This document shows positions 1 to 53,513 of a DNA stretch of 53,513 bases, one piece after another. The translations under genes were made by a program, and so were the position numbers. Position 1 is the stretch's first letter; each line of letters begins with the position of its first letter. The DNA lies in assembly GCA_029246505.1 (NCBI GenBank), contig JAQWNC010000020.1, positions 1-53,513 of the forward strand, read 5' to 3'. The notes beneath the pieces were generated by a model. That model was not told the origin of the DNA. It worked only from the letters and a program-made list of their open reading frames with translations, and searched no databases. This DNA comes from Arenicellaceae bacterium. Its GTDB lineage: Bacteria; Pseudomonadota; Gammaproteobacteria; Arenicellales; Arenicellaceae.

Positions 1-511
1 ACCCTTGCTTCAAACTTCCAGTCTTAGCTTTTCGTTGCCAATCGGCGACCACCGTATCAAACGACTGTATTTCAAGAACCTTTTTATCACGCGCCGACAA
101 CGCAAAAACGGTCACTTCTGCTTTCGCATCAAGCATCGCTGATAGCTCAGTCCGCCATCCATTTACGTCGTCTACGCTTGTAGCATTTCCACCTAGCTCT
201 CTAATATAAACTGACAGTGCCAAAAGGTCATCAATGCTAGGATTTAACTCGCTAACAATAACGGCCATTTGTGGGTTGGAGTCTAACTGCTCCTGAATAT
301 CTAACGGTGTTGGCCCGTTTAGCAAGGTTGGTCCTACCCCCCCCGATGCATCGTCGGAATGACAAACCCAACATGAAACTCGTTCAAAGTAGAGCTCTTT
401 GCCCTTGGCACTCATCGTTTCAAGATCTACCGTAGCAACCATCTGAGCCGACACTGAGCTCATAACCAAAGTTAAAATACCTACGAGTATAAAAGTTTGC
501 TTATTCTTCAT
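1..511 (-). CDS. Exported cytochrome c domain protein, N-terminal part (runs off the window)
   Basis: The reading frame starts at an ATG at 511 and is still open at base 2, giving about 170 residues. It begins with a signal peptide ending near VSAQ. A haem c site CWVCH follows near residue 50, inside a short mono-haem cytochrome domain containing GPTPLDIQEQLDSNP. The domain closely resembles the N-terminus of the protein at 51639-53381, which has GPTPVDIFDQLESNP at the same place, so the two are paralogues. That homologue continues into a YVTN-type beta-propeller, and this one probably does too beyond the edge. The likely role is periplasmic electron transfer coupled to a propeller domain. 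The substrate is unknown. Confidence 0.8.
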   Translation of the reverse strand, partial: MKNKQTFILVGILTLVMSSVSAQMVATVDLETMSAKGKELYFERVSCWVCHSDDASGGVGPTLLNGPTPLDIQEQLDSNPQMAVIVSELNPSIDDLLALSVYIRELGGNATSVDDVNGWRTELSAMLDAKAEVTVFALSARDKKVLEIQSFDTVVADWQRKAKTGSLKQG

Positions 512-656
512 GATTACTCCAATGTGCTATTTCAAACGCCAAAATTCAGAGACTCTGCGTGCTGATTATTTAATCTACACTTATTTTCGATAATTCTAAC
601 CTTCTAATAACCCATAGAACATACCATGCGGGTAAACCTCCTGATAACTATAATAG

Positions 657-949
657 TGTAAATTCGCACACGGAATTGAAGCCGCAGCGACAACAAGGTT
701 TTTTGATTTCCAGGATGATGTGGTAATTAGGATCCGCGAAAATGGTACGGGGAGTATTATCGTTATAGGCTCTCACTTAAGAATTGGTCGAGAAGATCAG
801 GCAAAAATGCTGGGGGCGTGCGGGGCTTTATAGCCGCTTTCAAACTACTCGACAATGGGGTTTACGAACTAGCAGGAGCGGAAAAACTTTCCAGCTCCTA
901 CTATATTCTTGTATTAGCTATGTTAACTCTACAGCTAATTCGTTTATAA
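657..949 (+). pseudogene. Decayed DUF1499 family gene (C-terminal part, frameshifted)
   Basis: The frame from 657 reads IEAAATTRFFDFQDDVVIRI and then GSHLRIGREDQAK. This matches the DUF1499 pattern of a beta strand, DDVVVRIR and a GRxDxGxNA segment. Near 810 the similarity moves to the next frame, which continues NAGGVRGFIAAFKLL to a stop at 947-949. The first frame itself ends at TAG around 830. No start codon or N-terminal half is visible upstream, where TAG lies at 654-656. I read this as a 5'-truncated, frameshifted fossil. The rest of 512-1111 holds only the GAPDH upstream region and no other gene I can support. Confidence 0.65.
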
Positions 950-1111
950 TCGCATATCCCTATTTGTTATAAGTTTTGTCGACTTTTTGTCCAGACTATC
1001 TTTGAAACTGTAGTCAAAACCTTTGAAGCTATCGTCAAAACTATAACTTTTAGCTTGGGACACTAAATATTTTGCACCCCTCTATCGAATTATCAATCAG
1101 GAGAAACTGAA

Positions 1112-2134
1112 ATGACTAAAGTCGCTGTAGTTGGTTTTGGCGTAATCGGGCAACGCTTGGCGGATGCAGTTGCCGCACAAGAAGATATGGAACTAGTCGG
1201 AATTGCCGATCTTGCCCCTACTATTACCCTACGTGCATTGGTTGAGCGAGGTATGCCTTATGACCTTTATTGCGCTGTTCCAGGCCAGGAACATAAGCTA
1301 GAAGATGCCGATATCCCGGTAACTGGTACGTTGGAAGAGCTTGTTCAAAAAGTCGATATCGTGTTGGATGCGACCAGCCCCGGTGTTGGCTCTAAAAATA
1401 AAGCCCTTTATGAAAAGCATGGTAAAAAAGCTATCTTTCAAGGTGGCGAGAAAAATGACATCGTTGATGTGTTTTTTCACGGCTATGCAAACTACCCAAA
1501 AGGCGTTAATGCTGATTTCCTGAAACTTACCTCCTGTAATACAACTGGTTTAATCAGAACAATTCACTGGCTAGACAAAGCGGTTGGGGTAAAAAAAGCG
1601 GCCATTACCATTATCCGCCGTGTTGCTGATCCGGGTGATACCTTCCGTGGCTTAACCAATAACCTGCAGATCGAACCTGTTCCTAACCATCAGGCAGTAG
1701 ACTTGATGACGATCATGCCACATGTCGACTGCACGGGAGTGTTAATCCACACGCCGGTAACGCACGGACACATCATCAGCATTGTTGCCAAAACGGAAAA
1801 AGACATCTCTCCAGAAGAAGCGATTGCTTTATTCAAAACACACCCGCGAATGAAGGTAGTTAAAATCGCTGATGGATTCGATTCCAATGGTGCTTTTTTC
1901 CGATACGCTCGCGACAAAGGCAATATGCGCGCTGACATGTATGAAGTTGGTCTTTGGGAAGAAACCGTCTCCAAGTCAGGTGATGACTTAATCTTCTCGA
2001 TAAACATCCCTCAAGAAGCTATTACTATCCCTGAAACAATCGATGGGATTCGAGCTGCGACAGGTATGCAGACCGATGGTAATGAGGCTGTTGCTTTGAC
2101 TAACAAATACCTAAACATGAGTGCCCCTAGCTAG
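1112..2134 (+). CDS. Type II (archaeal-type) glyceraldehyde-3-phosphate dehydrogenase
   Basis: The 340-residue product has an N-terminal Rossmann motif, VAVVGFGVIGQRLADAV, and a catalytic cysteine at about residue 142 in TSCNTTGL. The spacing and motifs are those of archaeal type II GAPDH rather than bacterial GapA, whose site reads SCTTN. The enzyme interconverts glyceraldehyde 3-phosphate and 1,3-bisphosphoglycerate with NAD(P), and archaeal members often prefer NADP. The ATG at 1112 follows AGGAG at a good distance. A phosphoglycerate kinase of archaeal type begins 27 bp after the stop, so the two successive steps sit in one transcription unit. The protein is full length with no missing core motif. 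The family is secure; direction and cofactor preference are not visible. Confidence 0.92.
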   Translation: MTKVAVVGFGVIGQRLADAVAAQEDMELVGIADLAPTITLRALVERGMPYDLYCAVPGQEHKLEDADIPVTGTLEELVQKVDIVLDATSPGVGSKNKALYEKHGKKAIFQGGEKNDIVDVFFHGYANYPKGVNADFLKLTSCNTTGLIRTIHWLDKAVGVKKAAITIIRRVADPGDTFRGLTNNLQIEPVPNHQAVDLMTIMPHVDCTGVLIHTPVTHGHIISIVAKTEKDISPEEAIALFKTHPRMKVVKIADGFDSNGAFFRYARDKGNMRADMYEVGLWEETVSKSGDDLIFSINIPQEAITIPETIDGIRAATGMQTDGNEAVALTNKYLNMSAPS

Positions 2135-2161
2135 CCATGGTGACTGATAGATTACTAAGAG

Positions 2162-3400
2162 ATGAATGATATTAGTAAAATTCGTTCGATTGACGAAGGA
2201 GCGTTCGCTGGCAAGCGAGTACTCCTTCGCGTCGACATAAATTGCCCTATTGATAAACAAACAGGCCAGATTGCTAACGATAACCGTATCGTCAAAAGCA
2301 TTCCAACTATTCGGGATTTATTGGACAAAGGTGCTCGGCTTGCTATTATTGCGCATCAAGGGGACACAACAGATTACTCCTCGCTGATTAGCTTGAGCGA
2401 ACATGCAGAACGATTGAGTGCCGCACTTGGAAAGCCTGTTGATTTTATCGAAGATGTAGCTGGCCCAGCTGCGGTAGACAAAATTATGATGCTTGGCGAT
2501 GGTGAAGCACTGCTACTCGATAACTTGCGTTATCTCACAGAAGAAGTATCAACTTTTGAAGATAGCGTCACGCAAGACCCTGCCGATATGGGTAATAGTT
2601 ATTTAGTGCGTAGACTAGCGCCAGTTTTTGACTGCTATGTGAATGACGCCTTTGCAGCCGCTCACAGAAACTCCCCTTCAATGGTCGCATTTCAAGAGTT
2701 ACTGCCATCTCATGCTGGTCGATTATTAATGCAGGAACTTGCTGCGTTGCAATCGATTACCGATTCCCCGGCCAAACCCTGCATTTATTTGCTTGGCGGC
2801 TCGCGTGCCGGTGATGCCTTTGGCATGATCGATCAGGTATTGAAAGATGGTTCCGCCGACCAACTTCTTTTGAGCGGCCTAGTGGGTCAAATTTTCATGA
2901 TGGCCGATGATATTGATATAGGTAAATCTTCTGCCGGTTTTATCCGTCACAAAGGCTTCGAGCAATACATTGCTTCAGCCAAAAAGTTTCTTAATAATTA
3001 TCGTAATAAAATCTCGTACGCCAGTGATGTCGCTGTAGAAGTCGACGGGAAACGACATAATGTGACGGTAACTGAAGTAGCTGATGATCAGGATATTTCT
3101 GATATCGGGGACCAAACAATTGAAGATTACGTAGCTGCCATCGCCGCAGCAAAAACTATATTTGTAAATGGCCCCGCTGGAATATACGAAAGCGAACTGT
3201 TTGAAAAAGGTACCAAATCACTCTGGAATGCAGTCGCAGATTCAGAAGGATTCTCAGTAATCGGGGGCGGTGACTCAGTTACTTCGTTTGCTAAATACAC
3301 TGAGCTCTCGAAACTGAACTACGTTTCAACCGCCGGTGGTGCGTTGATCCAGTATTTGTCAGGTATTCGATTACCATTACTGGAAGCAATATCTAAATAG
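2162..3400 (+). CDS. Archaeal-type phosphoglycerate kinase
   Basis: The 412-residue product carries PGK signatures in order: RVDINCPID near residue 24; IAHQGD, where most bacterial enzymes have SHLGRP; DNLRYLTEE; CYVNDAFAAAHRNSPS; GGSRAGDAFGMI; and C-terminal VIGGGDSVTSFAKY with YVSTAGGALIQYLSG. The AHQG and NDAFAAAHR forms are typical of archaeal PGK. It transfers phosphate between 1,3-bisphosphoglycerate and ADP. The gene follows the GAPDH by 27 bp on the same strand, so the two likely act consecutively. GGSRAGDA differs from the usual GGAKVxDK/DA loop, with Arg where Lys is common, so the nucleotide-site chemistry deserves checking. Confidence 0.9.
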   Translation: MNDISKIRSIDEGAFAGKRVLLRVDINCPIDKQTGQIANDNRIVKSIPTIRDLLDKGARLAIIAHQGDTTDYSSLISLSEHAERLSAALGKPVDFIEDVAGPAAVDKIMMLGDGEALLLDNLRYLTEEVSTFEDSVTQDPADMGNSYLVRRLAPVFDCYVNDAFAAAHRNSPSMVAFQELLPSHAGRLLMQELAALQSITDSPAKPCIYLLGGSRAGDAFGMIDQVLKDGSADQLLLSGLVGQIFMMADDIDIGKSSAGFIRHKGFEQYIASAKKFLNNYRNKISYASDVAVEVDGKRHNVTVTEVADDQDISDIGDQTIEDYVAAIAAAKTIFVNGPAGIYESELFEKGTKSLWNAVADSEGFSVIGGGDSVTSFAKYTELSKLNYVSTAGGALIQYLSGIRLPLLEAISK

Positions 3401-3441
3401 TAATTATAGGCTTGGCCTGCCCCAAACTAATCGAATAAGTT

Positions 3442-4302
3442 ATGAGCTTTACTGGCAGTAAACACTATATTTCAACCGATGATTTAAGTTTGGCGGTAAA
3501 TTCTGCTGTTGTTTTAGAGCGTCCATTACTTATTAAAGGCGAACCCGGCACGGGTAAAACAATGCTCGCGGAAGAAGTAGCAGGTGCCCTAAACAAACAA
3601 CTCATCACCTGGCATATAAAATCTACCACTAAAGCCCAGCAAGGACTGTATGAATACGATGCGGTATCTCGCTTACGCGATTCGCAACTGGGAAAAGCAA
3701 ATATCAACAATATCGAGAATTACATTAAAAAAGGCAAACTTTGGGAAGCCTTCATCTCCGATCAACAAGTCGTATTGCTCATCGATGAAATAGATAAAGC
3801 AGATATAGAGTTCCCCAACGATCTTCTAGTTGAGATCGACAAAATGGAATTTTTTGTCTATGAAACCGGAAAAACCATTCATGCCAAGCATCGGCCAATC
3901 ATCATAATCACGAGTAATAACGAGAAGGAACTACCTGACGCATTTTTGCGTCGCTGCTTTTTCCATTTTATAAAATTTCCAGATCGGGAAACTATGGAAG
4001 CGATCATTGCCGTGCACCATCCAAATACGAAAAAGGAACTGCTAAGCGAGGCGCTAGACGTATTTTTCCAAATTCGGGATATTCCTGGCATCAAAAAAAA
4101 ACCTTCAACTTCTGAGCTGATCGACTGGCTGAAACTACTACTCGCTGACGATATCCGCGGCACCGAGCTCAGTGACAAAAATACCGAGCAAAACTTACCC
4201 CCGCTTTACGGCGCACTATTAAAAAACGAACAGGATATAAATTTGCTAGAGCGCTTGGCCGTTGCGCAACAGAAAAACCAACAAATAACGCTGCAACCTT
4301 GA
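3442..4302 (+). CDS. MoxR-family AAA+ ATPase
   Basis: The 286-residue protein has Walker A GEPGTGKT at residues 33-40, Walker B VVLLIDE at 110-116, and a sensor-1 region IIITSNNEKELPDAFLRRC that includes the arginine-rich segment. This is the MoxR/CbbQ/NorQ layout. Such ATPases work with a VWA partner to remodel or insert metal or ligand into a client enzyme, and the next gene (4366) is a VWA protein. It starts 41 bp after the PGK gene with no other promoter evident, so co-transcription with GAPDH and PGK is likely. The client is unknown; from position, one of the two glycolytic enzymes is a candidate. Confidence 0.88.
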   Translation: MSFTGSKHYISTDDLSLAVNSAVVLERPLLIKGEPGTGKTMLAEEVAGALNKQLITWHIKSTTKAQQGLYEYDAVSRLRDSQLGKANINNIENYIKKGKLWEAFISDQQVVLLIDEIDKADIEFPNDLLVEIDKMEFFVYETGKTIHAKHRPIIIITSNNEKELPDAFLRRCFFHFIKFPDRETMEAIIAVHHPNTKKELLSEALDVFFQIRDIPGIKKKPSTSELIDWLKLLLADDIRGTELSDKNTEQNLPPLYGALLKNEQDINLLERLAVAQQKNQQITLQP

Positions 4303-4365
4303 TCAAAGTTTGTACCGTATTGGTAATAGCTAATCGAATGGTAAACAGCTCGATTTTCGTAGAAC

Positions 4366-5541
4366 ATGCTGCTTGATTTTTTTGAGAGCCTCCGCGGCCA
4401 GGGTTTGCCAGTTACCTTTCGCGAATTGTCTGACCTTATTTCCGCTCTTGAACAGCATCTTGTATTTGTAGATATAGACAAGTTTTACTATTTAAGTCGC
4501 ACCTGCATGATCAAAGATGAAAAACACTTTGATAAGTTCGATCTAGCATTTAAGTCTCATTTTTCTGAGTTAGATAAAATTGATAACTTATTCGACAAAC
4601 TCCCGGATTTAGAATTGCTCAAGTATAGTTCCCTGCAAAACCAGGTAACGGAAGCAAATGATGGCGACAATAATTTTGGCTCCTTACGCGGCCTAGCCGA
4701 CACCTGGGATAAAGGCTCAGATGAGCCCTACGACGGATACTTTGGTCGCAACAAGGGCGTAGGAACCGCGGGCACATCTTTTTCTGGGAATACGAATGCG
4801 AACTCGCACGCAAGTTCAACGAGCAGTACCGATATAGGTGAAGGAACAGTCAAACCATGGGACCACCGTTACTTCAAAGATTTGGACGGCAGCCGGCAAC
4901 TTGGTACCCGCAATATAAAAATGGCTTTGCGAAGACTGCGTCGATTCGCGCGCAGTGGTGCCAACGAAGAGTTCGATCTGCATGAAACTATTCGGGCAAC
5001 CGCAAAAGATGCGGGCTTACTCAACATCAAAATGCGACCAGAGCGCCACAACTCAGTAAAAATTCTTTTACTATTTGATATTGGTGGATCGATGGATGCC
5101 CACACCCGAACCTGCGAACAACTATTCAGCGCGGCCCGATCTGAATTTAAGTATATGGAATACTTTTATTTCCATAACTTTATCTACGATTCTTTGTGGC
5201 AGAACTACGACATGAAACACGGAGAACTTATTTCTACATTCGACTTATTGCATAAATATGCATCAGACTACAAAGTCATCATTGTTGGCGATGCAGCAAT
5301 CGGAACCCATGAAATCACTCGACCCGGCGGGAGTGTTGACTTCCCAAACAGCGAACCCGGCGCTAACTGGTTAAATAGGTTTACTGATCAATATGATAAA
5401 GTGGTCTGGTTGAACCCGGAACCGAATACCTACTGGCACTACAGCGAATCTACAAGGATGATTCAAAAACTAATGCACGAGCGAATGTACCCAATGACAC
5501 TCAATGGAATCGAAAAAGCCATGATCTACCTGAGCCGTTAA
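4366..5541 (+). CDS. VWA domain protein, CoxE-like partner of the MoxR ATPase
   Basis: The 391-residue protein has a helical N-terminal region (about 1-90), a low-complexity Gly/Ser/Asn linker around residues 125-165, and a C-terminal von Willebrand A domain starting ILLLFDIGGSMD near residue 237. The metal-site motif is D-I-G-G-S rather than the standard DxSxS, so one serine ligand is replaced by glycine. My recollection is that this variant recurs in CoxE-like partners of MoxR ATPases. The gene lies 63 bp downstream of the MoxR gene. Together they look like a chaperone or activator pair. No signal peptide or membrane segment is visible, so the protein should be cytosolic. Confidence 0.85.
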   Translation: MLLDFFESLRGQGLPVTFRELSDLISALEQHLVFVDIDKFYYLSRTCMIKDEKHFDKFDLAFKSHFSELDKIDNLFDKLPDLELLKYSSLQNQVTEANDGDNNFGSLRGLADTWDKGSDEPYDGYFGRNKGVGTAGTSFSGNTNANSHASSTSSTDIGEGTVKPWDHRYFKDLDGSRQLGTRNIKMALRRLRRFARSGANEEFDLHETIRATAKDAGLLNIKMRPERHNSVKILLLFDIGGSMDAHTRTCEQLFSAARSEFKYMEYFYFHNFIYDSLWQNYDMKHGELISTFDLLHKYASDYKVIIVGDAAIGTHEITRPGGSVDFPNSEPGANWLNRFTDQYDKVVWLNPEPNTYWHYSESTRMIQKLMHERMYPMTLNGIEKAMIYLSR

Positions 5542-5561
5542 CCGATATGTATATAAATACT

Positions 5562-6525
5562 ATGAATATACGAATCTCCATACTCGCACTTCTTCTTTTC
5601 TCATCAGCTGCCAATGCTCATCACTCGCGATTCTATTTTTCTAATGAGCTTTCTCAAGTAAAGGGTACAATTTTGTAAATGGATTGGCGAAATCCGCATA
5701 TTAGGTTCAACTTATAAACTGAAAATAGTGCTGGCGAACAGGCAGTTTTACGCATTGAAACTAACTCTATTTATTACCTTAAACGTGCCGGCGTTACAAA
5801 AAATCATATTAAAGTAGGTGATGAAGTAACTGTTAGTGGCTACGCTTCAATAAAGGCCGGTGGGGAATTTTTAGGCGCAGAATTGTTGCTACCAAATGGT
5901 GAAAACTTACTATTGATACGAAATGGAGTAACCACTCGGTTTAACAATACAATTTAAAATACAGTTGAAGAAAAACAAAGGGATTTACCGCGTATGGAGC
6001 ATCCCTCAGGACAAAAATCGAAAAATGCACACACCTCTTACGGCTGCGGCAGAAGCTAAGATGAAAGTATTAGATCTATTAGATAATTTCGCTACCCGAT
6101 GTGAACCAAGTGGAATGCCAAGACTCATGTGGTGTCGACATCCATACGAGTTTGAAAGTTTAGATAATCAAATTATTCTACGCACCGAAATGTATAACGC
6201 TGTCAGAACTATACATATGGATAGATCAACACCACCAAACGGTGAAGCTCATTCGCGTTTGGAGTATTCAGTGGGCTGCTGGGAGGGAGAGACTTTGGTC
6301 GTTAACACAAGCCTTCTTAATTGGGACTACTACGATACTCGAGGTATCCCTCAAAGTGAGGCAGCTGAAGTGGTTGAGCGCTATACCATAAGTCAAAATC
6401 GAAGCCGACTAGGTTATTTTATAACTACTACTGACATTGAAACCTTGACCGAGCCGGCCACTATTAAAGGGCATTGGCGCGCACTAGGTGAGAGCATTAA
6501 GCCTTACAATTATGAAGTTTTTTGA
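5562..6525 (+). pseudogene. Broken DUF6152-family exported protein
   Basis: From ATG 5562 the frame encodes a signal peptide ending SSAANA, then HHSRFYFS, the typical DUF6152 start (compare AHHGSSPYDS in the intact gene at 36056). It is interrupted by TAA at 5676-5678, 5715-5717 and 5955-5957. Similarity resumes across each of the first two stops (KGTIL, then MDWRNPHIRFNL). After 5955 the homology shifts by one base and continues as an open 186-codon frame with WEGETLVVNTSLLNW and RGIPQSE, the family's C-terminal motifs. The downstream frame has only a TTG at 5965 and no signal peptide, so separate function is unlikely. This is a former secreted protein gene now inactivated. Confidence 0.85.
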
Positions 6526-6677
6526 TCACACTAAGTTGAGTTTGAAGCTGATGCCGTGATATCAGGTTACTTGGGATCAAAAACTATCCGTTTTTAGTTC
6601 GATACTGATTTCACCAACTAATAAGGTTTTTATGAGAATAAGAGATTAGTTGTTTTCATCTAAGCTAGCACTTAGAA

Positions 6678-6885
6678 CTAAATACCTAACCAACCAGATA
6701 GGAAAGACCCTAGAAGTATTCCAAGCCGTTCATCGCAAAGTAAATTGACTGACGTTTCTTCAAATACCAAAGACCCCATAAGTAGGCTAATTGTAAAGCC
6801 GATTCCACTTAGTGCTCCTGTTCCATGCGGCGTCCAGTAGGTCATGCTTGACGGTAGGCTTATAATTTTCAATTTCAATGCAATC
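6678..6885 (-). pseudogene. C-terminal remnant of an NhaA-type Na+/H+ antiporter
   Basis: The minus-strand frame reads ALKLKIISLPSSMTY and then GALSGIGFTISLLMGSLVF. After a short loop it continues ERLGILLGSFLSGWLGI and stops at 6678. These are the last two membrane segments of NhaA: E. coli NhaA has LCGIGFTMSIFIASLAF and KLGILVGSISSAVIGY in the same order and spacing. The N-terminal part of roughly 300 residues, including the ion-binding aspartates, is absent, and the sequence upstream is the unrelated NTF2-like gene. It is therefore a deletion remnant. Confidence 0.75.
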
Positions 6886-6909
6886 AAGCAAAATGAATCG
6901 AATAGCCTT

Positions 6910-7392
6910 CTAGTCACCGTGGGCCTTCGCCTTAATCCATTTAATCAAAGAACCTAATACAGGAACCTTTTCGTAAATCATCGCTCCTAAATCAAAATAA
7001 TCTCGATGATAAATCACTTTGCCGTCTTCATATTTAAAAACCGAAACACCATCCAATACGATAGGTTCACCAGCACCCACTTTTTGATGCTTTAGGTGCA
7101 TTTGCCAGACAAATACTCTCTCGTCATTTCGTTCGAAATCATTTATTGCGTCAAACCTAATCGAGTCGACGTTTTTATATAGATTTTTGTAATATTTGAC
7201 CATATCCTCGATGCCGTTGATCTCTCCTAGCGGATCAATAAACTTGATTTCATCGCTATAAAATTCTTTACAGACTGTTTCCATATTTTCATAGGTTGCT
7301 TTATTAAAGAATTCGACAACCGACATTGGCTTCTGATCGGCCATTACCACATCTATTATCACGGCAAGATAAATTGCTAAAATTATTCTCAT
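6910..7392 (-). CDS. Exported NTF2-like (SnoaL-type) protein
   Basis: This is a 160-residue product when started at the ATG at 7392, which follows GAAGGAGGG at ideal distance. An upstream in-frame start at 7413 lacks this. The N-terminus MRIILAIYLAVIIDVVMA looks like a signal peptide or anchor. The rest is an alpha+beta NTF2-like fold with FYSDEIKFIDPLGEINGI, then VFVWQMHLKH, and a tail DYFDLGAMIYEKVPVLG. The same tail occurs in the cytosolic paralogue at 17976 (DFYDMGAMLYEHVPLVG), which belongs to the sigma factor regulon. Function is unknown; members bind small hydrophobic ligands or act as isomerases. No ECF-type promoter was seen in front of it. Confidence 0.8.
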   Translation of the reverse strand: MRIILAIYLAVIIDVVMADQKPMSVVEFFNKATYENMETVCKEFYSDEIKFIDPLGEINGIEDMVKYYKNLYKNVDSIRFDAINDFERNDERVFVWQMHLKHQKVGAGEPIVLDGVSVFKYEDGKVIYHRDYFDLGAMIYEKVPVLGSLIKWIKAKAHGD

Positions 7393-7630
7393 AAAGCCCT
7401 CCTTCGTAGCCATATTCCAGCAATGACCAGAAAATGTGAAACCAAGATGATTGATGTAACGGTCAAATTTATGCCCTCTGACTAATTCCGCACTTCAGCT
7501 TTAAAATAAAATCCAGCTAAATAACTGGCACCTAGGCTTTCTTCTTCGACCTTTGAAAGACCAAAATGTAAGTCATCATTTTCGTCGGCGTAAAGGCGAG
7601 AAACTTTTGTTTTGCAAATTCACCTATACC

Positions 7631-8269
7631 TTACGGTATATTCTTCACTTCAAACATGATTTCATTTCGCCTCAAAAAGGGAAGCGTCCACGGTGGATTG
7701 TAAAAAGCATACTTTGGCGAGCCTACCGTCGTAATCTGGTTTATTTCGACATACTGCATCAGCTTTTTTTCATGCAGTAAAATATTTTCATTAGAATTCA
7801 AGCCAGAAAATAGAATAACAGCATACGTTTTCGCCGGAACCTCTTTAAGCGCCACTGTTTGATTATTAGGCTTAGGGAGTGTATCTATGAGATATTTTGA
7901 AGGCATCACAAAGCTGACCTTCCACGCGCCATTTTGTGATTGTTGCTGCACAGGTGCAGTCATAGAAATTTTTTCACTATTTTGTTGCTGCACTGTCGCT
8001 GTCATCGCAATTTCTTGTTGAACCGTATTATTGCCAAAGATGTAATCTGCTAGCATCCTAAAGCCGCTGCCAACCGCTTCCTCGCGTTTTCCTTGTACCT
8101 CAACCTCGGCAATGATCATGGGCGCGTATTGCCTTATATCAATATTCCTCTCAGACCTTATCACCTGATAAATTGGCTGCTCAACATTGCTCATTAAAGG
8201 CCCTAACATTGTAAAAGCTAATAGAAGGATTAAAATAACCGATAAAATAATGATCCATTTCTTCTTCAT
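7631..8269 (-). CDS. SOUL-family haem-binding protein, membrane anchored
   Basis: The 212-residue protein has one N-terminal hydrophobic helix, WIIILSVILILLLAFTML, and a SOUL/HBP domain with YQVIRSERNIDIRQY, EVQGKREEAV, KISMTAPVQQQ and KYAFYNPPWTLPFLRRNE. SOUL proteins bind haem or other tetrapyrroles. The ATG at 8269 overlaps the stop of the 35-codon gene upstream as TGATG, which favours it over the GTG at 8272. A duplicated segment (AMTATVQQQNSEKISMTAPV) repeats the TAPVQQQ theme. The predicted promoter at 8583-8612 would place this gene in the photo-oxidative stress regulon, where tetrapyrrole handling makes sense. Family assignment is firm; the ligand is inferred. Confidence 0.9.
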   Translation of the reverse strand: MKKKWIIILSVILILLLAFTMLGPLMSNVEQPIYQVIRSERNIDIRQYAPMIIAEVEVQGKREEAVGSGFRMLADYIFGNNTVQQEIAMTATVQQQNSEKISMTAPVQQQSQNGAWKVSFVMPSKYLIDTLPKPNNQTVALKEVPAKTYAVILFSGLNSNENILLHEKKLMQYVEINQITTVGSPKYAFYNPPWTLPFLRRNEIMFEVKNIP

Positions 8270-8376
8270 CACTTAGCTGTCTCAATACCTAATAATTTCA
8301 AAATCTTGGCACTGTAACTATCGACCTCTTCTACGACCGATATAAACCCGACTAATGCACCAATTGCTAATATCAA
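8269..8376 (-). CDS. Predicted 35-residue small hydrophobic protein coupled to the SOUL gene
   Basis: A TTG start at 8376 follows AGGAG by eight bases. The 35-codon frame ends in TGA at 8271-8269, sharing one base with the ATG of the SOUL gene (TGATG). The peptide begins MILAIGALVGFISVVEEV, a short hydrophobic stretch, and ends with an amphipathic segment SYSAKILKLLGIETAK. Together the ribosome site, tight stop-start coupling and a predicted ECF promoter upstream suggest it is translated. I recognise no family. It could be a small membrane protein or merely a leader that couples translation. Confidence 0.5.
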   Translation of the reverse strand: MILAIGALVGFISVVEEVDSYSAKILKLLGIETAK

Positions 8377-8582
8377 ATTCTTCGCTCCTGTTTTTCAGCC
8401 ACCTCTCAGTGTTTATTGAACAATATTTCACTTCACTCCGTATCTTTTCCCATTTTTACGCCAAGCGTAGTGGCGATTAGCTGACAGTCTATCGCTACCA
8501 CGAGCGAGAAAACCAATTAATGGTAATTGACGCAGCTGTCTTCAATGTTGACTATTACTGAACCAGTTTTTACTCAACACCA

Positions 8583-8612
8583 TAATTACGGCTAGGGCAC
8601 TAATATGGATCA
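8583..8612 (-). promoter_or_regulatory. Predicted ECF (RpoE/ChrR-type) promoter for the small ORF-SOUL unit
   Basis: On the minus strand, TGATCC at 8612-8607 is followed by 18 bases and TAATTA at 8588-8583, the latter preceded by CG. Spacing and -35 match the divergent promoters in front of the sigma factor gene at 17.8 kb. It lies about 210 bp upstream of the 35-codon gene, a long leader, so the downstream target is an inference. Confidence 0.55.
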
Positions 8613-8679
8613 CTCTATTTTCTAAAACCTTAAGAAACATAACCATTTCACAATATTTGGAAAAAATTGAGCAGCTTTG

Positions 8680-8709
8680 TGATCCACCTATGGATCAAAT
8701 CCGTATACA
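8680..8709 (+). promoter_or_regulatory. Predicted ECF (RpoE/ChrR-type) promoter for the fasciclin gene
   Basis: TGATCC at 8680-8685, an 18-base spacer ending CCG, and TATACA at 8704-8709. The element is identical in architecture to those at 13675, 17853 and 17889. It lies 60 bp upstream of the ATG at 8770. With the minus-strand site at 8583-8612 it forms a divergent pair. Confidence 0.7.
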
Positions 8710-8769
8710 AGCCGTGAACAGAATTAAATTTCTAATTTTGTCGTAAACAATATAACTTTGGAGTTTCAA

Positions 8770-9255
8770 ATGATCTCGATCAAAAGATTTACCTTTACCC
8801 TTCTCGCTGCATTACCACTAGTATTCTCTAGCGTAGCTATTAAGGCGCAGGACATTGTTGACACTGCTGTTTCCTCAGGTCAATTCACAACTTTGGTTGC
8901 TGCGGTGCAGGCAGCTGGATTAGTAGACGTATTAAAGGGTGAAGGTCCTTTTACAGTATTCGCACCTACAGATGAAGCTTTCGCCGCTTTACCAGAAGGC
9001 ACTGTTGAAAACTTACTTAAGCCCGAGAACCTGGACCAGCTTATAGCTATTCTTACTTACCATGTAGTTCCAGGCAAGATCATGTCTGTAGATATCGCTG
9101 GCAAAACAGCTGAAGTAGCAACGGTTCAAGGCAGTAATATTTCGGTAGACGCAACTAATGGCGTAAAAGTAGATAATGCGACCGTTGTCACCGCTGACAT
9201 TGAAACAGATAATGGTGTAATCCACGTTATCGATCAGGTAGTTCTACCCAACTAA
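8770..9255 (+). CDS. Exported fasciclin (FAS1) domain protein
   Basis: The 161-residue product starts at the ATG at 8770, eight bases after TTGGAG; a TTG at 8758 is an unlikely alternative. The signal peptide [19 protein letters not shown] runs to about AIKAQ. A single FAS1 domain follows: [47 protein letters not shown] and [14 protein letters not shown]. These small secreted FAS1 proteins are of unclear function, often linked to adhesion or cell-envelope stress. The promoter at 8680-8709 puts it under the photo-oxidative sigma factor, and a strong terminator follows, so it is a single-gene unit. Confidence 0.93.
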
Positions 9256-9285
9256 TCACCCAGTTTTAACAAAACTGCATTATTG

Positions 9286-9314
9286 AAAGGCCAGATTTGA
9301 TCTGGCCTTTTTTG
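9286..9314 (+). terminator. Rho-independent terminator after the fasciclin gene
   Basis: An inverted repeat AAAGGCCAGA / TCTGGCCTTT (9286-9295 and 9301-9310) with a five-base loop is followed by a run of T. It lies 30 bp past the fasciclin stop codon. Confidence 0.9.
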
Positions 9315-9450
9315 TTAAAAATAGTCAACGGAATATTGCTAGCAATGTAAATAAGCAGAAACTAGTTATTCGGAACCTATTGATTTGACCCCATTATTTT
9401 TCAGCCCTGCCAGTGAGCTATCCAAATACGCAATCAGTATAAATGCCAGC

Positions 9451-10053
9451 ATGACTGCACAAAATAGCGCCACCAGATTTCTACCTCTGCTTCTGATTTT
9501 TAGTAGGTCACTGCCGTTTATTACCGGAACATTATTACTGCTACTGGGCTTTGAAGCGCTTCCCCTGATCGGCAATGTTGCTTACGCCATAGCTGCCTAT
9601 GGATTGGTGATCATCGTGCTTCTCACTGGCACCCACTGGGGCCAACAATTGTCGCTGGGGTGCATGGCACCAGGTCTTTTCATATATAGTAATAACCTCG
9701 CTGTTCTGTCATGGCTGGCATGGTTGCTGCTGCCTCTACAGTATTTCCTGGTTTTCCTTACCGTTCCCCAGATCCTGATACTCGCCATTGACCATAGTCT
9801 GTACATGCAGGCTGTATTTGGGATGGGGTATGAATGCTGTGACAGATCCGTCTTTGGCTCTCCCTATTCGAAGGCCGCGCCCGAACCCTGTGTTCAAAAG
9901 TATGTTCGATTGAGAATCGGCGACGTAGATAACGCCATTGCTATCGATCCAAATCCCACTGGGCCGACCGAAAAGAAAGACTATATAATATTCCGTAGTC
10001 TTATTACCGGCATTGTGATTATTTGTCTGTTTCTTGCGGCCTCATCTCTGTGA
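9451..10053 (+). CDS. DUF3429-like membrane protein carrying a 155-bp foreign insert
   Basis: Starting at ATG 9451 (an upstream in-frame TTG at 9385 is possible) the product has 200 residues. Hydrophobic segments LPFITGTLLLLLGF, NVAYAIAAYGLVIIVLL, GTHWGQQLSLG, LSWLAWLLLPLQYFLVFL and a final ITGIVIICLFLAASSL resemble DUF3429 inner-membrane proteins. Residues about 123-174 are hydrophilic and foreign. They are encoded by 9818-9972, a near copy of the antisense strand of the NHL gene at 42539-43543. The frame stays open through the insert and the last helix is retained, but the insert separates it from the rest of the protein and may inactivate it. The stop overlaps the next gene as GTGA. DUF3429 genes are often found near photolyase clusters; the function is unknown. 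Confidence 0.7.
   Translation: MTAQNSATRFLPLLLIFSRSLPFITGTLLLLLGFEALPLIGNVAYAIAAYGLVIIVLLTGTHWGQQLSLGCMAPGLFIYSNNLAVLSWLAWLLLPLQYFLVFLTVPQILILAIDHSLYMQAVFGMGYECCDRSVFGSPYSKAAPEPCVQKYVRLRIGDVDNAIAIDPNPTGPTEKKDYIIFRSLITGIVIICLFLAASSL
9818..9972 (+). repeat. 155-bp dispersed repeat, copy 1 (antisense NHL gene fragment)
   Basis: It aligns without gaps to 42651-42805 in the same orientation. I count seven mismatches by eye, about 95% identity. The similarity ends abruptly on both sides. Here it lies inside the DUF3429 reading frame; in the other copy it is the antisense strand of an NHL-propeller gene. Read on its minus strand, copy 1 still encodes an NHL blade without stops. Confidence 0.95.
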
Positions 10054-11054
10054 AACACATTGCTATTATCGGTACTGGCATGGCTGGTCTCACGCTTGCA
10101 CGCCAGCTTGATGGGCGGGCAAAGATCACCCTGTTTGAAAAATCCCGTGGAGTCAGCGGTCGGCTTTCCACCCGACGACTTGGTAACCATGAATTCGATC
10201 ACGGTGCGCAATTCTTCACCGCCCGCAGTAAATCCTTCCGACAGTTTCTGGCGCCTTTTATCAGTGAAGGTTTGGTTGCCCAATGGCAACCAAAAGTCCT
10301 GACGCTGGCTTCCAACGAAAAACCTTACAAGCGTGATTGGTTTGAACCGCATTATGTCGCGGTACCGCGGATGAATTCACTGTGCAAGCACTTGAGCCGT
10401 AATCTGGATATAAACTTAAAAACAAACATTACCGGGCTAAAAAAATCTTCCGCTAGAGACAACCCCGGCTGGATTCTGCATACGGGCGACACTGTATGGC
10501 AAGAGACTTTCGACTGGGTCATCAGTACTGCACCAGTCAACCAGACACTGATCCTATTCAGAGATCATCTTGCTCCCAAGTTTCTTTCAGAAGATACGGG
10601 GCTTACTTCTGCCAACCTGTCACCCTGTTGTTCATTGATGCTAGGGTTTTTGCAGTCGCTTTCACTGGGGTTTGAAGCCGCAAGGGTTAAAAATCTAGGA
10701 ATCAAATGGATCATGGTTAACTCCTCTAAACCGGGACGCCCCCAAATTCCGACCCTGGTGGTGCAATCGTCCAACCAGTGGGCTCAGGACCACCTGAAAG
10801 ATTCTGATGATCAGGTCATTACTCAGATGATGACAGAACTGGAAAGCATCTTGGATCAACCCTTGCCCGAGACAGCAGTACAATCATTACAGCGCTGGCG
10901 CTACTCCCGAGTAGAACAGACACTGGAACCTGATTACCTGCTGGACCTGGAAAACAGTTTGGCTGGCAGCGGTGACTGGTGCCTTTCTGGGCGCGTAGAG
11001 GGAGCCTTCCTCAGCGCTAAAAGGCTAGCCAGGCGAATGGGGCAAATATTGTGA
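10050..11054 (+). CDS. FAD-dependent amine-oxidase/renalase-like protein
   Basis: The 334-residue protein starts at GTG 10050, which overlaps the DUF3429 stop (GTGA). It opens with a dinucleotide-binding motif, HIAIIGTGMAGLTLARQL, then FEKSRGVSGRLSTRR and FDHGAQFFTAR, all typical of the renalase-like NAD(P)/FAD family. The C-terminal DWCLSGRVEGAFLSAKRLA is the second FAD contact. Such proteins are common beside photolyase genes in proteobacteria. The substrate is not known; a role in oxidising a damaged cofactor or metabolite is only a guess. It probably belongs to one transcription unit with DUF3429 and photolyase. The family call is firm. Confidence 0.88.
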   Translation: MKHIAIIGTGMAGLTLARQLDGRAKITLFEKSRGVSGRLSTRRLGNHEFDHGAQFFTARSKSFRQFLAPFISEGLVAQWQPKVLTLASNEKPYKRDWFEPHYVAVPRMNSLCKHLSRNLDINLKTNITGLKKSSARDNPGWILHTGDTVWQETFDWVISTAPVNQTLILFRDHLAPKFLSEDTGLTSANLSPCCSLMLGFLQSLSLGFEAARVKNLGIKWIMVNSSKPGRPQIPTLVVQSSNQWAQDHLKDSDDQVITQMMTELESILDQPLPETAVQSLQRWRYSRVEQTLEPDYLLDLENSLAGSGDWCLSGRVEGAFLSAKRLARRMGQIL

Positions 11055-11128
11055 AACGGATCGCTATAATTGGTGCAGCTAGCGCTATAAGAAAAGCCTT
11101 TGAGATTTTGTATGCCGCCAGGGCAGAC
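11051..11128 (+). pseudogene. 5' fragment of a lost short-chain dehydrogenase gene
   Basis: A GTG at 11051 overlaps the stop of the FAD gene (GTGA) and is followed by KRIAIIGAASAIRKAF and EILYAARAD, which matches the nucleotide-binding start of SDR proteins (KRxxIIGATSAIAxA). The similarity stops after about 26 codons, although the frame runs to TAG at about 11208 in unrelated sequence. The rest of an SDR gene, expected to be over 200 codons, is missing. A deletion seems to have fused the operon to the photolyase gene. Confidence 0.55.
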
Positions 11129-11189
11129 ACAGAAACACCCAACGCCCTATCCAGTTCCTGTACTAAATTTACCAGCAGCACTATCATCA

Positions 11190-12632
11190 ATGACATCTGT
11201 AACAAATAGCGCAGCAACTATCCTCTGGTTTAGGCAAGATCTACGTATATACGATAACCCCGCTTTGCATGCAGCTCAACACGACGGCAATATTTTACCC
11301 GTTTATATCCTGGATGATGTCAACGCAGGCGCTTGGAAGATGGGAGGCGCAAGTCGAGTCTGGTTGCATCAGTCACTGCAAGAACTTAATAAATCACTGG
11401 GCGGAAAGTTAAGAGTTTTTTGCGGTGATGCCGGTAGTATTTTACTTGAGTTAATAGAGAAAACTGACGCGAAAATAGTCCACTGGAATCGGTGTTATGA
11501 GCCATGGCGTATACAACGAGACCAAAGGATAAAAAGTAAATTTCTGGATCGCGGTGTAAAGGCCAGCAGCCATAATGGCTCATTATTGTGGGAGCCATGG
11601 ACAATTCTAAAAACTGACGCAACCCCTTATAAAGTCTATGCACCATATTATAAAAATGGTTGTTTGGGTGCTTTTGATCCGCGGCAACCTGAGCCTGCAC
11701 CTAAAAAACTTCATTTTGCTCAAATCGGCACACTGACTAATGAATGCCGTCTTGAAGAACTTAATTTAGAGCCATCTATACGGTGGGACAGCGGTATAAA
11801 AAAAACTTGGCAGGTGGGTGAGGATGCAGCCGTCAGCAAGCTGGAGAGTTTTATTGGAAATGGTTTGCAACGCTACAAAATAGGCCGTGACTTCCCTGCC
11901 TCGAATTGTACATCGCGCCTTTCTCCGCATCTACATTTTGGCGAAATATCGCCGCACCATGTGTGGTATCGCATCAAGCAAGAAGAGGCGCAGTTTGGTT
12001 CTGACGACTTAACCCAGTACCTAAGAGAAATTGCATGGCGCGAGTTTTCTTACTATTTGCTTTACCACTGGCCGCACATCCCTGAAAAGCCTTTTAATCC
12101 GAAGTACGCGGAGTTTCCGTGGCGTCATAATCAGTGGGAGTTGACGCTGTGGCAAAAGGGTGAGACTGGTTTTCCGATAATTGATGCAGGTATGCGAGAA
12201 CTTTGGCAGACAGGATATATGCATAATCGTGTACGGATGATCGTGGCATCTTTTTTGGTTAAAAACCAACTAATTAATTGGCGTGATGGCCAGGCCTGGT
12301 TTTGGGATTGCCTAGTTGATGCCGACCTGGCTAGTAATAGCGCGAGCTGGCAATGGTCAGCGGGTTGTGGTGCCGACGCCTCACCATACTTTCGTATTTT
12401 TAATCCTGTTTTGCAAAGCGAAAAATTTGATCCGGAAGGAATTTATATTAAACAGTATTGCCCTGAGCTCACCGGCCTTTCGCGGAAAATGCTGCATAAG
12501 CCATGGGAGGCAAAAACTGAGATGCTTAAGATTGCGGGCGTCGAACTTGGTGTTAATTATCCTAAACCTATATTAGATCTTAAGGTTACGCGACAGCGTG
12601 CTCTGGAAGTCGAAAGATCATTAAGCGTATAG
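11190..12632 (+). CDS. phrB: Deoxyribodipyrimidine photolyase (class I CPD type)
   Basis: With a start at ATG 11190 (MTSVTNSAATILWFRQDLRI) the product has 480 residues, close to E. coli PhrB. The longer frame from 11100 would add a non-homologous tail. Domains in order: the N-terminal antenna-binding alpha/beta domain, a linker, and the FAD-binding helical domain with WREFSYYLLYHWP, TGFPIIDAGMRELWQTG, NRVRMIVASFLVK and WSAGCGADASPYFRIFNP. The enzyme uses blue light and reduced FAD to split cyclobutane pyrimidine dimers. It lies downstream of the DUF3429 and FAD genes and near the ECF sigma factor cluster; photolyase is a classic member of the singlet-oxygen regulon. The family is secure. Confidence 0.95.
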   Translation: MTSVTNSAATILWFRQDLRIYDNPALHAAQHDGNILPVYILDDVNAGAWKMGGASRVWLHQSLQELNKSLGGKLRVFCGDAGSILLELIEKTDAKIVHWNRCYEPWRIQRDQRIKSKFLDRGVKASSHNGSLLWEPWTILKTDATPYKVYAPYYKNGCLGAFDPRQPEPAPKKLHFAQIGTLTNECRLEELNLEPSIRWDSGIKKTWQVGEDAAVSKLESFIGNGLQRYKIGRDFPASNCTSRLSPHLHFGEISPHHVWYRIKQEEAQFGSDDLTQYLREIAWREFSYYLLYHWPHIPEKPFNPKYAEFPWRHNQWELTLWQKGETGFPIIDAGMRELWQTGYMHNRVRMIVASFLVKNQLINWRDGQAWFWDCLVDADLASNSASWQWSAGCGADASPYFRIFNPVLQSEKFDPEGIYIKQYCPELTGLSRKMLHKPWEAKTEMLKIAGVELGVNYPKPILDLKVTRQRALEVERSLSV

Positions 12633-12683
12633 TTTTTAGGTGCGCTATCGCCTGGCCAACGCCGTGAATCTCCATTCATACTT

Positions 12684-12713
12684 TGATGGGTTAATAGAAA
12701 CGGTACCTATACT
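12684..12713 (+). promoter_or_regulatory. Possible ECF-type promoter for the TIGR01777 gene (degenerate -35)
   Basis: TGATGG at 12684-12689, exactly 18 bases, then TATACT at 12708-12713. It matches the other predicted sites except for the last two bases of the -35 hexamer. It lies 53 bp before the ATG at 12767. Confidence 0.45.
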
Positions 12714-12766
12714 TACTATCTCCAACCAGACATATAACTGAAGACTTATTTGATAACAACAACGCA

Positions 12767-13669
12767 ATGACGAAACGTAAAAATATATTGGTAACAGGTG
12801 GAACGGGATTCATTGGTAGCACTTTGACTCAATACCTAGTTGGGCAGGGGTATCATGTCACTGTCCTGACACGAACTTCTCAGGAAGGTAGGAATAATCT
12901 AGATCAAATAGATTTCGTGTCCTCCCTGAACACTATTCGTAATAGCGACTGGTATGGCATTGTCAATCTCGCCGGTGAGCCTCTAAATAAAGTTCGCTGG
13001 TCGGTTAGGCAAAAAGAAAAAATTATCAACAGTAGAGTCACACTCACCTGCAGGATCAATGATTGGATCCGAGACCTCCAGGTGCCACCAGAAATCTTAA
13101 TATCAGGTTCAGCAGTTGGCTGGTACGGTCATTGGGACGACGAATGTCTGGATGAGGATAGCCACAATCGTGAAGGGTTTTCCAACGAGCTATGTGGGGC
13201 ATGGGAAAGTGCAGCTTTCGAAGCAGCTGATCTGGTTTCTCGTATCTGTATCATTCGATTAGGTATCGTACTCGGGAGCCATGGCGGTTCATTACCAGCC
13301 ATGTTACTACCGGCAAAACTTGGTTTGGGTGGTCCTATGAGTAACGGCTCACAATGGTGGTCATGGATCCATATCGCGGATACGGTGCGCTCCATCGCCA
13401 TGCTTCTGAAGAACGGTCAAGCCAACGGTGTATTCAATCTCACAGCGCCAACCCCTGTCACACAAAAGACTTTTGCAACTACTCTGGGGAAACAACTAAA
13501 CCGCTCAGCAATTCTGCCGTTACCGGGATTAATTATTAAATTGATGATGGGTGAATTTGCCGAGGAGGTCCTTTTGAACGGGCAGCGAGTGCTACCTAAA
13601 AAATTATTAGACGCTGGTTTCGAATTTAATTACCCGAACTTGCCAGACGCACTCAGCCAGCTTCTATAA
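12767..13669 (+). CDS. TIGR01777-family NAD(P)-dependent epimerase-like protein
   Basis: The 300-residue protein has a Rossmann start NILVTGGTGFIGSTLTQYL, then IVNLAGEPLNKVRWS, SGSAVGWYGHW, IRLGIVLGSHGG, WWSWIHIADTVRSI, and C-terminal VLLNGQRVLPKKLLDAGF. These are the marks of the TIGR01777/YfcH group of extended SDRs. Its substrate is unknown. It follows photolyase by 134 bp and has its own predicted ECF promoter. The same family recurs beside photolyase and amine-oxidase genes in other proteobacteria, which suggests a role in the light-stress response. The length is normal and no core motif is missing. Confidence 0.9.
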   Translation: MTKRKNILVTGGTGFIGSTLTQYLVGQGYHVTVLTRTSQEGRNNLDQIDFVSSLNTIRNSDWYGIVNLAGEPLNKVRWSVRQKEKIINSRVTLTCRINDWIRDLQVPPEILISGSAVGWYGHWDDECLDEDSHNREGFSNELCGAWESAAFEAADLVSRICIIRLGIVLGSHGGSLPAMLLPAKLGLGGPMSNGSQWWSWIHIADTVRSIAMLLKNGQANGVFNLTAPTPVTQKTFATTLGKQLNRSAILPLPGLIIKLMMGEFAEEVLLNGQRVLPKKLLDAGFEFNYPNLPDALSQLL

Positions 13670-13674
13670 GCATG

Positions 13675-13704
13675 TGATCCAACTTATGACACCCTACGTA
13701 TTAA
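13675..13704 (+). promoter_or_regulatory. Predicted ECF promoter directly before the 13709 gene
   Basis: TGATCC at 13675-13680, an 18-base spacer ending CG, and TATTAA at 13699-13704. The -10 ends only four bases before the GTG at 13709, so transcription would begin about at the start codon, suggesting a leaderless mRNA or a later translation start. Confidence 0.65.
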
Positions 13705-13708
13705 GTGA

Positions 13709-14203
13709 GTGAATATATTTATACTTGATTACGATGTAGACCAATGCGCAAAATATCATTGTGATCAACACGTCAGCAAAATGATTTTGGAAAGTGCACA
13801 GTTGTTGTGCACTGCTCTCAATGAGCAGGGATTTACCACCCCATACCGTTCAACACATACCCAGCATCCCTGCACTCTCTGGGTAGGTGATTCATATGAT
13901 AATTTTCAATGGCTGGTGCGTCTTAGCCTTGCTCTGAACGAAGAATATCGTTGGCGATATAAAAAAGTACAGGACCATGCCTCAATTAAAGTAATTAGGA
14001 AAATCGAAAAATGTCAGTTCCCTTCACAGGGCCTCACACCCTTTGTGCAAGCAATGGCAAACCAATACAAAGACCCAAATGATCCAGTTGCAGCATATCG
14101 ACATTTTTACTGTGCTGAGAAATCCGCATTTGCAACATGGACAAAACGTGAGATACCAGATTGGTATATACCAGATCAAAAGTCTGAGATCTTACACTCA
14201 TGA
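13709..14203 (+). CDS. Conserved hypothetical protein of a family also common in phages
   Basis: This is a 164-residue cytosolic protein with the N-terminal pattern NIFILDYDVDQCAKYHCDQH and then VSKMILESAQLLCTAL. It continues PYRSTHTQHPCTLWVGDS and an aromatic-rich NEEYRWRYKKV segment. From memory, very similar proteins without assigned function occur in many tailed phages and near photolyase genes. The conserved Asp, His and Cys residues (DxDxxxCAxYHxDxHVxKM) could form a metal or active site. The start is GTG at 13709, almost on top of a predicted ECF promoter. The stop overlaps the next gene as ATGA. A DNA-damage role is inferred from context only. Confidence 0.8.
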   Translation: MNIFILDYDVDQCAKYHCDQHVSKMILESAQLLCTALNEQGFTTPYRSTHTQHPCTLWVGDSYDNFQWLVRLSLALNEEYRWRYKKVQDHASIKVIRKIEKCQFPSQGLTPFVQAMANQYKDPNDPVAAYRHFYCAEKSAFATWTKREIPDWYIPDQKSEILHS

Positions 14204-14907
14204 ATATTCTTGTTATAGGGGGCTCAGGGGGGCTCGGATTAGAGCTTGTTAGATTATTTTGTGGTTTCCAGGAAATGGTTAGCGTTACAGCGACCTATCG
14301 AACTCGCCAGCCGACGTTATATGAAAAAAGGCTCAACTGGGTAAAGGCTGACATTACTGAAGAAGAATCGATTGTAAAACTCTTCGAAAAATGTCCGGAT
14401 TTAACCTATATTATTAATACAGTGGGGCTCTTGCATTCCACTGAAGGCAATCCAGAGAAGGCCATTACTCAATTAGAGCCGGACTTTTTTATCGACAATA
14501 TTCATGTGAATACATTATCAACACTCTTAATCGCAAAACACGCTCATCAAGCCTTAAAGAAAGCTCCGAGGAGCGTACTCGCTGTGCTGTCTGCTCGCGT
14601 GGGTTCCATATCCGACAACCGTGCTGGGGGTTGGTATAGTTATCGTTGCTCCAAGGCGGCGCTCAATATGGCGGTAAAAACATTGAGTATCGAATGGAAG
14701 CGCGCATTACCAAACTGTGCCGTTGTGGCGCTACACCCCGGCACGGTAAAAACTCAGCTTTCTGCGCCTTTTAGGAATCACATACCCGATTCAAAGCTAT
14801 TTACACCTGAACAGTCGGCCCGCTGGTTAGTCGAAATTATTAGCCGTCTTGAATCTAAAGATACGGGTAAATTTATTGCATTTGATGGAAGTAAGATTGA
14901 ATGGTAG
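14200..14907 (+). CDS. Short-chain dehydrogenase/reductase, C-factor-like
   Basis: The 235-residue SDR has a nucleotide-binding start NILVIGGSGGLGLELVRLF, the NTVG motif (INTVGLLH), catalytic Ser in LAVLSARVGSISDNR and Tyr-Lys in WYSYRCSKAALNMAVKTL, then LHPGTVKTQLSAPF. It resembles the CsgA/C-factor group of SDRs. The substrate is unknown. The ATG overlaps the preceding stop (ATGA), so it is translationally coupled to the phage-like gene and shares its predicted ECF promoter. SDRs of this kind recur in photolyase-linked clusters. Confidence 0.9.
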   Translation: MNILVIGGSGGLGLELVRLFCGFQEMVSVTATYRTRQPTLYEKRLNWVKADITEEESIVKLFEKCPDLTYIINTVGLLHSTEGNPEKAITQLEPDFFIDNIHVNTLSTLLIAKHAHQALKKAPRSVLAVLSARVGSISDNRAGGWYSYRCSKAALNMAVKTLSIEWKRALPNCAVVALHPGTVKTQLSAPFRNHIPDSKLFTPEQSARWLVEIISRLESKDTGKFIAFDGSKIEW

Positions 14908-14937
14908 CGATGCTATATTTACACGGGTCACATTTTA

Positions 14938-15981
14938 GTGATTACCTACTTAGCGTCTGGTAATGGAAAAAGACAGCAGCTGATGCAACAACTTATTCCC
15001 ACCGCTAAAGCCGCCATTAAAACCAAGGTAACAGAGCCCCGTATTGTGGTCGGCTTAAGTTCCTGTCTTGCAGGTCATGCGGTTCGTTATAACGGCGGGC
15101 ACAGTCAGTCGCGCCTGTGCTTGAACACCTTGAGTGATCACTTTCAGTTTGAAATATTCTGCCCAGAGGTTGCGGCCGGATTTGGCACGCCTAGACCGGT
15201 AATGCGCTTGATAGGTGACCCCAAAAATCCGGTGCTTACCTACAGTGATAACCAACAGCAGAACCTAACAGAAAAATTAGTCAATGCTTTTAACAAACCG
15301 TTAGAAACTATGGGGCGGCTAGACGGCTATATTCTGATGAAAAATTCTCCCAGCTGCGGTCTTGAGCGTATCAAGATTTATCAGGCTAACGGTAGTCCAC
15401 ATGTACAGCGTGGACGAGGGTTATTTGCGGCTGCTTTAAAGCAAAAATATTCGTTAATGCCGATTGAAGAGGAGGGTCACCTTCATGATATACGTCTTTA
15501 TGAAAATTTTATTTTGCGGGTCTATGCACATCATCGTTTTCGCTATGAAGTAGCCACCGACCCTACCCTACACAAGCTGATTGATTTTCACAGCAGTTAT
15601 AAATATGTACTGATGGCACATGACCAAGGTTATTACCGTAGTTTAGGCGCTATGCTCGCAGCCGCCAAGAGCGTTCCCTTAGAACAGTTGCTGGAAGATT
15701 ACTTTCAAGCATTTATGACGGCACTTGCCAAGCCAGCCAACGCTAAAAACCATAGCAATGTCCTGCAGCATATACTGGGTTATTTAAAACAGGGTGTTTC
15801 CTCCTCGGCTCGGCAAAGTATTGATGAGGTTATCCACCGATATCGGCAGGGAGAAGTGCCCTTAATTGTACCGCTTACTTTGTTAAAACACTATATCGAG
15901 CAGGAGGGTACCGAATACATTCGGATGCAATACTATCTGCAGCCTTATCCTGATGACTTAGGCTTAGCTAACCGTATATAG
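14938..15981 (+). CDS. DUF523-DUF1722 fusion protein (YbgA-like)
   Basis: The 347-residue protein contains an N-terminal DUF523 domain (VVGLSSCLAGHAVRYNGGHS, FCPEVAAGFGTPRP, LMKNSPSCGLERIKIY) and a C-terminal DUF1722 domain (HSSYKYVLMAHDQGYYRSLG, LPYP-like tail LQPYPDDLGL). Conserved cysteines in SSCL and NSPSCG could ligate a cofactor. The DUF523-DUF1722 fusion is frequently found next to photolyase. The GTG at 14938 is weak; the ATG at 14977-14985 region (MQQLIPTAK) may be the true start. It lies 30 bp after the SDR and likely ends that operon. Its biochemical role is not established. Confidence 0.88.
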   Translation: MITYLASGNGKRQQLMQQLIPTAKAAIKTKVTEPRIVVGLSSCLAGHAVRYNGGHSQSRLCLNTLSDHFQFEIFCPEVAAGFGTPRPVMRLIGDPKNPVLTYSDNQQQNLTEKLVNAFNKPLETMGRLDGYILMKNSPSCGLERIKIYQANGSPHVQRGRGLFAAALKQKYSLMPIEEEGHLHDIRLYENFILRVYAHHRFRYEVATDPTLHKLIDFHSSYKYVLMAHDQGYYRSLGAMLAAAKSVPLEQLLEDYFQAFMTALAKPANAKNHSNVLQHILGYLKQGVSSSARQSIDEVIHRYRQGEVPLIVPLTLLKHYIEQEGTEYIRMQYYLQPYPDDLGLANRI

Positions 15982-16066
15982 ATATCGAGACAGTCCGTAT
16001 CAGCCATAGCTCTTCAATAAAATATTTTATGGTTTCGGCACCACCCGAAATGAGCGAAATTTATTT

Positions 16067-16501
16067 TCAGCGTCCATTCTGATTGATTTCAGCCCGACGC
16101 ATAGGCATGCCATCTATCAAAGCAAATAACTCTGGGAGGTCTAGTTTATCAGCAACATCTTTCATCCCTCCATCTTTACCTAGTAGCACCACCCTAGTTG
16201 TAGTGTTTCCAAAGTATAGAGACTTAATAGAAGTTGAGAAACTTTGTGCAATTTCGCCGCTGTAATTTGTTTCGATAAAATCTTTATGAAACAAAAACCA
16301 CACTATATCTCGATCAACAATATCCAAGTTGCGGGATTCAAGTTGACTAATAAATTGTTCCGGGTATTCGTTGCTACTAACCAGAATAATGCGGTTTGAC
16401 CATTTCAGACTGCTTAGATCTTCTAAATAGGATTGCGCCATAACTCTACTAACATGAAATAAAACTAGCAGAAGAAGCGCTAGTGAAGGTTTATTGATCA
16501 C
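16067..16501 (-). CDS. Exported DUF4174 domain protein
   Basis: From a GTG at 16501 the product has 144 residues. The signal peptide INKPSLALLLLVLFHVSRVMA precedes a DUF4174 domain with LSSLKWSNRIILVSSNE, ESRNLDIVDRDIVWF, VVLLGKDGGMKDVAD and C-terminal ALIDGMPMRRAEI, the family hallmark. Longer starts up to 16654 would overlap the ChrR gene and add non-homologous residues, so they are rejected. It follows the anti-sigma gene by 19 bp on the same strand and is probably the third gene of the rpoE-chrR operon. DUF4174 proteins have a thioredoxin-like look, but no CxxC is present here. Confidence 0.85.
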   Translation of the reverse strand: MINKPSLALLLLVLFHVSRVMAQSYLEDLSSLKWSNRIILVSSNEYPEQFISQLESRNLDIVDRDIVWFLFHKDFIETNYSGEIAQSFSTSIKSLYFGNTTTRVVLLGKDGGMKDVADKLDLPELFALIDGMPMRRAEINQNGR

Positions 16502-16520
16502 TTCTATAGGTAAAAGTAGA

Positions 16521-17255
16521 TTAGTTTTGCGAATAACTAAGCCGAATAAGAGGGTTGAGTAGGCGTTTAAAAAACCCGGCAAACTGAAGTGGCGCTTCAG
16601 ATACAGCCAGGCATATACAATCTCTATCCTGAGTCGCGACGGGCGTATGTTCATCCCAAGAATTTCTTACCAGGAAATCACCCTGCTGATAGAGGCCGTC
16701 TTCATCTGAAAAACTGCCTTCTAGTATAACCGTATACTCATCACCCAAATGAAAGTGTGTAGTTACTGAACCACCAGACTTAATTTTCAGAATTTCAACT
16801 TTTGTGTTTTCATCATCTTTAAATAGCTCAATATTATGAATACTTTTTGCAACTCGGCGCCACGGCATTTCCTGATAATCGGATTTAACAAATTGACGTA
16901 AACCTCTGGGTACCGAACTTTCACCGGCACCAGAACGGACATTGGAAACTTTGTTTTTCCCGGAATAAGACATATCCTGATGATCGCGTTCCAGGCTATC
17001 GGAATCCTCGTCAATCTTGTTAAGGATAGTATTCTTTAGATCAAGAGATACAGTCGCCCGGTTTAGTCGCAGCATGAGCTCACCTCCAACCTGGCTAAAA
17101 CGTTTTAGTTTTTTACGGCAGTTAGTACAAAACTCCGAATGTATCGAAACGCACAAGGCCTGTCCTAGCGGTAAACTACCCGCAGAATAAGAGGATAAAA
17201 GCTCGTCGCCGGGATGATTTCTAATCATTGATGCTACTACCTCGCTATCAGACAT
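16521..17255 (-). CDS. chrR: ChrR-type zinc anti-sigma factor with cupin domain
   Basis: The 244-residue protein has the two-domain ChrR layout. The N-terminal anti-sigma domain carries the zinc ligands H14, H39, C43 and C46 (HSEFCTNC). The C-terminal cupin has H167, H169, E173 and H203, equivalent to the metal site in the ChrR cupin. In Rhodobacter sphaeroides ChrR holds the ECF sigma RpoE inactive until singlet oxygen or organic peroxide releases it. The gene overlaps the sigma gene by 19 bp, so the two are translated together. All ligands are present, so it should be functional. The link sequence between the domains is longer and more charged than the cores. Confidence 0.95.
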   Translation of the reverse strand: MSDSEVVASMIRNHPGDELLSSYSAGSLPLGQALCVSIHSEFCTNCRKKLKRFSQVGGELMLRLNRATVSLDLKNTILNKIDEDSDSLERDHQDMSYSGKNKVSNVRSGAGESSVPRGLRQFVKSDYQEMPWRRVAKSIHNIELFKDDENTKVEILKIKSGGSVTTHFHLGDEYTVILEGSFSDEDGLYQQGDFLVRNSWDEHTPVATQDRDCICLAVSEAPLQFAGFFKRLLNPLIRLSYSQN

Positions 17256-17815
17256 TGCATTTTTTTAAGCGCTAAGCGTACACGCGATTTTACTGTCCCA
17301 AGAGGAAGACGCAATTCAGCGCTAACCTCCCTATGAGTCTTCCCTTCTAAATAAACTTTATTCAATATCTGCGCCTGCTCCTGAGGCAAATTCTCCAGTC
17401 CGGTTCGTATATCGTCTTGTAACCGACTTTGAGATGCCAACAGAAATGGACTAGGGCTATCATCTTCAATCTGATTAAATATTTCCGTTGGGTCAATGCC
17501 ACTCGCAAATCGACCATTGCGCCTTAAATAGTCTATTCGACAATTTCGAGCCAACCTAAACAGCCATGTATTAATATTTGACAGGCACGGGTTATAGCTT
17601 TTAGCTTTCAACCAAACACGAATCATAACTTCCTGTACGAGTTCGTCTGCTACCAAATCGGCACCTGGTTCCTGAGCAAGACTGTAAGCCCGAATCAACG
17701 GCGCGTAGTGATCAAATAGAGTAGTAAATGCCTGTTTGTCAAGGGCATTGGCGACCAGCGAGATGCACTCGCTGAGCAATTCTACTTCCTGATTCGGATT
17801 GCCTGTTGGACCCAC
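17237..17815 (-). CDS. rpoE: ECF sigma factor of the ChrR-controlled (ECF11) group
   Basis: This 192-residue sigma-70 family protein has region 2 with DELVQEVMIRVWLKAKSY and NTWLFRLARNCRIDYLRR, and region 4 with LPQEQAQILNKVYLEGKTHREVSAELRLPLGTVKSRVRLALKKM. Placement with ChrR identifies it as the RpoE-type regulator of the photo-oxidative stress response. The start is GTG at 17815. A TGATCC-N18-TATAAT site at 17882-17853 lies 38 bp upstream, implying autoregulation. The likely targets are the units with the same element at 8583, 8680, 12684, 13675 and 17889. Confidence 0.95.
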   Translation of the reverse strand: MGPTGNPNQEVELLSECISLVANALDKQAFTTLFDHYAPLIRAYSLAQEPGADLVADELVQEVMIRVWLKAKSYNPCLSNINTWLFRLARNCRIDYLRRNGRFASGIDPTEIFNQIEDDSPSPFLLASQSRLQDDIRTGLENLPQEQAQILNKVYLEGKTHREVSAELRLPLGTVKSRVRLALKKMQCLIAR

Positions 17816-17852
17816 GGGTTTCTATACAGCGCCTAAATTCTATTCAGTATCA

Positions 17853-17882
17853 ATTATACACACATAACTAAATATTGGATCA
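17853..17882 (-). promoter_or_regulatory. Predicted autoregulated ECF promoter of rpoE-chrR-DUF4174
   Basis: On the minus strand, TGATCC at 17882-17877, an 18-base spacer and TATAAT at 17858-17853. The known R. sphaeroides RpoE promoter has a TGATCC-type -35. It sits back to back with the plus-strand element at 17889-17918; the two -35 hexamers are only six bases apart. Confidence 0.8.
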
Positions 17883-17888
17883 CTCGAA

Positions 17889-17918
17889 TGATCCAAACTT
17901 ACCGTTACTACGTATCAA
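17889..17918 (+). promoter_or_regulatory. Predicted ECF promoter of the 17976-23087 operon
   Basis: TGATCC at 17889-17894, an 18-base spacer ending CG and TATCAA at 17913-17918. It is divergent from the sigma factor promoter and 57 bp before the ATG at 17976. Confidence 0.8.
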
Positions 17919-17975
17919 TTAATAAGCCAGTCCGATCAATCAATCAACCAACCAACCAATACAAACTAACAAGAC

Positions 17976-18440
17976 ATGACCAGTAATACTGCCCTACTAG
18001 AATCATTTAAACACAGTTACCAAGACCTGCTCGAAACAGATTGGAGTCAGCTCAGCCTCATTTACGCCGAAGATGTTCTATTCAAGGACCCGGTTCACGA
18101 AATCCGAGGGCTGGTTACTCTTGAGGACTACCTAATTGATCTATGTTCGGAAATTCTCGAGTGTCGTTTTGAATACCTTGATCAAATAACTAATAGTCAG
18201 GCCGCTTATATTAAATGGGTAATGCATTTCAAGCATCCACGGCTCGGTAGTAAGCTGATTAATATTCGTGGTGTAAGTCATCTCAAATGGTCTGATAAAA
18301 TAGATTTTCACGAAGACTTTTACGATATGGGTGCAATGCTATATGAGCACGTCCCCCTTGTAGGAAATGCTACTCGTTGGCTAAAACAACGACTCGCAGC
18401 TAAGCCTTTAGAGTTTTACTTATGCAAAACGAAAATATAG
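17976..18440 (+). CDS. NTF2-like (SnoaL-type) protein, first gene of the regulon operon
   Basis: The 154-residue cytosolic NTF2-like protein contains LIYAEDVLFKDPVHEIRGL, AAYIKWVMHFKHPRLGSK and DFHEDFYDMGAMLYEHVPLVG. It is a paralogue of the exported protein at 6910-7392, which has the same tail. Nuclear-transport-factor-2-like proteins bind small molecules or act as isomerases; this subgroup is a regular companion of SDR, amine oxidase and DUF1365 genes in ChrR/RpoE regulons. The ATG at 17976 lies 57 bp after the predicted ECF promoter. It overlaps the SDR gene by 19 bp. The biochemical function is not known. Confidence 0.85.
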   Translation: MTSNTALLESFKHSYQDLLETDWSQLSLIYAEDVLFKDPVHEIRGLVTLEDYLIDLCSEILECRFEYLDQITNSQAAYIKWVMHFKHPRLGSKLINIRGVSHLKWSDKIDFHEDFYDMGAMLYEHVPLVGNATRWLKQRLAAKPLEFYLCKTKI

Positions 18441-19225
18441 CTGTACCGAATAATCTTACCTGGATCACCGGAGCCAGTAGCGGCATCGGATTAAGCTTGA
18501 CATTAGCGCTGGCAAACCAAGGGCATAAGATCATTGCTAGTGCGAGAGATGAAAGCTTACTAATTGACTTGAGTAAATCTAACCCCAATATAGTTCCCCT
18601 ACCTTGCGACATTGCAGACAAGGTAAGTGTTCTGTCTGCAGCAAGCTACATACGTGAAAATTTCTTAAAGCTAGATAGAATTATTTTGAATGCTGGGACT
18701 TGTGAGTACCTCGATTTCCCTGAGCCCCAATGGGACGCGATAAGAAGAGTGATGGAGGTGAACTATTTTGGTACGATAAATTGTCTGGAATCTGCACTAC
18801 CACTTCTCAGGGCGAGTGACTCTCAGCCACATGTTGTTGTTGTCGCTTCACAAGTCACATTTGCTCCATTTCCACGCGCTGAAGCTTATGGTGCATCTAA
18901 AGCTGCTTTACAATATTTCTTCAGTAGCTTACAGGTAGATATGGCAGAAGAAAATATTGATGTGACCATCGTAAATCCAGGGTTCGTAGATACACCGCTA
19001 ACCCGATTAAATGACTTCAAGATGCCGTTTTTATTAGATGCAGAGATTGCCGCAATGCGAATAGTTGAGGGTCTTAAAAAGCGCCCTCGTGAAATTACTT
19101 TCCCGCGCAGACTCAAATGGTTGTTAAAGCTTTCAAAAGTAATGCCTGTGACATGGGGAAAGTTAATTTCGAAGAACGCATCCGATAAAAATTCCTTACC
19201 AACAAAAAAAGGAGTTAATAAATAG
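18422..19225 (+). CDS. Short-chain dehydrogenase/reductase of the RpoE/ChrR regulon
   Basis: The 267-residue classical SDR has TGASSGIGLSLTLALANQG, the NAG motif (LNAGTCEYLDFPEPQW), catalytic Ser in VVVASQVTFAPFPR, and Tyr-Lys in AEAYGASKAALQYF. VNPGFVDTPLTRLNDFKMP follows. The C-terminal stretch PRRLKWLLKLSKVMPVTW is basic and hydrophobic and may touch the membrane. It starts inside the NTF2-like gene (19-bp overlap), and its stop overlaps the next gene's GTG by one base, so it is in a tightly coupled operon. It probably acts with the neighbouring amine oxidase, DUF1365 and methyltransferase on membrane lipid; this is an inference from context. Confidence 0.93.
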   Translation: MQNENIAVPNNLTWITGASSGIGLSLTLALANQGHKIIASARDESLLIDLSKSNPNIVPLPCDIADKVSVLSAASYIRENFLKLDRIILNAGTCEYLDFPEPQWDAIRRVMEVNYFGTINCLESALPLLRASDSQPHVVVVASQVTFAPFPRAEAYGASKAALQYFFSSLQVDMAEENIDVTIVNPGFVDTPLTRLNDFKMPFLLDAEIAAMRIVEGLKKRPREITFPRRLKWLLKLSKVMPVTWGKLISKNASDKNSLPTKKGVNK

Positions 19226-20526
19226 TGAAGGTCGCAATTATCGGTGCTGGGATTTCGGGCCTAACCGCCGCGTACTATCTGAACCCACGGCACCAAATTA
19301 GTGTTTATGAAAGCGCCGACAAAATTGGTGGCCACACTGCTACAGCTGACATTACTCACGCTGGTCAAAACTATGCAATTGATACCGGGTTTATCGTCTA
19401 TAACGACTGGACTTATCCCAATTTTATCAAACTACTCGATGACCTCAGAGTTGACTCACAACCAACCGAAATGAGTTTTAGTGTACGGAGCGATGACAGC
19501 GGAATAGAATATGGTGGCAGTAATTTAAATACTTTATTTGCGCAACGGCGCAATATTATCAAACCATCTTTCCATAAAATGATCAGCGATATACTTCGGT
19601 TCAATCGTGAAGCTGTTCGTGATCTAGATGAGGGCAAGCTCACGGAGGGAACCACTTTAGGTGAGTACCTCAAATCAAATCGTTATAGCGAAGCTTTTAT
19701 CTACCAGTACGTTTTACCAATGGGTTGCGCAATCTGGTCGGCTTCTACTGATCGAATGACAGATTTTCCTATACGCTTCTTTACTGAGTTTTTTAAAAAC
19801 CATGGATTACTTAGCGTAAAAAACCGACCGCAGTGGCGGGTTATAAAAGGAGGTTCCCGAAACTATTTAGCGCCTTTGACAGAAAGCTTTAAAGACTCCA
19901 TTTTTGTAAATTCAAAAGTGAGCCATGTTCGCCGCCGAGATGGTTTAGTCGAACTTGTAATGGATAACGGTCAGGTATTGGCATATGACCAGGTAATTAT
20001 GGCCTGCCATAGCGATCAAGCCCTCGCACTTTTATGTAACCCAACGGTGGAAGAGCGCTCTGCCCTTTCGACAATCCCTTATCAACAAAATGATGTGGTT
20101 CTACATACTGATGAGAGTCTGCTTCCACGCTCACGTAGAGCTTGGTCAAGCTGGAACTACTTACTCAGGCAACGTCACCAGGAACGTGCCGTACTCAGTT
20201 ATGACATGAACATATTACAGGGCATCTCTTCGAAAGCGACTTTCTGCGTTACTTTAAATGCCACAGATTTGATCTCACCGAAAAAAGTAATTGAGAAGTT
20301 TAGCTACAGCCACCCGGTATTCTCTCTCGACTCTATTGATGCTGCTGCATCCTTAAATCAATTAAACGGTATGCATAATACTTGGTTTGCGGGCGCCTAT
20401 TTGGGTAATGGCTTTCACGAAGATGGCGTTAAAAGTGGCCTTCAAGTCGCAGAACTAATTAATCTGTTACCTAAACCAGAAAAACAGCGCAACAAAACAA
20501 GTACTGCGGCATCAGCTTATGCATAG
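19225..20526 (+). CDS. FAD/NAD(P)-binding amine-oxidase-like protein (COG2907 type)
   Basis: The 433-residue flavoprotein starts at GTG 19225 (TAGTG overlap with the SDR stop). It has the dinucleotide motif VAIIGAGISGLTAAYYL, then YESADKIGGHTATADI, DTGFIVYNDWTYPNF, and a C-terminal GAYLGNGFHEDGVKSGLQVAELI. This family lies directly next to DUF1365 and cyclopropane-fatty-acid synthase-like genes in many bacteria, as here, and is induced by singlet oxygen in R. sphaeroides. From similar operons it may oxidise an unsaturated fatty acyl chain, but the reaction is unproven here. It overlaps the DUF1365 gene by 8 bp. Confidence 0.92.
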   Translation: MKVAIIGAGISGLTAAYYLNPRHQISVYESADKIGGHTATADITHAGQNYAIDTGFIVYNDWTYPNFIKLLDDLRVDSQPTEMSFSVRSDDSGIEYGGSNLNTLFAQRRNIIKPSFHKMISDILRFNREAVRDLDEGKLTEGTTLGEYLKSNRYSEAFIYQYVLPMGCAIWSASTDRMTDFPIRFFTEFFKNHGLLSVKNRPQWRVIKGGSRNYLAPLTESFKDSIFVNSKVSHVRRRDGLVELVMDNGQVLAYDQVIMACHSDQALALLCNPTVEERSALSTIPYQQNDVVLHTDESLLPRSRRAWSSWNYLLRQRHQERAVLSYDMNILQGISSKATFCVTLNATDLISPKKVIEKFSYSHPVFSLDSIDAAASLNQLNGMHNTWFAGAYLGNGFHEDGVKSGLQVAELINLLPKPEKQRNKTSTAASAYA

Positions 20527-21283
20527 CGCAATTTATAAGGGTCTGCTACGGCATCGACGATTTAGACCTGTGGAACATAAATTTTTCTATCAAGTGTTTA
20601 TGTTATATCTGGATTTGGATGAAATTGATCAGGTTTTATCTATGTCGCGTTTATGGTCTAAGAAATCCTGGCGTCCTGCCAGATTTGAAAGAAGCGACTT
20701 TCTAGGTGACCCTCAAATATCTCTGCGAACGGCTGTGTCCGAACGAATTCTTCAAGAAACTGGTAAACCGCAAACTGGGCCTATTCGGATGCTAGCCAAT
20801 TTTCGATATTTTGGGTTCAACATTAATCCCATCACCTCGTATTACTGTTTTGATGAACAAGAAAACCTTAAAACAATCGTCGCTGAGGTTACCAACACAC
20901 CTTGGAAAGAACGCATAAGTTATGTTTTAACCTGTGATCCAAAAAAACGTATTCAACGTATAAGGTTTCAGAAATCGTTACATGTATCCCCGTTTAATCC
21001 TATGAATATGACTTATCACTGGACCAGCAATAGTCCTACAAAAATGTTGAGCTTAAATCTCGAAACCACACAGGCAGGCGATGCGCATATGGACGCCACA
21101 TTAGTCTTAAAGCGTCATGCAATACAATCGCATTCTTTAAGAAATACTCTTATCGAGTATCCTTGGACTACCGTAAAAGTATTGGCTTCAATTTATTGGC
21201 AAGCCTTTAGGTTGGGCGTGAAAAAGAGTCCGTTTTACACTCATCCTAAGCTTGTAAATTCAGCGCAAGGCGATAACCGTTAA
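20519..21283 (+). CDS. DUF1365 protein
   Basis: The 254-residue protein begins SAIYKGLLRHRRFRPVEH and FFYQVFMLYLDLDEID, and continues GPIRMLANFRYFGFNINPI, VTNTPWKERISYVL and KSLHVSPFNPMNMTYHW, all standard for DUF1365. The C-terminal half includes a possible amphipathic membrane-contact region near IEYPWTTVKVLASIYWQAF. It is flanked by the amine oxidase and the Cfa-type methyltransferase, the usual trio. DUF1365 has been linked to fatty acid modification in related operons; I cannot infer more from sequence. Confidence 0.93.
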   Translation: MHSAIYKGLLRHRRFRPVEHKFFYQVFMLYLDLDEIDQVLSMSRLWSKKSWRPARFERSDFLGDPQISLRTAVSERILQETGKPQTGPIRMLANFRYFGFNINPITSYYCFDEQENLKTIVAEVTNTPWKERISYVLTCDPKKRIQRIRFQKSLHVSPFNPMNMTYHWTSNSPTKMLSLNLETTQAGDAHMDATLVLKRHAIQSHSLRNTLIEYPWTTVKVLASIYWQAFRLGVKKSPFYTHPKLVNSAQGDNR

Positions 21284-21307
21284 CTCCAAATTATCAACAC
21301 TCATTTT

Positions 21308-22561
21308 ATGAAATCCTTAAATATACCCAAACTAAAAGTAGAAAGCTCACCTCCACTACTCTTAAAGATGGCGCGTAAAAAATTGGAGAATCATTTAATG
21401 GCAATTCCCCACGGTGTTCTGACGATAGACGATGGTAGAAGCATCAAATCGTTTGGAACCAAAAAATCCCAAAATGACGTTTGTGCAACAATGCGTATAC
21501 ATGACTTAGGCACTTATCGTGACATAAGTTTAGGTGGATCAATTGGTTCGGCTGAAGCGTATATGCATGGCAAATGGTCCTCGCCGAACCTAGTAGATTT
21601 AGTTCGGCTAATGTCGATTAATATTGAATTCTTACATGGTCTGGAAGGAATGACATCTCTACTAAGACGACTAAGCAACTCAGCTCTGCACTGGATCAAT
21701 AGGAACACGACCTCTAAAGTAAAGCAGAATATCTCTGCCCATTATGATTTAAGTAATGAGTTTTTTGAACTTTTTCTAGACCCAGAAATGATGTATTCAT
21801 CTGCAGTATTTCCTCGTTCTGATTCCGGACTAGTCGAAGCCTCAGTGTATAAACTCGATATCATATGCAAGAAACTGAACTTGAAAGAATCAGATCGATT
21901 GTTAGAAATTGGATCCGGTTGGGGTGGTATGGCGATATATGCGGCTAAAATCTATGGTTGCCATGTTACGACCACCACAATCTCGAAACAGCAGTACCAA
22001 GCCGCAAGCCAGCGTGTGAGGGCTGAAGGTCTCGAAAACAAGGTTACTGTTTTATTCGAAGACTATCGCGACCTTGAGGGAAGCTACGATAAATTGGTTT
22101 CTATTGAAATGATTGAGGCCGTAGGGCATGAATTCTACCCACAGTATTTCAAAAAATGCGCATCACTGTTAAAACCTAACGGACTAATGTTGTTACAGGC
22201 TATAACTATTCCAGATCAACGCTTTAACAGTGCGCAAAATTCTGTGGATTTTATTCAACGCTATATTTTCCCAGGTGGATCATTGCCTGGACACGAAATT
22301 ATGATGTCTTCAATCAAAAAATATACCGATATGCAAATGGTCGGAATGCAAGAAATTGGAACGGATTACGCCAAAACTCTATCGATTTGGCGCGAAGGCT
22401 TCTTGTCCAAATTAGATCAAACCAAAGCCTTAGGTTTTGATAACGTTTTTATTCGCATGTGGGATTATTACCTCTGCTATTGCCAAGGTGCATTTACTGA
22501 ACGTGTGATCGGTGCAACTCAGATACTTTTTGCCAAGCCAGGCTGGAGACGATCTGAGTAG
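21308..22561 (+). CDS. Cyclopropane-fatty-acid synthase-like SAM methyltransferase
   Basis: The 417-residue protein has the Cfa layout: an N-terminal domain with LGGSIGSAEAYMHGKW and a linker, the acyl-phospholipid motif QNISAHYDLSNEFFELFLD, SAVFPRSDSGL, and SAM motif I LLEIGSGWGGMAIYAAKIYG. It continues VSIEMIEAVGHEF and QRYIFPGGSLPG. These enzymes methylate unsaturated acyl chains of membrane phospholipids, making cyclopropane or furan-type precursor lipids. In RpoE/ChrR regulons the homologue CfaA participates in the singlet-oxygen response. It begins 24 bp after DUF1365 and is followed by DUF2878. The family is firm; the exact product is not visible. Confidence 0.93.
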   Translation: MKSLNIPKLKVESSPPLLLKMARKKLENHLMAIPHGVLTIDDGRSIKSFGTKKSQNDVCATMRIHDLGTYRDISLGGSIGSAEAYMHGKWSSPNLVDLVRLMSINIEFLHGLEGMTSLLRRLSNSALHWINRNTTSKVKQNISAHYDLSNEFFELFLDPEMMYSSAVFPRSDSGLVEASVYKLDIICKKLNLKESDRLLEIGSGWGGMAIYAAKIYGCHVTTTTISKQQYQAASQRVRAEGLENKVTVLFEDYRDLEGSYDKLVSIEMIEAVGHEFYPQYFKKCASLLKPNGLMLLQAITIPDQRFNSAQNSVDFIQRYIFPGGSLPGHEIMMSSIKKYTDMQMVGMQEIGTDYAKTLSIWREGFLSKLDQTKALGFDNVFIRMWDYYLCYCQGAFTERVIGATQILFAKPGWRRSE

Positions 22562-22592
22562 CAAACCCTAGCTAACTTCGGAATCCCACCAA

Positions 22593-23087
22593 ATGAAAAA
22601 AAATATCCTGAATCTGGTGATATACCAAATTGGTTGGCTGGTCTGCGTCATCGGTGGATCAGTCTATGCAGTCGCATATACATGCTTAGCGCTTTTAATT
22701 CATTACCGCTACATCTGGGAACAGAAATCTGAATGGCATTTCATTAGCCTGCTGGGGCTATCTGGATGCCTCTGGGACATTCTAATCGTGAAATCTGGCA
22801 TTATTGAATACGGAAACCCATGGCTACTGGGGATCCCTATTTGGTTGATTTGTTTATGGCTGTTATTCGCAACGACTTTTCTGCATTGCCTATACTGGCT
22901 TAATCAATATTTACGCGCAGCAGCGCTTTGTTCCGCAATTTTCGGCCCCACGACGTATTGGCTTGGTATGCGATTTACTGATGCTATGTTTACGACCGCC
23001 CTTCCTGTTTCCTTGATGATCATGGCATTAGGGTGGTCTTTGCTATTCCCCACCGGCTTGTACATTGCCCGACGATATAAGAACTGA
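22593..23087 (+). CDS. DUF2878 inner-membrane protein
   Basis: The 164-residue protein is mostly hydrophobic, with about five membrane segments: LVIYQIGWLVCVIGGSVYAV, VAYTCLALLIHY, HFISLLGLSGCLWDIL, IPIWLICLWLLFATTFLHC and the C-terminal LPVSLMIMALGWSLLFPTGL. This matches DUF2878, typically the last gene of the amine oxidase-DUF1365-Cfa operon. It lies 31 bp after the methyltransferase. The function is unknown; a role in transport or presentation of the modified lipid is only a guess. Confidence 0.88.
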   Translation: MKKNILNLVIYQIGWLVCVIGGSVYAVAYTCLALLIHYRYIWEQKSEWHFISLLGLSGCLWDILIVKSGIIEYGNPWLLGIPIWLICLWLLFATTFLHCLYWLNQYLRAAALCSAIFGPTTYWLGMRFTDAMFTTALPVSLMIMALGWSLLFPTGLYIARRYKN

Positions 23088-23467
23088 AAGAAATAGTCTG
23101 CTAATCAAGCCTTACGCTCAGTGGAACACGGGATTGTGTTGTGAGGTCACGCAATTAAGGATAGAACGTTTTTATTACCGCAAGTACTAGACCTATAAAA
23201 AACACTGCTCATGCAAACTAACAAAGCGCAGTTCTTATACTTTTCCATAACCTAAATACTCATGAAAAGACATAAACTTGGGCTGATTCAATACCGGGTA
23301 AAAAAACATTTATTTTAATAAAATCTGTTTCCATTACTTCGATGGTAGGATTACCGAATGCCAACGATAACTATCTAAGTAATTGTTTATTATTGGTAAT
23401 AATAAAATAAAATTACGCCTAACTTTTAAATTTTTAGTCAATTCGTTATCTCTTTCGATAAGATTCC
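23088..23467. other. Intergenic region between two convergent units
   Basis: No gene is supported in these 380 bases. An AT-rich perfect 9-base inverted repeat (TTTATTATT / AATAATAAA, 23386-23394 and 23398-23406, loop GGT) lies between the DUF2878 and hutU stop codons. It could be a weak bidirectional terminator, but it has no GC stem. Confidence 0.4.
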
Positions 23468-25135
23468 CTATAAAATGCTAGGTAAGTTTAGCCCGTGTTC
23501 TTTCGCGCATTCAATCGCCGCTTCGTACCCAGCATCAGCATGACGCATTACACCAGTTGCTGGATCGTTCCATAGAACACGGCTCAAGCGTCGAGCTGAA
23601 TCTTCAGTCCCATCAGCTAAAATCACCAGACCCGAGTGTTGCGAGAAACCCATTCCAACACCACCACCATGATGCAGGCTAACCCAAGTTGCACCACTAG
23701 CGGTGTTAAGCAAAGCATTCAAAAGTGGCCAATCAGAAACAGCACTCGATCCATCCTTCATTGATTCTGTTTCACGATTAGGACTTGCAACAGAACCGCT
23801 ATCAAGATGATCGCGGCCAATAACAATAGGAGCACTTAACTCACCATGCTTAACCATTTCGTTAAAGGCCAGAGCCAAGCGATGCCTATCACCCAAACCT
23901 ACCCAACAGATGCGTGCTGGCAAACCTTGGAACTCAATCCGTTCGCGAGCCAAATCCAACCATCTATGAAGATGCTGATCATCAGGAAGTAATTCTTTAA
24001 CTTTCTGATCAGTTTTATAAATATCTTCAGGGTCCCCAGACAATGCTACCCAACGAAATGGGCCTATGCCGTGACAAAATAAAGGGCGGATGTAGGCGGG
24101 AACAAAGCCAGGGAAATCGAAAGCATTTTCAAGGCCCTCATCAAATGCGACCTGACGAATATTGTTCCCGTAATCAAGTGTAGGAATACCTTGATTCCAA
24201 AAATCGAGCATCGCTTGAACATGTATTTTCATTGAAGCACGTGATGCCTTAGTTACTTCTTGGGGAGCAAACACTCGCTTATTTTCCCATTCTGCTAGCG
24301 TCCAGCCTTGCGGTAAATAGCCATTCAATGGATCGTGCGCCGACGTTTGATCAGTCACAATATCGGGACGAACTCCACGCTTCACTAATTCTGGAAAAAT
24401 ATCGGCAGCATTCGCACATAGCCCTACTGTCTTAGCTTGACCAGCTTTTGTCCACTCATCGATCATCGCTAAAGCTTCGTCTAACGAATTTGCTTTTTCA
24501 TCCAGATAGCGTGTGCGCAATCGAAAATCGATACTTTCAGGATTACACTCAATGGCGAGACAGCAAGCGCCGGCCATTGCTGCGGCCAGTGGCTGAGCGC
24601 CTCCCATGCCACCCAAGCCTGCTGTTAGAATCCATTTTCCGGTTAGGTCACCGTTAAAGTGCTGTCGACCTGCTTCTATAAATGTCTCAAAGGTACCTTG
24701 AACGATTCCCTGAGTACCAATATAAATCCAGGAACCAGCTGTCATCTGACCAAACATCATCAGACCTTTTTGATCTAGTTCGTTAAAGTGATCCCAATTC
24801 GCCCAATGTGGCACTAGGTTCGAATTCGCTATTAGCACTCTAGGCGCATCTTTATGCGTGCGGAACACACCAACTGGCTTACCCGACTGCACCAATAGTG
24901 TTTCATCTTCATTCAGCTGTTTTAAAGTTTCTAGAATCGCATCGAAATCTTTCCACGTTCTTGCTGCCTTGCCAATTCCACCATATACAACTAGCTCGTC
25001 TGGGTTTTCCGCAACCTCCCGATCCAGATTATTTTGAATCATTCTAAACGGAGCCTCAGTCGCCCACGATTTACAGGATAGCTTATTGCCTCGTGGGCTT
25101 TTGATGTCGCGCTTACCGCTTAAAGGTTTATTCAT
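23468..25135 (-). CDS. hutU: Urocanate hydratase
   Basis: The 555-residue protein is of normal length for HutU, with the NAD-binding and active-site landmarks of the family: [74 protein letters not shown] and [15 protein letters not shown]. It converts urocanate to 4-imidazolone-5-propanoate, the second step of histidine breakdown. It is the last gene of hutIHGU, with its ATG overlapping the hutG stop (ATGA). A cytosolic enzyme with no unusual features. Confidence 0.98.
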
Positions 25136-25944
25136 AATGAATCTCCAGATGAATGCTCAAGAATTATGGTATTAATTTCATGAAGAATTTCAGACAATAG
25201 GCTTCGTAAAGATAATGCTTTTTTTTCATCGTAGTCAAAAGGGACACGTTCGCTCCGTAGATAGGCCCGCTGCGCTAGTTCCATTTGAACCGCATGCACG
25301 CCCACTTTAGGTTTACCATAGTGGCGTGTCGTCCACCCGCCTCTAAATCGGCCATTAACTACATGGGTATGACTCTTAATGTTTTGGCAAATGTTTTGAA
25401 TGCCAGCCGTAATCTCGCTCGCGCATGATTTACCGCTGTTGTCGCCTATATTCAAATCCGGTAAAAGATTGTCGAATAAATACGGTATCTCTGACCGAAT
25501 CGAGTGGCAATCATATACAAGCGCAATACCATGTATTGACTTCACACGCGCTATTTCTTCGTTCAAAAGTTGGTGGTATTCACGGTGGTAAATTTGAAGT
25601 CGCTGTTGAATATCATCTGCCGTTGGCTCGGTTTTCCAAATAGGCTCACCATCAAAAGTAGTAAACGGAACTAAGCCAGTAGAATTTTGACCTGGGTATA
25701 AATTGGTACCTTGTGGGTCACGATTTGGATCAATCACATAACGACTAAAATTTGCTTTCACAACCGTAACGTTATCTAACAACCCTTCGTAAAGCTGTGG
25801 AACGTGCCAGTCGGTATCCGATAGCTGTCGACCCAGCTCATTTAAATCTGTAAATATTTCATCCGGGACAAAGGTTCCAGAATGTGGCTGGCCCAATATT
25901 ATTGGGCAAGACCCCTGAGTCACATCAACAAGATTTATGTTCAT
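25132..25944 (-). CDS. hutG: N-formylglutamate deformylase
   Basis: Starting at ATG 25944 (270 residues) it overlaps the hutH stop as ATGA; a longer frame to 25980 is the shadow of hutH. Motifs include [50 protein letters not shown] and [19 protein letters not shown], the N-formylglutamate amidohydrolase family with its zinc-binding H/E residues. It hydrolyses N-formylglutamate to glutamate and formate, the last step of the HutF-dependent route. HutF at 28755 makes its substrate, so both branches are present and complete. Confidence 0.96.
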
Positions 25945-27473
25945 ATATCCAGCGCAGCGACACCGTCTCCAAGAACACAAAGCTCATCGCTTTCATGAAC
26001 TAATTCAGCCAATTTAACAATGTCTACACTCACCATTCTATCGTCCACCAACGATGGGCAATGCTTACGAATCTTAGAAACAACCTTCTTTAGACGGTCA
26101 CTGGTTTGAAGAGGTGCTCGAAGCTCAATGCCCTGAGACCCAGCCATAGATTCAATTCCAAGAATGGCAGATAGATTTTTATTCATCTCTAGTAATCTAC
26201 GTGCTGCATGGCAAGCCATTGAGACATGATCCTCCTGGTTTGCCGAAGTGGGTGTGGAGTCAATTGACCGAGGGTTAGCAAGCGCTTTGTTTTCACTCAT
26301 TAGCGCTGCGGATGTAACTTCAGCAATCATCAAACCAGACTTCAGTCCTGGGCCAGGTGCTAAAAATGCGGGAAGGCCAAAACTTAAAGAAGGATCTACT
26401 AACAGTGCGATTCTACGTTGAGCGATACAGCCAATTTCAGAGATGGCAATTGCAATCTGGTCCGCGGCTAACGCAACTGGTTCAGCATGAAAATTGCCTC
26501 CCGAGATAATGCTTCCATCTGACAGAATAAGCGGGTTATCAGTCGCGGCATTTGCTTCAATTCGTAAGGTCTCACCAGCCTGCTGTAATTGATCCATGCA
26601 TGCTCCGATAACCTGTGGCGCACATCGCAAGCAGTAAGGGTCTTGCACTCGTTCGTCGCCAACTTGATGACTTTCTAGAATTTCAGATCCTTGAAGTAAC
26701 TCACGAAGCCTTTTTGCACTATCAATTTGACCTCGATGCCCACGCAACTGATGAATTTCATCATGAAATGGTGCACTCGACCCCATTGCCGCATCTATTG
26801 AAAGGGCCGTGGTTGTGATCGATGTTATAGCTAAGCGCCACGCGCCAAAAAGACCAGCCAATGCAAGCGCCGTAGACACCTGTGTTCCGTTCAGCAAAGC
26901 AAGCCCTTCTTTCGCCTGTAGTACAATTGATTTCAATCCCGCTAACTCAAGCGCCTTAGACGATAGTACTTTTTCACCCTTATAAAATACTTCACCTTCG
27001 CCAATTAATGCAGCCGCCATATGAGCTAATGGTGCCAGATCACCCGAAGCACCCACTGAACCTTGGGCAGGAATAACCGGAATAATATCCGCTTCGACCA
27101 TGGCCTGTAGTAGTTCAATCACTACCTCCCTGACACCGGATGCACCTCGACCGAGTGACAAGCACTTTAAAACCATAACCAAGCGAACGATATTACGCGG
27201 TAAAGGCTCACCAAAACCGGCACAATGAGAACGCACTAGATTACGTTGCAGGCTGACCAGGTTTTCGTCGTCGATTCGAACAGAGGCCAGTTTACCGAAA
27301 CCTGTATTCACACCATAAATAATCTCATTACTCTTGATCCTATCAACAAGTCTGGACTCCCCCACTCTTACCGCATCAAGAGACTCTGGGGTTAGCTCGA
27401 ACCTAACTTTGTCTCGATAAATGGTTTCAAGTTGTGCTAGCGTTGTTCGACCTGGAGCAAGAATCATCGTCAT
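25941..27473 (-). CDS. hutH: Histidine ammonia-lyase
   Basis: The 510-residue enzyme has the MIO-forming motif in [19 protein letters not shown] (ASG at about residue 143-145), [13 protein letters not shown] near the N-terminus, [15 protein letters not shown], and C-terminal [15 protein letters not shown]. It removes ammonia from histidine to give urocanate. Its ATG (27473) overlaps the hutI stop and its own stop overlaps hutG, both as ATGA, so it is strictly coupled within hutIHGU. Full length and apparently active. Confidence 0.98.
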
Positions 27474-28684
27474 GACGTTTCCCCATGAGAAATACGTTTA
27501 TGAAATTTGGAGGGACCAACCCAATAGGATAATTCAGCTGGGTGTTGTACATTCCATACAGCGAGTTCGGCAAGCGCACCATCCTCAATAACACCGTAAT
27601 CACCTTGCAGACCAAGCGCTTGAGCAGCACATCGCGTGGTGCCTGCAAGTGCTTCTTCCGGCGTCATAGAAAATTGCGTACACGCAATATTCATGGCCGT
27701 CAGAATTGATGAAATGGGTGAGCTACCGGGATTACAATCTGTTGCAATAGCCATCTCAACACCCGTAGAACGAAAAACATTTATTGGGGGAATTTTGGAT
27801 TCTCGAAGTGTGTAGAACGCGCCAGGCAACATGACCGCAACGGCACCAGATTCAGCAAACTTTGGAACATCGTCTACTGATAAATATTCTAGGTGGTCAG
27901 CAGAAAGACCGGCGTATTTACCGACAAGCAACGCACCTTTTTGATCCGATAATTGTTCTGCGTGTAATTTGACGGGTAAACCCAAAGAGTGAGCTACTTC
28001 GAACAAGCGCTCAATTTGAGCTGGGGAAAATCCGATCGTTTCGCAAAAACCGTCGACTGCATCTACTAATCCTTCTTCCGCGGCCTGCTGTAAACCCAGA
28101 ATCGCTACTTCGTTAATATAATCATCGGGTTTATCTTCGTACTCCACTGGCAATGCGTGCGCGGCCAGCCAGGTTGTCAAAATTTTCACCGGCCTTAAAG
28201 ATTCCAACTTTCGTGCAACTCGAAGCATGCGGATTTCATCAGCGATAGTTAAGCCATAACCAGATTTTATTTCCACGACAGCAACGCCTTCACTAATAAG
28301 ATCATCTAACCTTGTTATCGCGCTTTGAAGTAATTCTTTATCGCTGGCTAACCGAGTCGCTCTAACCGTAGAAACTATACCGCTACCCGCTTTTGAAATT
28401 TCTTCATAGCTTGCGCCGTTCAGGCGCATTTCAAATTCGCTGGCTCGATTACCACCAAACACGAGGTGTGTATGACAATCAATTAACGCGGGGGTTATTA
28501 AACGCTGCCCCAAAGACTCGTTTGAATAATTACTATATTGCGCTGGCAAACCCTGAGCGTCACCTACCCAGGCAATACGACCATTGCGAACAACAATCGC
28601 TCCATTTTCAATAAGGCCATATTCAGGTTTGCCCGAATGCATTGTAGCCACTCTGCATTCGGTATAAAGTACTTCGCGTTGCAT
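27470..28684 (-). CDS. hutI: Imidazolonepropionase
   Basis: The 404-residue amidohydrolase has metal-site motifs [52 protein letters not shown] and [13 protein letters not shown]. It opens imidazolone propanoate to formimidoylglutamate (histidine pathway step 3). It is the first gene of the minus-strand hut operon, its ATG 70 bp from hutF on the opposite strand. The palindrome at 28713-28740 lies between the two start codons and is a good repressor site. Confidence 0.97.
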
Positions 28685-28712
28685 AAGTGTTGTCTAATTT
28701 ACTTAGTATGAT

Positions 28713-28740
28713 ATTATATTATGTATGCACATATTATAAT
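28713..28740. promoter_or_regulatory. Candidate HutC operator between hutI and hutF
   Basis: A 28-base near-perfect palindrome: arms ATTATA / TATAAT outside and TATGT / ACATA inside around a four-base centre ATGC. It overlaps the only space for the divergent hut promoters. HutC-type GntR regulators bind TGTATA-like palindromes (established), and hutC is encoded at 30122. Confidence 0.6.
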
Positions 28741-28754
28741 TAGATTACGTTTTT

Positions 28755-30125
28755 ATGGCAACAAAAATTTTTGCAAAACAGGCCTTAACTGGCTCAGGGT
28801 GGCAAGAAAATGTCGCAGTAACTATTGATGACAATGGATGTATCTCCAATATTACTGAAGCAACCGGTAATGAAAATGAAAAAGTAGGTATTCTTCTACC
28901 CGCCCTTTCAAATCTGCACAGCCATGCTTTTCAGAGAGCAATGGCCGGATTGGCAGAAAAACAAGGGCCAAATTCATTTGATGATTTTTGGACATGGCGG
29001 AAAGTCATGTATCGCTTTCTAGAGATCCTAACACCTGATGACATCGAAGTGATTGCAACACAGGTGCAAATGGAAATGCTCGAGTCGGGATATGCAGCAT
29101 CTGCTGAATTTCACTATTTGCACCACGCCCACAATGGCACTCTTTACGACAACATCAGCGAACTCTCAGAACGACTGTTTCAAGCATCACTAACGTCAGG
29201 TATTGGCTATACGCATCTACCAGTCCTTTATATGCGCGGCGGCCTAGATGACAGAGATTTACACGGCGGCCAGCTTCGCTTTAGATGCAATCTAGATCAA
29301 TTCCAAAATTTATATGCATCGCTTAAAGCACGCATGACTGAACTACCAAGTGATTATGTCCTTGGTGTTGCTCCGCATTCACTTAGAGCGGTAACAAAAG
29401 AAGGATTATTTCTGGCGAGCACTCTAGACAAAAACACGCCCATTCATATACATATCGCAGAGCAGCAAGGTGAAGTAAATGAGGTTGTTCAAGCATTAGG
29501 AGAAAGACCAGTCCGCTGGATCTTAAATGAATTTGACGTTGATGAGCGATGGTGCTTTATACACGCAACACACACAGATAATTTAGAACTAATAGACTTC
29601 GCCAAATCAGGTGCAATCGCTGGCTTGTGCCCTATTACTGAGGCAAATTTAGGCGACGGAATATTTGATGCGCGTAAGTTTTTTAACAATGGCGGTCGAT
29701 ATGGTGTTGGCTCCGATTCAAATGTCAGGGTTGGCCTCAGTGAAGAACTCCGTATGCTTGAAGTATCTCAACGCTTACGAGACCAACGACGCGTTGTTCT
29801 TAGCAGTGACACGACACCTTCCAATGGCCGTTTTCTTTATGAACGAGCCGCTCTTGGCGGCGCGCAAGCGCTAGCGCGAAATTCAGGTGTTATAAAAGTT
29901 GGCGCACTTGCCGATCTGGTCGCACTAGACGACGAACATTACTCGCTTTCTGGCTTATCTAATGACACCATTCTGGATACTTGGATATTTGCTTGCGGCG
30001 ATGAAATCGTCCTCGACGTTTGGGCAGCTGGTAGACACATGGTTCGCAATGGCAAGCATATTCTGCGTGATAATATAACCAGAAAATTTCACCAAACCAT
30101 ATACCGATTACGAAATGAGCTATGA
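28755..30125 (+). CDS. hutF: Formimidoylglutamate deiminase
   Basis: The 456-residue amidohydrolase-type protein contains NLHSHAFQRAMAGLAEKQG, SAEFHYLHHAHNG, VLGVAPHSLRAVTKEGL, IHIHIAEQQGEVNEV, GLCPITEANLGDGIF and RYGVGSDSNVRVGL, which are HutF motifs with the metal-binding His and Asp residues. It converts formimidoylglutamate to formylglutamate plus ammonia, feeding HutG. Presence of HutF/HutG indicates the five-step route, not direct formamide release by formiminoglutamase. Its stop overlaps hutC as ATGA. Confidence 0.97.
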   Translation: MATKIFAKQALTGSGWQENVAVTIDDNGCISNITEATGNENEKVGILLPALSNLHSHAFQRAMAGLAEKQGPNSFDDFWTWRKVMYRFLEILTPDDIEVIATQVQMEMLESGYAASAEFHYLHHAHNGTLYDNISELSERLFQASLTSGIGYTHLPVLYMRGGLDDRDLHGGQLRFRCNLDQFQNLYASLKARMTELPSDYVLGVAPHSLRAVTKEGLFLASTLDKNTPIHIHIAEQQGEVNEVVQALGERPVRWILNEFDVDERWCFIHATHTDNLELIDFAKSGAIAGLCPITEANLGDGIFDARKFFNNGGRYGVGSDSNVRVGLSEELRMLEVSQRLRDQRRVVLSSDTTPSNGRFLYERAALGGAQALARNSGVIKVGALADLVALDDEHYSLSGLSNDTILDTWIFACGDEIVLDVWAAGRHMVRNGKHILRDNITRKFHQTIYRLRNEL

Positions 30126-30814
30126 CAGCTAACTCACACCATAATATTAGGCAGGTACTAAGAGAGCGTATCGAGTCCGGCGAGTGGGCGCTCGGCGCAC
30201 TTATCCCTGGCGAGTTAGCTCTTGCTGTCGAATATAGGTGTGCACGAACGACAATTAATCGCGCTCTTCAAACACTAGCTGATGAAGGTTTAGTTGTCCG
30301 AAAGCGAAAAGGGGGGACAAGGGTATGTCAAATGCCGGTTCGTCATGCAAAGTTCGAAATCCCCATTGTGCGAGAACAAGTTGAAGTTATTGGCAGCAAG
30401 TATCGTCACCAAATAATGTCACAACAGAAAAAAACACCGACGGCTTCAGTTCGTACCCGATTACGTATCCCCGACGCTAAAAAAGCCCTATTTATGGAAA
30501 CAATCCATTTAGCAGATGAGCGTCCTTATGCTTACGAGGAGCGCTGGGTAAATATTCAAGCGGTTCCGAAGATTATGGATGCTCCGCTAGATCAAATAAG
30601 TGTCAATGAGTGGTTAGTTAAAACCGTTCCGTTCTCAAGTGGTGACGTCGTTTTCTCAGCGGTGAATGCAGACAAAAGGGTCGCCGGAGCACTTGAAAGC
30701 AAAGTCGGTAATGCAATTTTTTTAGTAGATAGAACCACCTGGTTAGGGGAAGAATTCATCACCACAATAAAACTCTATTACAGAGATGGCTACCAGCTCT
30801 ATTCACAGCTATAG
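30122..30814 (+). CDS. hutC: Histidine utilisation repressor, GntR/HutC family
   Basis: The 230-residue regulator has an N-terminal winged-helix GntR domain (LRERIESGEWALGALIPGE, ARTTINRALQTLADEGLVV) and a C-terminal UTRA effector domain (TASVRTRLRIPDAKKALFME, LADERPYAYEERWVNI). HutC proteins repress hut genes and respond to urocanate. It is translated from an ATGA overlap with hutF. The palindrome at 28713-28740 is the probable target. The family call is secure. Confidence 0.95.
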   Translation: MTANSHHNIRQVLRERIESGEWALGALIPGELALAVEYRCARTTINRALQTLADEGLVVRKRKGGTRVCQMPVRHAKFEIPIVREQVEVIGSKYRHQIMSQQKKTPTASVRTRLRIPDAKKALFMETIHLADERPYAYEERWVNIQAVPKIMDAPLDQISVNEWLVKTVPFSSGDVVFSAVNADKRVAGALESKVGNAIFLVDRTTWLGEEFITTIKLYYRDGYQLYSQL

Positions 30815-30938
30815 CTACTCCACTTGATATAGGGTGTCTTAGCCCAACCACGTTAAATTTAGAATGAATTATGAATGTTGTTTCCTGCGACAAGGTTCCT
30901 ACATCCCCACGGGTGGTAGTTGCAAACTCGAATGAGCA

Positions 30939-32375
30939 CTAGTCGCCCGTAAACTTAAGCACGAAAAGTCCCGTGCCAATACATGCTTCGCCCTGCCCTA
31001 TACAAGATTCACCGGAACGATCAGAGGCATAAACAAGGCCACGGTGATCGATATCCACGTCGGTCAGCTCGATCGCCGCTGGCCTGGACTCTAAAGCGCG
31101 CGGACTCGCGTTAGTTTTAGGAATGTAGTAACCGACTTCTTTCAGATTCTGCGGATCTGATATATCGAGCACCCTAACTCCAGCATTTAGATAAGCGATC
31201 CACGCTAATTTATCTTCAAACTGATTGAGATCTCCGTTGACCGTCTCAGCGTGTTGATGCGGGCCGAAGTTACCTCCAATGTCACAAAAATTTCCGATCG
31301 GTACTTGCCAGGTCGACAAGGGCATAGGGTGAGTTTCATGAGTAATATCGAACATATATACACGACTCTTAAGGCCGTGGGGGCATTCCAAACCGACATA
31401 TTCGTCGGTCACTAACGCGTAGGTTCTGGGTAGTTCTCCGTCGGCTGCCGTGATGTTGGGCACTTGCTCATACAAGATCGGCGAAACAGTGTGCGGTCCT
31501 CGCCCCGGAGGTGAAGTGTCATAGGACCATACCAACTTGGGATCAGCCGGGTCAGAGATATCCCAAGAAGCAATATGGCCACTGCCCATGCGAAATCCAG
31601 CGTAGACCCTGTTGTTAGCCTCGTCGACGATGGGATGGTGAACGTACTGCCCTTCGAAACCGGCCTCGCCGTCCTTCTGTCCAGGTAACCAGGCCCTGCC
31701 GACGAACTGCGGATTATACGGATCTTTTAGGTCCCAAATGTGGACCAGGGTTGTGATAAATCCCGGCTCACCTGAGGCACTATAGAAGAGCCCCGTTTCC
31801 GGTGACCAATATCCTTTGTGCGCTCGATTGATCAACCTACCGCCACAGCCGCGCCCACATGAGTCCTCTGGCGTAGCATTGATCTCCGCAACTAATACGA
31901 TCTCGGCAGGATTTATATCTCGAGAGGTAATGTCGAAGATCTGAAACTTCAAGTCGTCTCCAGATTCGAAATTACGAATGAGATAGTCCCGCCCCGAAGG
32001 GTCGGAGTCGAACCCATAATCATAGACAACCGATACGGAGCGCGAGTTCGCACTCACCTCGTTAGGTATATGCCAAACGAGCTCGGGATGGGCCGGATCA
32101 GATATTTCGAGAATAGAAGTGCCATTCCACTCATTACGACCGGTAAGAGGGTTTATGGTCGCATCACGTGTACGCGTGTTCGGAACATGGCCGACGTAGA
32201 CCCAATTTCCATTCGCGGCATCCGACTTCGTCGTTACTTGTAAAGCCTGTCGGCCCTGCATGTTGTTGTAGCCAACGAGCGTAACATTGTGCGACTCATC
32301 CGCCACAGCGGTCGCGCTCGCCACCAGCGTGAGCCCACTACCGCACAACAGTGCGTTGACCAGCACATTAGTCAT
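30939..32375 (-). CDS. Exported LVIVD-repeat beta-propeller protein
   Basis: With ATG 32375 the product has 478 residues; an upstream in-frame TTG at 32438 is possible. A signal peptide (MTNVLVNALLCGSGLTLVA) is followed by repeated motifs such as EISDPAHPELVW, FDITSRDINPAEIV, WDLKDPYNPQFVG, WDISDPADPKLVW and LDISDPQNLKEVG. These are the LVIVD repeats of a seven-bladed propeller. Cysteine pairs CGRGCGG and CIGQGEACIG are consistent with secretion. The function is unknown. It begins the exported-protein region, 124 bp past the hutC stop and on the opposite strand. Confidence 0.85.
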   Translation of the reverse strand: MTNVLVNALLCGSGLTLVASATAVADESHNVTLVGYNNMQGRQALQVTTKSDAANGNWVYVGHVPNTRTRDATINPLTGRNEWNGTSILEISDPAHPELVWHIPNEVSANSRSVSVVYDYGFDSDPSGRDYLIRNFESGDDLKFQIFDITSRDINPAEIVLVAEINATPEDSCGRGCGGRLINRAHKGYWSPETGLFYSASGEPGFITTLVHIWDLKDPYNPQFVGRAWLPGQKDGEAGFEGQYVHHPIVDEANNRVYAGFRMGSGHIASWDISDPADPKLVWSYDTSPPGRGPHTVSPILYEQVPNITAADGELPRTYALVTDEYVGLECPHGLKSRVYMFDITHETHPMPLSTWQVPIGNFCDIGGNFGPHQHAETVNGDLNQFEDKLAWIAYLNAGVRVLDISDPQNLKEVGYYIPKTNASPRALESRPAAIELTDVDIDHRGLVYASDRSGESCIGQGEACIGTGLFVLKFTGD

Positions 32376-32505
32376 CCGAAAAAATTTTGCAATGTCGAAT
32401 CCGTCACCAAAGTATAATGCATATATTCTATTGATCAAAACGTGACTTATAAGATCAGTAAGTATTCGAAACAGTAGACGCCGAACAACGATTCAATCCA
32501 ATTGC

Positions 32506-32533
32506 GGACGTATGATCCAAAATATCTAATCCG
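32506..32533 (+). repeat. 28-bp perfect direct repeat, copy 1
   Basis: It is identical to 34733-34760 over 28 bases (starts GGACGTATGATCC, ends TCTAATCCG), same orientation, with unrelated flanks on both sides. The two copies bracket the DUF2189 gene and the 33832 membrane gene. Confidence 0.9.
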
Positions 32534-32631
32534 TATCGCTGTATGACTGTTACTTACCCTAAGCTATGTCATTCACGCCCTAAGCCTCAGATTTGAAATT
32601 TGAGTGTTCGGTGATTTATATTACAAAAAAC

Positions 32632-33432
32632 CTACTCAACTATTTTGCGATACAGGTGCCAGGTGGCATGGCCCAATACCGGTAAGGCCACTGCAAGACC
32701 GATAAGAAACAAAGTCGCTCCCAGCGTCAGAAATGCCACGACAATTAGACCCCATAGCGCCATTACAGATATATTGGACATGACCGCTTTGACAGAAACA
32801 GCCATGGCAGTGAATGAGGTCACCGGTTTATCCAGTATTAACGGGAAGGCCACCACTGAAAGGGACAAAGCAGTGAATGCAAATAGAAAGCCAACAAGGT
32901 TTCCATACATCAGCAGCGCACCGCCATGGCGAGTGGTAAAAACTTCGCGAATAAATTCAGGCATGGAAGCTGGGGCATAATCGCCGAACAGCCCGAAGTA
33001 AATTAGCTCCGCCATATAGAGCCACCCCACGTATAGCAGCATCATAACAATCGACAACGCTAAGATCGGGGCGAACGAGGAAGAGTGAATAAAACCAAAC
33101 GCCGCTCCCCAGCGCAATTCCAAACCACGTTCACGACGCCGACTCATCTCAAACAAAACAATCAATACCACAGGGCCAAGAAAGTTAAAGCCAGCCACCA
33201 TAGGGAACGCTTGGTATCGCAGCTCATGGCCAACCATGTACAGAGACCATAAAACGGCAAACAACGCATACATCAGAATTAAAAAGGGAATGTGACTGGG
33301 TTTAGCACGGAAGTCATCATACCCCTCCTTCAGGGATTGCCAGAGATCATAGACGCCTATCTTGCGAATTTTTATTTGATCCGCAGTTAAACGGTGCTCT
33401 GAGAATGAACCTTGCTCGGTTACGTCAGCCAT
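32632..33432 (-). CDS. DUF2189 multi-pass inner-membrane protein
   Basis: The ATG at 33432 follows GGAGG at a good distance and gives 266 residues; a longer frame to 33519 adds a tail without homology. Six or so membrane segments include IPFLILMYALFAVLWSLYMV, FLGPVVLIVLF, ILALSIVMMLLYVGWLYMA and the C-terminal WGLIVVAFLTLGATLFLIGL. The cytosolic-side RIGVYDLWQSLKEGYDDF and ALPVLGHATWHLYRKIV are DUF2189 signatures. The function is unknown. It lies between the two 28-bp repeats, transcribed toward copy 1. Confidence 0.85.
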   Translation of the reverse strand: MADVTEQGSFSEHRLTADQIKIRKIGVYDLWQSLKEGYDDFRAKPSHIPFLILMYALFAVLWSLYMVGHELRYQAFPMVAGFNFLGPVVLIVLFEMSRRRERGLELRWGAAFGFIHSSSFAPILALSIVMMLLYVGWLYMAELIYFGLFGDYAPASMPEFIREVFTTRHGGALLMYGNLVGFLFAFTALSLSVVAFPLILDKPVTSFTAMAVSVKAVMSNISVMALWGLIVVAFLTLGATLFLIGLAVALPVLGHATWHLYRKIVE

Positions 33433-33831
33433 ATCGATACCGCCTCCTATGTAAAAAGGTCTGCGGTAGGGCATTTCTGAATACATCCCAATTGATAGCC
33501 CAACCGCTGTCTGGGGCAATCAATTCTGAAAGCTAACATTCAAAACCAATCACAAAACCCCAAACTTTGTAGGTGTAATTAAGGATAAAAGCTATCGCTA
33601 TTAAAGTCCACTATTGAAAATCTGACGTATTTTATACTTGTAAATAATAAAGATTGCTAATTACCTATAACAATCATTCCTTGCATTAGGTTTGAACAGC
33701 CAGTGATATGCTCGTATGATTTAGAGAAATGGATAATATATTTACACATCAGCCATTGCGTAGGTTATCTCCCCTCTATTGATTATTTCGATGTGCCTAA
33801 ATCAACCGAAGCTACAACCTAGGAATCAGCT
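33433..33831. other. Intergenic region between divergent membrane genes
   Basis: About 400 bases, AT-rich, with no reading frame or stem-loop I can support. It should hold the divergent promoters of the DUF2189 gene and the 33832 gene. Confidence 0.5.
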
Positions 33832-34593
33832 ATGGAAAATCAAGTCAACCGCGAGAATTACTTTTTTTTTATATATACCCTTGTATTGCTATTTATTGTA
33901 CTTCTAGGGTTCGCGCCTTCTCTTTTTCTACGCTTTGCTTTTGAAACTCCGCCCATTCCTCTTTATCTCCACCTCCATGGAGTCATACTTACTGGCTGGT
34001 TTATTTGGCTGGTCGCACAGGCATGGTTGATACGAATAAAAAAGCCTATCTTGCATCGTAAATTGGGGTATTTTGCGGCTACCTATGGGCTCGCTGTTTT
34101 AATGGGCAGCCTTATGGCGAGTTTGAACTCGGTTTCGAGGGGCCTAGGTATAGGTGCAACCTTAGATACGAATATGGCCGACATTAACCCAGCTATGGGT
34201 GCAGGAATTACTTATCTTGTTTTTATCAGCGATGTAGTGTGGGCTAACATAATAGCGGTATCCACTTTTGCCATATTACTCTGTTCTGCTGTCATTTTTC
34301 GTGCTCAATCCGAAGTTCATAAACGATTGATCTTGATAGCAACGGTTTCAATTCTGGAGCCGGCGCTGGCTCGCATTTCACGAATAGAAATACTAGGCGG
34401 CGAACAAGGTCCTTTCATCCATTCTGCCTTGCTGATGCTGCTTGCCGCCATCATAATTTATGATTTAGTCACACTCAAAAAAGTGCATAAGGCAACTTTA
34501 GTAGCCATTATTTTTGCAATAACGCTTAATCGATTAGGCTCAATGATTGCAGGTAGTGAATTCGGCCTAGCGTTTATCCGTAGTTTGGCCTAA
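33832..34593 (+). CDS. Seven-helix membrane protein of unknown function
   Basis: The 253-residue protein has about seven hydrophobic segments, starting with YFFFIYTLVLLFIVLLGFA and including LHGVILTGWFIWLVAQAWLI, GYFAATYGLAVLMGSLM, WANIIAVSTFAILLCSAVI and HSALLMLLAAIIIYDLV. The motifs LHGVILTGWF, HRKLGY and EVHKRLILIATVSILEPALAR recur in a family of uncharacterised membrane proteins in sphingomonads and gammaproteobacteria. The conserved His, Arg and Glu in these loops could form a site for haem or a quinone, but I see no proven motif. It lies in the 28-bp-repeat-bracketed segment. Confidence 0.8.
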   Translation: MENQVNRENYFFFIYTLVLLFIVLLGFAPSLFLRFAFETPPIPLYLHLHGVILTGWFIWLVAQAWLIRIKKPILHRKLGYFAATYGLAVLMGSLMASLNSVSRGLGIGATLDTNMADINPAMGAGITYLVFISDVVWANIIAVSTFAILLCSAVIFRAQSEVHKRLILIATVSILEPALARISRIEILGGEQGPFIHSALLMLLAAIIIYDLVTLKKVHKATLVAIIFAITLNRLGSMIAGSEFGLAFIRSLA

Positions 34594-35002
34594 TTGGAGG
34601 GTGTCGATAGTCTCGCCAACACATAACAATCAAATCAGTACGTAACTAAGCTACCGGGCACACTAACAACGCCCATGTTCGCGACGTTAAAATAAGTCGC
34701 TATAAGGCGCATAACTGCCTTTAGTTTATAGTGGACGTATGATCCAAAATATCTAATCCGCCTGGCTACTTCCGTCATTGCCGGTGGAGCTAAGCAATCT
34801 ATACGCCGCTATTCCTGATGCTTTTATAAAAAATTCTCCTATTCACGACTATAAGAAATTTCTACTTAAAACCTCAACTATTTACTGGGGGGTAAAGTTG
34901 AAATATAACAGACCGACTCATATACTCACGCATTTATCGAAAGCGAGCATTCAACCTAACGAATAAGGTCCCCGTAAAACAAGTAAACTCGAGAGTAATT
35001 CT
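34594..35002. other. Intergenic region with a 28-bp repeat copy
   Basis: These 409 bases carry the second direct repeat at 34733-34760. A 62-codon frame starting near 34778 has no homology or ribosome site. Otherwise I see nothing. Confidence 0.5.
34733..34760 (+). repeat. 28-bp perfect direct repeat, copy 2
   Basis: It is identical to 32506-32533, same orientation, with unlike flanking sequence. It lies 242 bp before the gene at 35003. Confidence 0.9.
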
Positions 35003-35911
35003 ATGAACTATCTGTCATCAATCCGAATCGCGAATTCCTCTGTCTTAGCAGCATTTTTCTTTGCACTCATGTCCGGACCTAGTATGGCTCAAGAGAGCAT
35101 TTTGCTGGTGGCTAATGAGGCGCTGGATGAGGCTTTCCTAGGCGGTAATACAGAGGTAGTCGAGGGACTTCTCGACTCAGATTTCACTTGGGTCTTCAAA
35201 GACGGCAGCCATGCTTTCCGTTCGGATGTTGTTCGGCTGTTACCTACTCCGGGGACCAGCAACGGCGAGGAACAAGATATCCACGAGCGTATCTACGGAA
35301 AGGTAGGTGTGATCCAGGTGTTCAGCGGTACCGCTCGCGGGTTGCGGGTCTGGGCAAATCGTTCTGGTGGATGGAAGCTCGTCCATATCAATGAGCTCGA
35401 CGTCAGCTCCGAATACGCGAATCGAGGTGGAGCCTATCGTGATACGCTACCAAACGAGCAACTTCCAGAGTGCGTGAACCCGTGCACGGCGATACCGTAT
35501 CAACCGCCGACCCCAGGTGCTCAGGCGGCGCTCGAATCCTGGCAGGGACAGGAAATCGCAGCAGCAACCATGAATATGAGCTATGAGGATGGTTGGGCGT
35601 ACTATGTTGCAGAGGAAAACGTAGGCCAGTTCAATGGCCGGCCAGCAGGCAACCCCAAGCAGACACGCCTGGAGAATACGTTTCGAAGAATAGAGCAAGG
35701 GATCGCGAAGAGCGCGCAGTCGACCGTGTTACAGATGAGGCTTATCGATCTGGATGATGCGGTGCTTATGGTAATGCTAGGCCAGCCGCTCGATGGAAAG
35801 CCATTCTACGCAAGCCGGGTTCTTGTGAACCGGGATGGTCGGTACCAAATGGCGGCGAGCTACCACACGAATATTCAGGATTCTCCATCGTTCCGGCTCG
35901 TCATGGAATAA
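35003..35911 (+). CDS. Exported two-domain NTF2-like protein
   Basis: The 302-residue product has a signal peptide (VLAAFFFALMSGPSMAQ) and an N-terminal NTF2/SnoaL-like domain: LDEAFLGGNTEVVEGLLDS, FTWVFKDGSHAFRSDV and SGGWKLVHINELDVS. A linker with CVNPCTAIPYQPPTPG, probably a disulphide, precedes a second alpha+beta domain (ESWQGQEIAAATMNM, LQMRLIDLDDAVLMVMLGQ). DUF4440-type NTF2 proteins of this kind sit beside exported oxidoreductases. No catalytic residue set is recognisable. It lies 145 bp upstream of the DUF6152 gene on the same strand. It is more GC-rich than the genes before 30 kb. Confidence 0.8.
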   Translation: MNYLSSIRIANSSVLAAFFFALMSGPSMAQESILLVANEALDEAFLGGNTEVVEGLLDSDFTWVFKDGSHAFRSDVVRLLPTPGTSNGEEQDIHERIYGKVGVIQVFSGTARGLRVWANRSGGWKLVHINELDVSSEYANRGGAYRDTLPNEQLPECVNPCTAIPYQPPTPGAQAALESWQGQEIAAATMNMSYEDGWAYYVAEENVGQFNGRPAGNPKQTRLENTFRRIEQGIAKSAQSTVLQMRLIDLDDAVLMVMLGQPLDGKPFYASRVLVNRDGRYQMAASYHTNIQDSPSFRLVME

Positions 35912-36055
35912 TTTATCGTCTTAACGGCAGGTACTTATTGATATGGCCGCTACAATCTATGATGAATAAAGAGAACGCTCTAACCCAAAACTCTTAGACT
36001 TAGTATGCTTACAGCTTACTTATAAAATCACTACCGCTGCAGTAAGGGGATCAAA

Positions 36056-37174
36056 ATGAACCGCAATTTAGCAAAAATAATTCTCGCTACAATAAACCTA
36101 CTGGTGGTCACAACAGCAACGGCACATCATGGCTCTTCCCCCTATGACAGCACCTCAAGTAAAACTATGGTTGGAACTGTAACTGACTTTCGATTTTCTA
36201 ATCCTCATGTGTTGATTTATTTTGATGTATTACAAGACAACGGCGAAATAGTTAATTGGTCTGGTGAATTAACAAGCCCAAACCGACTCGCCAGAGCTGC
36301 GGGTGGCGCTGGGGGTAACGTCAAATGGAGTAGAGATATCTTGCTTCCTGGAGATAGAATCGAGCTTAGCGGTAACCCAGCGCGTAATGGGGCTCCCTCT
36401 ATACGTCTTCGTCAAGTTATTGATGCTAATGGTACAACTCTGGTAGGCGGAGATAGTAGGACACCAACCTCAACTCCAGTAGCTCGACTCGAGTCAGAAT
36501 CGATTATTTCCTCCGCTAATGATAGGGCCAGAGACCTATCCGGTGTCTGGATGCGTTCAGATAATGAACCCTACTCTAACTATGCCTTTAGTGCTGAATT
36601 GCCGCCAATGACAGATTGGGCAATAAATAAATATAAAGCTGCAAAACCAACATTTGGTGAAAATGGTGTGACGGTAGCTGACAGCAATGACCCTATTTAC
36701 CAATGCCTCCCACCAGGTACGCCGCGTATTTATTTTCATCCACGCCCTTTCGAAATAATCCACACTCCAGGACGCATACTAATCAGTTACGAATACCAGC
36801 AACTACTTCGCGCCATATACACCGACGGTCGCCCTCACCGGAATGACCTTGCCCCAACATGGATGGGTGACTCTACCGGGCATTGGGAGGGCGATACACT
36901 GGTCGTCGAATCAGTCAATTTCAATGACAATACCTGGGTTGACCGCCGTGGCATCCCTCATAGCGATCAATTGCGAGTAGAAGAACGCTTCTATCGTAAT
37001 GGCAATGGTCAATTAATTATCGACATTACAGTAAATGACCCAATAGCCTTCACTGAACCATGGACTGGTCGAAAAACTTTCAAGGCCGTTTCGTGGACAA
37101 TCGAAGAGTTTGTCTGCTTAGATAGCTTGTCATTTGAAGAGTTCGAAGAAGCCCTATTAGAGTATGACAAATAA
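36056..37174 (+). CDS. Exported DUF6152-family protein
   Basis: The 372-residue protein starts with a signal peptide ending TTATAHHG and the family start AHHGSSPYDSTSS. It continues MVGTVTDFRFSNPHVLIYF, ELTSPNRLARAAGGAGG, GDRIELSGNPARNG and a C-terminal domain with WEGDTLVVESVNFNDNTWVD and RRGIPHSDQLRVEERF. The N-terminal third resembles an OB-like fold domain; the rest is specific to this family, which is abundant and uncharacterised in marine gammaproteobacteria. A broken paralogue lies at 5562-6525. The ATG follows AAGGGGATCAAA. Function unknown. Confidence 0.88.
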   Translation: MNRNLAKIILATINLLVVTTATAHHGSSPYDSTSSKTMVGTVTDFRFSNPHVLIYFDVLQDNGEIVNWSGELTSPNRLARAAGGAGGNVKWSRDILLPGDRIELSGNPARNGAPSIRLRQVIDANGTTLVGGDSRTPTSTPVARLESESIISSANDRARDLSGVWMRSDNEPYSNYAFSAELPPMTDWAINKYKAAKPTFGENGVTVADSNDPIYQCLPPGTPRIYFHPRPFEIIHTPGRILISYEYQQLLRAIYTDGRPHRNDLAPTWMGDSTGHWEGDTLVVESVNFNDNTWVDRRGIPHSDQLRVEERFYRNGNGQLIIDITVNDPIAFTEPWTGRKTFKAVSWTIEEFVCLDSLSFEEFEEALLEYDK

Positions 37175-37186
37175 CTGGGGAGTTCG

Positions 37187-37291
37187 ATGCCCATGCGAAG
37201 ATCTCTAATGCTCTTTAGTACTATCCTTCTAAGTCTGGGCTCGTTCGGGCAAGTTCATACCTATCACAGGTCACCATGCTCAACCCACTAG
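37187..37291 (+). pseudogene. 34-codon signal-peptide-like ORF, probable gene-start remnant
   Basis: An ATG at 37187 follows GGGGAG and encodes MRRSLMLFSTILLSLGSFGQ with a basic start and hydrophobic core, then stops at 37289-37291 after 34 codons. It looks like a signal peptide cut off from its mature protein and lies between the DUF6152 and NHL genes. It could instead be a small translated leader. Confidence 0.4.
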
Positions 37292-37317
37292 AGATATCAC
37301 GTAGGAAGGAACATCAA

Positions 37318-38433
37318 ATGAATTCAAGAGCACTCTATTTCGCTCCGCTCGTAGTTTGTCTATTTCTCGGCACCCAGACTACGCTGGCCCAGGTGCCAAG
37401 TTATAAATTCGACCCGGAATGGCCAAAGTTACCGCTACCAAATCAGTGGTGGATGCAGGGTGTCACTGGGCTCTATGTCGATAACGATGACAATATCTGG
37501 GTACTGAACCGGCCGAGTAATCTTAGCAACACCGAAAATTACGCGCAGCTCGATCCGCCTGCTGCGGAATGCTGTGTGGCGCCGCCCGCCATCATAGCCT
37601 TCGATAACGACGGTAACGTTATTCAATCCTGGGACACGCCGGAAGGTCACGGCATGATGGTGGATGCCGATGGATACGTTTGGATCGGCTCAGATACCGT
37701 ACGTAAATACACGGCTGAAGGCAAATTAATAGCAGCAATAGAACGCATCCCAGAAGATGAGGCCCCTGAAGGAAAATACTCACCTGACGTCGAAGTTATA
37801 GTTGATCAGATCGAGGAAGTGCGTGCAGATGAGGCCGCTCGGGAACTGTACACGATCGATAACTACCTGAACGGGCGTGTCATGGTCTATGACATGGATA
37901 CGCTCCAATTCAAGCGTGGCTGGGGAGCTTACGGAAAGCCCCTCAGTGGGATCGTAGGGGGGGGAGCGACTGACGGTGGCGGAGCGGCTTATTACTCGGC
38001 GGAATCTGCTGACCGGGAGACCGGTACACAGGCCGCTGATTTCGTTGGTCACGTCACCATCGGTTTATCAGTCGATGGTCTCGTGTATGTAGCAGATCGA
38101 CGCGGTAACAGAATTCAGGTTTTTACCAAGCAAGGTGAGTTTCAGAAGGAATTTTTTCTCGCGGTAGAAACTCGACAACGCGGGTCTACTGGCGGGATCG
38201 CCTTCTCTCATGATGCCGAACAACAATATCTGATCGTCCCGGACATTCAGAATAATACCATCTGGATTCTTAACAGGGAGGACGGCGCTGTCGTCAGTCG
38301 AGTGGGTAGCGCCGGCAACAATGGCGGGCAATTCCACGGTTTGCATATGGTCGACGTCGATTCAAAGGGTAATATTTATACCGGCGAAGTTCACAGCGGC
38401 GAGCGTGCCCAGCGTTTCATACTAGTGGACTAG
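37318..38433 (+). CDS. Exported NHL-repeat beta-propeller protein
   Basis: The ATG at 37318, preceded by AGGAAGGA, gives 371 residues; an in-frame start at 37276 would place a non-signal tail first. After a signal peptide (LVVCLFLGTQTTLAQ) the protein shows NHL blades: VTGLYVDNDDNIWVLNRPS, MVDADGYVWIGSD, SVDGLVYVADRRGNRIQVF and DVDSKGNIYTGEVHSGERAQ. This architecture is close to the peptidyl-alpha-hydroxyglycine lyase/NHL group. Its ligand is unknown. Similar propellers are at 42539 and 48149 on the other strand. It is unusually GC-rich for the window. Confidence 0.88.
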   Translation: MNSRALYFAPLVVCLFLGTQTTLAQVPSYKFDPEWPKLPLPNQWWMQGVTGLYVDNDDNIWVLNRPSNLSNTENYAQLDPPAAECCVAPPAIIAFDNDGNVIQSWDTPEGHGMMVDADGYVWIGSDTVRKYTAEGKLIAAIERIPEDEAPEGKYSPDVEVIVDQIEEVRADEAARELYTIDNYLNGRVMVYDMDTLQFKRGWGAYGKPLSGIVGGGATDGGGAAYYSAESADRETGTQAADFVGHVTIGLSVDGLVYVADRRGNRIQVFTKQGEFQKEFFLAVETRQRGSTGGIAFSHDAEQQYLIVPDIQNNTIWILNREDGAVVSRVGSAGNNGGQFHGLHMVDVDSKGNIYTGEVHSGERAQRFILVD

Positions 38434-38494
38434 TGCTCCGACAAAAATGCTAAAAATAATTCTAATCGTATTCCCAAGTTCATACCGCGACGGT

Positions 38495-40474
38495 TTAATC
38501 GGGTAACGCAAATACGATGAGTTGTTGCGCGTCGTCTGGGCTTGGGTCGTCAACCGCAGAAGCTGCCGCTGCCACGACTGCAACGTATTGTCTACCATCG
38601 CGCCCCTGGTAGGTAATCGGTACTGCGATCGCGCTCATCGGTAGGCGAGTCATCCAGAGCTCCTCTCCCGTGCTCGAATCGAAAGCTCTAAAGCGTCGGT
38701 CATTGGTAGCGCCGATAAATACGAGACCGCCTGCGGTGGTGATCGGCCCACCCATACCAAGCCGACCTGTACGCTGCTTCTCGACCGGCAACTCTTCAGT
38801 GATGCCTAGTGGAACCTTCCAGGCAATCTCGCCAGTATTCGCATTAACGGCTATAAGGTTCGCCCATGGAGGCCGGTTACACGGCCATGCGCTCTCGCCG
38901 CCGCTGTACACATTCCCATTGGAATCAGGTTCGGCTGAGTTCCACCAAAACCTTGCGAGACGGCCATGTACGCTGTTACGTTCATGAGCACCTGGAACAA
39001 CTGGGTGAGGCTCTATCCAGCCGAAGCTACCCTCATTCATTGTATTAACGAAGACGTAACCGAGATTTGGGTCAACCGCAACACCACCCCAGTTAGCGCC
39101 CCCAATGGACCCCGGAAATACGATCGTTGACGACACCTCGGTACCGGGTGGGCGGTAATTATAAGGTGTGTAAGAACCGGCATTCTCAAACCCTCCACTC
39201 TGTTCATAAACCTCTCGACAAAATGCTGCATGCTCGGGACTGGTGTCCTCAGGCCTAACCATATCACTAGGATCAAAGTCGACTTTGGCGATCGGCGGGG
39301 GCTTAATCGGTATCGGCTGCGTCGGCGAGCTACGTTCACCTGGAACGTCACTAGACGGTACGGGCCGCTCCTCGATACCGAATACCGGCTTCCCAGTCTC
39401 TCGATTGAGGATATACATGTATCCGGTCTTGCCAGCCAATGCGAGTACCGGCACGGTATCGCCATCCACTTCTACATCAAGAAGCGCCGGCGGTGCTGGT
39501 AAGTCGAAATCCCATATATCGTGATGCACGGTCTGAAAATGCCAGCGCCGCTTCCCCGTCGCGACATCCAGCGCAACGATCGAGTTTCCGAATAAGTTAT
39601 CGCCAGGCCGATCACCACCGTAATAGTCGTTGGGGCCTGGACTCTCGAATGCTGTATAGAGCAGACCGAGTTCGGGATCTAGAGTCATCGAAAATGCCCA
39701 ATGAAACAAATTCGGATGATTTCGCCAAGCATCGTTGAGCCAAGTTTCGTGCCCCAACTCACCCGGCTGGGGAACAGAGAGGAACTCCCAAACCTGCTTA
39801 CCGGTGCGAGCGTCCAACGCACGAACCCCGCCGGGTGCTCCGTTTGAACCGACAATGAGCAGGTTACCGTACACCAGCGGCGCGGAATTGTATGACGCTG
39901 GCATCGCCACCGTAAATGTTTCTCCATCCGAGGGACTTAAAATCATCAATTGGTTCGAAGAAGTTACATAGATGCGGTACGGAATGTCCCCATCGCCAGG
40001 CCAATAAGCGAGCCCACGCCTCGACGGTGGAGCCCATTCAGCAGTGTCGACCCGCCAGAGTACGCTACCCGTTTCCGGGGCAAGCGCAACGATGCGATCG
40101 GCTGCCGCAACGTACATTACGCCATCAATGACCAAGGGTGTGAACTCCGAACCACCGCCTAGATCGCCTGTAGTAACGTTACGCCCGAGTCGATAAGACC
40201 ACACCTGCTCAAGATTCCGCACGTTGTCTTTGTTCACTTGCTTAAGCGGGGAATAGCGAGTGCCCGCCAGATCTCGGTTGTAGGTTGGCCAGTCTGCGGC
40301 GGGAGCGGGCTCACCCACGTTGGTTGACTGAGCGCCACTGGGTGACGTATTGAAGAGGCTTAAAGCACACAGAAGGGCGACTGCACAGCTTGTGCGTAAG
40401 CGGGCAAAAAGTTGCATCGCCGTCACAACCCTGACCAACAAAAATAAAACTAGTTTGCGATAAAAACGTGACAT
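38495..40474 (-). CDS. Exported PQQ-dependent quinoprotein dehydrogenase
   Basis: The 659-residue product has a signal region; the ATG at 40474 follows GGGGGGGAAC, and an internal ATG at 40417 (MQLFARLRTSC) is an alternative. Propeller blades follow the quinoprotein pattern: DWPTYNRDLAGTRYSPLKQV, FTPLVIDGVMYVAAADRI, RWHFQTVHHDIWDFDLPAPP, LAGKTGYMYILNRETGKPVF and TAGGLVFIGATNDRRFRAFD. These are the membrane-type glucose/quinate dehydrogenase-like motifs. There is no C-terminal cytochrome c domain. It would oxidise an alcohol or sugar in the periplasm using PQQ; the natural substrate is unknown. Confidence 0.88.
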   Translation of the reverse strand: MSRFYRKLVLFLLVRVVTAMQLFARLRTSCAVALLCALSLFNTSPSGAQSTNVGEPAPAADWPTYNRDLAGTRYSPLKQVNKDNVRNLEQVWSYRLGRNVTTGDLGGGSEFTPLVIDGVMYVAAADRIVALAPETGSVLWRVDTAEWAPPSRRGLAYWPGDGDIPYRIYVTSSNQLMILSPSDGETFTVAMPASYNSAPLVYGNLLIVGSNGAPGGVRALDARTGKQVWEFLSVPQPGELGHETWLNDAWRNHPNLFHWAFSMTLDPELGLLYTAFESPGPNDYYGGDRPGDNLFGNSIVALDVATGKRRWHFQTVHHDIWDFDLPAPPALLDVEVDGDTVPVLALAGKTGYMYILNRETGKPVFGIEERPVPSSDVPGERSSPTQPIPIKPPPIAKVDFDPSDMVRPEDTSPEHAAFCREVYEQSGGFENAGSYTPYNYRPPGTEVSSTIVFPGSIGGANWGGVAVDPNLGYVFVNTMNEGSFGWIEPHPVVPGAHERNSVHGRLARFWWNSAEPDSNGNVYSGGESAWPCNRPPWANLIAVNANTGEIAWKVPLGITEELPVEKQRTGRLGMGGPITTAGGLVFIGATNDRRFRAFDSSTGEELWMTRLPMSAIAVPITYQGRDGRQYVAVVAAAASAVDDPSPDDAQQLIVFALPD

Positions 40475-40521
40475 TTTAGTTCCCCCCCTGCTTTACTATT
40501 TATCGCGAATGTTTGATCGAA

Positions 40522-42153
40522 TCAGTTCAAATTATTCTTAAGAACTAGAATTGATGGCGCTGATTCTGCCAAAGAATTAAAGATGTCACTACCATAAGCG
40601 AACATTCCAACTGGAATATAAGCTCCACCCAGGATGATATCTATGTCAGCATCGCCGTCCAGGTCACCAGCGGCTATGGTCATCCAGCGACCCTTAACCA
40701 ACTCTTGATTAGTGTGGGCACTGAACTCCAAATCTCCATTATTTTGTAGAAATACAAATGACTCTCGTTTCTCTACAGCATAATCAGGGTAGAAAGAGAT
40801 TGCAGCAATATCCAAATCACCATCATTATCGAAATCGGCAGCCTTAGCACCGAATGCTCCGTACATAGGGTAGAAGTACGCCTCATCGAAGCGTAAATCG
40901 CCTTGATTCAAGTAAATTCGAATACCATGAAAGTTCTTTAGTGTGTTGTAGGGATCTGAATCGACGTTATCTCCATTCACAGTCATGATATCCATCAGGC
41001 CATCACTGTTGAAATCCTGTAACTCAAAATAAGTGTGGCCATATGACGGATGTGTTTCGAACACTGTATTGATCTCAAATTCATTAGCACCATTATTGAT
41101 CAATATGTAGAACCCTTCTCTCGCATCCGACATTAGTACGGCAATATCAAGATGATTGTCTCCGTTAAAATCATGCAGCTGCGCCCTAACTGCGCCCGGG
41201 CGATTGATCAGTTCATTCTCGCGGTAGCTACCATCGCTTTGCGATTCGAACCAGGCAACATTACCTTGCCGGCCGCCAAAACCGCAGACGACAAAATCTA
41301 GGGTGCCATCATGATTTAAATCCGCCACCTCCATGTCCGCCATCCGGTAGATATCGTCTACCACAACACTGATGCCCGTTGCAGCGATGCGCTGATCTAT
41401 AATCGGTAACTGGCTTATCGTTGCGACTTTCTCGTACGCAGGATAGTCCCCGATAAGATCACCGACAGATGCCACAAAGGCCGACTCGGCGGTGAACTCG
41501 ATATCCACTGGCATCATCCCTCGGCCGTATTGTAAGGGTTCGAATTCGAGTTGCCCATCACCGCTAAGGACGGCCAACGTATTCGCTCCCGTATCACCGA
41601 TGTAAGCCTGATTTGTTTCCTCTCTAATATGTACCATCGTTGTTACGGCAGGATCTGCATGGTAGTCAGATTGAATAATATTGAATTGAGGCAGCTGCCA
41701 GTTCAAGACCGGTTTGTCAGCCTGAGGAAGTGAGTCTGAAGTAGCCGATTCGACATAGTAATATCGTAGTGCCTCCCAATCACTCTCGCTTAATAGGGGC
41801 ACGGCGGGGACCAAATTATCCTCGTTGAGAAATTTCTTCTTAGCGAGAACGTTCTCTCGCGCAAACTCAGGATGATCGGCGAGATAATCAGCGTTATCAA
41901 TCCCCAGCATGTAACCCATATATGCAAGTGTCATCTCCCAGCTTTGTTTGGGTAGAATACTAGGCGGTGACTCGAGATGACAGCTAGAACAGTAAATATT
42001 TGACAACTGCTTGCCTTTGGATAGCTTACTTACATTTTCTGATTGTTTATTTAATTGACTCAGAAAGGTAACGAGACCTGCTGTTATCAGGACGAACACG
42101 ATAAAATATTTATTGTGGTTGATCAATTTAAAAACTTCAGGATATATTTCCAA
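40522..42153 (-). CDS. Membrane-anchored cytochrome c-FG-GAP/VCBS repeat fusion
   Basis: The 543-residue protein has an N-terminal anchor (YFIVFVLITAGLVTFLSQL), a haem c site IYCSSCHLESPP near residue 55, then about five integrin-type FG-GAP/VCBS blades: DLNHDGTLDFVVCGFG, DFNGDNHLDIAVLMSD, DFNSDGLMDIMTV, DFDNDGDLDIAAISFYP and DLDGDADIDIILGG. Each has a DxDxDGxxD Ca2+ loop. Mono-haem plus a calcium propeller is unusual; it could be an electron-carrying sensor or binding protein of the outer periplasm. It lies just upstream of the quinoprotein on the same strand, so it might be its electron acceptor. Confidence 0.87.
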   Translation of the reverse strand: MEIYPEVFKLINHNKYFIVFVLITAGLVTFLSQLNKQSENVSKLSKGKQLSNIYCSSCHLESPPSILPKQSWEMTLAYMGYMLGIDNADYLADHPEFARENVLAKKKFLNEDNLVPAVPLLSESDWEALRYYYVESATSDSLPQADKPVLNWQLPQFNIIQSDYHADPAVTTMVHIREETNQAYIGDTGANTLAVLSGDGQLEFEPLQYGRGMMPVDIEFTAESAFVASVGDLIGDYPAYEKVATISQLPIIDQRIAATGISVVVDDIYRMADMEVADLNHDGTLDFVVCGFGGRQGNVAWFESQSDGSYRENELINRPGAVRAQLHDFNGDNHLDIAVLMSDAREGFYILINNGANEFEINTVFETHPSYGHTYFELQDFNSDGLMDIMTVNGDNVDSDPYNTLKNFHGIRIYLNQGDLRFDEAYFYPMYGAFGAKAADFDNDGDLDIAAISFYPDYAVEKRESFVFLQNNGDLEFSAHTNQELVKGRWMTIAAGDLDGDADIDIILGGAYIPVGMFAYGSDIFNSLAESAPSILVLKNNLN

Positions 42154-42538
42154 TTATAACTTCAGGCCCTCAGTATATTATTTTGGAATACTTCTAACTA
42201 TTACAAGACTTCCATCAAAGCGTACGAATCTATAATAAATTATTTGGAGAGAATGAAATAAAATAATTTGAATTAAATTAAGGTGCATTGGCCGACACTT
42301 CTTCACTGGTCTTTCACCATCGCCCAGTATAATAACGATAGCAAATGTCTCATAGAGCGCAACATATCTACACAGCCTCGTGCTCTGACATGTAAAGGAG
42401 AATAATTATGTTTCGGCGATAATTTCTCAACATCTGCATTGATAGGCACAAGTGAAGCAACAGGCGCCTCTTTTGAACGTCCCCTATTATCATCCCCGAC
42501 GTTCACGGCCGTCATCACCATCAGCGCCAGAAACTGAC
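42154..42538. other. Intergenic region upstream of the cytochrome/FG-GAP gene
   Basis: These 385 bases hold the upstream region of the 40522-42153 gene and are AT-rich to 42290. A 79-codon minus-strand frame from GTG 42542 overlaps the NHL stop as GTGA, but its sequence resembles nothing I know and its composition is mixed. I do not call it a gene. Confidence 0.4.
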
Positions 42539-43543
42539 TCACCTGTCTATCGGCACGTGCTTCGCCACGGGCTCGTCGTTACCCGCCGTGTAGACGTTAC
42601 CAGCGGAATCAATCACCACGCCTTCGGCCGCTGGGGAAGCGGGATCAGGGTTGGGATGGGGTATGAACGCTGTGACGGATCCGTCTTTGGCGCTCCCTAT
42701 TCGGAGGCCGCGCCCGAACCCTGTGTTCAAAAGTATGTTCGATTGAGAATCAGCGACGTAGATAACGTCATTGCTATCGATCCAAATCCCACTAGGCCGA
42801 CCGAATTGTGTCCACTCTTCGAGGAACATTCCATCCTGGGTAAACAGCTGGATCCGATTGTTCCCGCGGTCCCCGACAAATAACCGGCCTCTGGAATCCA
42901 GGGCCAGAGAGTGGGGAGTCGAAAATTGACCGGGGCCTACACCTTTTTGTCCCCAAGCCTTGATAAATGTCCCATCCTTCGAGAACTTCACGACCCGCGC
43001 ATTTGTCCCGGCATCGTGTCCATCACCCACGAAAATATCACCATTGGCAGCGACGATCACGGCCGAAGGCCCATTGAAAGTGTCAGGACCCTCGCCGGCT
43101 ACGCCGGCGGTACCCAACCTCATCACGATTTCGCCATTCGGGCTAAACTTAATGACCTGATGCCCTTTTCCATCCGTCGCTCGGCCATCGGTAATCCATA
43201 AGTTATCTTCATCGTCAATAGCTATGCCATGGGGAAAGACAAAGACTCCTACGCCAAGGCTCTTCACGACATCACCTAACGGGCTAAACGCAAGCACAGG
43301 CGCTTCGGGCCGACCGTTACAGGTGGTACCTCCGCATCGTTCAACAGCCCAGATATTACCGTGGCTATCGATGTTGAGCGCCGCCATCTGCCCCCAGATT
43401 CTACCCTGTGGCAGCTTGGCCCAATCCAGAATCGAGTGATAGGGATTTGGTACCAAATTCGATTGAGCGGCCACTCGCTCCCCAGATACCCCGATCATCA
43501 TGAGCCCCACTACGGCGAGCCCCACACGAACGACATGAAACAC
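42539..43543 (-). CDS. Exported NHL-repeat beta-propeller protein (source of the 155-bp copy)
   Basis: The 334-residue protein has a signal peptide (MFHVVRVGLAVVGLMMIGVS) and NHL blades such as LNIDSHGNIWAVERCGG, IAIDDEDNLWITDGRA, VAANGDIFVGDGHD, LALDSRGRLFVGDRGNNRIQL and IDSNDVIYVADSQSN. The GTG start at 43543 follows GGAGA. Residues about 247-298 are encoded by the repeat 42651-42805, whose second copy is in the DUF3429 gene. Function unknown; probably a ligand-binding or lyase-like propeller. Confidence 0.88.
   Translation of the reverse strand: MFHVVRVGLAVVGLMMIGVSGERVAAQSNLVPNPYHSILDWAKLPQGRIWGQMAALNIDSHGNIWAVERCGGTTCNGRPEAPVLAFSPLGDVVKSLGVGVFVFPHGIAIDDEDNLWITDGRATDGKGHQVIKFSPNGEIVMRLGTAGVAGEGPDTFNGPSAVIVAANGDIFVGDGHDAGTNARVVKFSKDGTFIKAWGQKGVGPGQFSTPHSLALDSRGRLFVGDRGNNRIQLFTQDGMFLEEWTQFGRPSGIWIDSNDVIYVADSQSNILLNTGFGRGLRIGSAKDGSVTAFIPHPNPDPASPAAEGVVIDSAGNVYTAGNDEPVAKHVPIDR
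42651..42805 (+). repeat. 155-bp dispersed repeat, copy 2 (within the NHL gene)
   Basis: Counterpart of 9818-9972. Six of the seven differences between the copies fall on third codon positions of the NHL frame and five are silent. Confidence 0.95.
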
Positions 43544-43825
43544 TGTAATCTCTCCTTCAGTTCGATAGGCCTACTCATTAGTGGTTTTTGGTTTTATGAT
43601 CCGAATCCCACATTTAGTAATTTAAATAGTTGATAGTATTTTTTCTATGACAAAGCCGTATGCTTGATCAACCCAGTCAATTAACTCCTTCATCGCAGTG
43701 TCTGCTCAGGCACCTAATTGAAGTATATGGAACAGAATGCCCGCACCGCAGTTTTACTGAGCTTTTACGGACCGATTCGTATCCACGGGCTGCTTGTTTC
43801 CTTGATTGCTGCTGGAGATGTTATC

Positions 43826-43861
43826 AAAAAAAACACGGTACCTCCTAGAAGGTACCGTGTT
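43826..43861 (-). terminator. Rho-independent terminator of the TonB receptor gene
   Basis: A perfect 12-base inverted repeat (AACACGGTACCT / AGGTACCGTGTT, 43832-43843 and 43850-43861) is followed, on the minus strand, by a run of T. It lies about 40 bp after the receptor stop. Confidence 0.9.
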
Positions 43862-43899
43862 ATGTCATACGCTAGACTAAAACGTTATTTGGCTCTACT

Positions 43900-46551
43900 T
43901 TAGCTACCCCAGTTATAACTGAATTCCATGCCCCAAGTAGCCGGCTGTGTGATGCGTGCGTAATATGTACCACCTCGCCCGTTTCCACACCATTCTTTGT
44001 AACGCTCATCGGTAATATTGTTACCAAATAATGAGGCCTGCCAGTCACCGTCTGTAGGACGATAAGTCACACGAGCCCGAAACTTGGAATAAGCATCCTG
44101 AGCACAAAATGATGACTCATTTTTAGACCCATCGAGCCCGCCAATAAAGTCATAATCGCTCTGATAGTACATACCCAAATTCGGGGTCAACGTCGCACCG
44201 TTACTGAGTTCGATCTCATGTTCGATCGAGGCACTGACAGTCCATTCCGGAGAGAAATCCGCAATTGTCAGGTTCGATTGATCTATAGTAGAACCCCCAC
44301 CTGGCGCAGAACTATCGAACGAATTGAACTCGCTGTACTCGGACTGCAGGTAACCCACATCCAACATCAAGAAACCGTTGGTCCAAGGTATAGCACGTAG
44401 TTCGGCCTCTATACCGTAAATATCTACCTGACCGGCATTCGTAACAATCCCAATGTCAGGATCACCACCATATAAACCAGCAGAGTTGTCGATACTAACC
44501 TGCTCCTGCTTGTCTGAATAGTCCATGTAGAAGGCAGCACCGGAAAGAGTCATACGACCATCGAGAAATGTCCCTTTAAGGCCAATCTCATAGTTTTTCA
44601 CGTATTCAGGATCATATGTCAATAACGGGATCAATTCTGGCAACTTAGTCGCATTCAGCTCATCGTTGAACGCGCCAGATAGGAAACCTTCCGAATACGA
44701 CAAGTAGAGCATGCCGTTATCCAATTCCTTAGTCAGACTGGCCATCGGTGTGAATACTTGGAAGTTCGCTTTAGTATCGTTATAGAACCCGTCCTGGAAC
44801 ATTGATCCATTACTCAGGATGTAGGTCGGATCACAAAGCTCCGTAGGTCGCGGATCGCCCGGTTGACCAAAAGAGCAGGTCTCAGAGACGGTTTCAAACT
44901 CGGTCTGAAGGAAAGAACGGTCTTCATCAGTGAAGCGACCGCCTACATCTAACGACCAATCATCGTTGATCGAATAGGTCATATGAGCAAAAATGGCGCT
45001 TGATTCGTTAAGCATCGTGCCACCCCTGCCGCTCGGAACCGGACCACCCGGAGCCTGACGAGGACTAGACAACCAATCGAACTGTGTACCGCCATCGCGT
45101 GTACATTCGATGCTGAACCCGCTATTCGGATCTTGTAGAGCAGTAAGGTTCGCGAGTGCCTTGTTCATGCAATCCGTTCCGTTATTGACATCATCTTTGA
45201 AAAAATGGGCCCCAACCAAGAAGCTTAGATTTTCATTTACTTCAGCGTCAATTAAAATCTCTAAACTATCTGTTGTACGTAATTGCCCGTTGCCTGTCGA
45301 ACCGATCGCATCGATTGGAATTGATGAGAAATCGCGATCCTGTAGGTAGTAGTAATTCGTATCATGCGTAGAAAAGGTGGTCTTGACGTTCAGGTTATCA
45401 AGCGAACCAATAGCACCGGCAGAATCCCAATTGACTATGGCACCGAATTGCTCGTTGTCAAGCTTCAAGAAGCTTTTCTTCTCTGCAGAGAAGACAAAGT
45501 CACCAGCTGCTTGGTCTGTAAGACAATCGTTCCAATAGTCAAGAGTCGCGCCCGCATAGAGTCGCTCTATGTGGCCACCAACTTGTGTCCTGCTACCATC
45601 TGGATACTTTGTCGGACCGCCCCACTGGGCTCTACCATCTTCGTAGACTGGGCCCGAGTAGATCTGAGCCGGGTGGTTAACATTGGAGCCGTTCGCCAGA
45701 TTATTAACTTGTGACTGGGTCGGACGCGTCGTGCACTCACCTGGCGCATTGTCGTCGTTCTGGTAGTTACCACGAAAGGTTAAATCGATCGTCCAGTTAT
45801 CGTTAGGCGTGAAACGCAATGCAGCAGAAATTGCTTCCAAGTCCGTCGCGCCTGACATCTCTGAGAGAGTCCGGTTGTAGTAGTAACCGTCCGACGTCTC
45901 TTTAGCATAGCTAAAACGTGTAGAAAGGGAGTCATTAATCGGCATATTCACCATTCCCCGGAAATCTCGCTGGCCAAACTCCGCAGACCGCACCGTCATC
46001 GATGCCTCTCTCTCCGGACCAGGCTTGGCACTGATGACGTTAATCGCACCACCAGTAGTATTCTTACCGAATAGCGTGCCCTGTGGGCCTCGCATTACCT
46101 CGATTCGCTCGACATCCACGGTGTTCATCATATTCCCAACCGTATTGGGCATATAGTGACCATCGATATAGACACCCGAACCGGACGCCCGCAAGGCAGT
46201 CGGGGACGAATTACCGATACCACGAATGTATAAAGCAGTAACTGAGCGTCGACCCGTATGCGTGAAGTTCACATTGGGTGTATTTTCGCTGACATCCATG
46301 ATGTCATGGATACCCAACGCTTGCATCCCGTCGGCGGTAAAGGCTGTCACGGACATCGGCAAGTCGGCTAAGCTCTCTTCACGTCGGCGAGAAGTTACGA
46401 CAATCTCTTCCAACATAGCACGGCTCGCTGCAGTGCCATTATCCTGAGCAATGGCTTGGCCGGATGGCAAAACCAGCATTGCTCCCGCCAACACAGCTCC
46501 AGCGGTAAATGCACTCTCTTTAGCGCACATGAAATTTACTTTAACTCTCAT
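43900..46551 (-). CDS. TonB-dependent outer-membrane receptor
   Basis: The 883-residue receptor begins with a signal peptide ending SGQAIAQ and a TonB box LEEIVVTSRRREESL. The plug domain has VTALYIRGIGNSS, GVYIDGHYMP and VERIEVMRGPQGTLFGKNTTGGAINV. The rest is a 22-strand barrel with a terminal YNWGS and many Asp/Asn/aromatic-rich loops. The architecture is the iron-complex/organic-ligand type used by sphingomonads and marine gammaproteobacteria for varied substrates. The ATG follows AGGAG. The gene is followed by a strong terminator and by three co-directional exported-protein genes. The ligand is not visible from the sequence. Confidence 0.96.
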   Translation of the reverse strand: MRVKVNFMCAKESAFTAGAVLAGAMLVLPSGQAIAQDNGTAASRAMLEEIVVTSRRREESLADLPMSVTAFTADGMQALGIHDIMDVSENTPNVNFTHTGRRSVTALYIRGIGNSSPTALRASGSGVYIDGHYMPNTVGNMMNTVDVERIEVMRGPQGTLFGKNTTGGAINVISAKPGPEREASMTVRSAEFGQRDFRGMVNMPINDSLSTRFSYAKETSDGYYYNRTLSEMSGATDLEAISAALRFTPNDNWTIDLTFRGNYQNDDNAPGECTTRPTQSQVNNLANGSNVNHPAQIYSGPVYEDGRAQWGGPTKYPDGSRTQVGGHIERLYAGATLDYWNDCLTDQAAGDFVFSAEKKSFLKLDNEQFGAIVNWDSAGAIGSLDNLNVKTTFSTHDTNYYYLQDRDFSSIPIDAIGSTGNGQLRTTDSLEILIDAEVNENLSFLVGAHFFKDDVNNGTDCMNKALANLTALQDPNSGFSIECTRDGGTQFDWLSSPRQAPGGPVPSGRGGTMLNESSAIFAHMTYSINDDWSLDVGGRFTDEDRSFLQTEFETVSETCSFGQPGDPRPTELCDPTYILSNGSMFQDGFYNDTKANFQVFTPMASLTKELDNGMLYLSYSEGFLSGAFNDELNATKLPELIPLLTYDPEYVKNYEIGLKGTFLDGRMTLSGAAFYMDYSDKQEQVSIDNSAGLYGGDPDIGIVTNAGQVDIYGIEAELRAIPWTNGFLMLDVGYLQSEYSEFNSFDSSAPGGGSTIDQSNLTIADFSPEWTVSASIEHEIELSNGATLTPNLGMYYQSDYDFIGGLDGSKNESSFCAQDAYSKFRARVTYRPTDGDWQASLFGNNITDERYKEWCGNGRGGTYYARITQPATWGMEFSYNWGS

Positions 46552-46904
46552 AGTACTACTCCTAAAATTGTAACTAATATTTAAAAATATGGTACAAAAA
46601 TTTTTATTTATTACGTCTATTATGTAAAATATTGACGCAATTCTTCCCTAAGACTACTTGACTCACAGTTTTTTGCAATAGATAACTAAAATAAATAAAT
46701 TTTTCGGAGACTCTCGTCAGCCGGACGCCCCTAGCTGCTGTTTCGCTACTACGAGTCGAAAACAAAGCGGGTAAAAGACTATCAAGCCACAGGGCGTCGG
46801 TAAATCGTGACACTGTGATGGAAAACTCTCCTGTTCAGGATAAAAACTTTCTATTTAAAATATAAATTATTTATTAGAGAGATTTCAAATCAACTATGGG
46901 CGAA
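46552..46904. other. Intergenic region upstream of the TonB receptor
   Basis: An AT-rich stretch of about 350 bases that holds the receptor promoter. No gene, repeat or operator could be supported. Confidence 0.5.
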
Positions 46905-46930
46905 TAAAAAAGGGCGGTAAACCGCCCCTT
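46905..46930 (-). terminator. Rho-independent terminator of the 46954 hydrolase gene
   Basis: GGGCGGTTTACCGCCC is a GC-rich hairpin followed on the minus strand by a T run. It lies 24 bp beyond the hydrolase stop. Confidence 0.9.
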
Positions 46931-46953
46931 ACTATACGCATGTAATCTAGCTA

Positions 46954-48093
46954 TTACTGCAGGGTTTCTTCCAACCAACGACCAATAAAATCAGAAATGC
47001 CTTTGCTGTTCAACTCCAGCATCATTTCATGGCCATTCCCGGGTAACCCGACTTCTTCCAGACGAACATACCGAGTTTCAACTCCGGCCTGGTTAAGCCA
47101 ATTTGCCAGGCAGTGATCAACTATTCGGTGGTAACTCCCTTCACCGTTAAGAAACAATACCGGGATTTCAGTCAGATTGACTAACTGTCGAGCAGGCTCT
47201 TCTTGTTGATAGCACCCTACAATATCTGCCCCCCCCAGGTCCTCATCTAGAATAACGTTAAGTTCTGAGGACTCACTAATCGGTGGGTCATAGGTAATAG
47301 GTGTATTAGTTACACCCCACTGCATACCCCCCCCCGACTCACGATAGCTAACCGTCGCAAAATTAACACCACGAATAGGTGGGGCTGCGGGCTCTACGGT
47401 AACAATCGCAACGATCGAATCTGGTCTTTCATCAGCAATATTCCAGCCAAACCATCCGCCTTGTGAGTGGGTAAGCATAATAACCGGCGTATCGATTAGA
47501 TCTAACAGCTGTACGTTCGCATCGATAACCAGTTTATCCTGACCAGCACCCATATACTGCATCTGAGTGCGGGTAAAGTTATCCATAATGGGGTCGCCCA
47601 TTTTTCCGGTTCCCGGCCATTGGGTAAATTTTGCGGCCTGCGGAAAATCCTCAACGGTTGGCGCTGTCCATATTTTTTCCAACGTACGCCCAGTGCGTAT
47701 GTTCAGCTCTCCATTCACCGCTGGAACGTAAGGTGATCGGCCACGTGCGGGATAATCCTGTAGGTAGACAACATAACCTTGCTCAAGAAAATCATAAGCC
47801 CAACCCGGCCGACCGTCAGGGGTCCACAGCCAGTCATAGCCGGTTTGCCCGGCACCATGAAGAAACACAATCGGGTGAGGGTGCTTAATTTCTTTAGGCA
47901 CCATAACCTCAACATACATTGAGCCACCCATAGTCTCTTCGCCAGGCTCGCCGACATACTCACCGCCAACATAGAATGCTCCATGACTGGCAATAATGTC
48001 TGAAGACATCATCGGTATTGATTCCGGTGGTTGTTGCGCAAAGGCAGAACTGGCGAATAGCGCGATAAAGCAAGCTAACATTTTAAAATTCAT
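46954..48093 (-). CDS. Exported alpha/beta-hydrolase
   Basis: The 379-residue protein has a signal peptide (MLACFIALFASSAFAQ) and an alpha/beta-hydrolase fold. An oxyanion region PIVFLHGAGQTGYDW, the nucleophile elbow LTHSQGGWFGWNIA (Ser at about residue 210), and a C-terminal His in GNGHEMMLELNSKG are visible. FQDYPARGRSPYVP after the first strand is typical of the periplasmic members from sphingomonads. It could hydrolyse an ester or lactone. It lies 55 bp from the NHL propeller gene, which precedes it in the operon direction. Substrate unknown. Confidence 0.9.
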   Translation of the reverse strand: MNFKMLACFIALFASSAFAQQPPESIPMMSSDIIASHGAFYVGGEYVGEPGEETMGGSMYVEVMVPKEIKHPHPIVFLHGAGQTGYDWLWTPDGRPGWAYDFLEQGYVVYLQDYPARGRSPYVPAVNGELNIRTGRTLEKIWTAPTVEDFPQAAKFTQWPGTGKMGDPIMDNFTRTQMQYMGAGQDKLVIDANVQLLDLIDTPVIMLTHSQGGWFGWNIADERPDSIVAIVTVEPAAPPIRGVNFATVSYRESGGGMQWGVTNTPITYDPPISESSELNVILDEDLGGADIVGCYQQEEPARQLVNLTEIPVLFLNGEGSYHRIVDHCLANWLNQAGVETRYVRLEEVGLPGNGHEMMLELNSKGISDFIGRWLEETLQ

Positions 48094-48148
48094 AATTATC
48101 TCCTATCAGTTTCATTACTTTGTTTAGAAAGTTATTTGTTCTCATCTT

Positions 48149-49435
48149 TTAATCCCAAGCAGAATAAATCGGTATACCCAACATGGTTTCGGGTCTGGCA
48201 CCTGCGCGAGGCATGTACTTCTGAGTACGGCCGTTGCCTACTTCAGCTATATAGAAATTCCCTTCCTGATCAACGCTCAACCCGTGTACACCCCACTGTG
48301 CACCTGCGAAGTCACCAAAAACACCCCAGCTGTATAGCAATGTGCCGTCCAGGCTATAACCCAATATTTTTGTAGTTGCTCTATCGGCCGCCCATAAGAT
48401 GTTATCGGCTCCTATATAAATCAGGTGAATATCAGTTGGTTCTGGGCCGAAGCTCCACTCATCTTGATATACGCCATCTTCATCAAACACCTGTACACGA
48501 TTATTTGCACGGTCATTAACATACACCATTCGAGTTTCTGCATTAACCGCAATGCCATGAACGTTGTTCATATAATTGGGCCGAGTTTCATTCGGTGGTG
48601 TACCTTTTTCACCCCAGGTACTTACATAATTTCCATCGTTATCAAACTTCACAACCCGAGTGTTTGCGTATCCATCGGCTACATACATAGCGTCTGGAAG
48701 GAACGCCAAAAACGTCGGGCGGTTAAAATGAGCATCGTCATTGCCAGACTCATTCGGAATACCAATGGTTTGAACTAGCTCTGAACCATCATTGGTGAAC
48801 TTGAATATAGCGTGTCGGAAATCGTCAACAATCCAGACGTGCTTTTCTGGGTCGTACGGGTTAATTGTGACGTAATGTGGCCGGCGAAATAGATGATCCC
48901 ACTGAGTCCACTCTTCAATCACCTCTCCTTCTCGGTTCACCACAACCAAAATATGTTCCCAGCGATGATCTACACCCGATTCGCCTCTATCTGTATCGTC
49001 ACCATCGATTGCGCCCGGTAAACTGGATCGTATTCCCACAGAAGCATTACGCCACGGAACCTGCCGTACCGGAAAAGCGAGGTTTGGCCCGACTTCTTCG
49101 TATACTTCCTGTTCTGGTCGCTCAATGTTTGGAATTTCGCCACGATGGAGAAGAAATATACGATCCGGATTTTCAGCAAAGATGCTTTGTCCAGATCCAG
49201 TAGTCCACGCTTCATGTCCGGGTAATCCTAAAATACCCCGAGGCCAGCCTTCTACAGCCTCATACGGCCCAAAGATATCCTGACCTCCTCTTTGCCCAGG
49301 AATCGCGGAAAACCCCCCTGAACCGGGTGATTGCGCCACCACATAAGCTCCTGGCATCAGTAGTAGGCCAATTCCAAAACTTATACTTACACTACGAAAA
49401 AGACTCGTTGAAACTGTTTTAATATTGCACTTCAC
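48149..49435 (-). CDS. Exported NHL-repeat/peptidylglycine-lyase-like propeller
   Basis: The 428-residue protein starts at GTG 49435 and has a signal region (FGIGLLLMPGAYVVAQ). NHL-like repeats include HVWIVDDFRHAIFKFTNDG, FLPDAMYVADGYANTRVVKF, VNAETRMVYVNDRANNRVQVF, NILWAADRATTKILGYSLDG and VDQEGNFYIAEVGNGRTQKY. This is the propeller group related to peptidyl-alpha-hydroxyglycine lyase. It is upstream of the alpha/beta-hydrolase and TonB genes in the same direction, so these three may be co-expressed. Substrate unknown. Confidence 0.9.
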   Translation of the reverse strand: MKCNIKTVSTSLFRSVSISFGIGLLLMPGAYVVAQSPGSGGFSAIPGQRGGQDIFGPYEAVEGWPRGILGLPGHEAWTTGSGQSIFAENPDRIFLLHRGEIPNIERPEQEVYEEVGPNLAFPVRQVPWRNASVGIRSSLPGAIDGDDTDRGESGVDHRWEHILVVVNREGEVIEEWTQWDHLFRRPHYVTINPYDPEKHVWIVDDFRHAIFKFTNDGSELVQTIGIPNESGNDDAHFNRPTFLAFLPDAMYVADGYANTRVVKFDNDGNYVSTWGEKGTPPNETRPNYMNNVHGIAVNAETRMVYVNDRANNRVQVFDEDGVYQDEWSFGPEPTDIHLIYIGADNILWAADRATTKILGYSLDGTLLYSWGVFGDFAGAQWGVHGLSVDQEGNFYIAEVGNGRTQKYMPRAGARPETMLGIPIYSAWD

Positions 49436-49529
49436 TTGTTTCCCCCACCTATTAAATAGTTAATCGATTATTCCACCTACCTTTTTGTTACCAAACTACA
49501 CGTTCTAAAATTATTCCAATAACGAAGCG

Positions 49530-50495
49530 TTACTTCAACTTACCCTTATTCAAATATGAATTGGGTTCACGATCTTGAAGTACTTCCATAACACTTTCTA
49601 CCGTTTGAGTTCGACGACGAAGAATTGACTGTTCTGAATACCAAGCTGCGTGCGGCGTGATTATTACGTTATCAAACGCATACAAAGGATGATCTGTTTG
49701 TCCACGATCTTCCATAAGCACATCTAAGCCTACACCACCGATCAGGTTTTCTTCAAGCGCTCTTACCAAATCTGGCTCGTTTATCACAGGTCCACGAGCT
49801 GTGTTAATAAGGTAGGCAGAATCTTTCATCGCCTTGAAGGCTTCATAGTTAAACATTCCGCGAGTATCCGGCGTAAGCGGGCAATGAATAGAGATAAAGT
49901 CACTATCGCTAATCACTTCATCAATTTCAGCCTTCTGCGCACCAACCGCAGCCGCATCTTCTGCGCTGACAAATGGATCATAAGCTAATACCTTCATACC
50001 AAGAGCAAGCGCGCGCTCGTTTATCAAACGCGGAATCCTTCCAAAACCTACCAAACCCAAGGTTGCACCAACGACTGACTGAATCGGGGATCCTTTCTTC
50101 ACATCCCACACCCCAGACCTAACACTATCGTTATACAAAAATAATTTACGGTTTAAAGTAAGCATTAGAGTAATAGCATGCGTCGCTACTTCTTCAATAC
50201 AGTAGGTAGGAATATTACCTACCATAATGCCATTCTCGTTACAGGCATCAACGTCAATGGTATTCACTCCGATACCATTACGAATAATTAGACGACACTT
50301 CTGCATACCACCAATGATATCGGCCGTAAGCTCGGCATAAGTGTTAATAACTGCATCGGCGTCCTTTACTTCTTCGGCCAACTTCGAGGGGTCGGTAACT
50401 TCGATTAACTCCGCGTCGACTTTTGCAAGCATCTCCCGCTCAATAATCAAATCCGGGAAAATATTATCTGTCAGGACGATTTTAAATGTGCTCAT
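49530..50495 (-). CDS. C-terminal-binding-protein-like D-2-hydroxyacid dehydrogenase
   Basis: The 321-residue enzyme has the 2-hydroxyacid dehydrogenase layout: N-terminal catalytic-domain strand, a Rossmann motif GLVGFGRIPRLINERALAL (the third Gly of GxGxxG is Pro, as in the CtBP-like subgroup), and active-site residues in INTARGPVINEPDLVRAL (Arg), GLDVLMEDRG (Glu) and ITPHAAWYSEQS (His). It reduces a 2-oxoacid or oxidises a 2-hydroxyacid with NAD(P). It is cytosolic, the only one between exported products here. It lies 95 bp after the 49435 start on the same strand, probably in the same unit. Substrate unknown. Confidence 0.92.
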   Translation of the reverse strand: MSTFKIVLTDNIFPDLIIEREMLAKVDAELIEVTDPSKLAEEVKDADAVINTYAELTADIIGGMQKCRLIIRNGIGVNTIDVDACNENGIMVGNIPTYCIEEVATHAITLMLTLNRKLFLYNDSVRSGVWDVKKGSPIQSVVGATLGLVGFGRIPRLINERALALGMKVLAYDPFVSAEDAAAVGAQKAEIDEVISDSDFISIHCPLTPDTRGMFNYEAFKAMKDSAYLINTARGPVINEPDLVRALEENLIGGVGLDVLMEDRGQTDHPLYAFDNVIITPHAAWYSEQSILRRRTQTVESVMEVLQDREPNSYLNKGKLK

Positions 50496-50746
50496 TTTGC
50501 ATGTTCCTCTAATCTATTCTTTTAAATATTGAAGGTGTTTATGCCCATTTATCAGCAGGCAGCAACCGCTGTAATTTGATATCAAGTTATATTTATTTCC
50601 GGGGTTAGCGATGACGATTAAGCTATATCTTCCCGTAATGCTAGACCCGTAATATTAAGTACCGTACGAATGCTAAAGCTTCGTAAGGATTAAATTAATA
50701 CAGCAGCGCCAATACTAGTCTATCTTGATTTAGTCTATTTGGCGGT

Positions 50747-51565
50747 CTAGGGCTTCCTTCCGGAAAAATTACCCCGCTTGCTAGCAGGGAAATTCCACTC
50801 GAAATAATTATCATAAAGTCTGGCATTGCCGCGCAATAGATACAAGCCTTCCAGAATATGTGCATAACGCACTGGCCCAAAGTCCATTGTCTCGAATCCC
50901 AAGGCCTCACATATTTCTGCAACGACTTCTTTAGCCTCTGAATCGTTACCAACCAGGGGAATTGTTATTGGGTGGTCAACCAGGGTTGGGTCGATCATCG
51001 TGTCGACGCTAATCGTACTAAACGCTTTTACCACCATAGCATTCGGCGCGAGAATTTGGATTCGCTCGGCATTGGAGGTATAAGTCGGATAATCCGCCCA
51101 ACCTTCGTCATCGATGATCCGAGGATTAATCGGGTCAATTATAATTTTCCCGGAAAGATCTCCAAGACCGATAACCACCTCTTCAGCAACTGCCCATGGC
51201 AACGCCAACACCACGATATCCGCCTGACGAACTGCGGCCGCAGGTGTCGTCGCTGATGCTTCATTACCTGTAGCCTCTACCAATGCCATAACTTTTTCGG
51301 AATCAGGGCTACGTGAGCCATAAACAATCTGATGTCCAATGCTCGCAAATCGAGGCCCTAAAGCACTACCAACTGAACCAGTGCCTATCATTGCGATAGT
51401 GTCGGCAAACGTCGTGGCCGGCATTGCCAGCCCCAAGACAAGTACTAACGAAGTGAAAAAAGAAACGATTCTTCTCTTTGCAATCAATACAAATAGAGCT
51501 GTGCTCACTTTTTGAGCGCGTTGACTACCCAACTTATTCCTATCTAACTTGAATATATTGTTCAT
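50747..51565 (-). CDS. Exported NADP-binding F420-type reductase-like protein
   Basis: The 272-residue protein has an N-terminal segment with KRRIVSFFTSLVLVLGLAMP and ATTFADT, which looks like an export signal, with an RR pair that might make it Tat dependent. The mature part is a NADP-binding Rossmann domain: TIAMIGTGSVGSALGPRFASIGHQIVYGSRSP, then VVLALPWAVAEEVVIGLG, IIIDPINPRI and VVKAFSTISVDTMID. This is the NADPH:F420 reductase/NAD-binding-domain-2 fold. An exported protein of this kind is uncommon. It lies beside the cytochrome-propeller gene. Cofactor and substrate cannot be read from the sequence. Confidence 0.82.
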   Translation of the reverse strand: MNNIFKLDRNKLGSQRAQKVSTALFVLIAKRRIVSFFTSLVLVLGLAMPATTFADTIAMIGTGSVGSALGPRFASIGHQIVYGSRSPDSEKVMALVEATGNEASATTPAAAVRQADIVVLALPWAVAEEVVIGLGDLSGKIIIDPINPRIIDDEGWADYPTYTSNAERIQILAPNAMVVKAFSTISVDTMIDPTLVDHPITIPLVGNDSEAKEVVAEICEALGFETMDFGPVRYAHILEGLYLLRGNARLYDNYFEWNFPASKRGNFSGRKP

Positions 51566-51638
51566 CTAAACTCCAGCTCTTCTCGTATTTAATCTTAGAC
51601 TTCCTGAAATTACGTCGTACAAGTAAACAACATAAAAC

Positions 51639-53381
51639 CTAGTAGTCGAGTACCTTACCTAATGCAGGATTAATGCCACCATGGAAGTTACCCTGATCGC
51701 GAACCGTTCGTGGCTGCCCATTCTCGTCGTAATGCACCCAGATCAAACCATGAGCATCACCATTACCTGGCATATCGATCTTCTTAATAAGTTCTTTGGT
51801 AACTGCATCATAGACGAATATTCGCCCTTCACCGTTACTGGTGGCCCACATTTCCTTGCCATTTGGAGAAAGTAAAACATGGTCTACTTTATAGGCACCA
51901 AACAAGGTGTCAGTCGCATGCCCGCTCTCGGTGTCAATTACAGTAATAGTCCGGCCGAGATGATGTGCAGCCTCACCCTTATCAGCAACCCAAAACTCGG
52001 TCTCATCAGCGTTCAAAGATCCACCGTAAGGTCCAATTCCCGTACCATTTGTCCACAACACCTCACCAGTATTAACATTCACCTTTGATACCTGAGAGGT
52101 AGTTGTAATAACGTATAAAAACTCTTTCGCCGAATCCACTACTACCCAGTTTGGTCGATATCCTGGTATTGGAAATTCATCAATGACCTCCCAGGTTTTC
52201 GGATCAATCTTGGCAATCCAGAATGGCCGCATTGCCATCAAAGAACCTTGATAAATCAATGTGGCTCCAGTCATACCGGTACTACGACCTGGCGCATAAC
52301 CAGCTGGCTCCATGAGTGCATAGATATACTCATAATCTGCATCTGTCCAGACTGTGTAAAGAAAACCACCCATATCAATATCTTTAACACCACCCATCAC
52401 TTCATTAGTGTCTGGATCATAAAGAAACATGCCTAAACCATCGGGGTCACGAGCAAAATTATCGAAAAGAACTTTATCGCCAAAAACCTGCCCATGATGT
52501 AATCGAGCACCTATGGTCACCTGCGCAACGTGCTGCAAGCTAAGCGCATCAAGTACCAACATCGTAGTTGAACCGGAAGGATCAGGTGCTCCGTCTGGAC
52601 CAGGTTCTCGCGGCCCAACCATATAAGCATACTTACCATCGGGTGACATCGCAGAAGTATGAACCACTGAGCGTAGGTTATCCGGAACCTGATAACTCGC
52701 TATAACCTCCATAGTTTCCGCATCACCAACGACCAAAGCGTTACTTGATGGTGGTTGATAGCCTTCATACAAGACAGATGGGGAACTGGTTGTACCAACA
52801 TTTTCATACCAGTATGTTTTACCAGGCTCAGGTATAAATTTTGGTTCACCGGCATCCCAGGTTGCAACAATCCGCGATGGGTATTCACTCCAAACACTGC
52901 CTTCGATAGAGCGCCGCGTCCATGTTTCTTGCACCGAGGAAAATCGCTCTATACCTTCAATCTGAAGGTCTCTAGGGGTCTTGGCAAACTCTATCCGCTC
53001 GGCTTGGTTGTTCTTTACCGCAGCAAGCCCGGCCAACCATTGCTCGGCCATACCCTCTTCAACGGGCAGATTGGCCAAAGTTCGTATATACATCGAAATC
53101 GCAGCGAGATCCTCGTCTGTTGGATTCATCTTATCGACAATCACTCCCATTACTGGGTTGCTCTCTAGCTGATCAAATATATCCACTGGCGTAGGCCCAA
53201 ATAATATAGAGGGTCCTACTAAACCCTCACCAGTATCGGCATGGCAAATCTTACAGCCAATGTCTGAGTGAAATAATTCCTGACCACGTATGACCAGTTC
53301 ATCTACAGAAGCTTGCCCGCTTGCTGATAAACTTATTGCTGTCAGGCAGAGCATAGTAAAAACTTTAGCGAGATTTTTCAT
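51639..53381 (-). CDS. Exported cytochrome c-YVTN beta-propeller protein
   Basis: The 580-residue protein has a signal peptide ending ASGQ and a mono-haem c domain with CKICHADTGEGLVGPSILF (haem site CKICH near residue 42). A long YVTN-type propeller follows, with LVVGDAETMEVIASYQVP, PDGKYAYMVGPREPG, AKEFLYVITTTSQVSKVNV and LSPNGKEMWATSNGEGRIFV. Such proteins transfer electrons in the periplasm, often as partners of quinoproteins or copper enzymes. Its domain 1 is a paralogue of the one at 1-511. The gene ends 74 bp before the F420-type gene start; both are minus strand and may be co-transcribed. Confidence 0.92.
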   Translation of the reverse strand: MKNLAKVFTMLCLTAISLSASGQASVDELVIRGQELFHSDIGCKICHADTGEGLVGPSILFGPTPVDIFDQLESNPVMGVIVDKMNPTDEDLAAISMYIRTLANLPVEEGMAEQWLAGLAAVKNNQAERIEFAKTPRDLQIEGIERFSSVQETWTRRSIEGSVWSEYPSRIVATWDAGEPKFIPEPGKTYWYENVGTTSSPSVLYEGYQPPSSNALVVGDAETMEVIASYQVPDNLRSVVHTSAMSPDGKYAYMVGPREPGPDGAPDPSGSTTMLVLDALSLQHVAQVTIGARLHHGQVFGDKVLFDNFARDPDGLGMFLYDPDTNEVMGGVKDIDMGGFLYTVWTDADYEYIYALMEPAGYAPGRSTGMTGATLIYQGSLMAMRPFWIAKIDPKTWEVIDEFPIPGYRPNWVVVDSAKEFLYVITTTSQVSKVNVNTGEVLWTNGTGIGPYGGSLNADETEFWVADKGEAAHHLGRTITVIDTESGHATDTLFGAYKVDHVLLSPNGKEMWATSNGEGRIFVYDAVTKELIKKIDMPGNGDAHGLIWVHYDENGQPRTVRDQGNFHGGINPALGKVLDY

Positions 53382-53513
53382 ATATCGGTAGTCCAGGCAT
53401 TTAGCCGTAGTTAGTCTTGTTAGTTTTTTAAAATTAATATTGACACTTTATTGGTTTGCACCACTCAATATAAAATCAAGAATTTCATTACTTAACATTC
53501 TATCTGTTGTTCC

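What the first reader, a model, noticed from the sequence alone, without database searches (positions are those of the whole stretch)
1112..5541. Archaeal-type GAPDH and PGK genes coupled to a MoxR-VWA pair in a bacterial chromosome
Two successive lower-glycolysis enzymes have archaeal-type signatures (TSCNTTGL in GAPDH; AHQG and NDAFAAAHR in PGK), while the rest of the window is gammaproteobacterial. They are followed within 41-63 bp by a MoxR ATPase and a CoxE-like VWA protein. Established: MoxR/VWA pairs such as CbbQ/CbbO activate or load cofactors into a client enzyme. Inference: this could be a transferred archaeal glycolytic module with its own activator, or a regulatory chaperone for GAPDH/PGK. 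I know of no described GAPDH-PGK-MoxR-VWA system.
Basis: partly seen in the sequence, partly recalled or inferred. Interest (0 to 1): 0.78.

Follow-up and report, generated by a model that had tools for sequence, protein, structure and literature searches.

The report
Glycolysis look-alike pair, probably malate-forming
Two genes that look like archaeal glycolysis enzymes belong to a bacterial two-enzyme module that probably makes malate and ATP from an inositol breakdown product instead of doing glycolysis, and the chaperone genes beside them here look like unrelated neighbours.

Summary
The four genes are as described, but a four-gene system is not supported. The dehydrogenase-kinase pair stands without MoxR-VWA in Arenicella, and MoxR/VWA were found in 0 of 80 related loci. 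MoxR-VWA is a separate pair of the family, with no GAPDH/PGK beside it at 39 other places. The enzymes are archaeal-type in descent but sit inside bacterial clades. In Clostridia, spirochaetes and Chloroflexi the pair often lies with inositol genes, split transketolase, a nickel-dependent malate racemase and malic enzyme. Eight genomes with IolD have no IolC over cut-off. The kinase lost the HxGR arginine in 59 of 59 members. I infer a carboxylate version of lower glycolysis: transketolase cuts 2-deoxy-5-ketogluconate, an isostere of xylulose-5-phosphate; the pair turns (R)-3-hydroxy-4-oxobutanoate into D-malate plus ATP; racemase and malic enzyme give pyruvate. A probable member had no GAPDH activity in print. 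The window's genome has no LarA and no IolD over cut-off, so its substrate supply is unknown.

The parts
1112..2134 (+). Type II GAPDH-like dehydrogenase of the bacterial subfamily called F0 here; catalytic Cys142 and His220 kept, Asp33 where the archaeal enzymes have Lys
1535..1537 (+). codon of the catalytic cysteine (Cys142, SCNTTG)
   Evidence: sequence; invariant in the alignment
2162..3400 (+). Archaeal-lineage PGK-like kinase of the bacterial subfamily called F1 here
2363..2365 (+). Asp68 codon at the HxGR position; Arg or Lys in all 7 comparison PGKs, in none of 59 F1 members
3442..4302 (+). MoxR-type AAA+ ATPase; partner of the VWA protein, probably not part of the GAPDH/PGK module
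4366..5541 (+). CoxE-like VWA protein, partner of the MoxR ATPase

Best explanation
Positions 1112-3400 carry a two-enzyme module of a bacterial subfamily of archaeal-lineage GAPDH and PGK (shown). It still does GAPDH/PGK-type chemistry: an aldehyde plus phosphate plus NAD+ gives an acyl phosphate, which then gives ATP (inferred from kept catalytic residues). The substrate is probably not glyceraldehyde-3-phosphate but its carboxylate isostere, (R)-3-hydroxy-4-oxobutanoate, and the product D-malate (inferred). In the Clostridia-type clusters the aldehyde would come from transketolase cleavage of 2-deoxy-5-keto-D-gluconate, the product of IolG-IolE-IolD-IolB and an isostere of xylulose-5-phosphate. 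D-malate would be racemised by a LarAH6-type malate racemase and turned into pyruvate by malic enzyme, which bypasses IolC and IolJ. The window's pair is a gammaproteobacterial offshoot without the inositol genes, so where its substrate comes from is unknown. MoxR-VWA (3442-5541) is an independent pair that lies next to it in this genome. My own estimates: subfamily membership 0.95, independence of MoxR-VWA 0.9, the malate chemistry about 0.65-0.7 in the inositol clusters and about 0.45 in the window.
For: Of 80 related loci: PGK in 73, LarA-like 37, TktN 30, TktC 30, malic enzyme 28, IolD 21, IolB 16, IolE 16, MoxR 0, VWA 0. Of 32 full-length LarA-like neighbours 25 match 'nickel-dependent malate racemase, LarAH6' at E<=1e-150, while the lactate racemase model stays under its cut-off in the members scanned singly. 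The notebook entry has 'malate (D?) -> LarA racemase -> L-malate -> malic enzyme', before the first of those scans; the genes were then known as LarA-like and malic enzyme by eye. LarAH6/Mar2 was active on malate alone among the seven activities in the paper's table (PMC7583248, passages). IolD is over cut-off in 8 of 16 genomes and IolC in 0 of 16. The HxGR Arg of the kinase is D/S/G in 59 of 59, while D25, N27, R42, H65, R123 and R169 are kept. A published type II GAPDH of Pseudoclostridium had no activity with NAD+ or NADP+, and its primers encode VKVGV near the start and MGKWK at the end, as in this subfamily and not in the archaeal or plasmid rows. MoxR-VWA as a separate unit.
Against: No activity has been measured for any member on the proposed substrate. 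24 of 80 loci show none of LarA, malic enzyme, transketolase, IolD, IolB or IolE, some of them on short contigs; the two loci nearest the window (L056, L057) and the third gammaproteobacterial one (L098) are among them. The window genome and 4 other gammaproteobacterial genomes have no LarA match and no IolD over cut-off. The window kinase has Arg215 and Ser74 where 55 of 59 members have Lys and 55 of 59 have Asn, so its activity may differ. The role of the HxGR Arg is recalled, not tested. The published negative assay could reflect poor folding, and that enzyme's whole sequence was not seen. 7 of 32 LarA-like neighbours miss E=1e-150. In seven loci a lipoamide dehydrogenase replaces transketolase; the E1 and E2 genes beside it in L088 score best as pyruvate dehydrogenase, which fits use of pyruvate after malic enzyme and gives no ketol-cutting enzyme for those loci. 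LarAH6 was first singled out partly because of malic enzyme neighbours (PMC7583248, passages), so racemase and malic enzyme are not two independent signs.
Confidence: 0.55

Rival explanations
1. The pair is an ordinary GAPDH and PGK that took over after the genome lost its usual type I GapA.
For: The window genome has no type I GAPDH over the TIGR01534 cut-off, whereas 12 of the 14 genomes searched do; a fragment with two stops lies at C10:60054-60284. Cys142 and His220 are kept.
Against: The genome does hold a full-length long type I-family GAPDH just under the cut-off (365.0 against 367.2 bits, 500-aa frame) and a second, canonical PGK, so it need not lack the step. G374 and the genomes of L057 and L098 hold the pair and also type I GAPDH over cut-off. 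Same-genus G385 (88% complete) has neither the type II gene nor a type I gene over cut-off, only the long form. The kinase lacks the HxGR arginine. A probable subfamily member showed no GAPDH activity.
Confidence: 0.18
2. The four genes are one system in which MoxR-VWA activates or remodels the GAPDH-PGK pair.
For: Same strand and gaps of 27, 41 and 63 bp; no terminator-like site in the gaps.
Against: G374 has the pair without MoxR-VWA at the locus and MoxR-VWA on another contig; MoxR and VWA in 0 of 80 loci; PGK or GAPDH at 0 of 39 other VWA places. A gene of one family, a 2OG-Fe(II) oxygenase in the member scanned, stands beside MoxR in 9 of 10 longer family loci. The sites found are as many as chance gives, so they say nothing either way.
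Confidence: 0.06
3. The pair works on some other aldehyde (for example erythrose-4-phosphate or malonate semialdehyde), in the window at least.
For: The window's branch is divergent (Arg215, Ser74, Phe178) and its genome has no IolD over cut-off and no LarA.
Against: Malate racemase and malic enzyme point to malate in the related clusters.
Confidence: 0.18

Closest known systems
Archaeal type II GAPDH (1cf2, 2czc, 2yyy, 1b7g)
   Same: fold family, SCNTT with the catalytic Cys, RRxxD and the catalytic His
   Different: separate clade at SH-aLRT 100; Asp33 in 60 of 60 against Lys in 4 of 4; changed residues round the catalytic His (THGHII for TLMHxH) and elsewhere
Plasmid type II GAPDH (37 plasmid records)
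   Same: also bacterial type II GAPDH; Asp33 in the 4 plasmid-type rows compared
   Different: 25.6-42.1% identical to the window's; separate clade, 4 rows; no PGK beside it in the 3 regions read, two of which hold heavy-metal P-type ATPases
Archaeal PGK (2cun; three haloarchaeal plasmid PGKs)
   Same: same side of the PGK tree, HQG motif
   Different: HxGR Arg/Lys replaced by Asp/Ser/Gly, invariant Tyr72
Canonical inositol pathway (IolG-E-D-B-C-J-A)
   Same: IolD, IolB, IolE and IolG-like genes lie in the clusters
   Different: IolC over cut-off in 0 of 16 genomes, though PfkB-type matches up to 223 bits (cut-off 300) occur; no PfkB, class II aldolase or aldehyde dehydrogenase among the 25 most frequent of 32 Pfam families in 92 neighbours of 11 loci (seven rarer families not shown)
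Sulfo-transketolase sugar degradation (recalled)
   Same: transketolase cut of an isostere of a sugar phosphate
   Different: carboxylate not sulfonate, followed by GAPDH- and PGK-like steps; comparison recalled, not searched
CbbQ/CbbO, RavA/ViaA and other MoxR-VWA pairs (recalled; RavA-ViaA in the listing)
   Same: MoxR ATPase next to a VWA protein
   Different: client unknown; no solved structure matches the VWA protein at E<=0.1

Membership tests
Type II GAPDH (NF003251, TIGR01546) | score over curated cut-off | tested here: met
   387.7 over 185 and 283.3 over 232.9 bits
Type II GAPDH (NF003251, TIGR01546) | catalytic Cys and His | tested here: met
   Cys142 and His220 aligned with archaeal enzymes
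Type II GAPDH (NF003251, TIGR01546) | GAPDH activity | not testable with these tools
   a probable relative was inactive in print
Phosphoglycerate kinase PF00162 | score over cut-off | tested here: met
   359.4 bits over 27
Phosphoglycerate kinase PF00162 | 3-phosphoglycerate site (recalled): D, N, R, H, R of HxGR, R, R | tested here: not met
   six kept, HxGR Arg is Asp68
Bacterial F0-F1 pair (this report) | one clade in both trees and the two genes adjacent | tested here: met
   on one strand in 52 of 52 loci where both ORFs were called, within 150 bp in 47
Bacterial F0-F1 pair (this report) | iol genes, transketolase, malate racemase or malic enzyme beside it | tested here: not met
   none seen near the window pair; no LarA and no IolD over cut-off in the genome. 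24 of 80 loci are alike in this
MoxR-VWA activator of the adjacent enzyme (CbbQO-like) | conserved linkage of MoxR-VWA with its client gene | tested here: not met
   0 of 80 loci and 0 of 39 other VWA places
MoxR-VWA activator of the adjacent enzyme (CbbQO-like) | physical activation of the client | not testable with these tools
   needs protein work

The most novel reading that the evidence does not exclude
Many anaerobic bacteria run a carboxylate mirror of the lower pentose-phosphate and glycolytic steps: transketolase, a GAPDH look-alike and a PGK look-alike, each adapted from a sugar phosphate to the isosteric carboxylate, turn 2-deoxy-5-ketogluconate from inositol into D-malate with ATP and NADH, and malate racemase plus malic enzyme finish it. 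This would give bacterial 'archaeal' GAPDH and PGK a function, and a branch of it has entered marine Gammaproteobacteria, as in the window.
Probability: 0.58. Interest if true: 0.85.

Novelty: new variant of a known kind. Interest (0 to 1): 0.67.

Why it matters
If right, enzymes annotated as type II GAPDH and PGK in many bacteria are misnamed, an inositol route that needs neither the IolC kinase nor the IolJ aldolase exists in gut and sediment anaerobes, and a set of glycolytic enzymes has been re-used together on isosteric substrates. It would also give the LarAH6 malate racemases a metabolic role. A paper of 2019 says there is no functional evidence for class II GAPDH in bacteria (PMC6543838, passages); this gives a direct test.

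Tried and rejected
Phage or plasmid origin of the window pair: single-protein viral scans with the GAPDH and the MoxR (which find close relatives only) found none; phages 1 record at 34.2%; plasmids at most 42.1% over half the length and 37.8% over 98% of it; best plasmid PGK 33.7-34.7%. Rejected.

Direct archaeal transfer: the 80 best-scoring loci are bacterial by title.

Loss of gapA from a tkt-gap-pgk operon: I first thought so, but in G374 the type I gene of contig C79 lies beside genes that read as zwf, pgl and edd (names by eye) and none of tkt, pgk, pyk or fba was found in the 13 kb read there. I claim only that G000 has no type I GAPDH over the model's cut-off; it has a full-length long form just under it.

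An E1-E2-lipoamide dehydrogenase complex as a second ketol-cutting device: transketolase (31 loci) and lipoamide dehydrogenase (7 loci) share 0 of 80 loci, but the L088 subunits score best as pyruvate dehydrogenase, so I do not count it as support.

Structure prediction was not used: by its description the tool returns no coordinates, so the pocket could not be measured.

Literature: ten searches, listings only: (open-licence PMC only; four of them, 53, 59, 60 and 89, held no paper). No listed title or abstract start described a transketolase inositol route. No search combined MoxR with GAPDH or PGK, so I make no claim on print for the four-gene order. Passages were read in PMC7448275, PMC6543838, PMC5610209 and PMC7583248.
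Full report
OBSERVATION. The first is a type II GAPDH by two curated models, the second a PGK, the third an AAA/MoxR-type ATPase, the fourth a CoxE-like VWA protein. The window lies on contig C27 of a 2.64 Mb genome, 97.5% complete. The nearest named relative of the GAPDH is in an Arenicella MAG, the same contig as G374 by length and position.

THE FOUR-GENE ORDER. In the order, type II GAPDH at E<=1e-30 was found in 2 of 109 genomes: the window's and G374; in the class, in 2 of 369, the second at 35%. G374 has the dehydrogenase (89%) and kinase (75%) side by side, with a convergent gene after the kinase and no MoxR or VWA in the 17.5 kb read. Its own MoxR-VWA pair lies on another contig. MoxR was found in 17 of 21 family genomes and VWA in 17 of 21, the window's own included (12 of 13 good-quality genomes for each). 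In 10 longer family loci a gene of one family stands beside MoxR in 9; the member scanned is a 2OG-Fe(II) oxygenase by Pfam. VWA occurs in 55 of 369 class genomes at E<=1e-40. In 36 short VWA loci (about 4.2 kb) MoxR was found in 33 and GAPDH or PGK in none; in the 10 longer ones MoxR in 10, GAPDH or PGK in none. Seven of the 10 repeat places of the 36, so 39 places were seen. MoxR-VWA is thus a separate unit of wider spread. No terminator-like site lies in the gaps, but such hits are at chance level, so co-transcription here is open.

WHERE THE PAIR COMES FROM. The kinase gene is in 73 of the 80 loci; where both ORFs were called they are on one strand in 52 of 52 loci, within 150 bp in 47. 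In quick ML trees the window kinase lies in one clade of 33 bacterial F1 rows (97), together with 4 archaeal PGKs and apart from 8 bacterial PGKs (100). The dehydrogenase lies in a clade of 60 (100), apart from 4 archaeal and 4 plasmid-type enzymes. Window, Arenicella and Porticoccaceae form one clade in both trees (100). So the lineage is archaeal but the visible kin are bacterial. Few archaeal rows were available, the four archaeal PGKs do not form one group, and the GAPDH tree warns of long branches that meet.

WHAT LIES BESIDE THE PAIR ELSEWHERE. Of the 80 loci, 37 hold a LarA-like gene, 30 TktN, 30 TktC, 28 malic enzyme, 21 IolD, 16 IolB, 16 IolE; 24 hold none of these. In 11 loci with inositol genes the 92 other ORFs scanned held 11 IolD, 11 KduI/IolB, 10 transketolase N, 10 transketolase C, 4 malic enzyme and 3 Lar. 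Whole-genome search of 16 genomes: IolD over cut-off in 8, IolC over cut-off in 0, though weaker PfkB-type matches occur in all 16, up to 223 bits against a cut-off of 300. All 8 IolD genomes were reached through a locus that carries the pair.

THE INFERRED CHEMISTRY. Without IolC, 2-deoxy-5-keto-D-gluconate (DKG) cannot take the usual route. By its Fischer projection (my reasoning, not a tool result) DKG is HOCH2-CO-CHOH-CHOH-CH2-COO- with the D-threo pattern of xylulose-5-phosphate; the carboxylate stands where the phosphate is. A transketolase cut then yields (R)-3-hydroxy-4-oxobutanoate, the same isostere of D-glyceraldehyde-3-phosphate. A GAPDH/PGK pair would turn it into D-malate with NADH and ATP. 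That asks for a D-malate outlet. The notebook has 'malate (D?)' followed by a LarA racemase and malic enzyme, when these genes were known by eye only. NCBIfam then named the Acetobacterium neighbour a nickel-dependent malate racemase, LarAH6 (574.8 bits, cut-off 500; lactate racemase 367, cut-off 460). Of 32 full-length members 25 match that model at E<=1e-150. Of ten scanned singly, seven pass the cut-off and three do not. LarAH6/Mar2 was active on malate alone among the seven activities tabulated (PMC7583248, passages); the same paper took malic enzyme neighbours as a hint to malate, so the two genes are not independent signs. Its main text has no mention of inositol, glyceraldehyde or transketolase. 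In seven loci a lipoamide dehydrogenase is present and transketolase is not, and none of the 80 has both. In L088 the E1 and E2 genes beside it score best as pyruvate dehydrogenase. They may serve the pyruvate made by malic enzyme, or cut the ketol; I cannot tell.

THE ENZYMES. In the kinase the Arg of HxGR, which by recalled PGK structures helps hold the phosphate of 3-phosphoglycerate, is Asp, Ser or Gly in 59 of 59 members and Arg or Lys in 7 of 7 comparison PGKs; the other six substrate residues are kept. That is what a substrate without a phosphate would allow. The dehydrogenase has Asp33 in 60 of 60 where the four archaeal enzymes have Lys, which suggests NAD+ over NADP+ (inference). A type II GAPDH of Pseudoclostridium thermosuccinogenes had no activity with NAD+ or NADP+, and its authors knew of no functional evidence in bacteria (PMC6543838, passages). 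Its printed primers encode VKVGV near the start and MGKWK at the end, like TNKYLGLGKWK in this subfamily and unlike the archaeal and plasmid rows compared, so it is probably a member. The whole sequence was not seen.

THE WINDOW'S COPY. The window's genome has no LarA match and no IolD over cut-off; the same holds for G374, G385 and the genomes of L057 and L098. Its kinase keeps Asp68 and Tyr72 but has Arg215 for Lys, Ser74 for Asn and Ala287 for Pro, shared with Arenicella and Porticoccaceae. So it belongs to the subfamily by descent, probably keeps a non-glycolytic substrate, and has an unknown supply. The genome has no type I GAPDH over the model's cut-off, only a fragment with stops and a full-length long form just under it (365.0 against 367.2 bits). 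This keeps the replacement idea alive but does not force it. Three other gammaproteobacterial genomes with the pair keep type I GAPDH over cut-off, and same-genus G385 has neither the type II gene nor more than the long form (88% complete).

VERDICT. The MoxR-VWA coupling is a neighbour effect. The pair itself leads to a testable pathway idea that did not turn up in my searches of open-licence papers (listings only).

Noticed in passing
window 5547-6525: A decayed relative, with in-frame stops, of the gene at 36056-37174 lies just after the VWA gene (32% identical over 138 aa in the best piece).
   Followed up: partly
G000 C10:60054-60284 (L035:4055-4285): Fragment of a type I GAPDH C-terminus with two in-frame stops; the genome's only full-length type I-family GAPDH is the long form on C17.
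   Followed up: partly
L058, L085, L088, L095, L101, L111, L113: In seven loci lipoamide dehydrogenase lies near the pair and transketolase is absent; E1 and E2 genes of pyruvate dehydrogenase type in L088, the only one scanned.
   Followed up: partly
L147, L148, L149 and 34 further plasmid records: A second kind of bacterial type II GAPDH on plasmids; two of the three regions read hold heavy-metal P-type ATPases, none a PGK.
   Followed up: no
L098:312-9326: In a gammaproteobacterial MAG the pair is followed by an amidohydrolase (PF04909), and a gene that reads like a TRAP transporter lies upstream; a lead to another substrate source.
   Followed up: no
window 23468-30814: What reads like a full histidine-use (hut) cluster with regulator; named by eye from the translations.
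   Followed up: no
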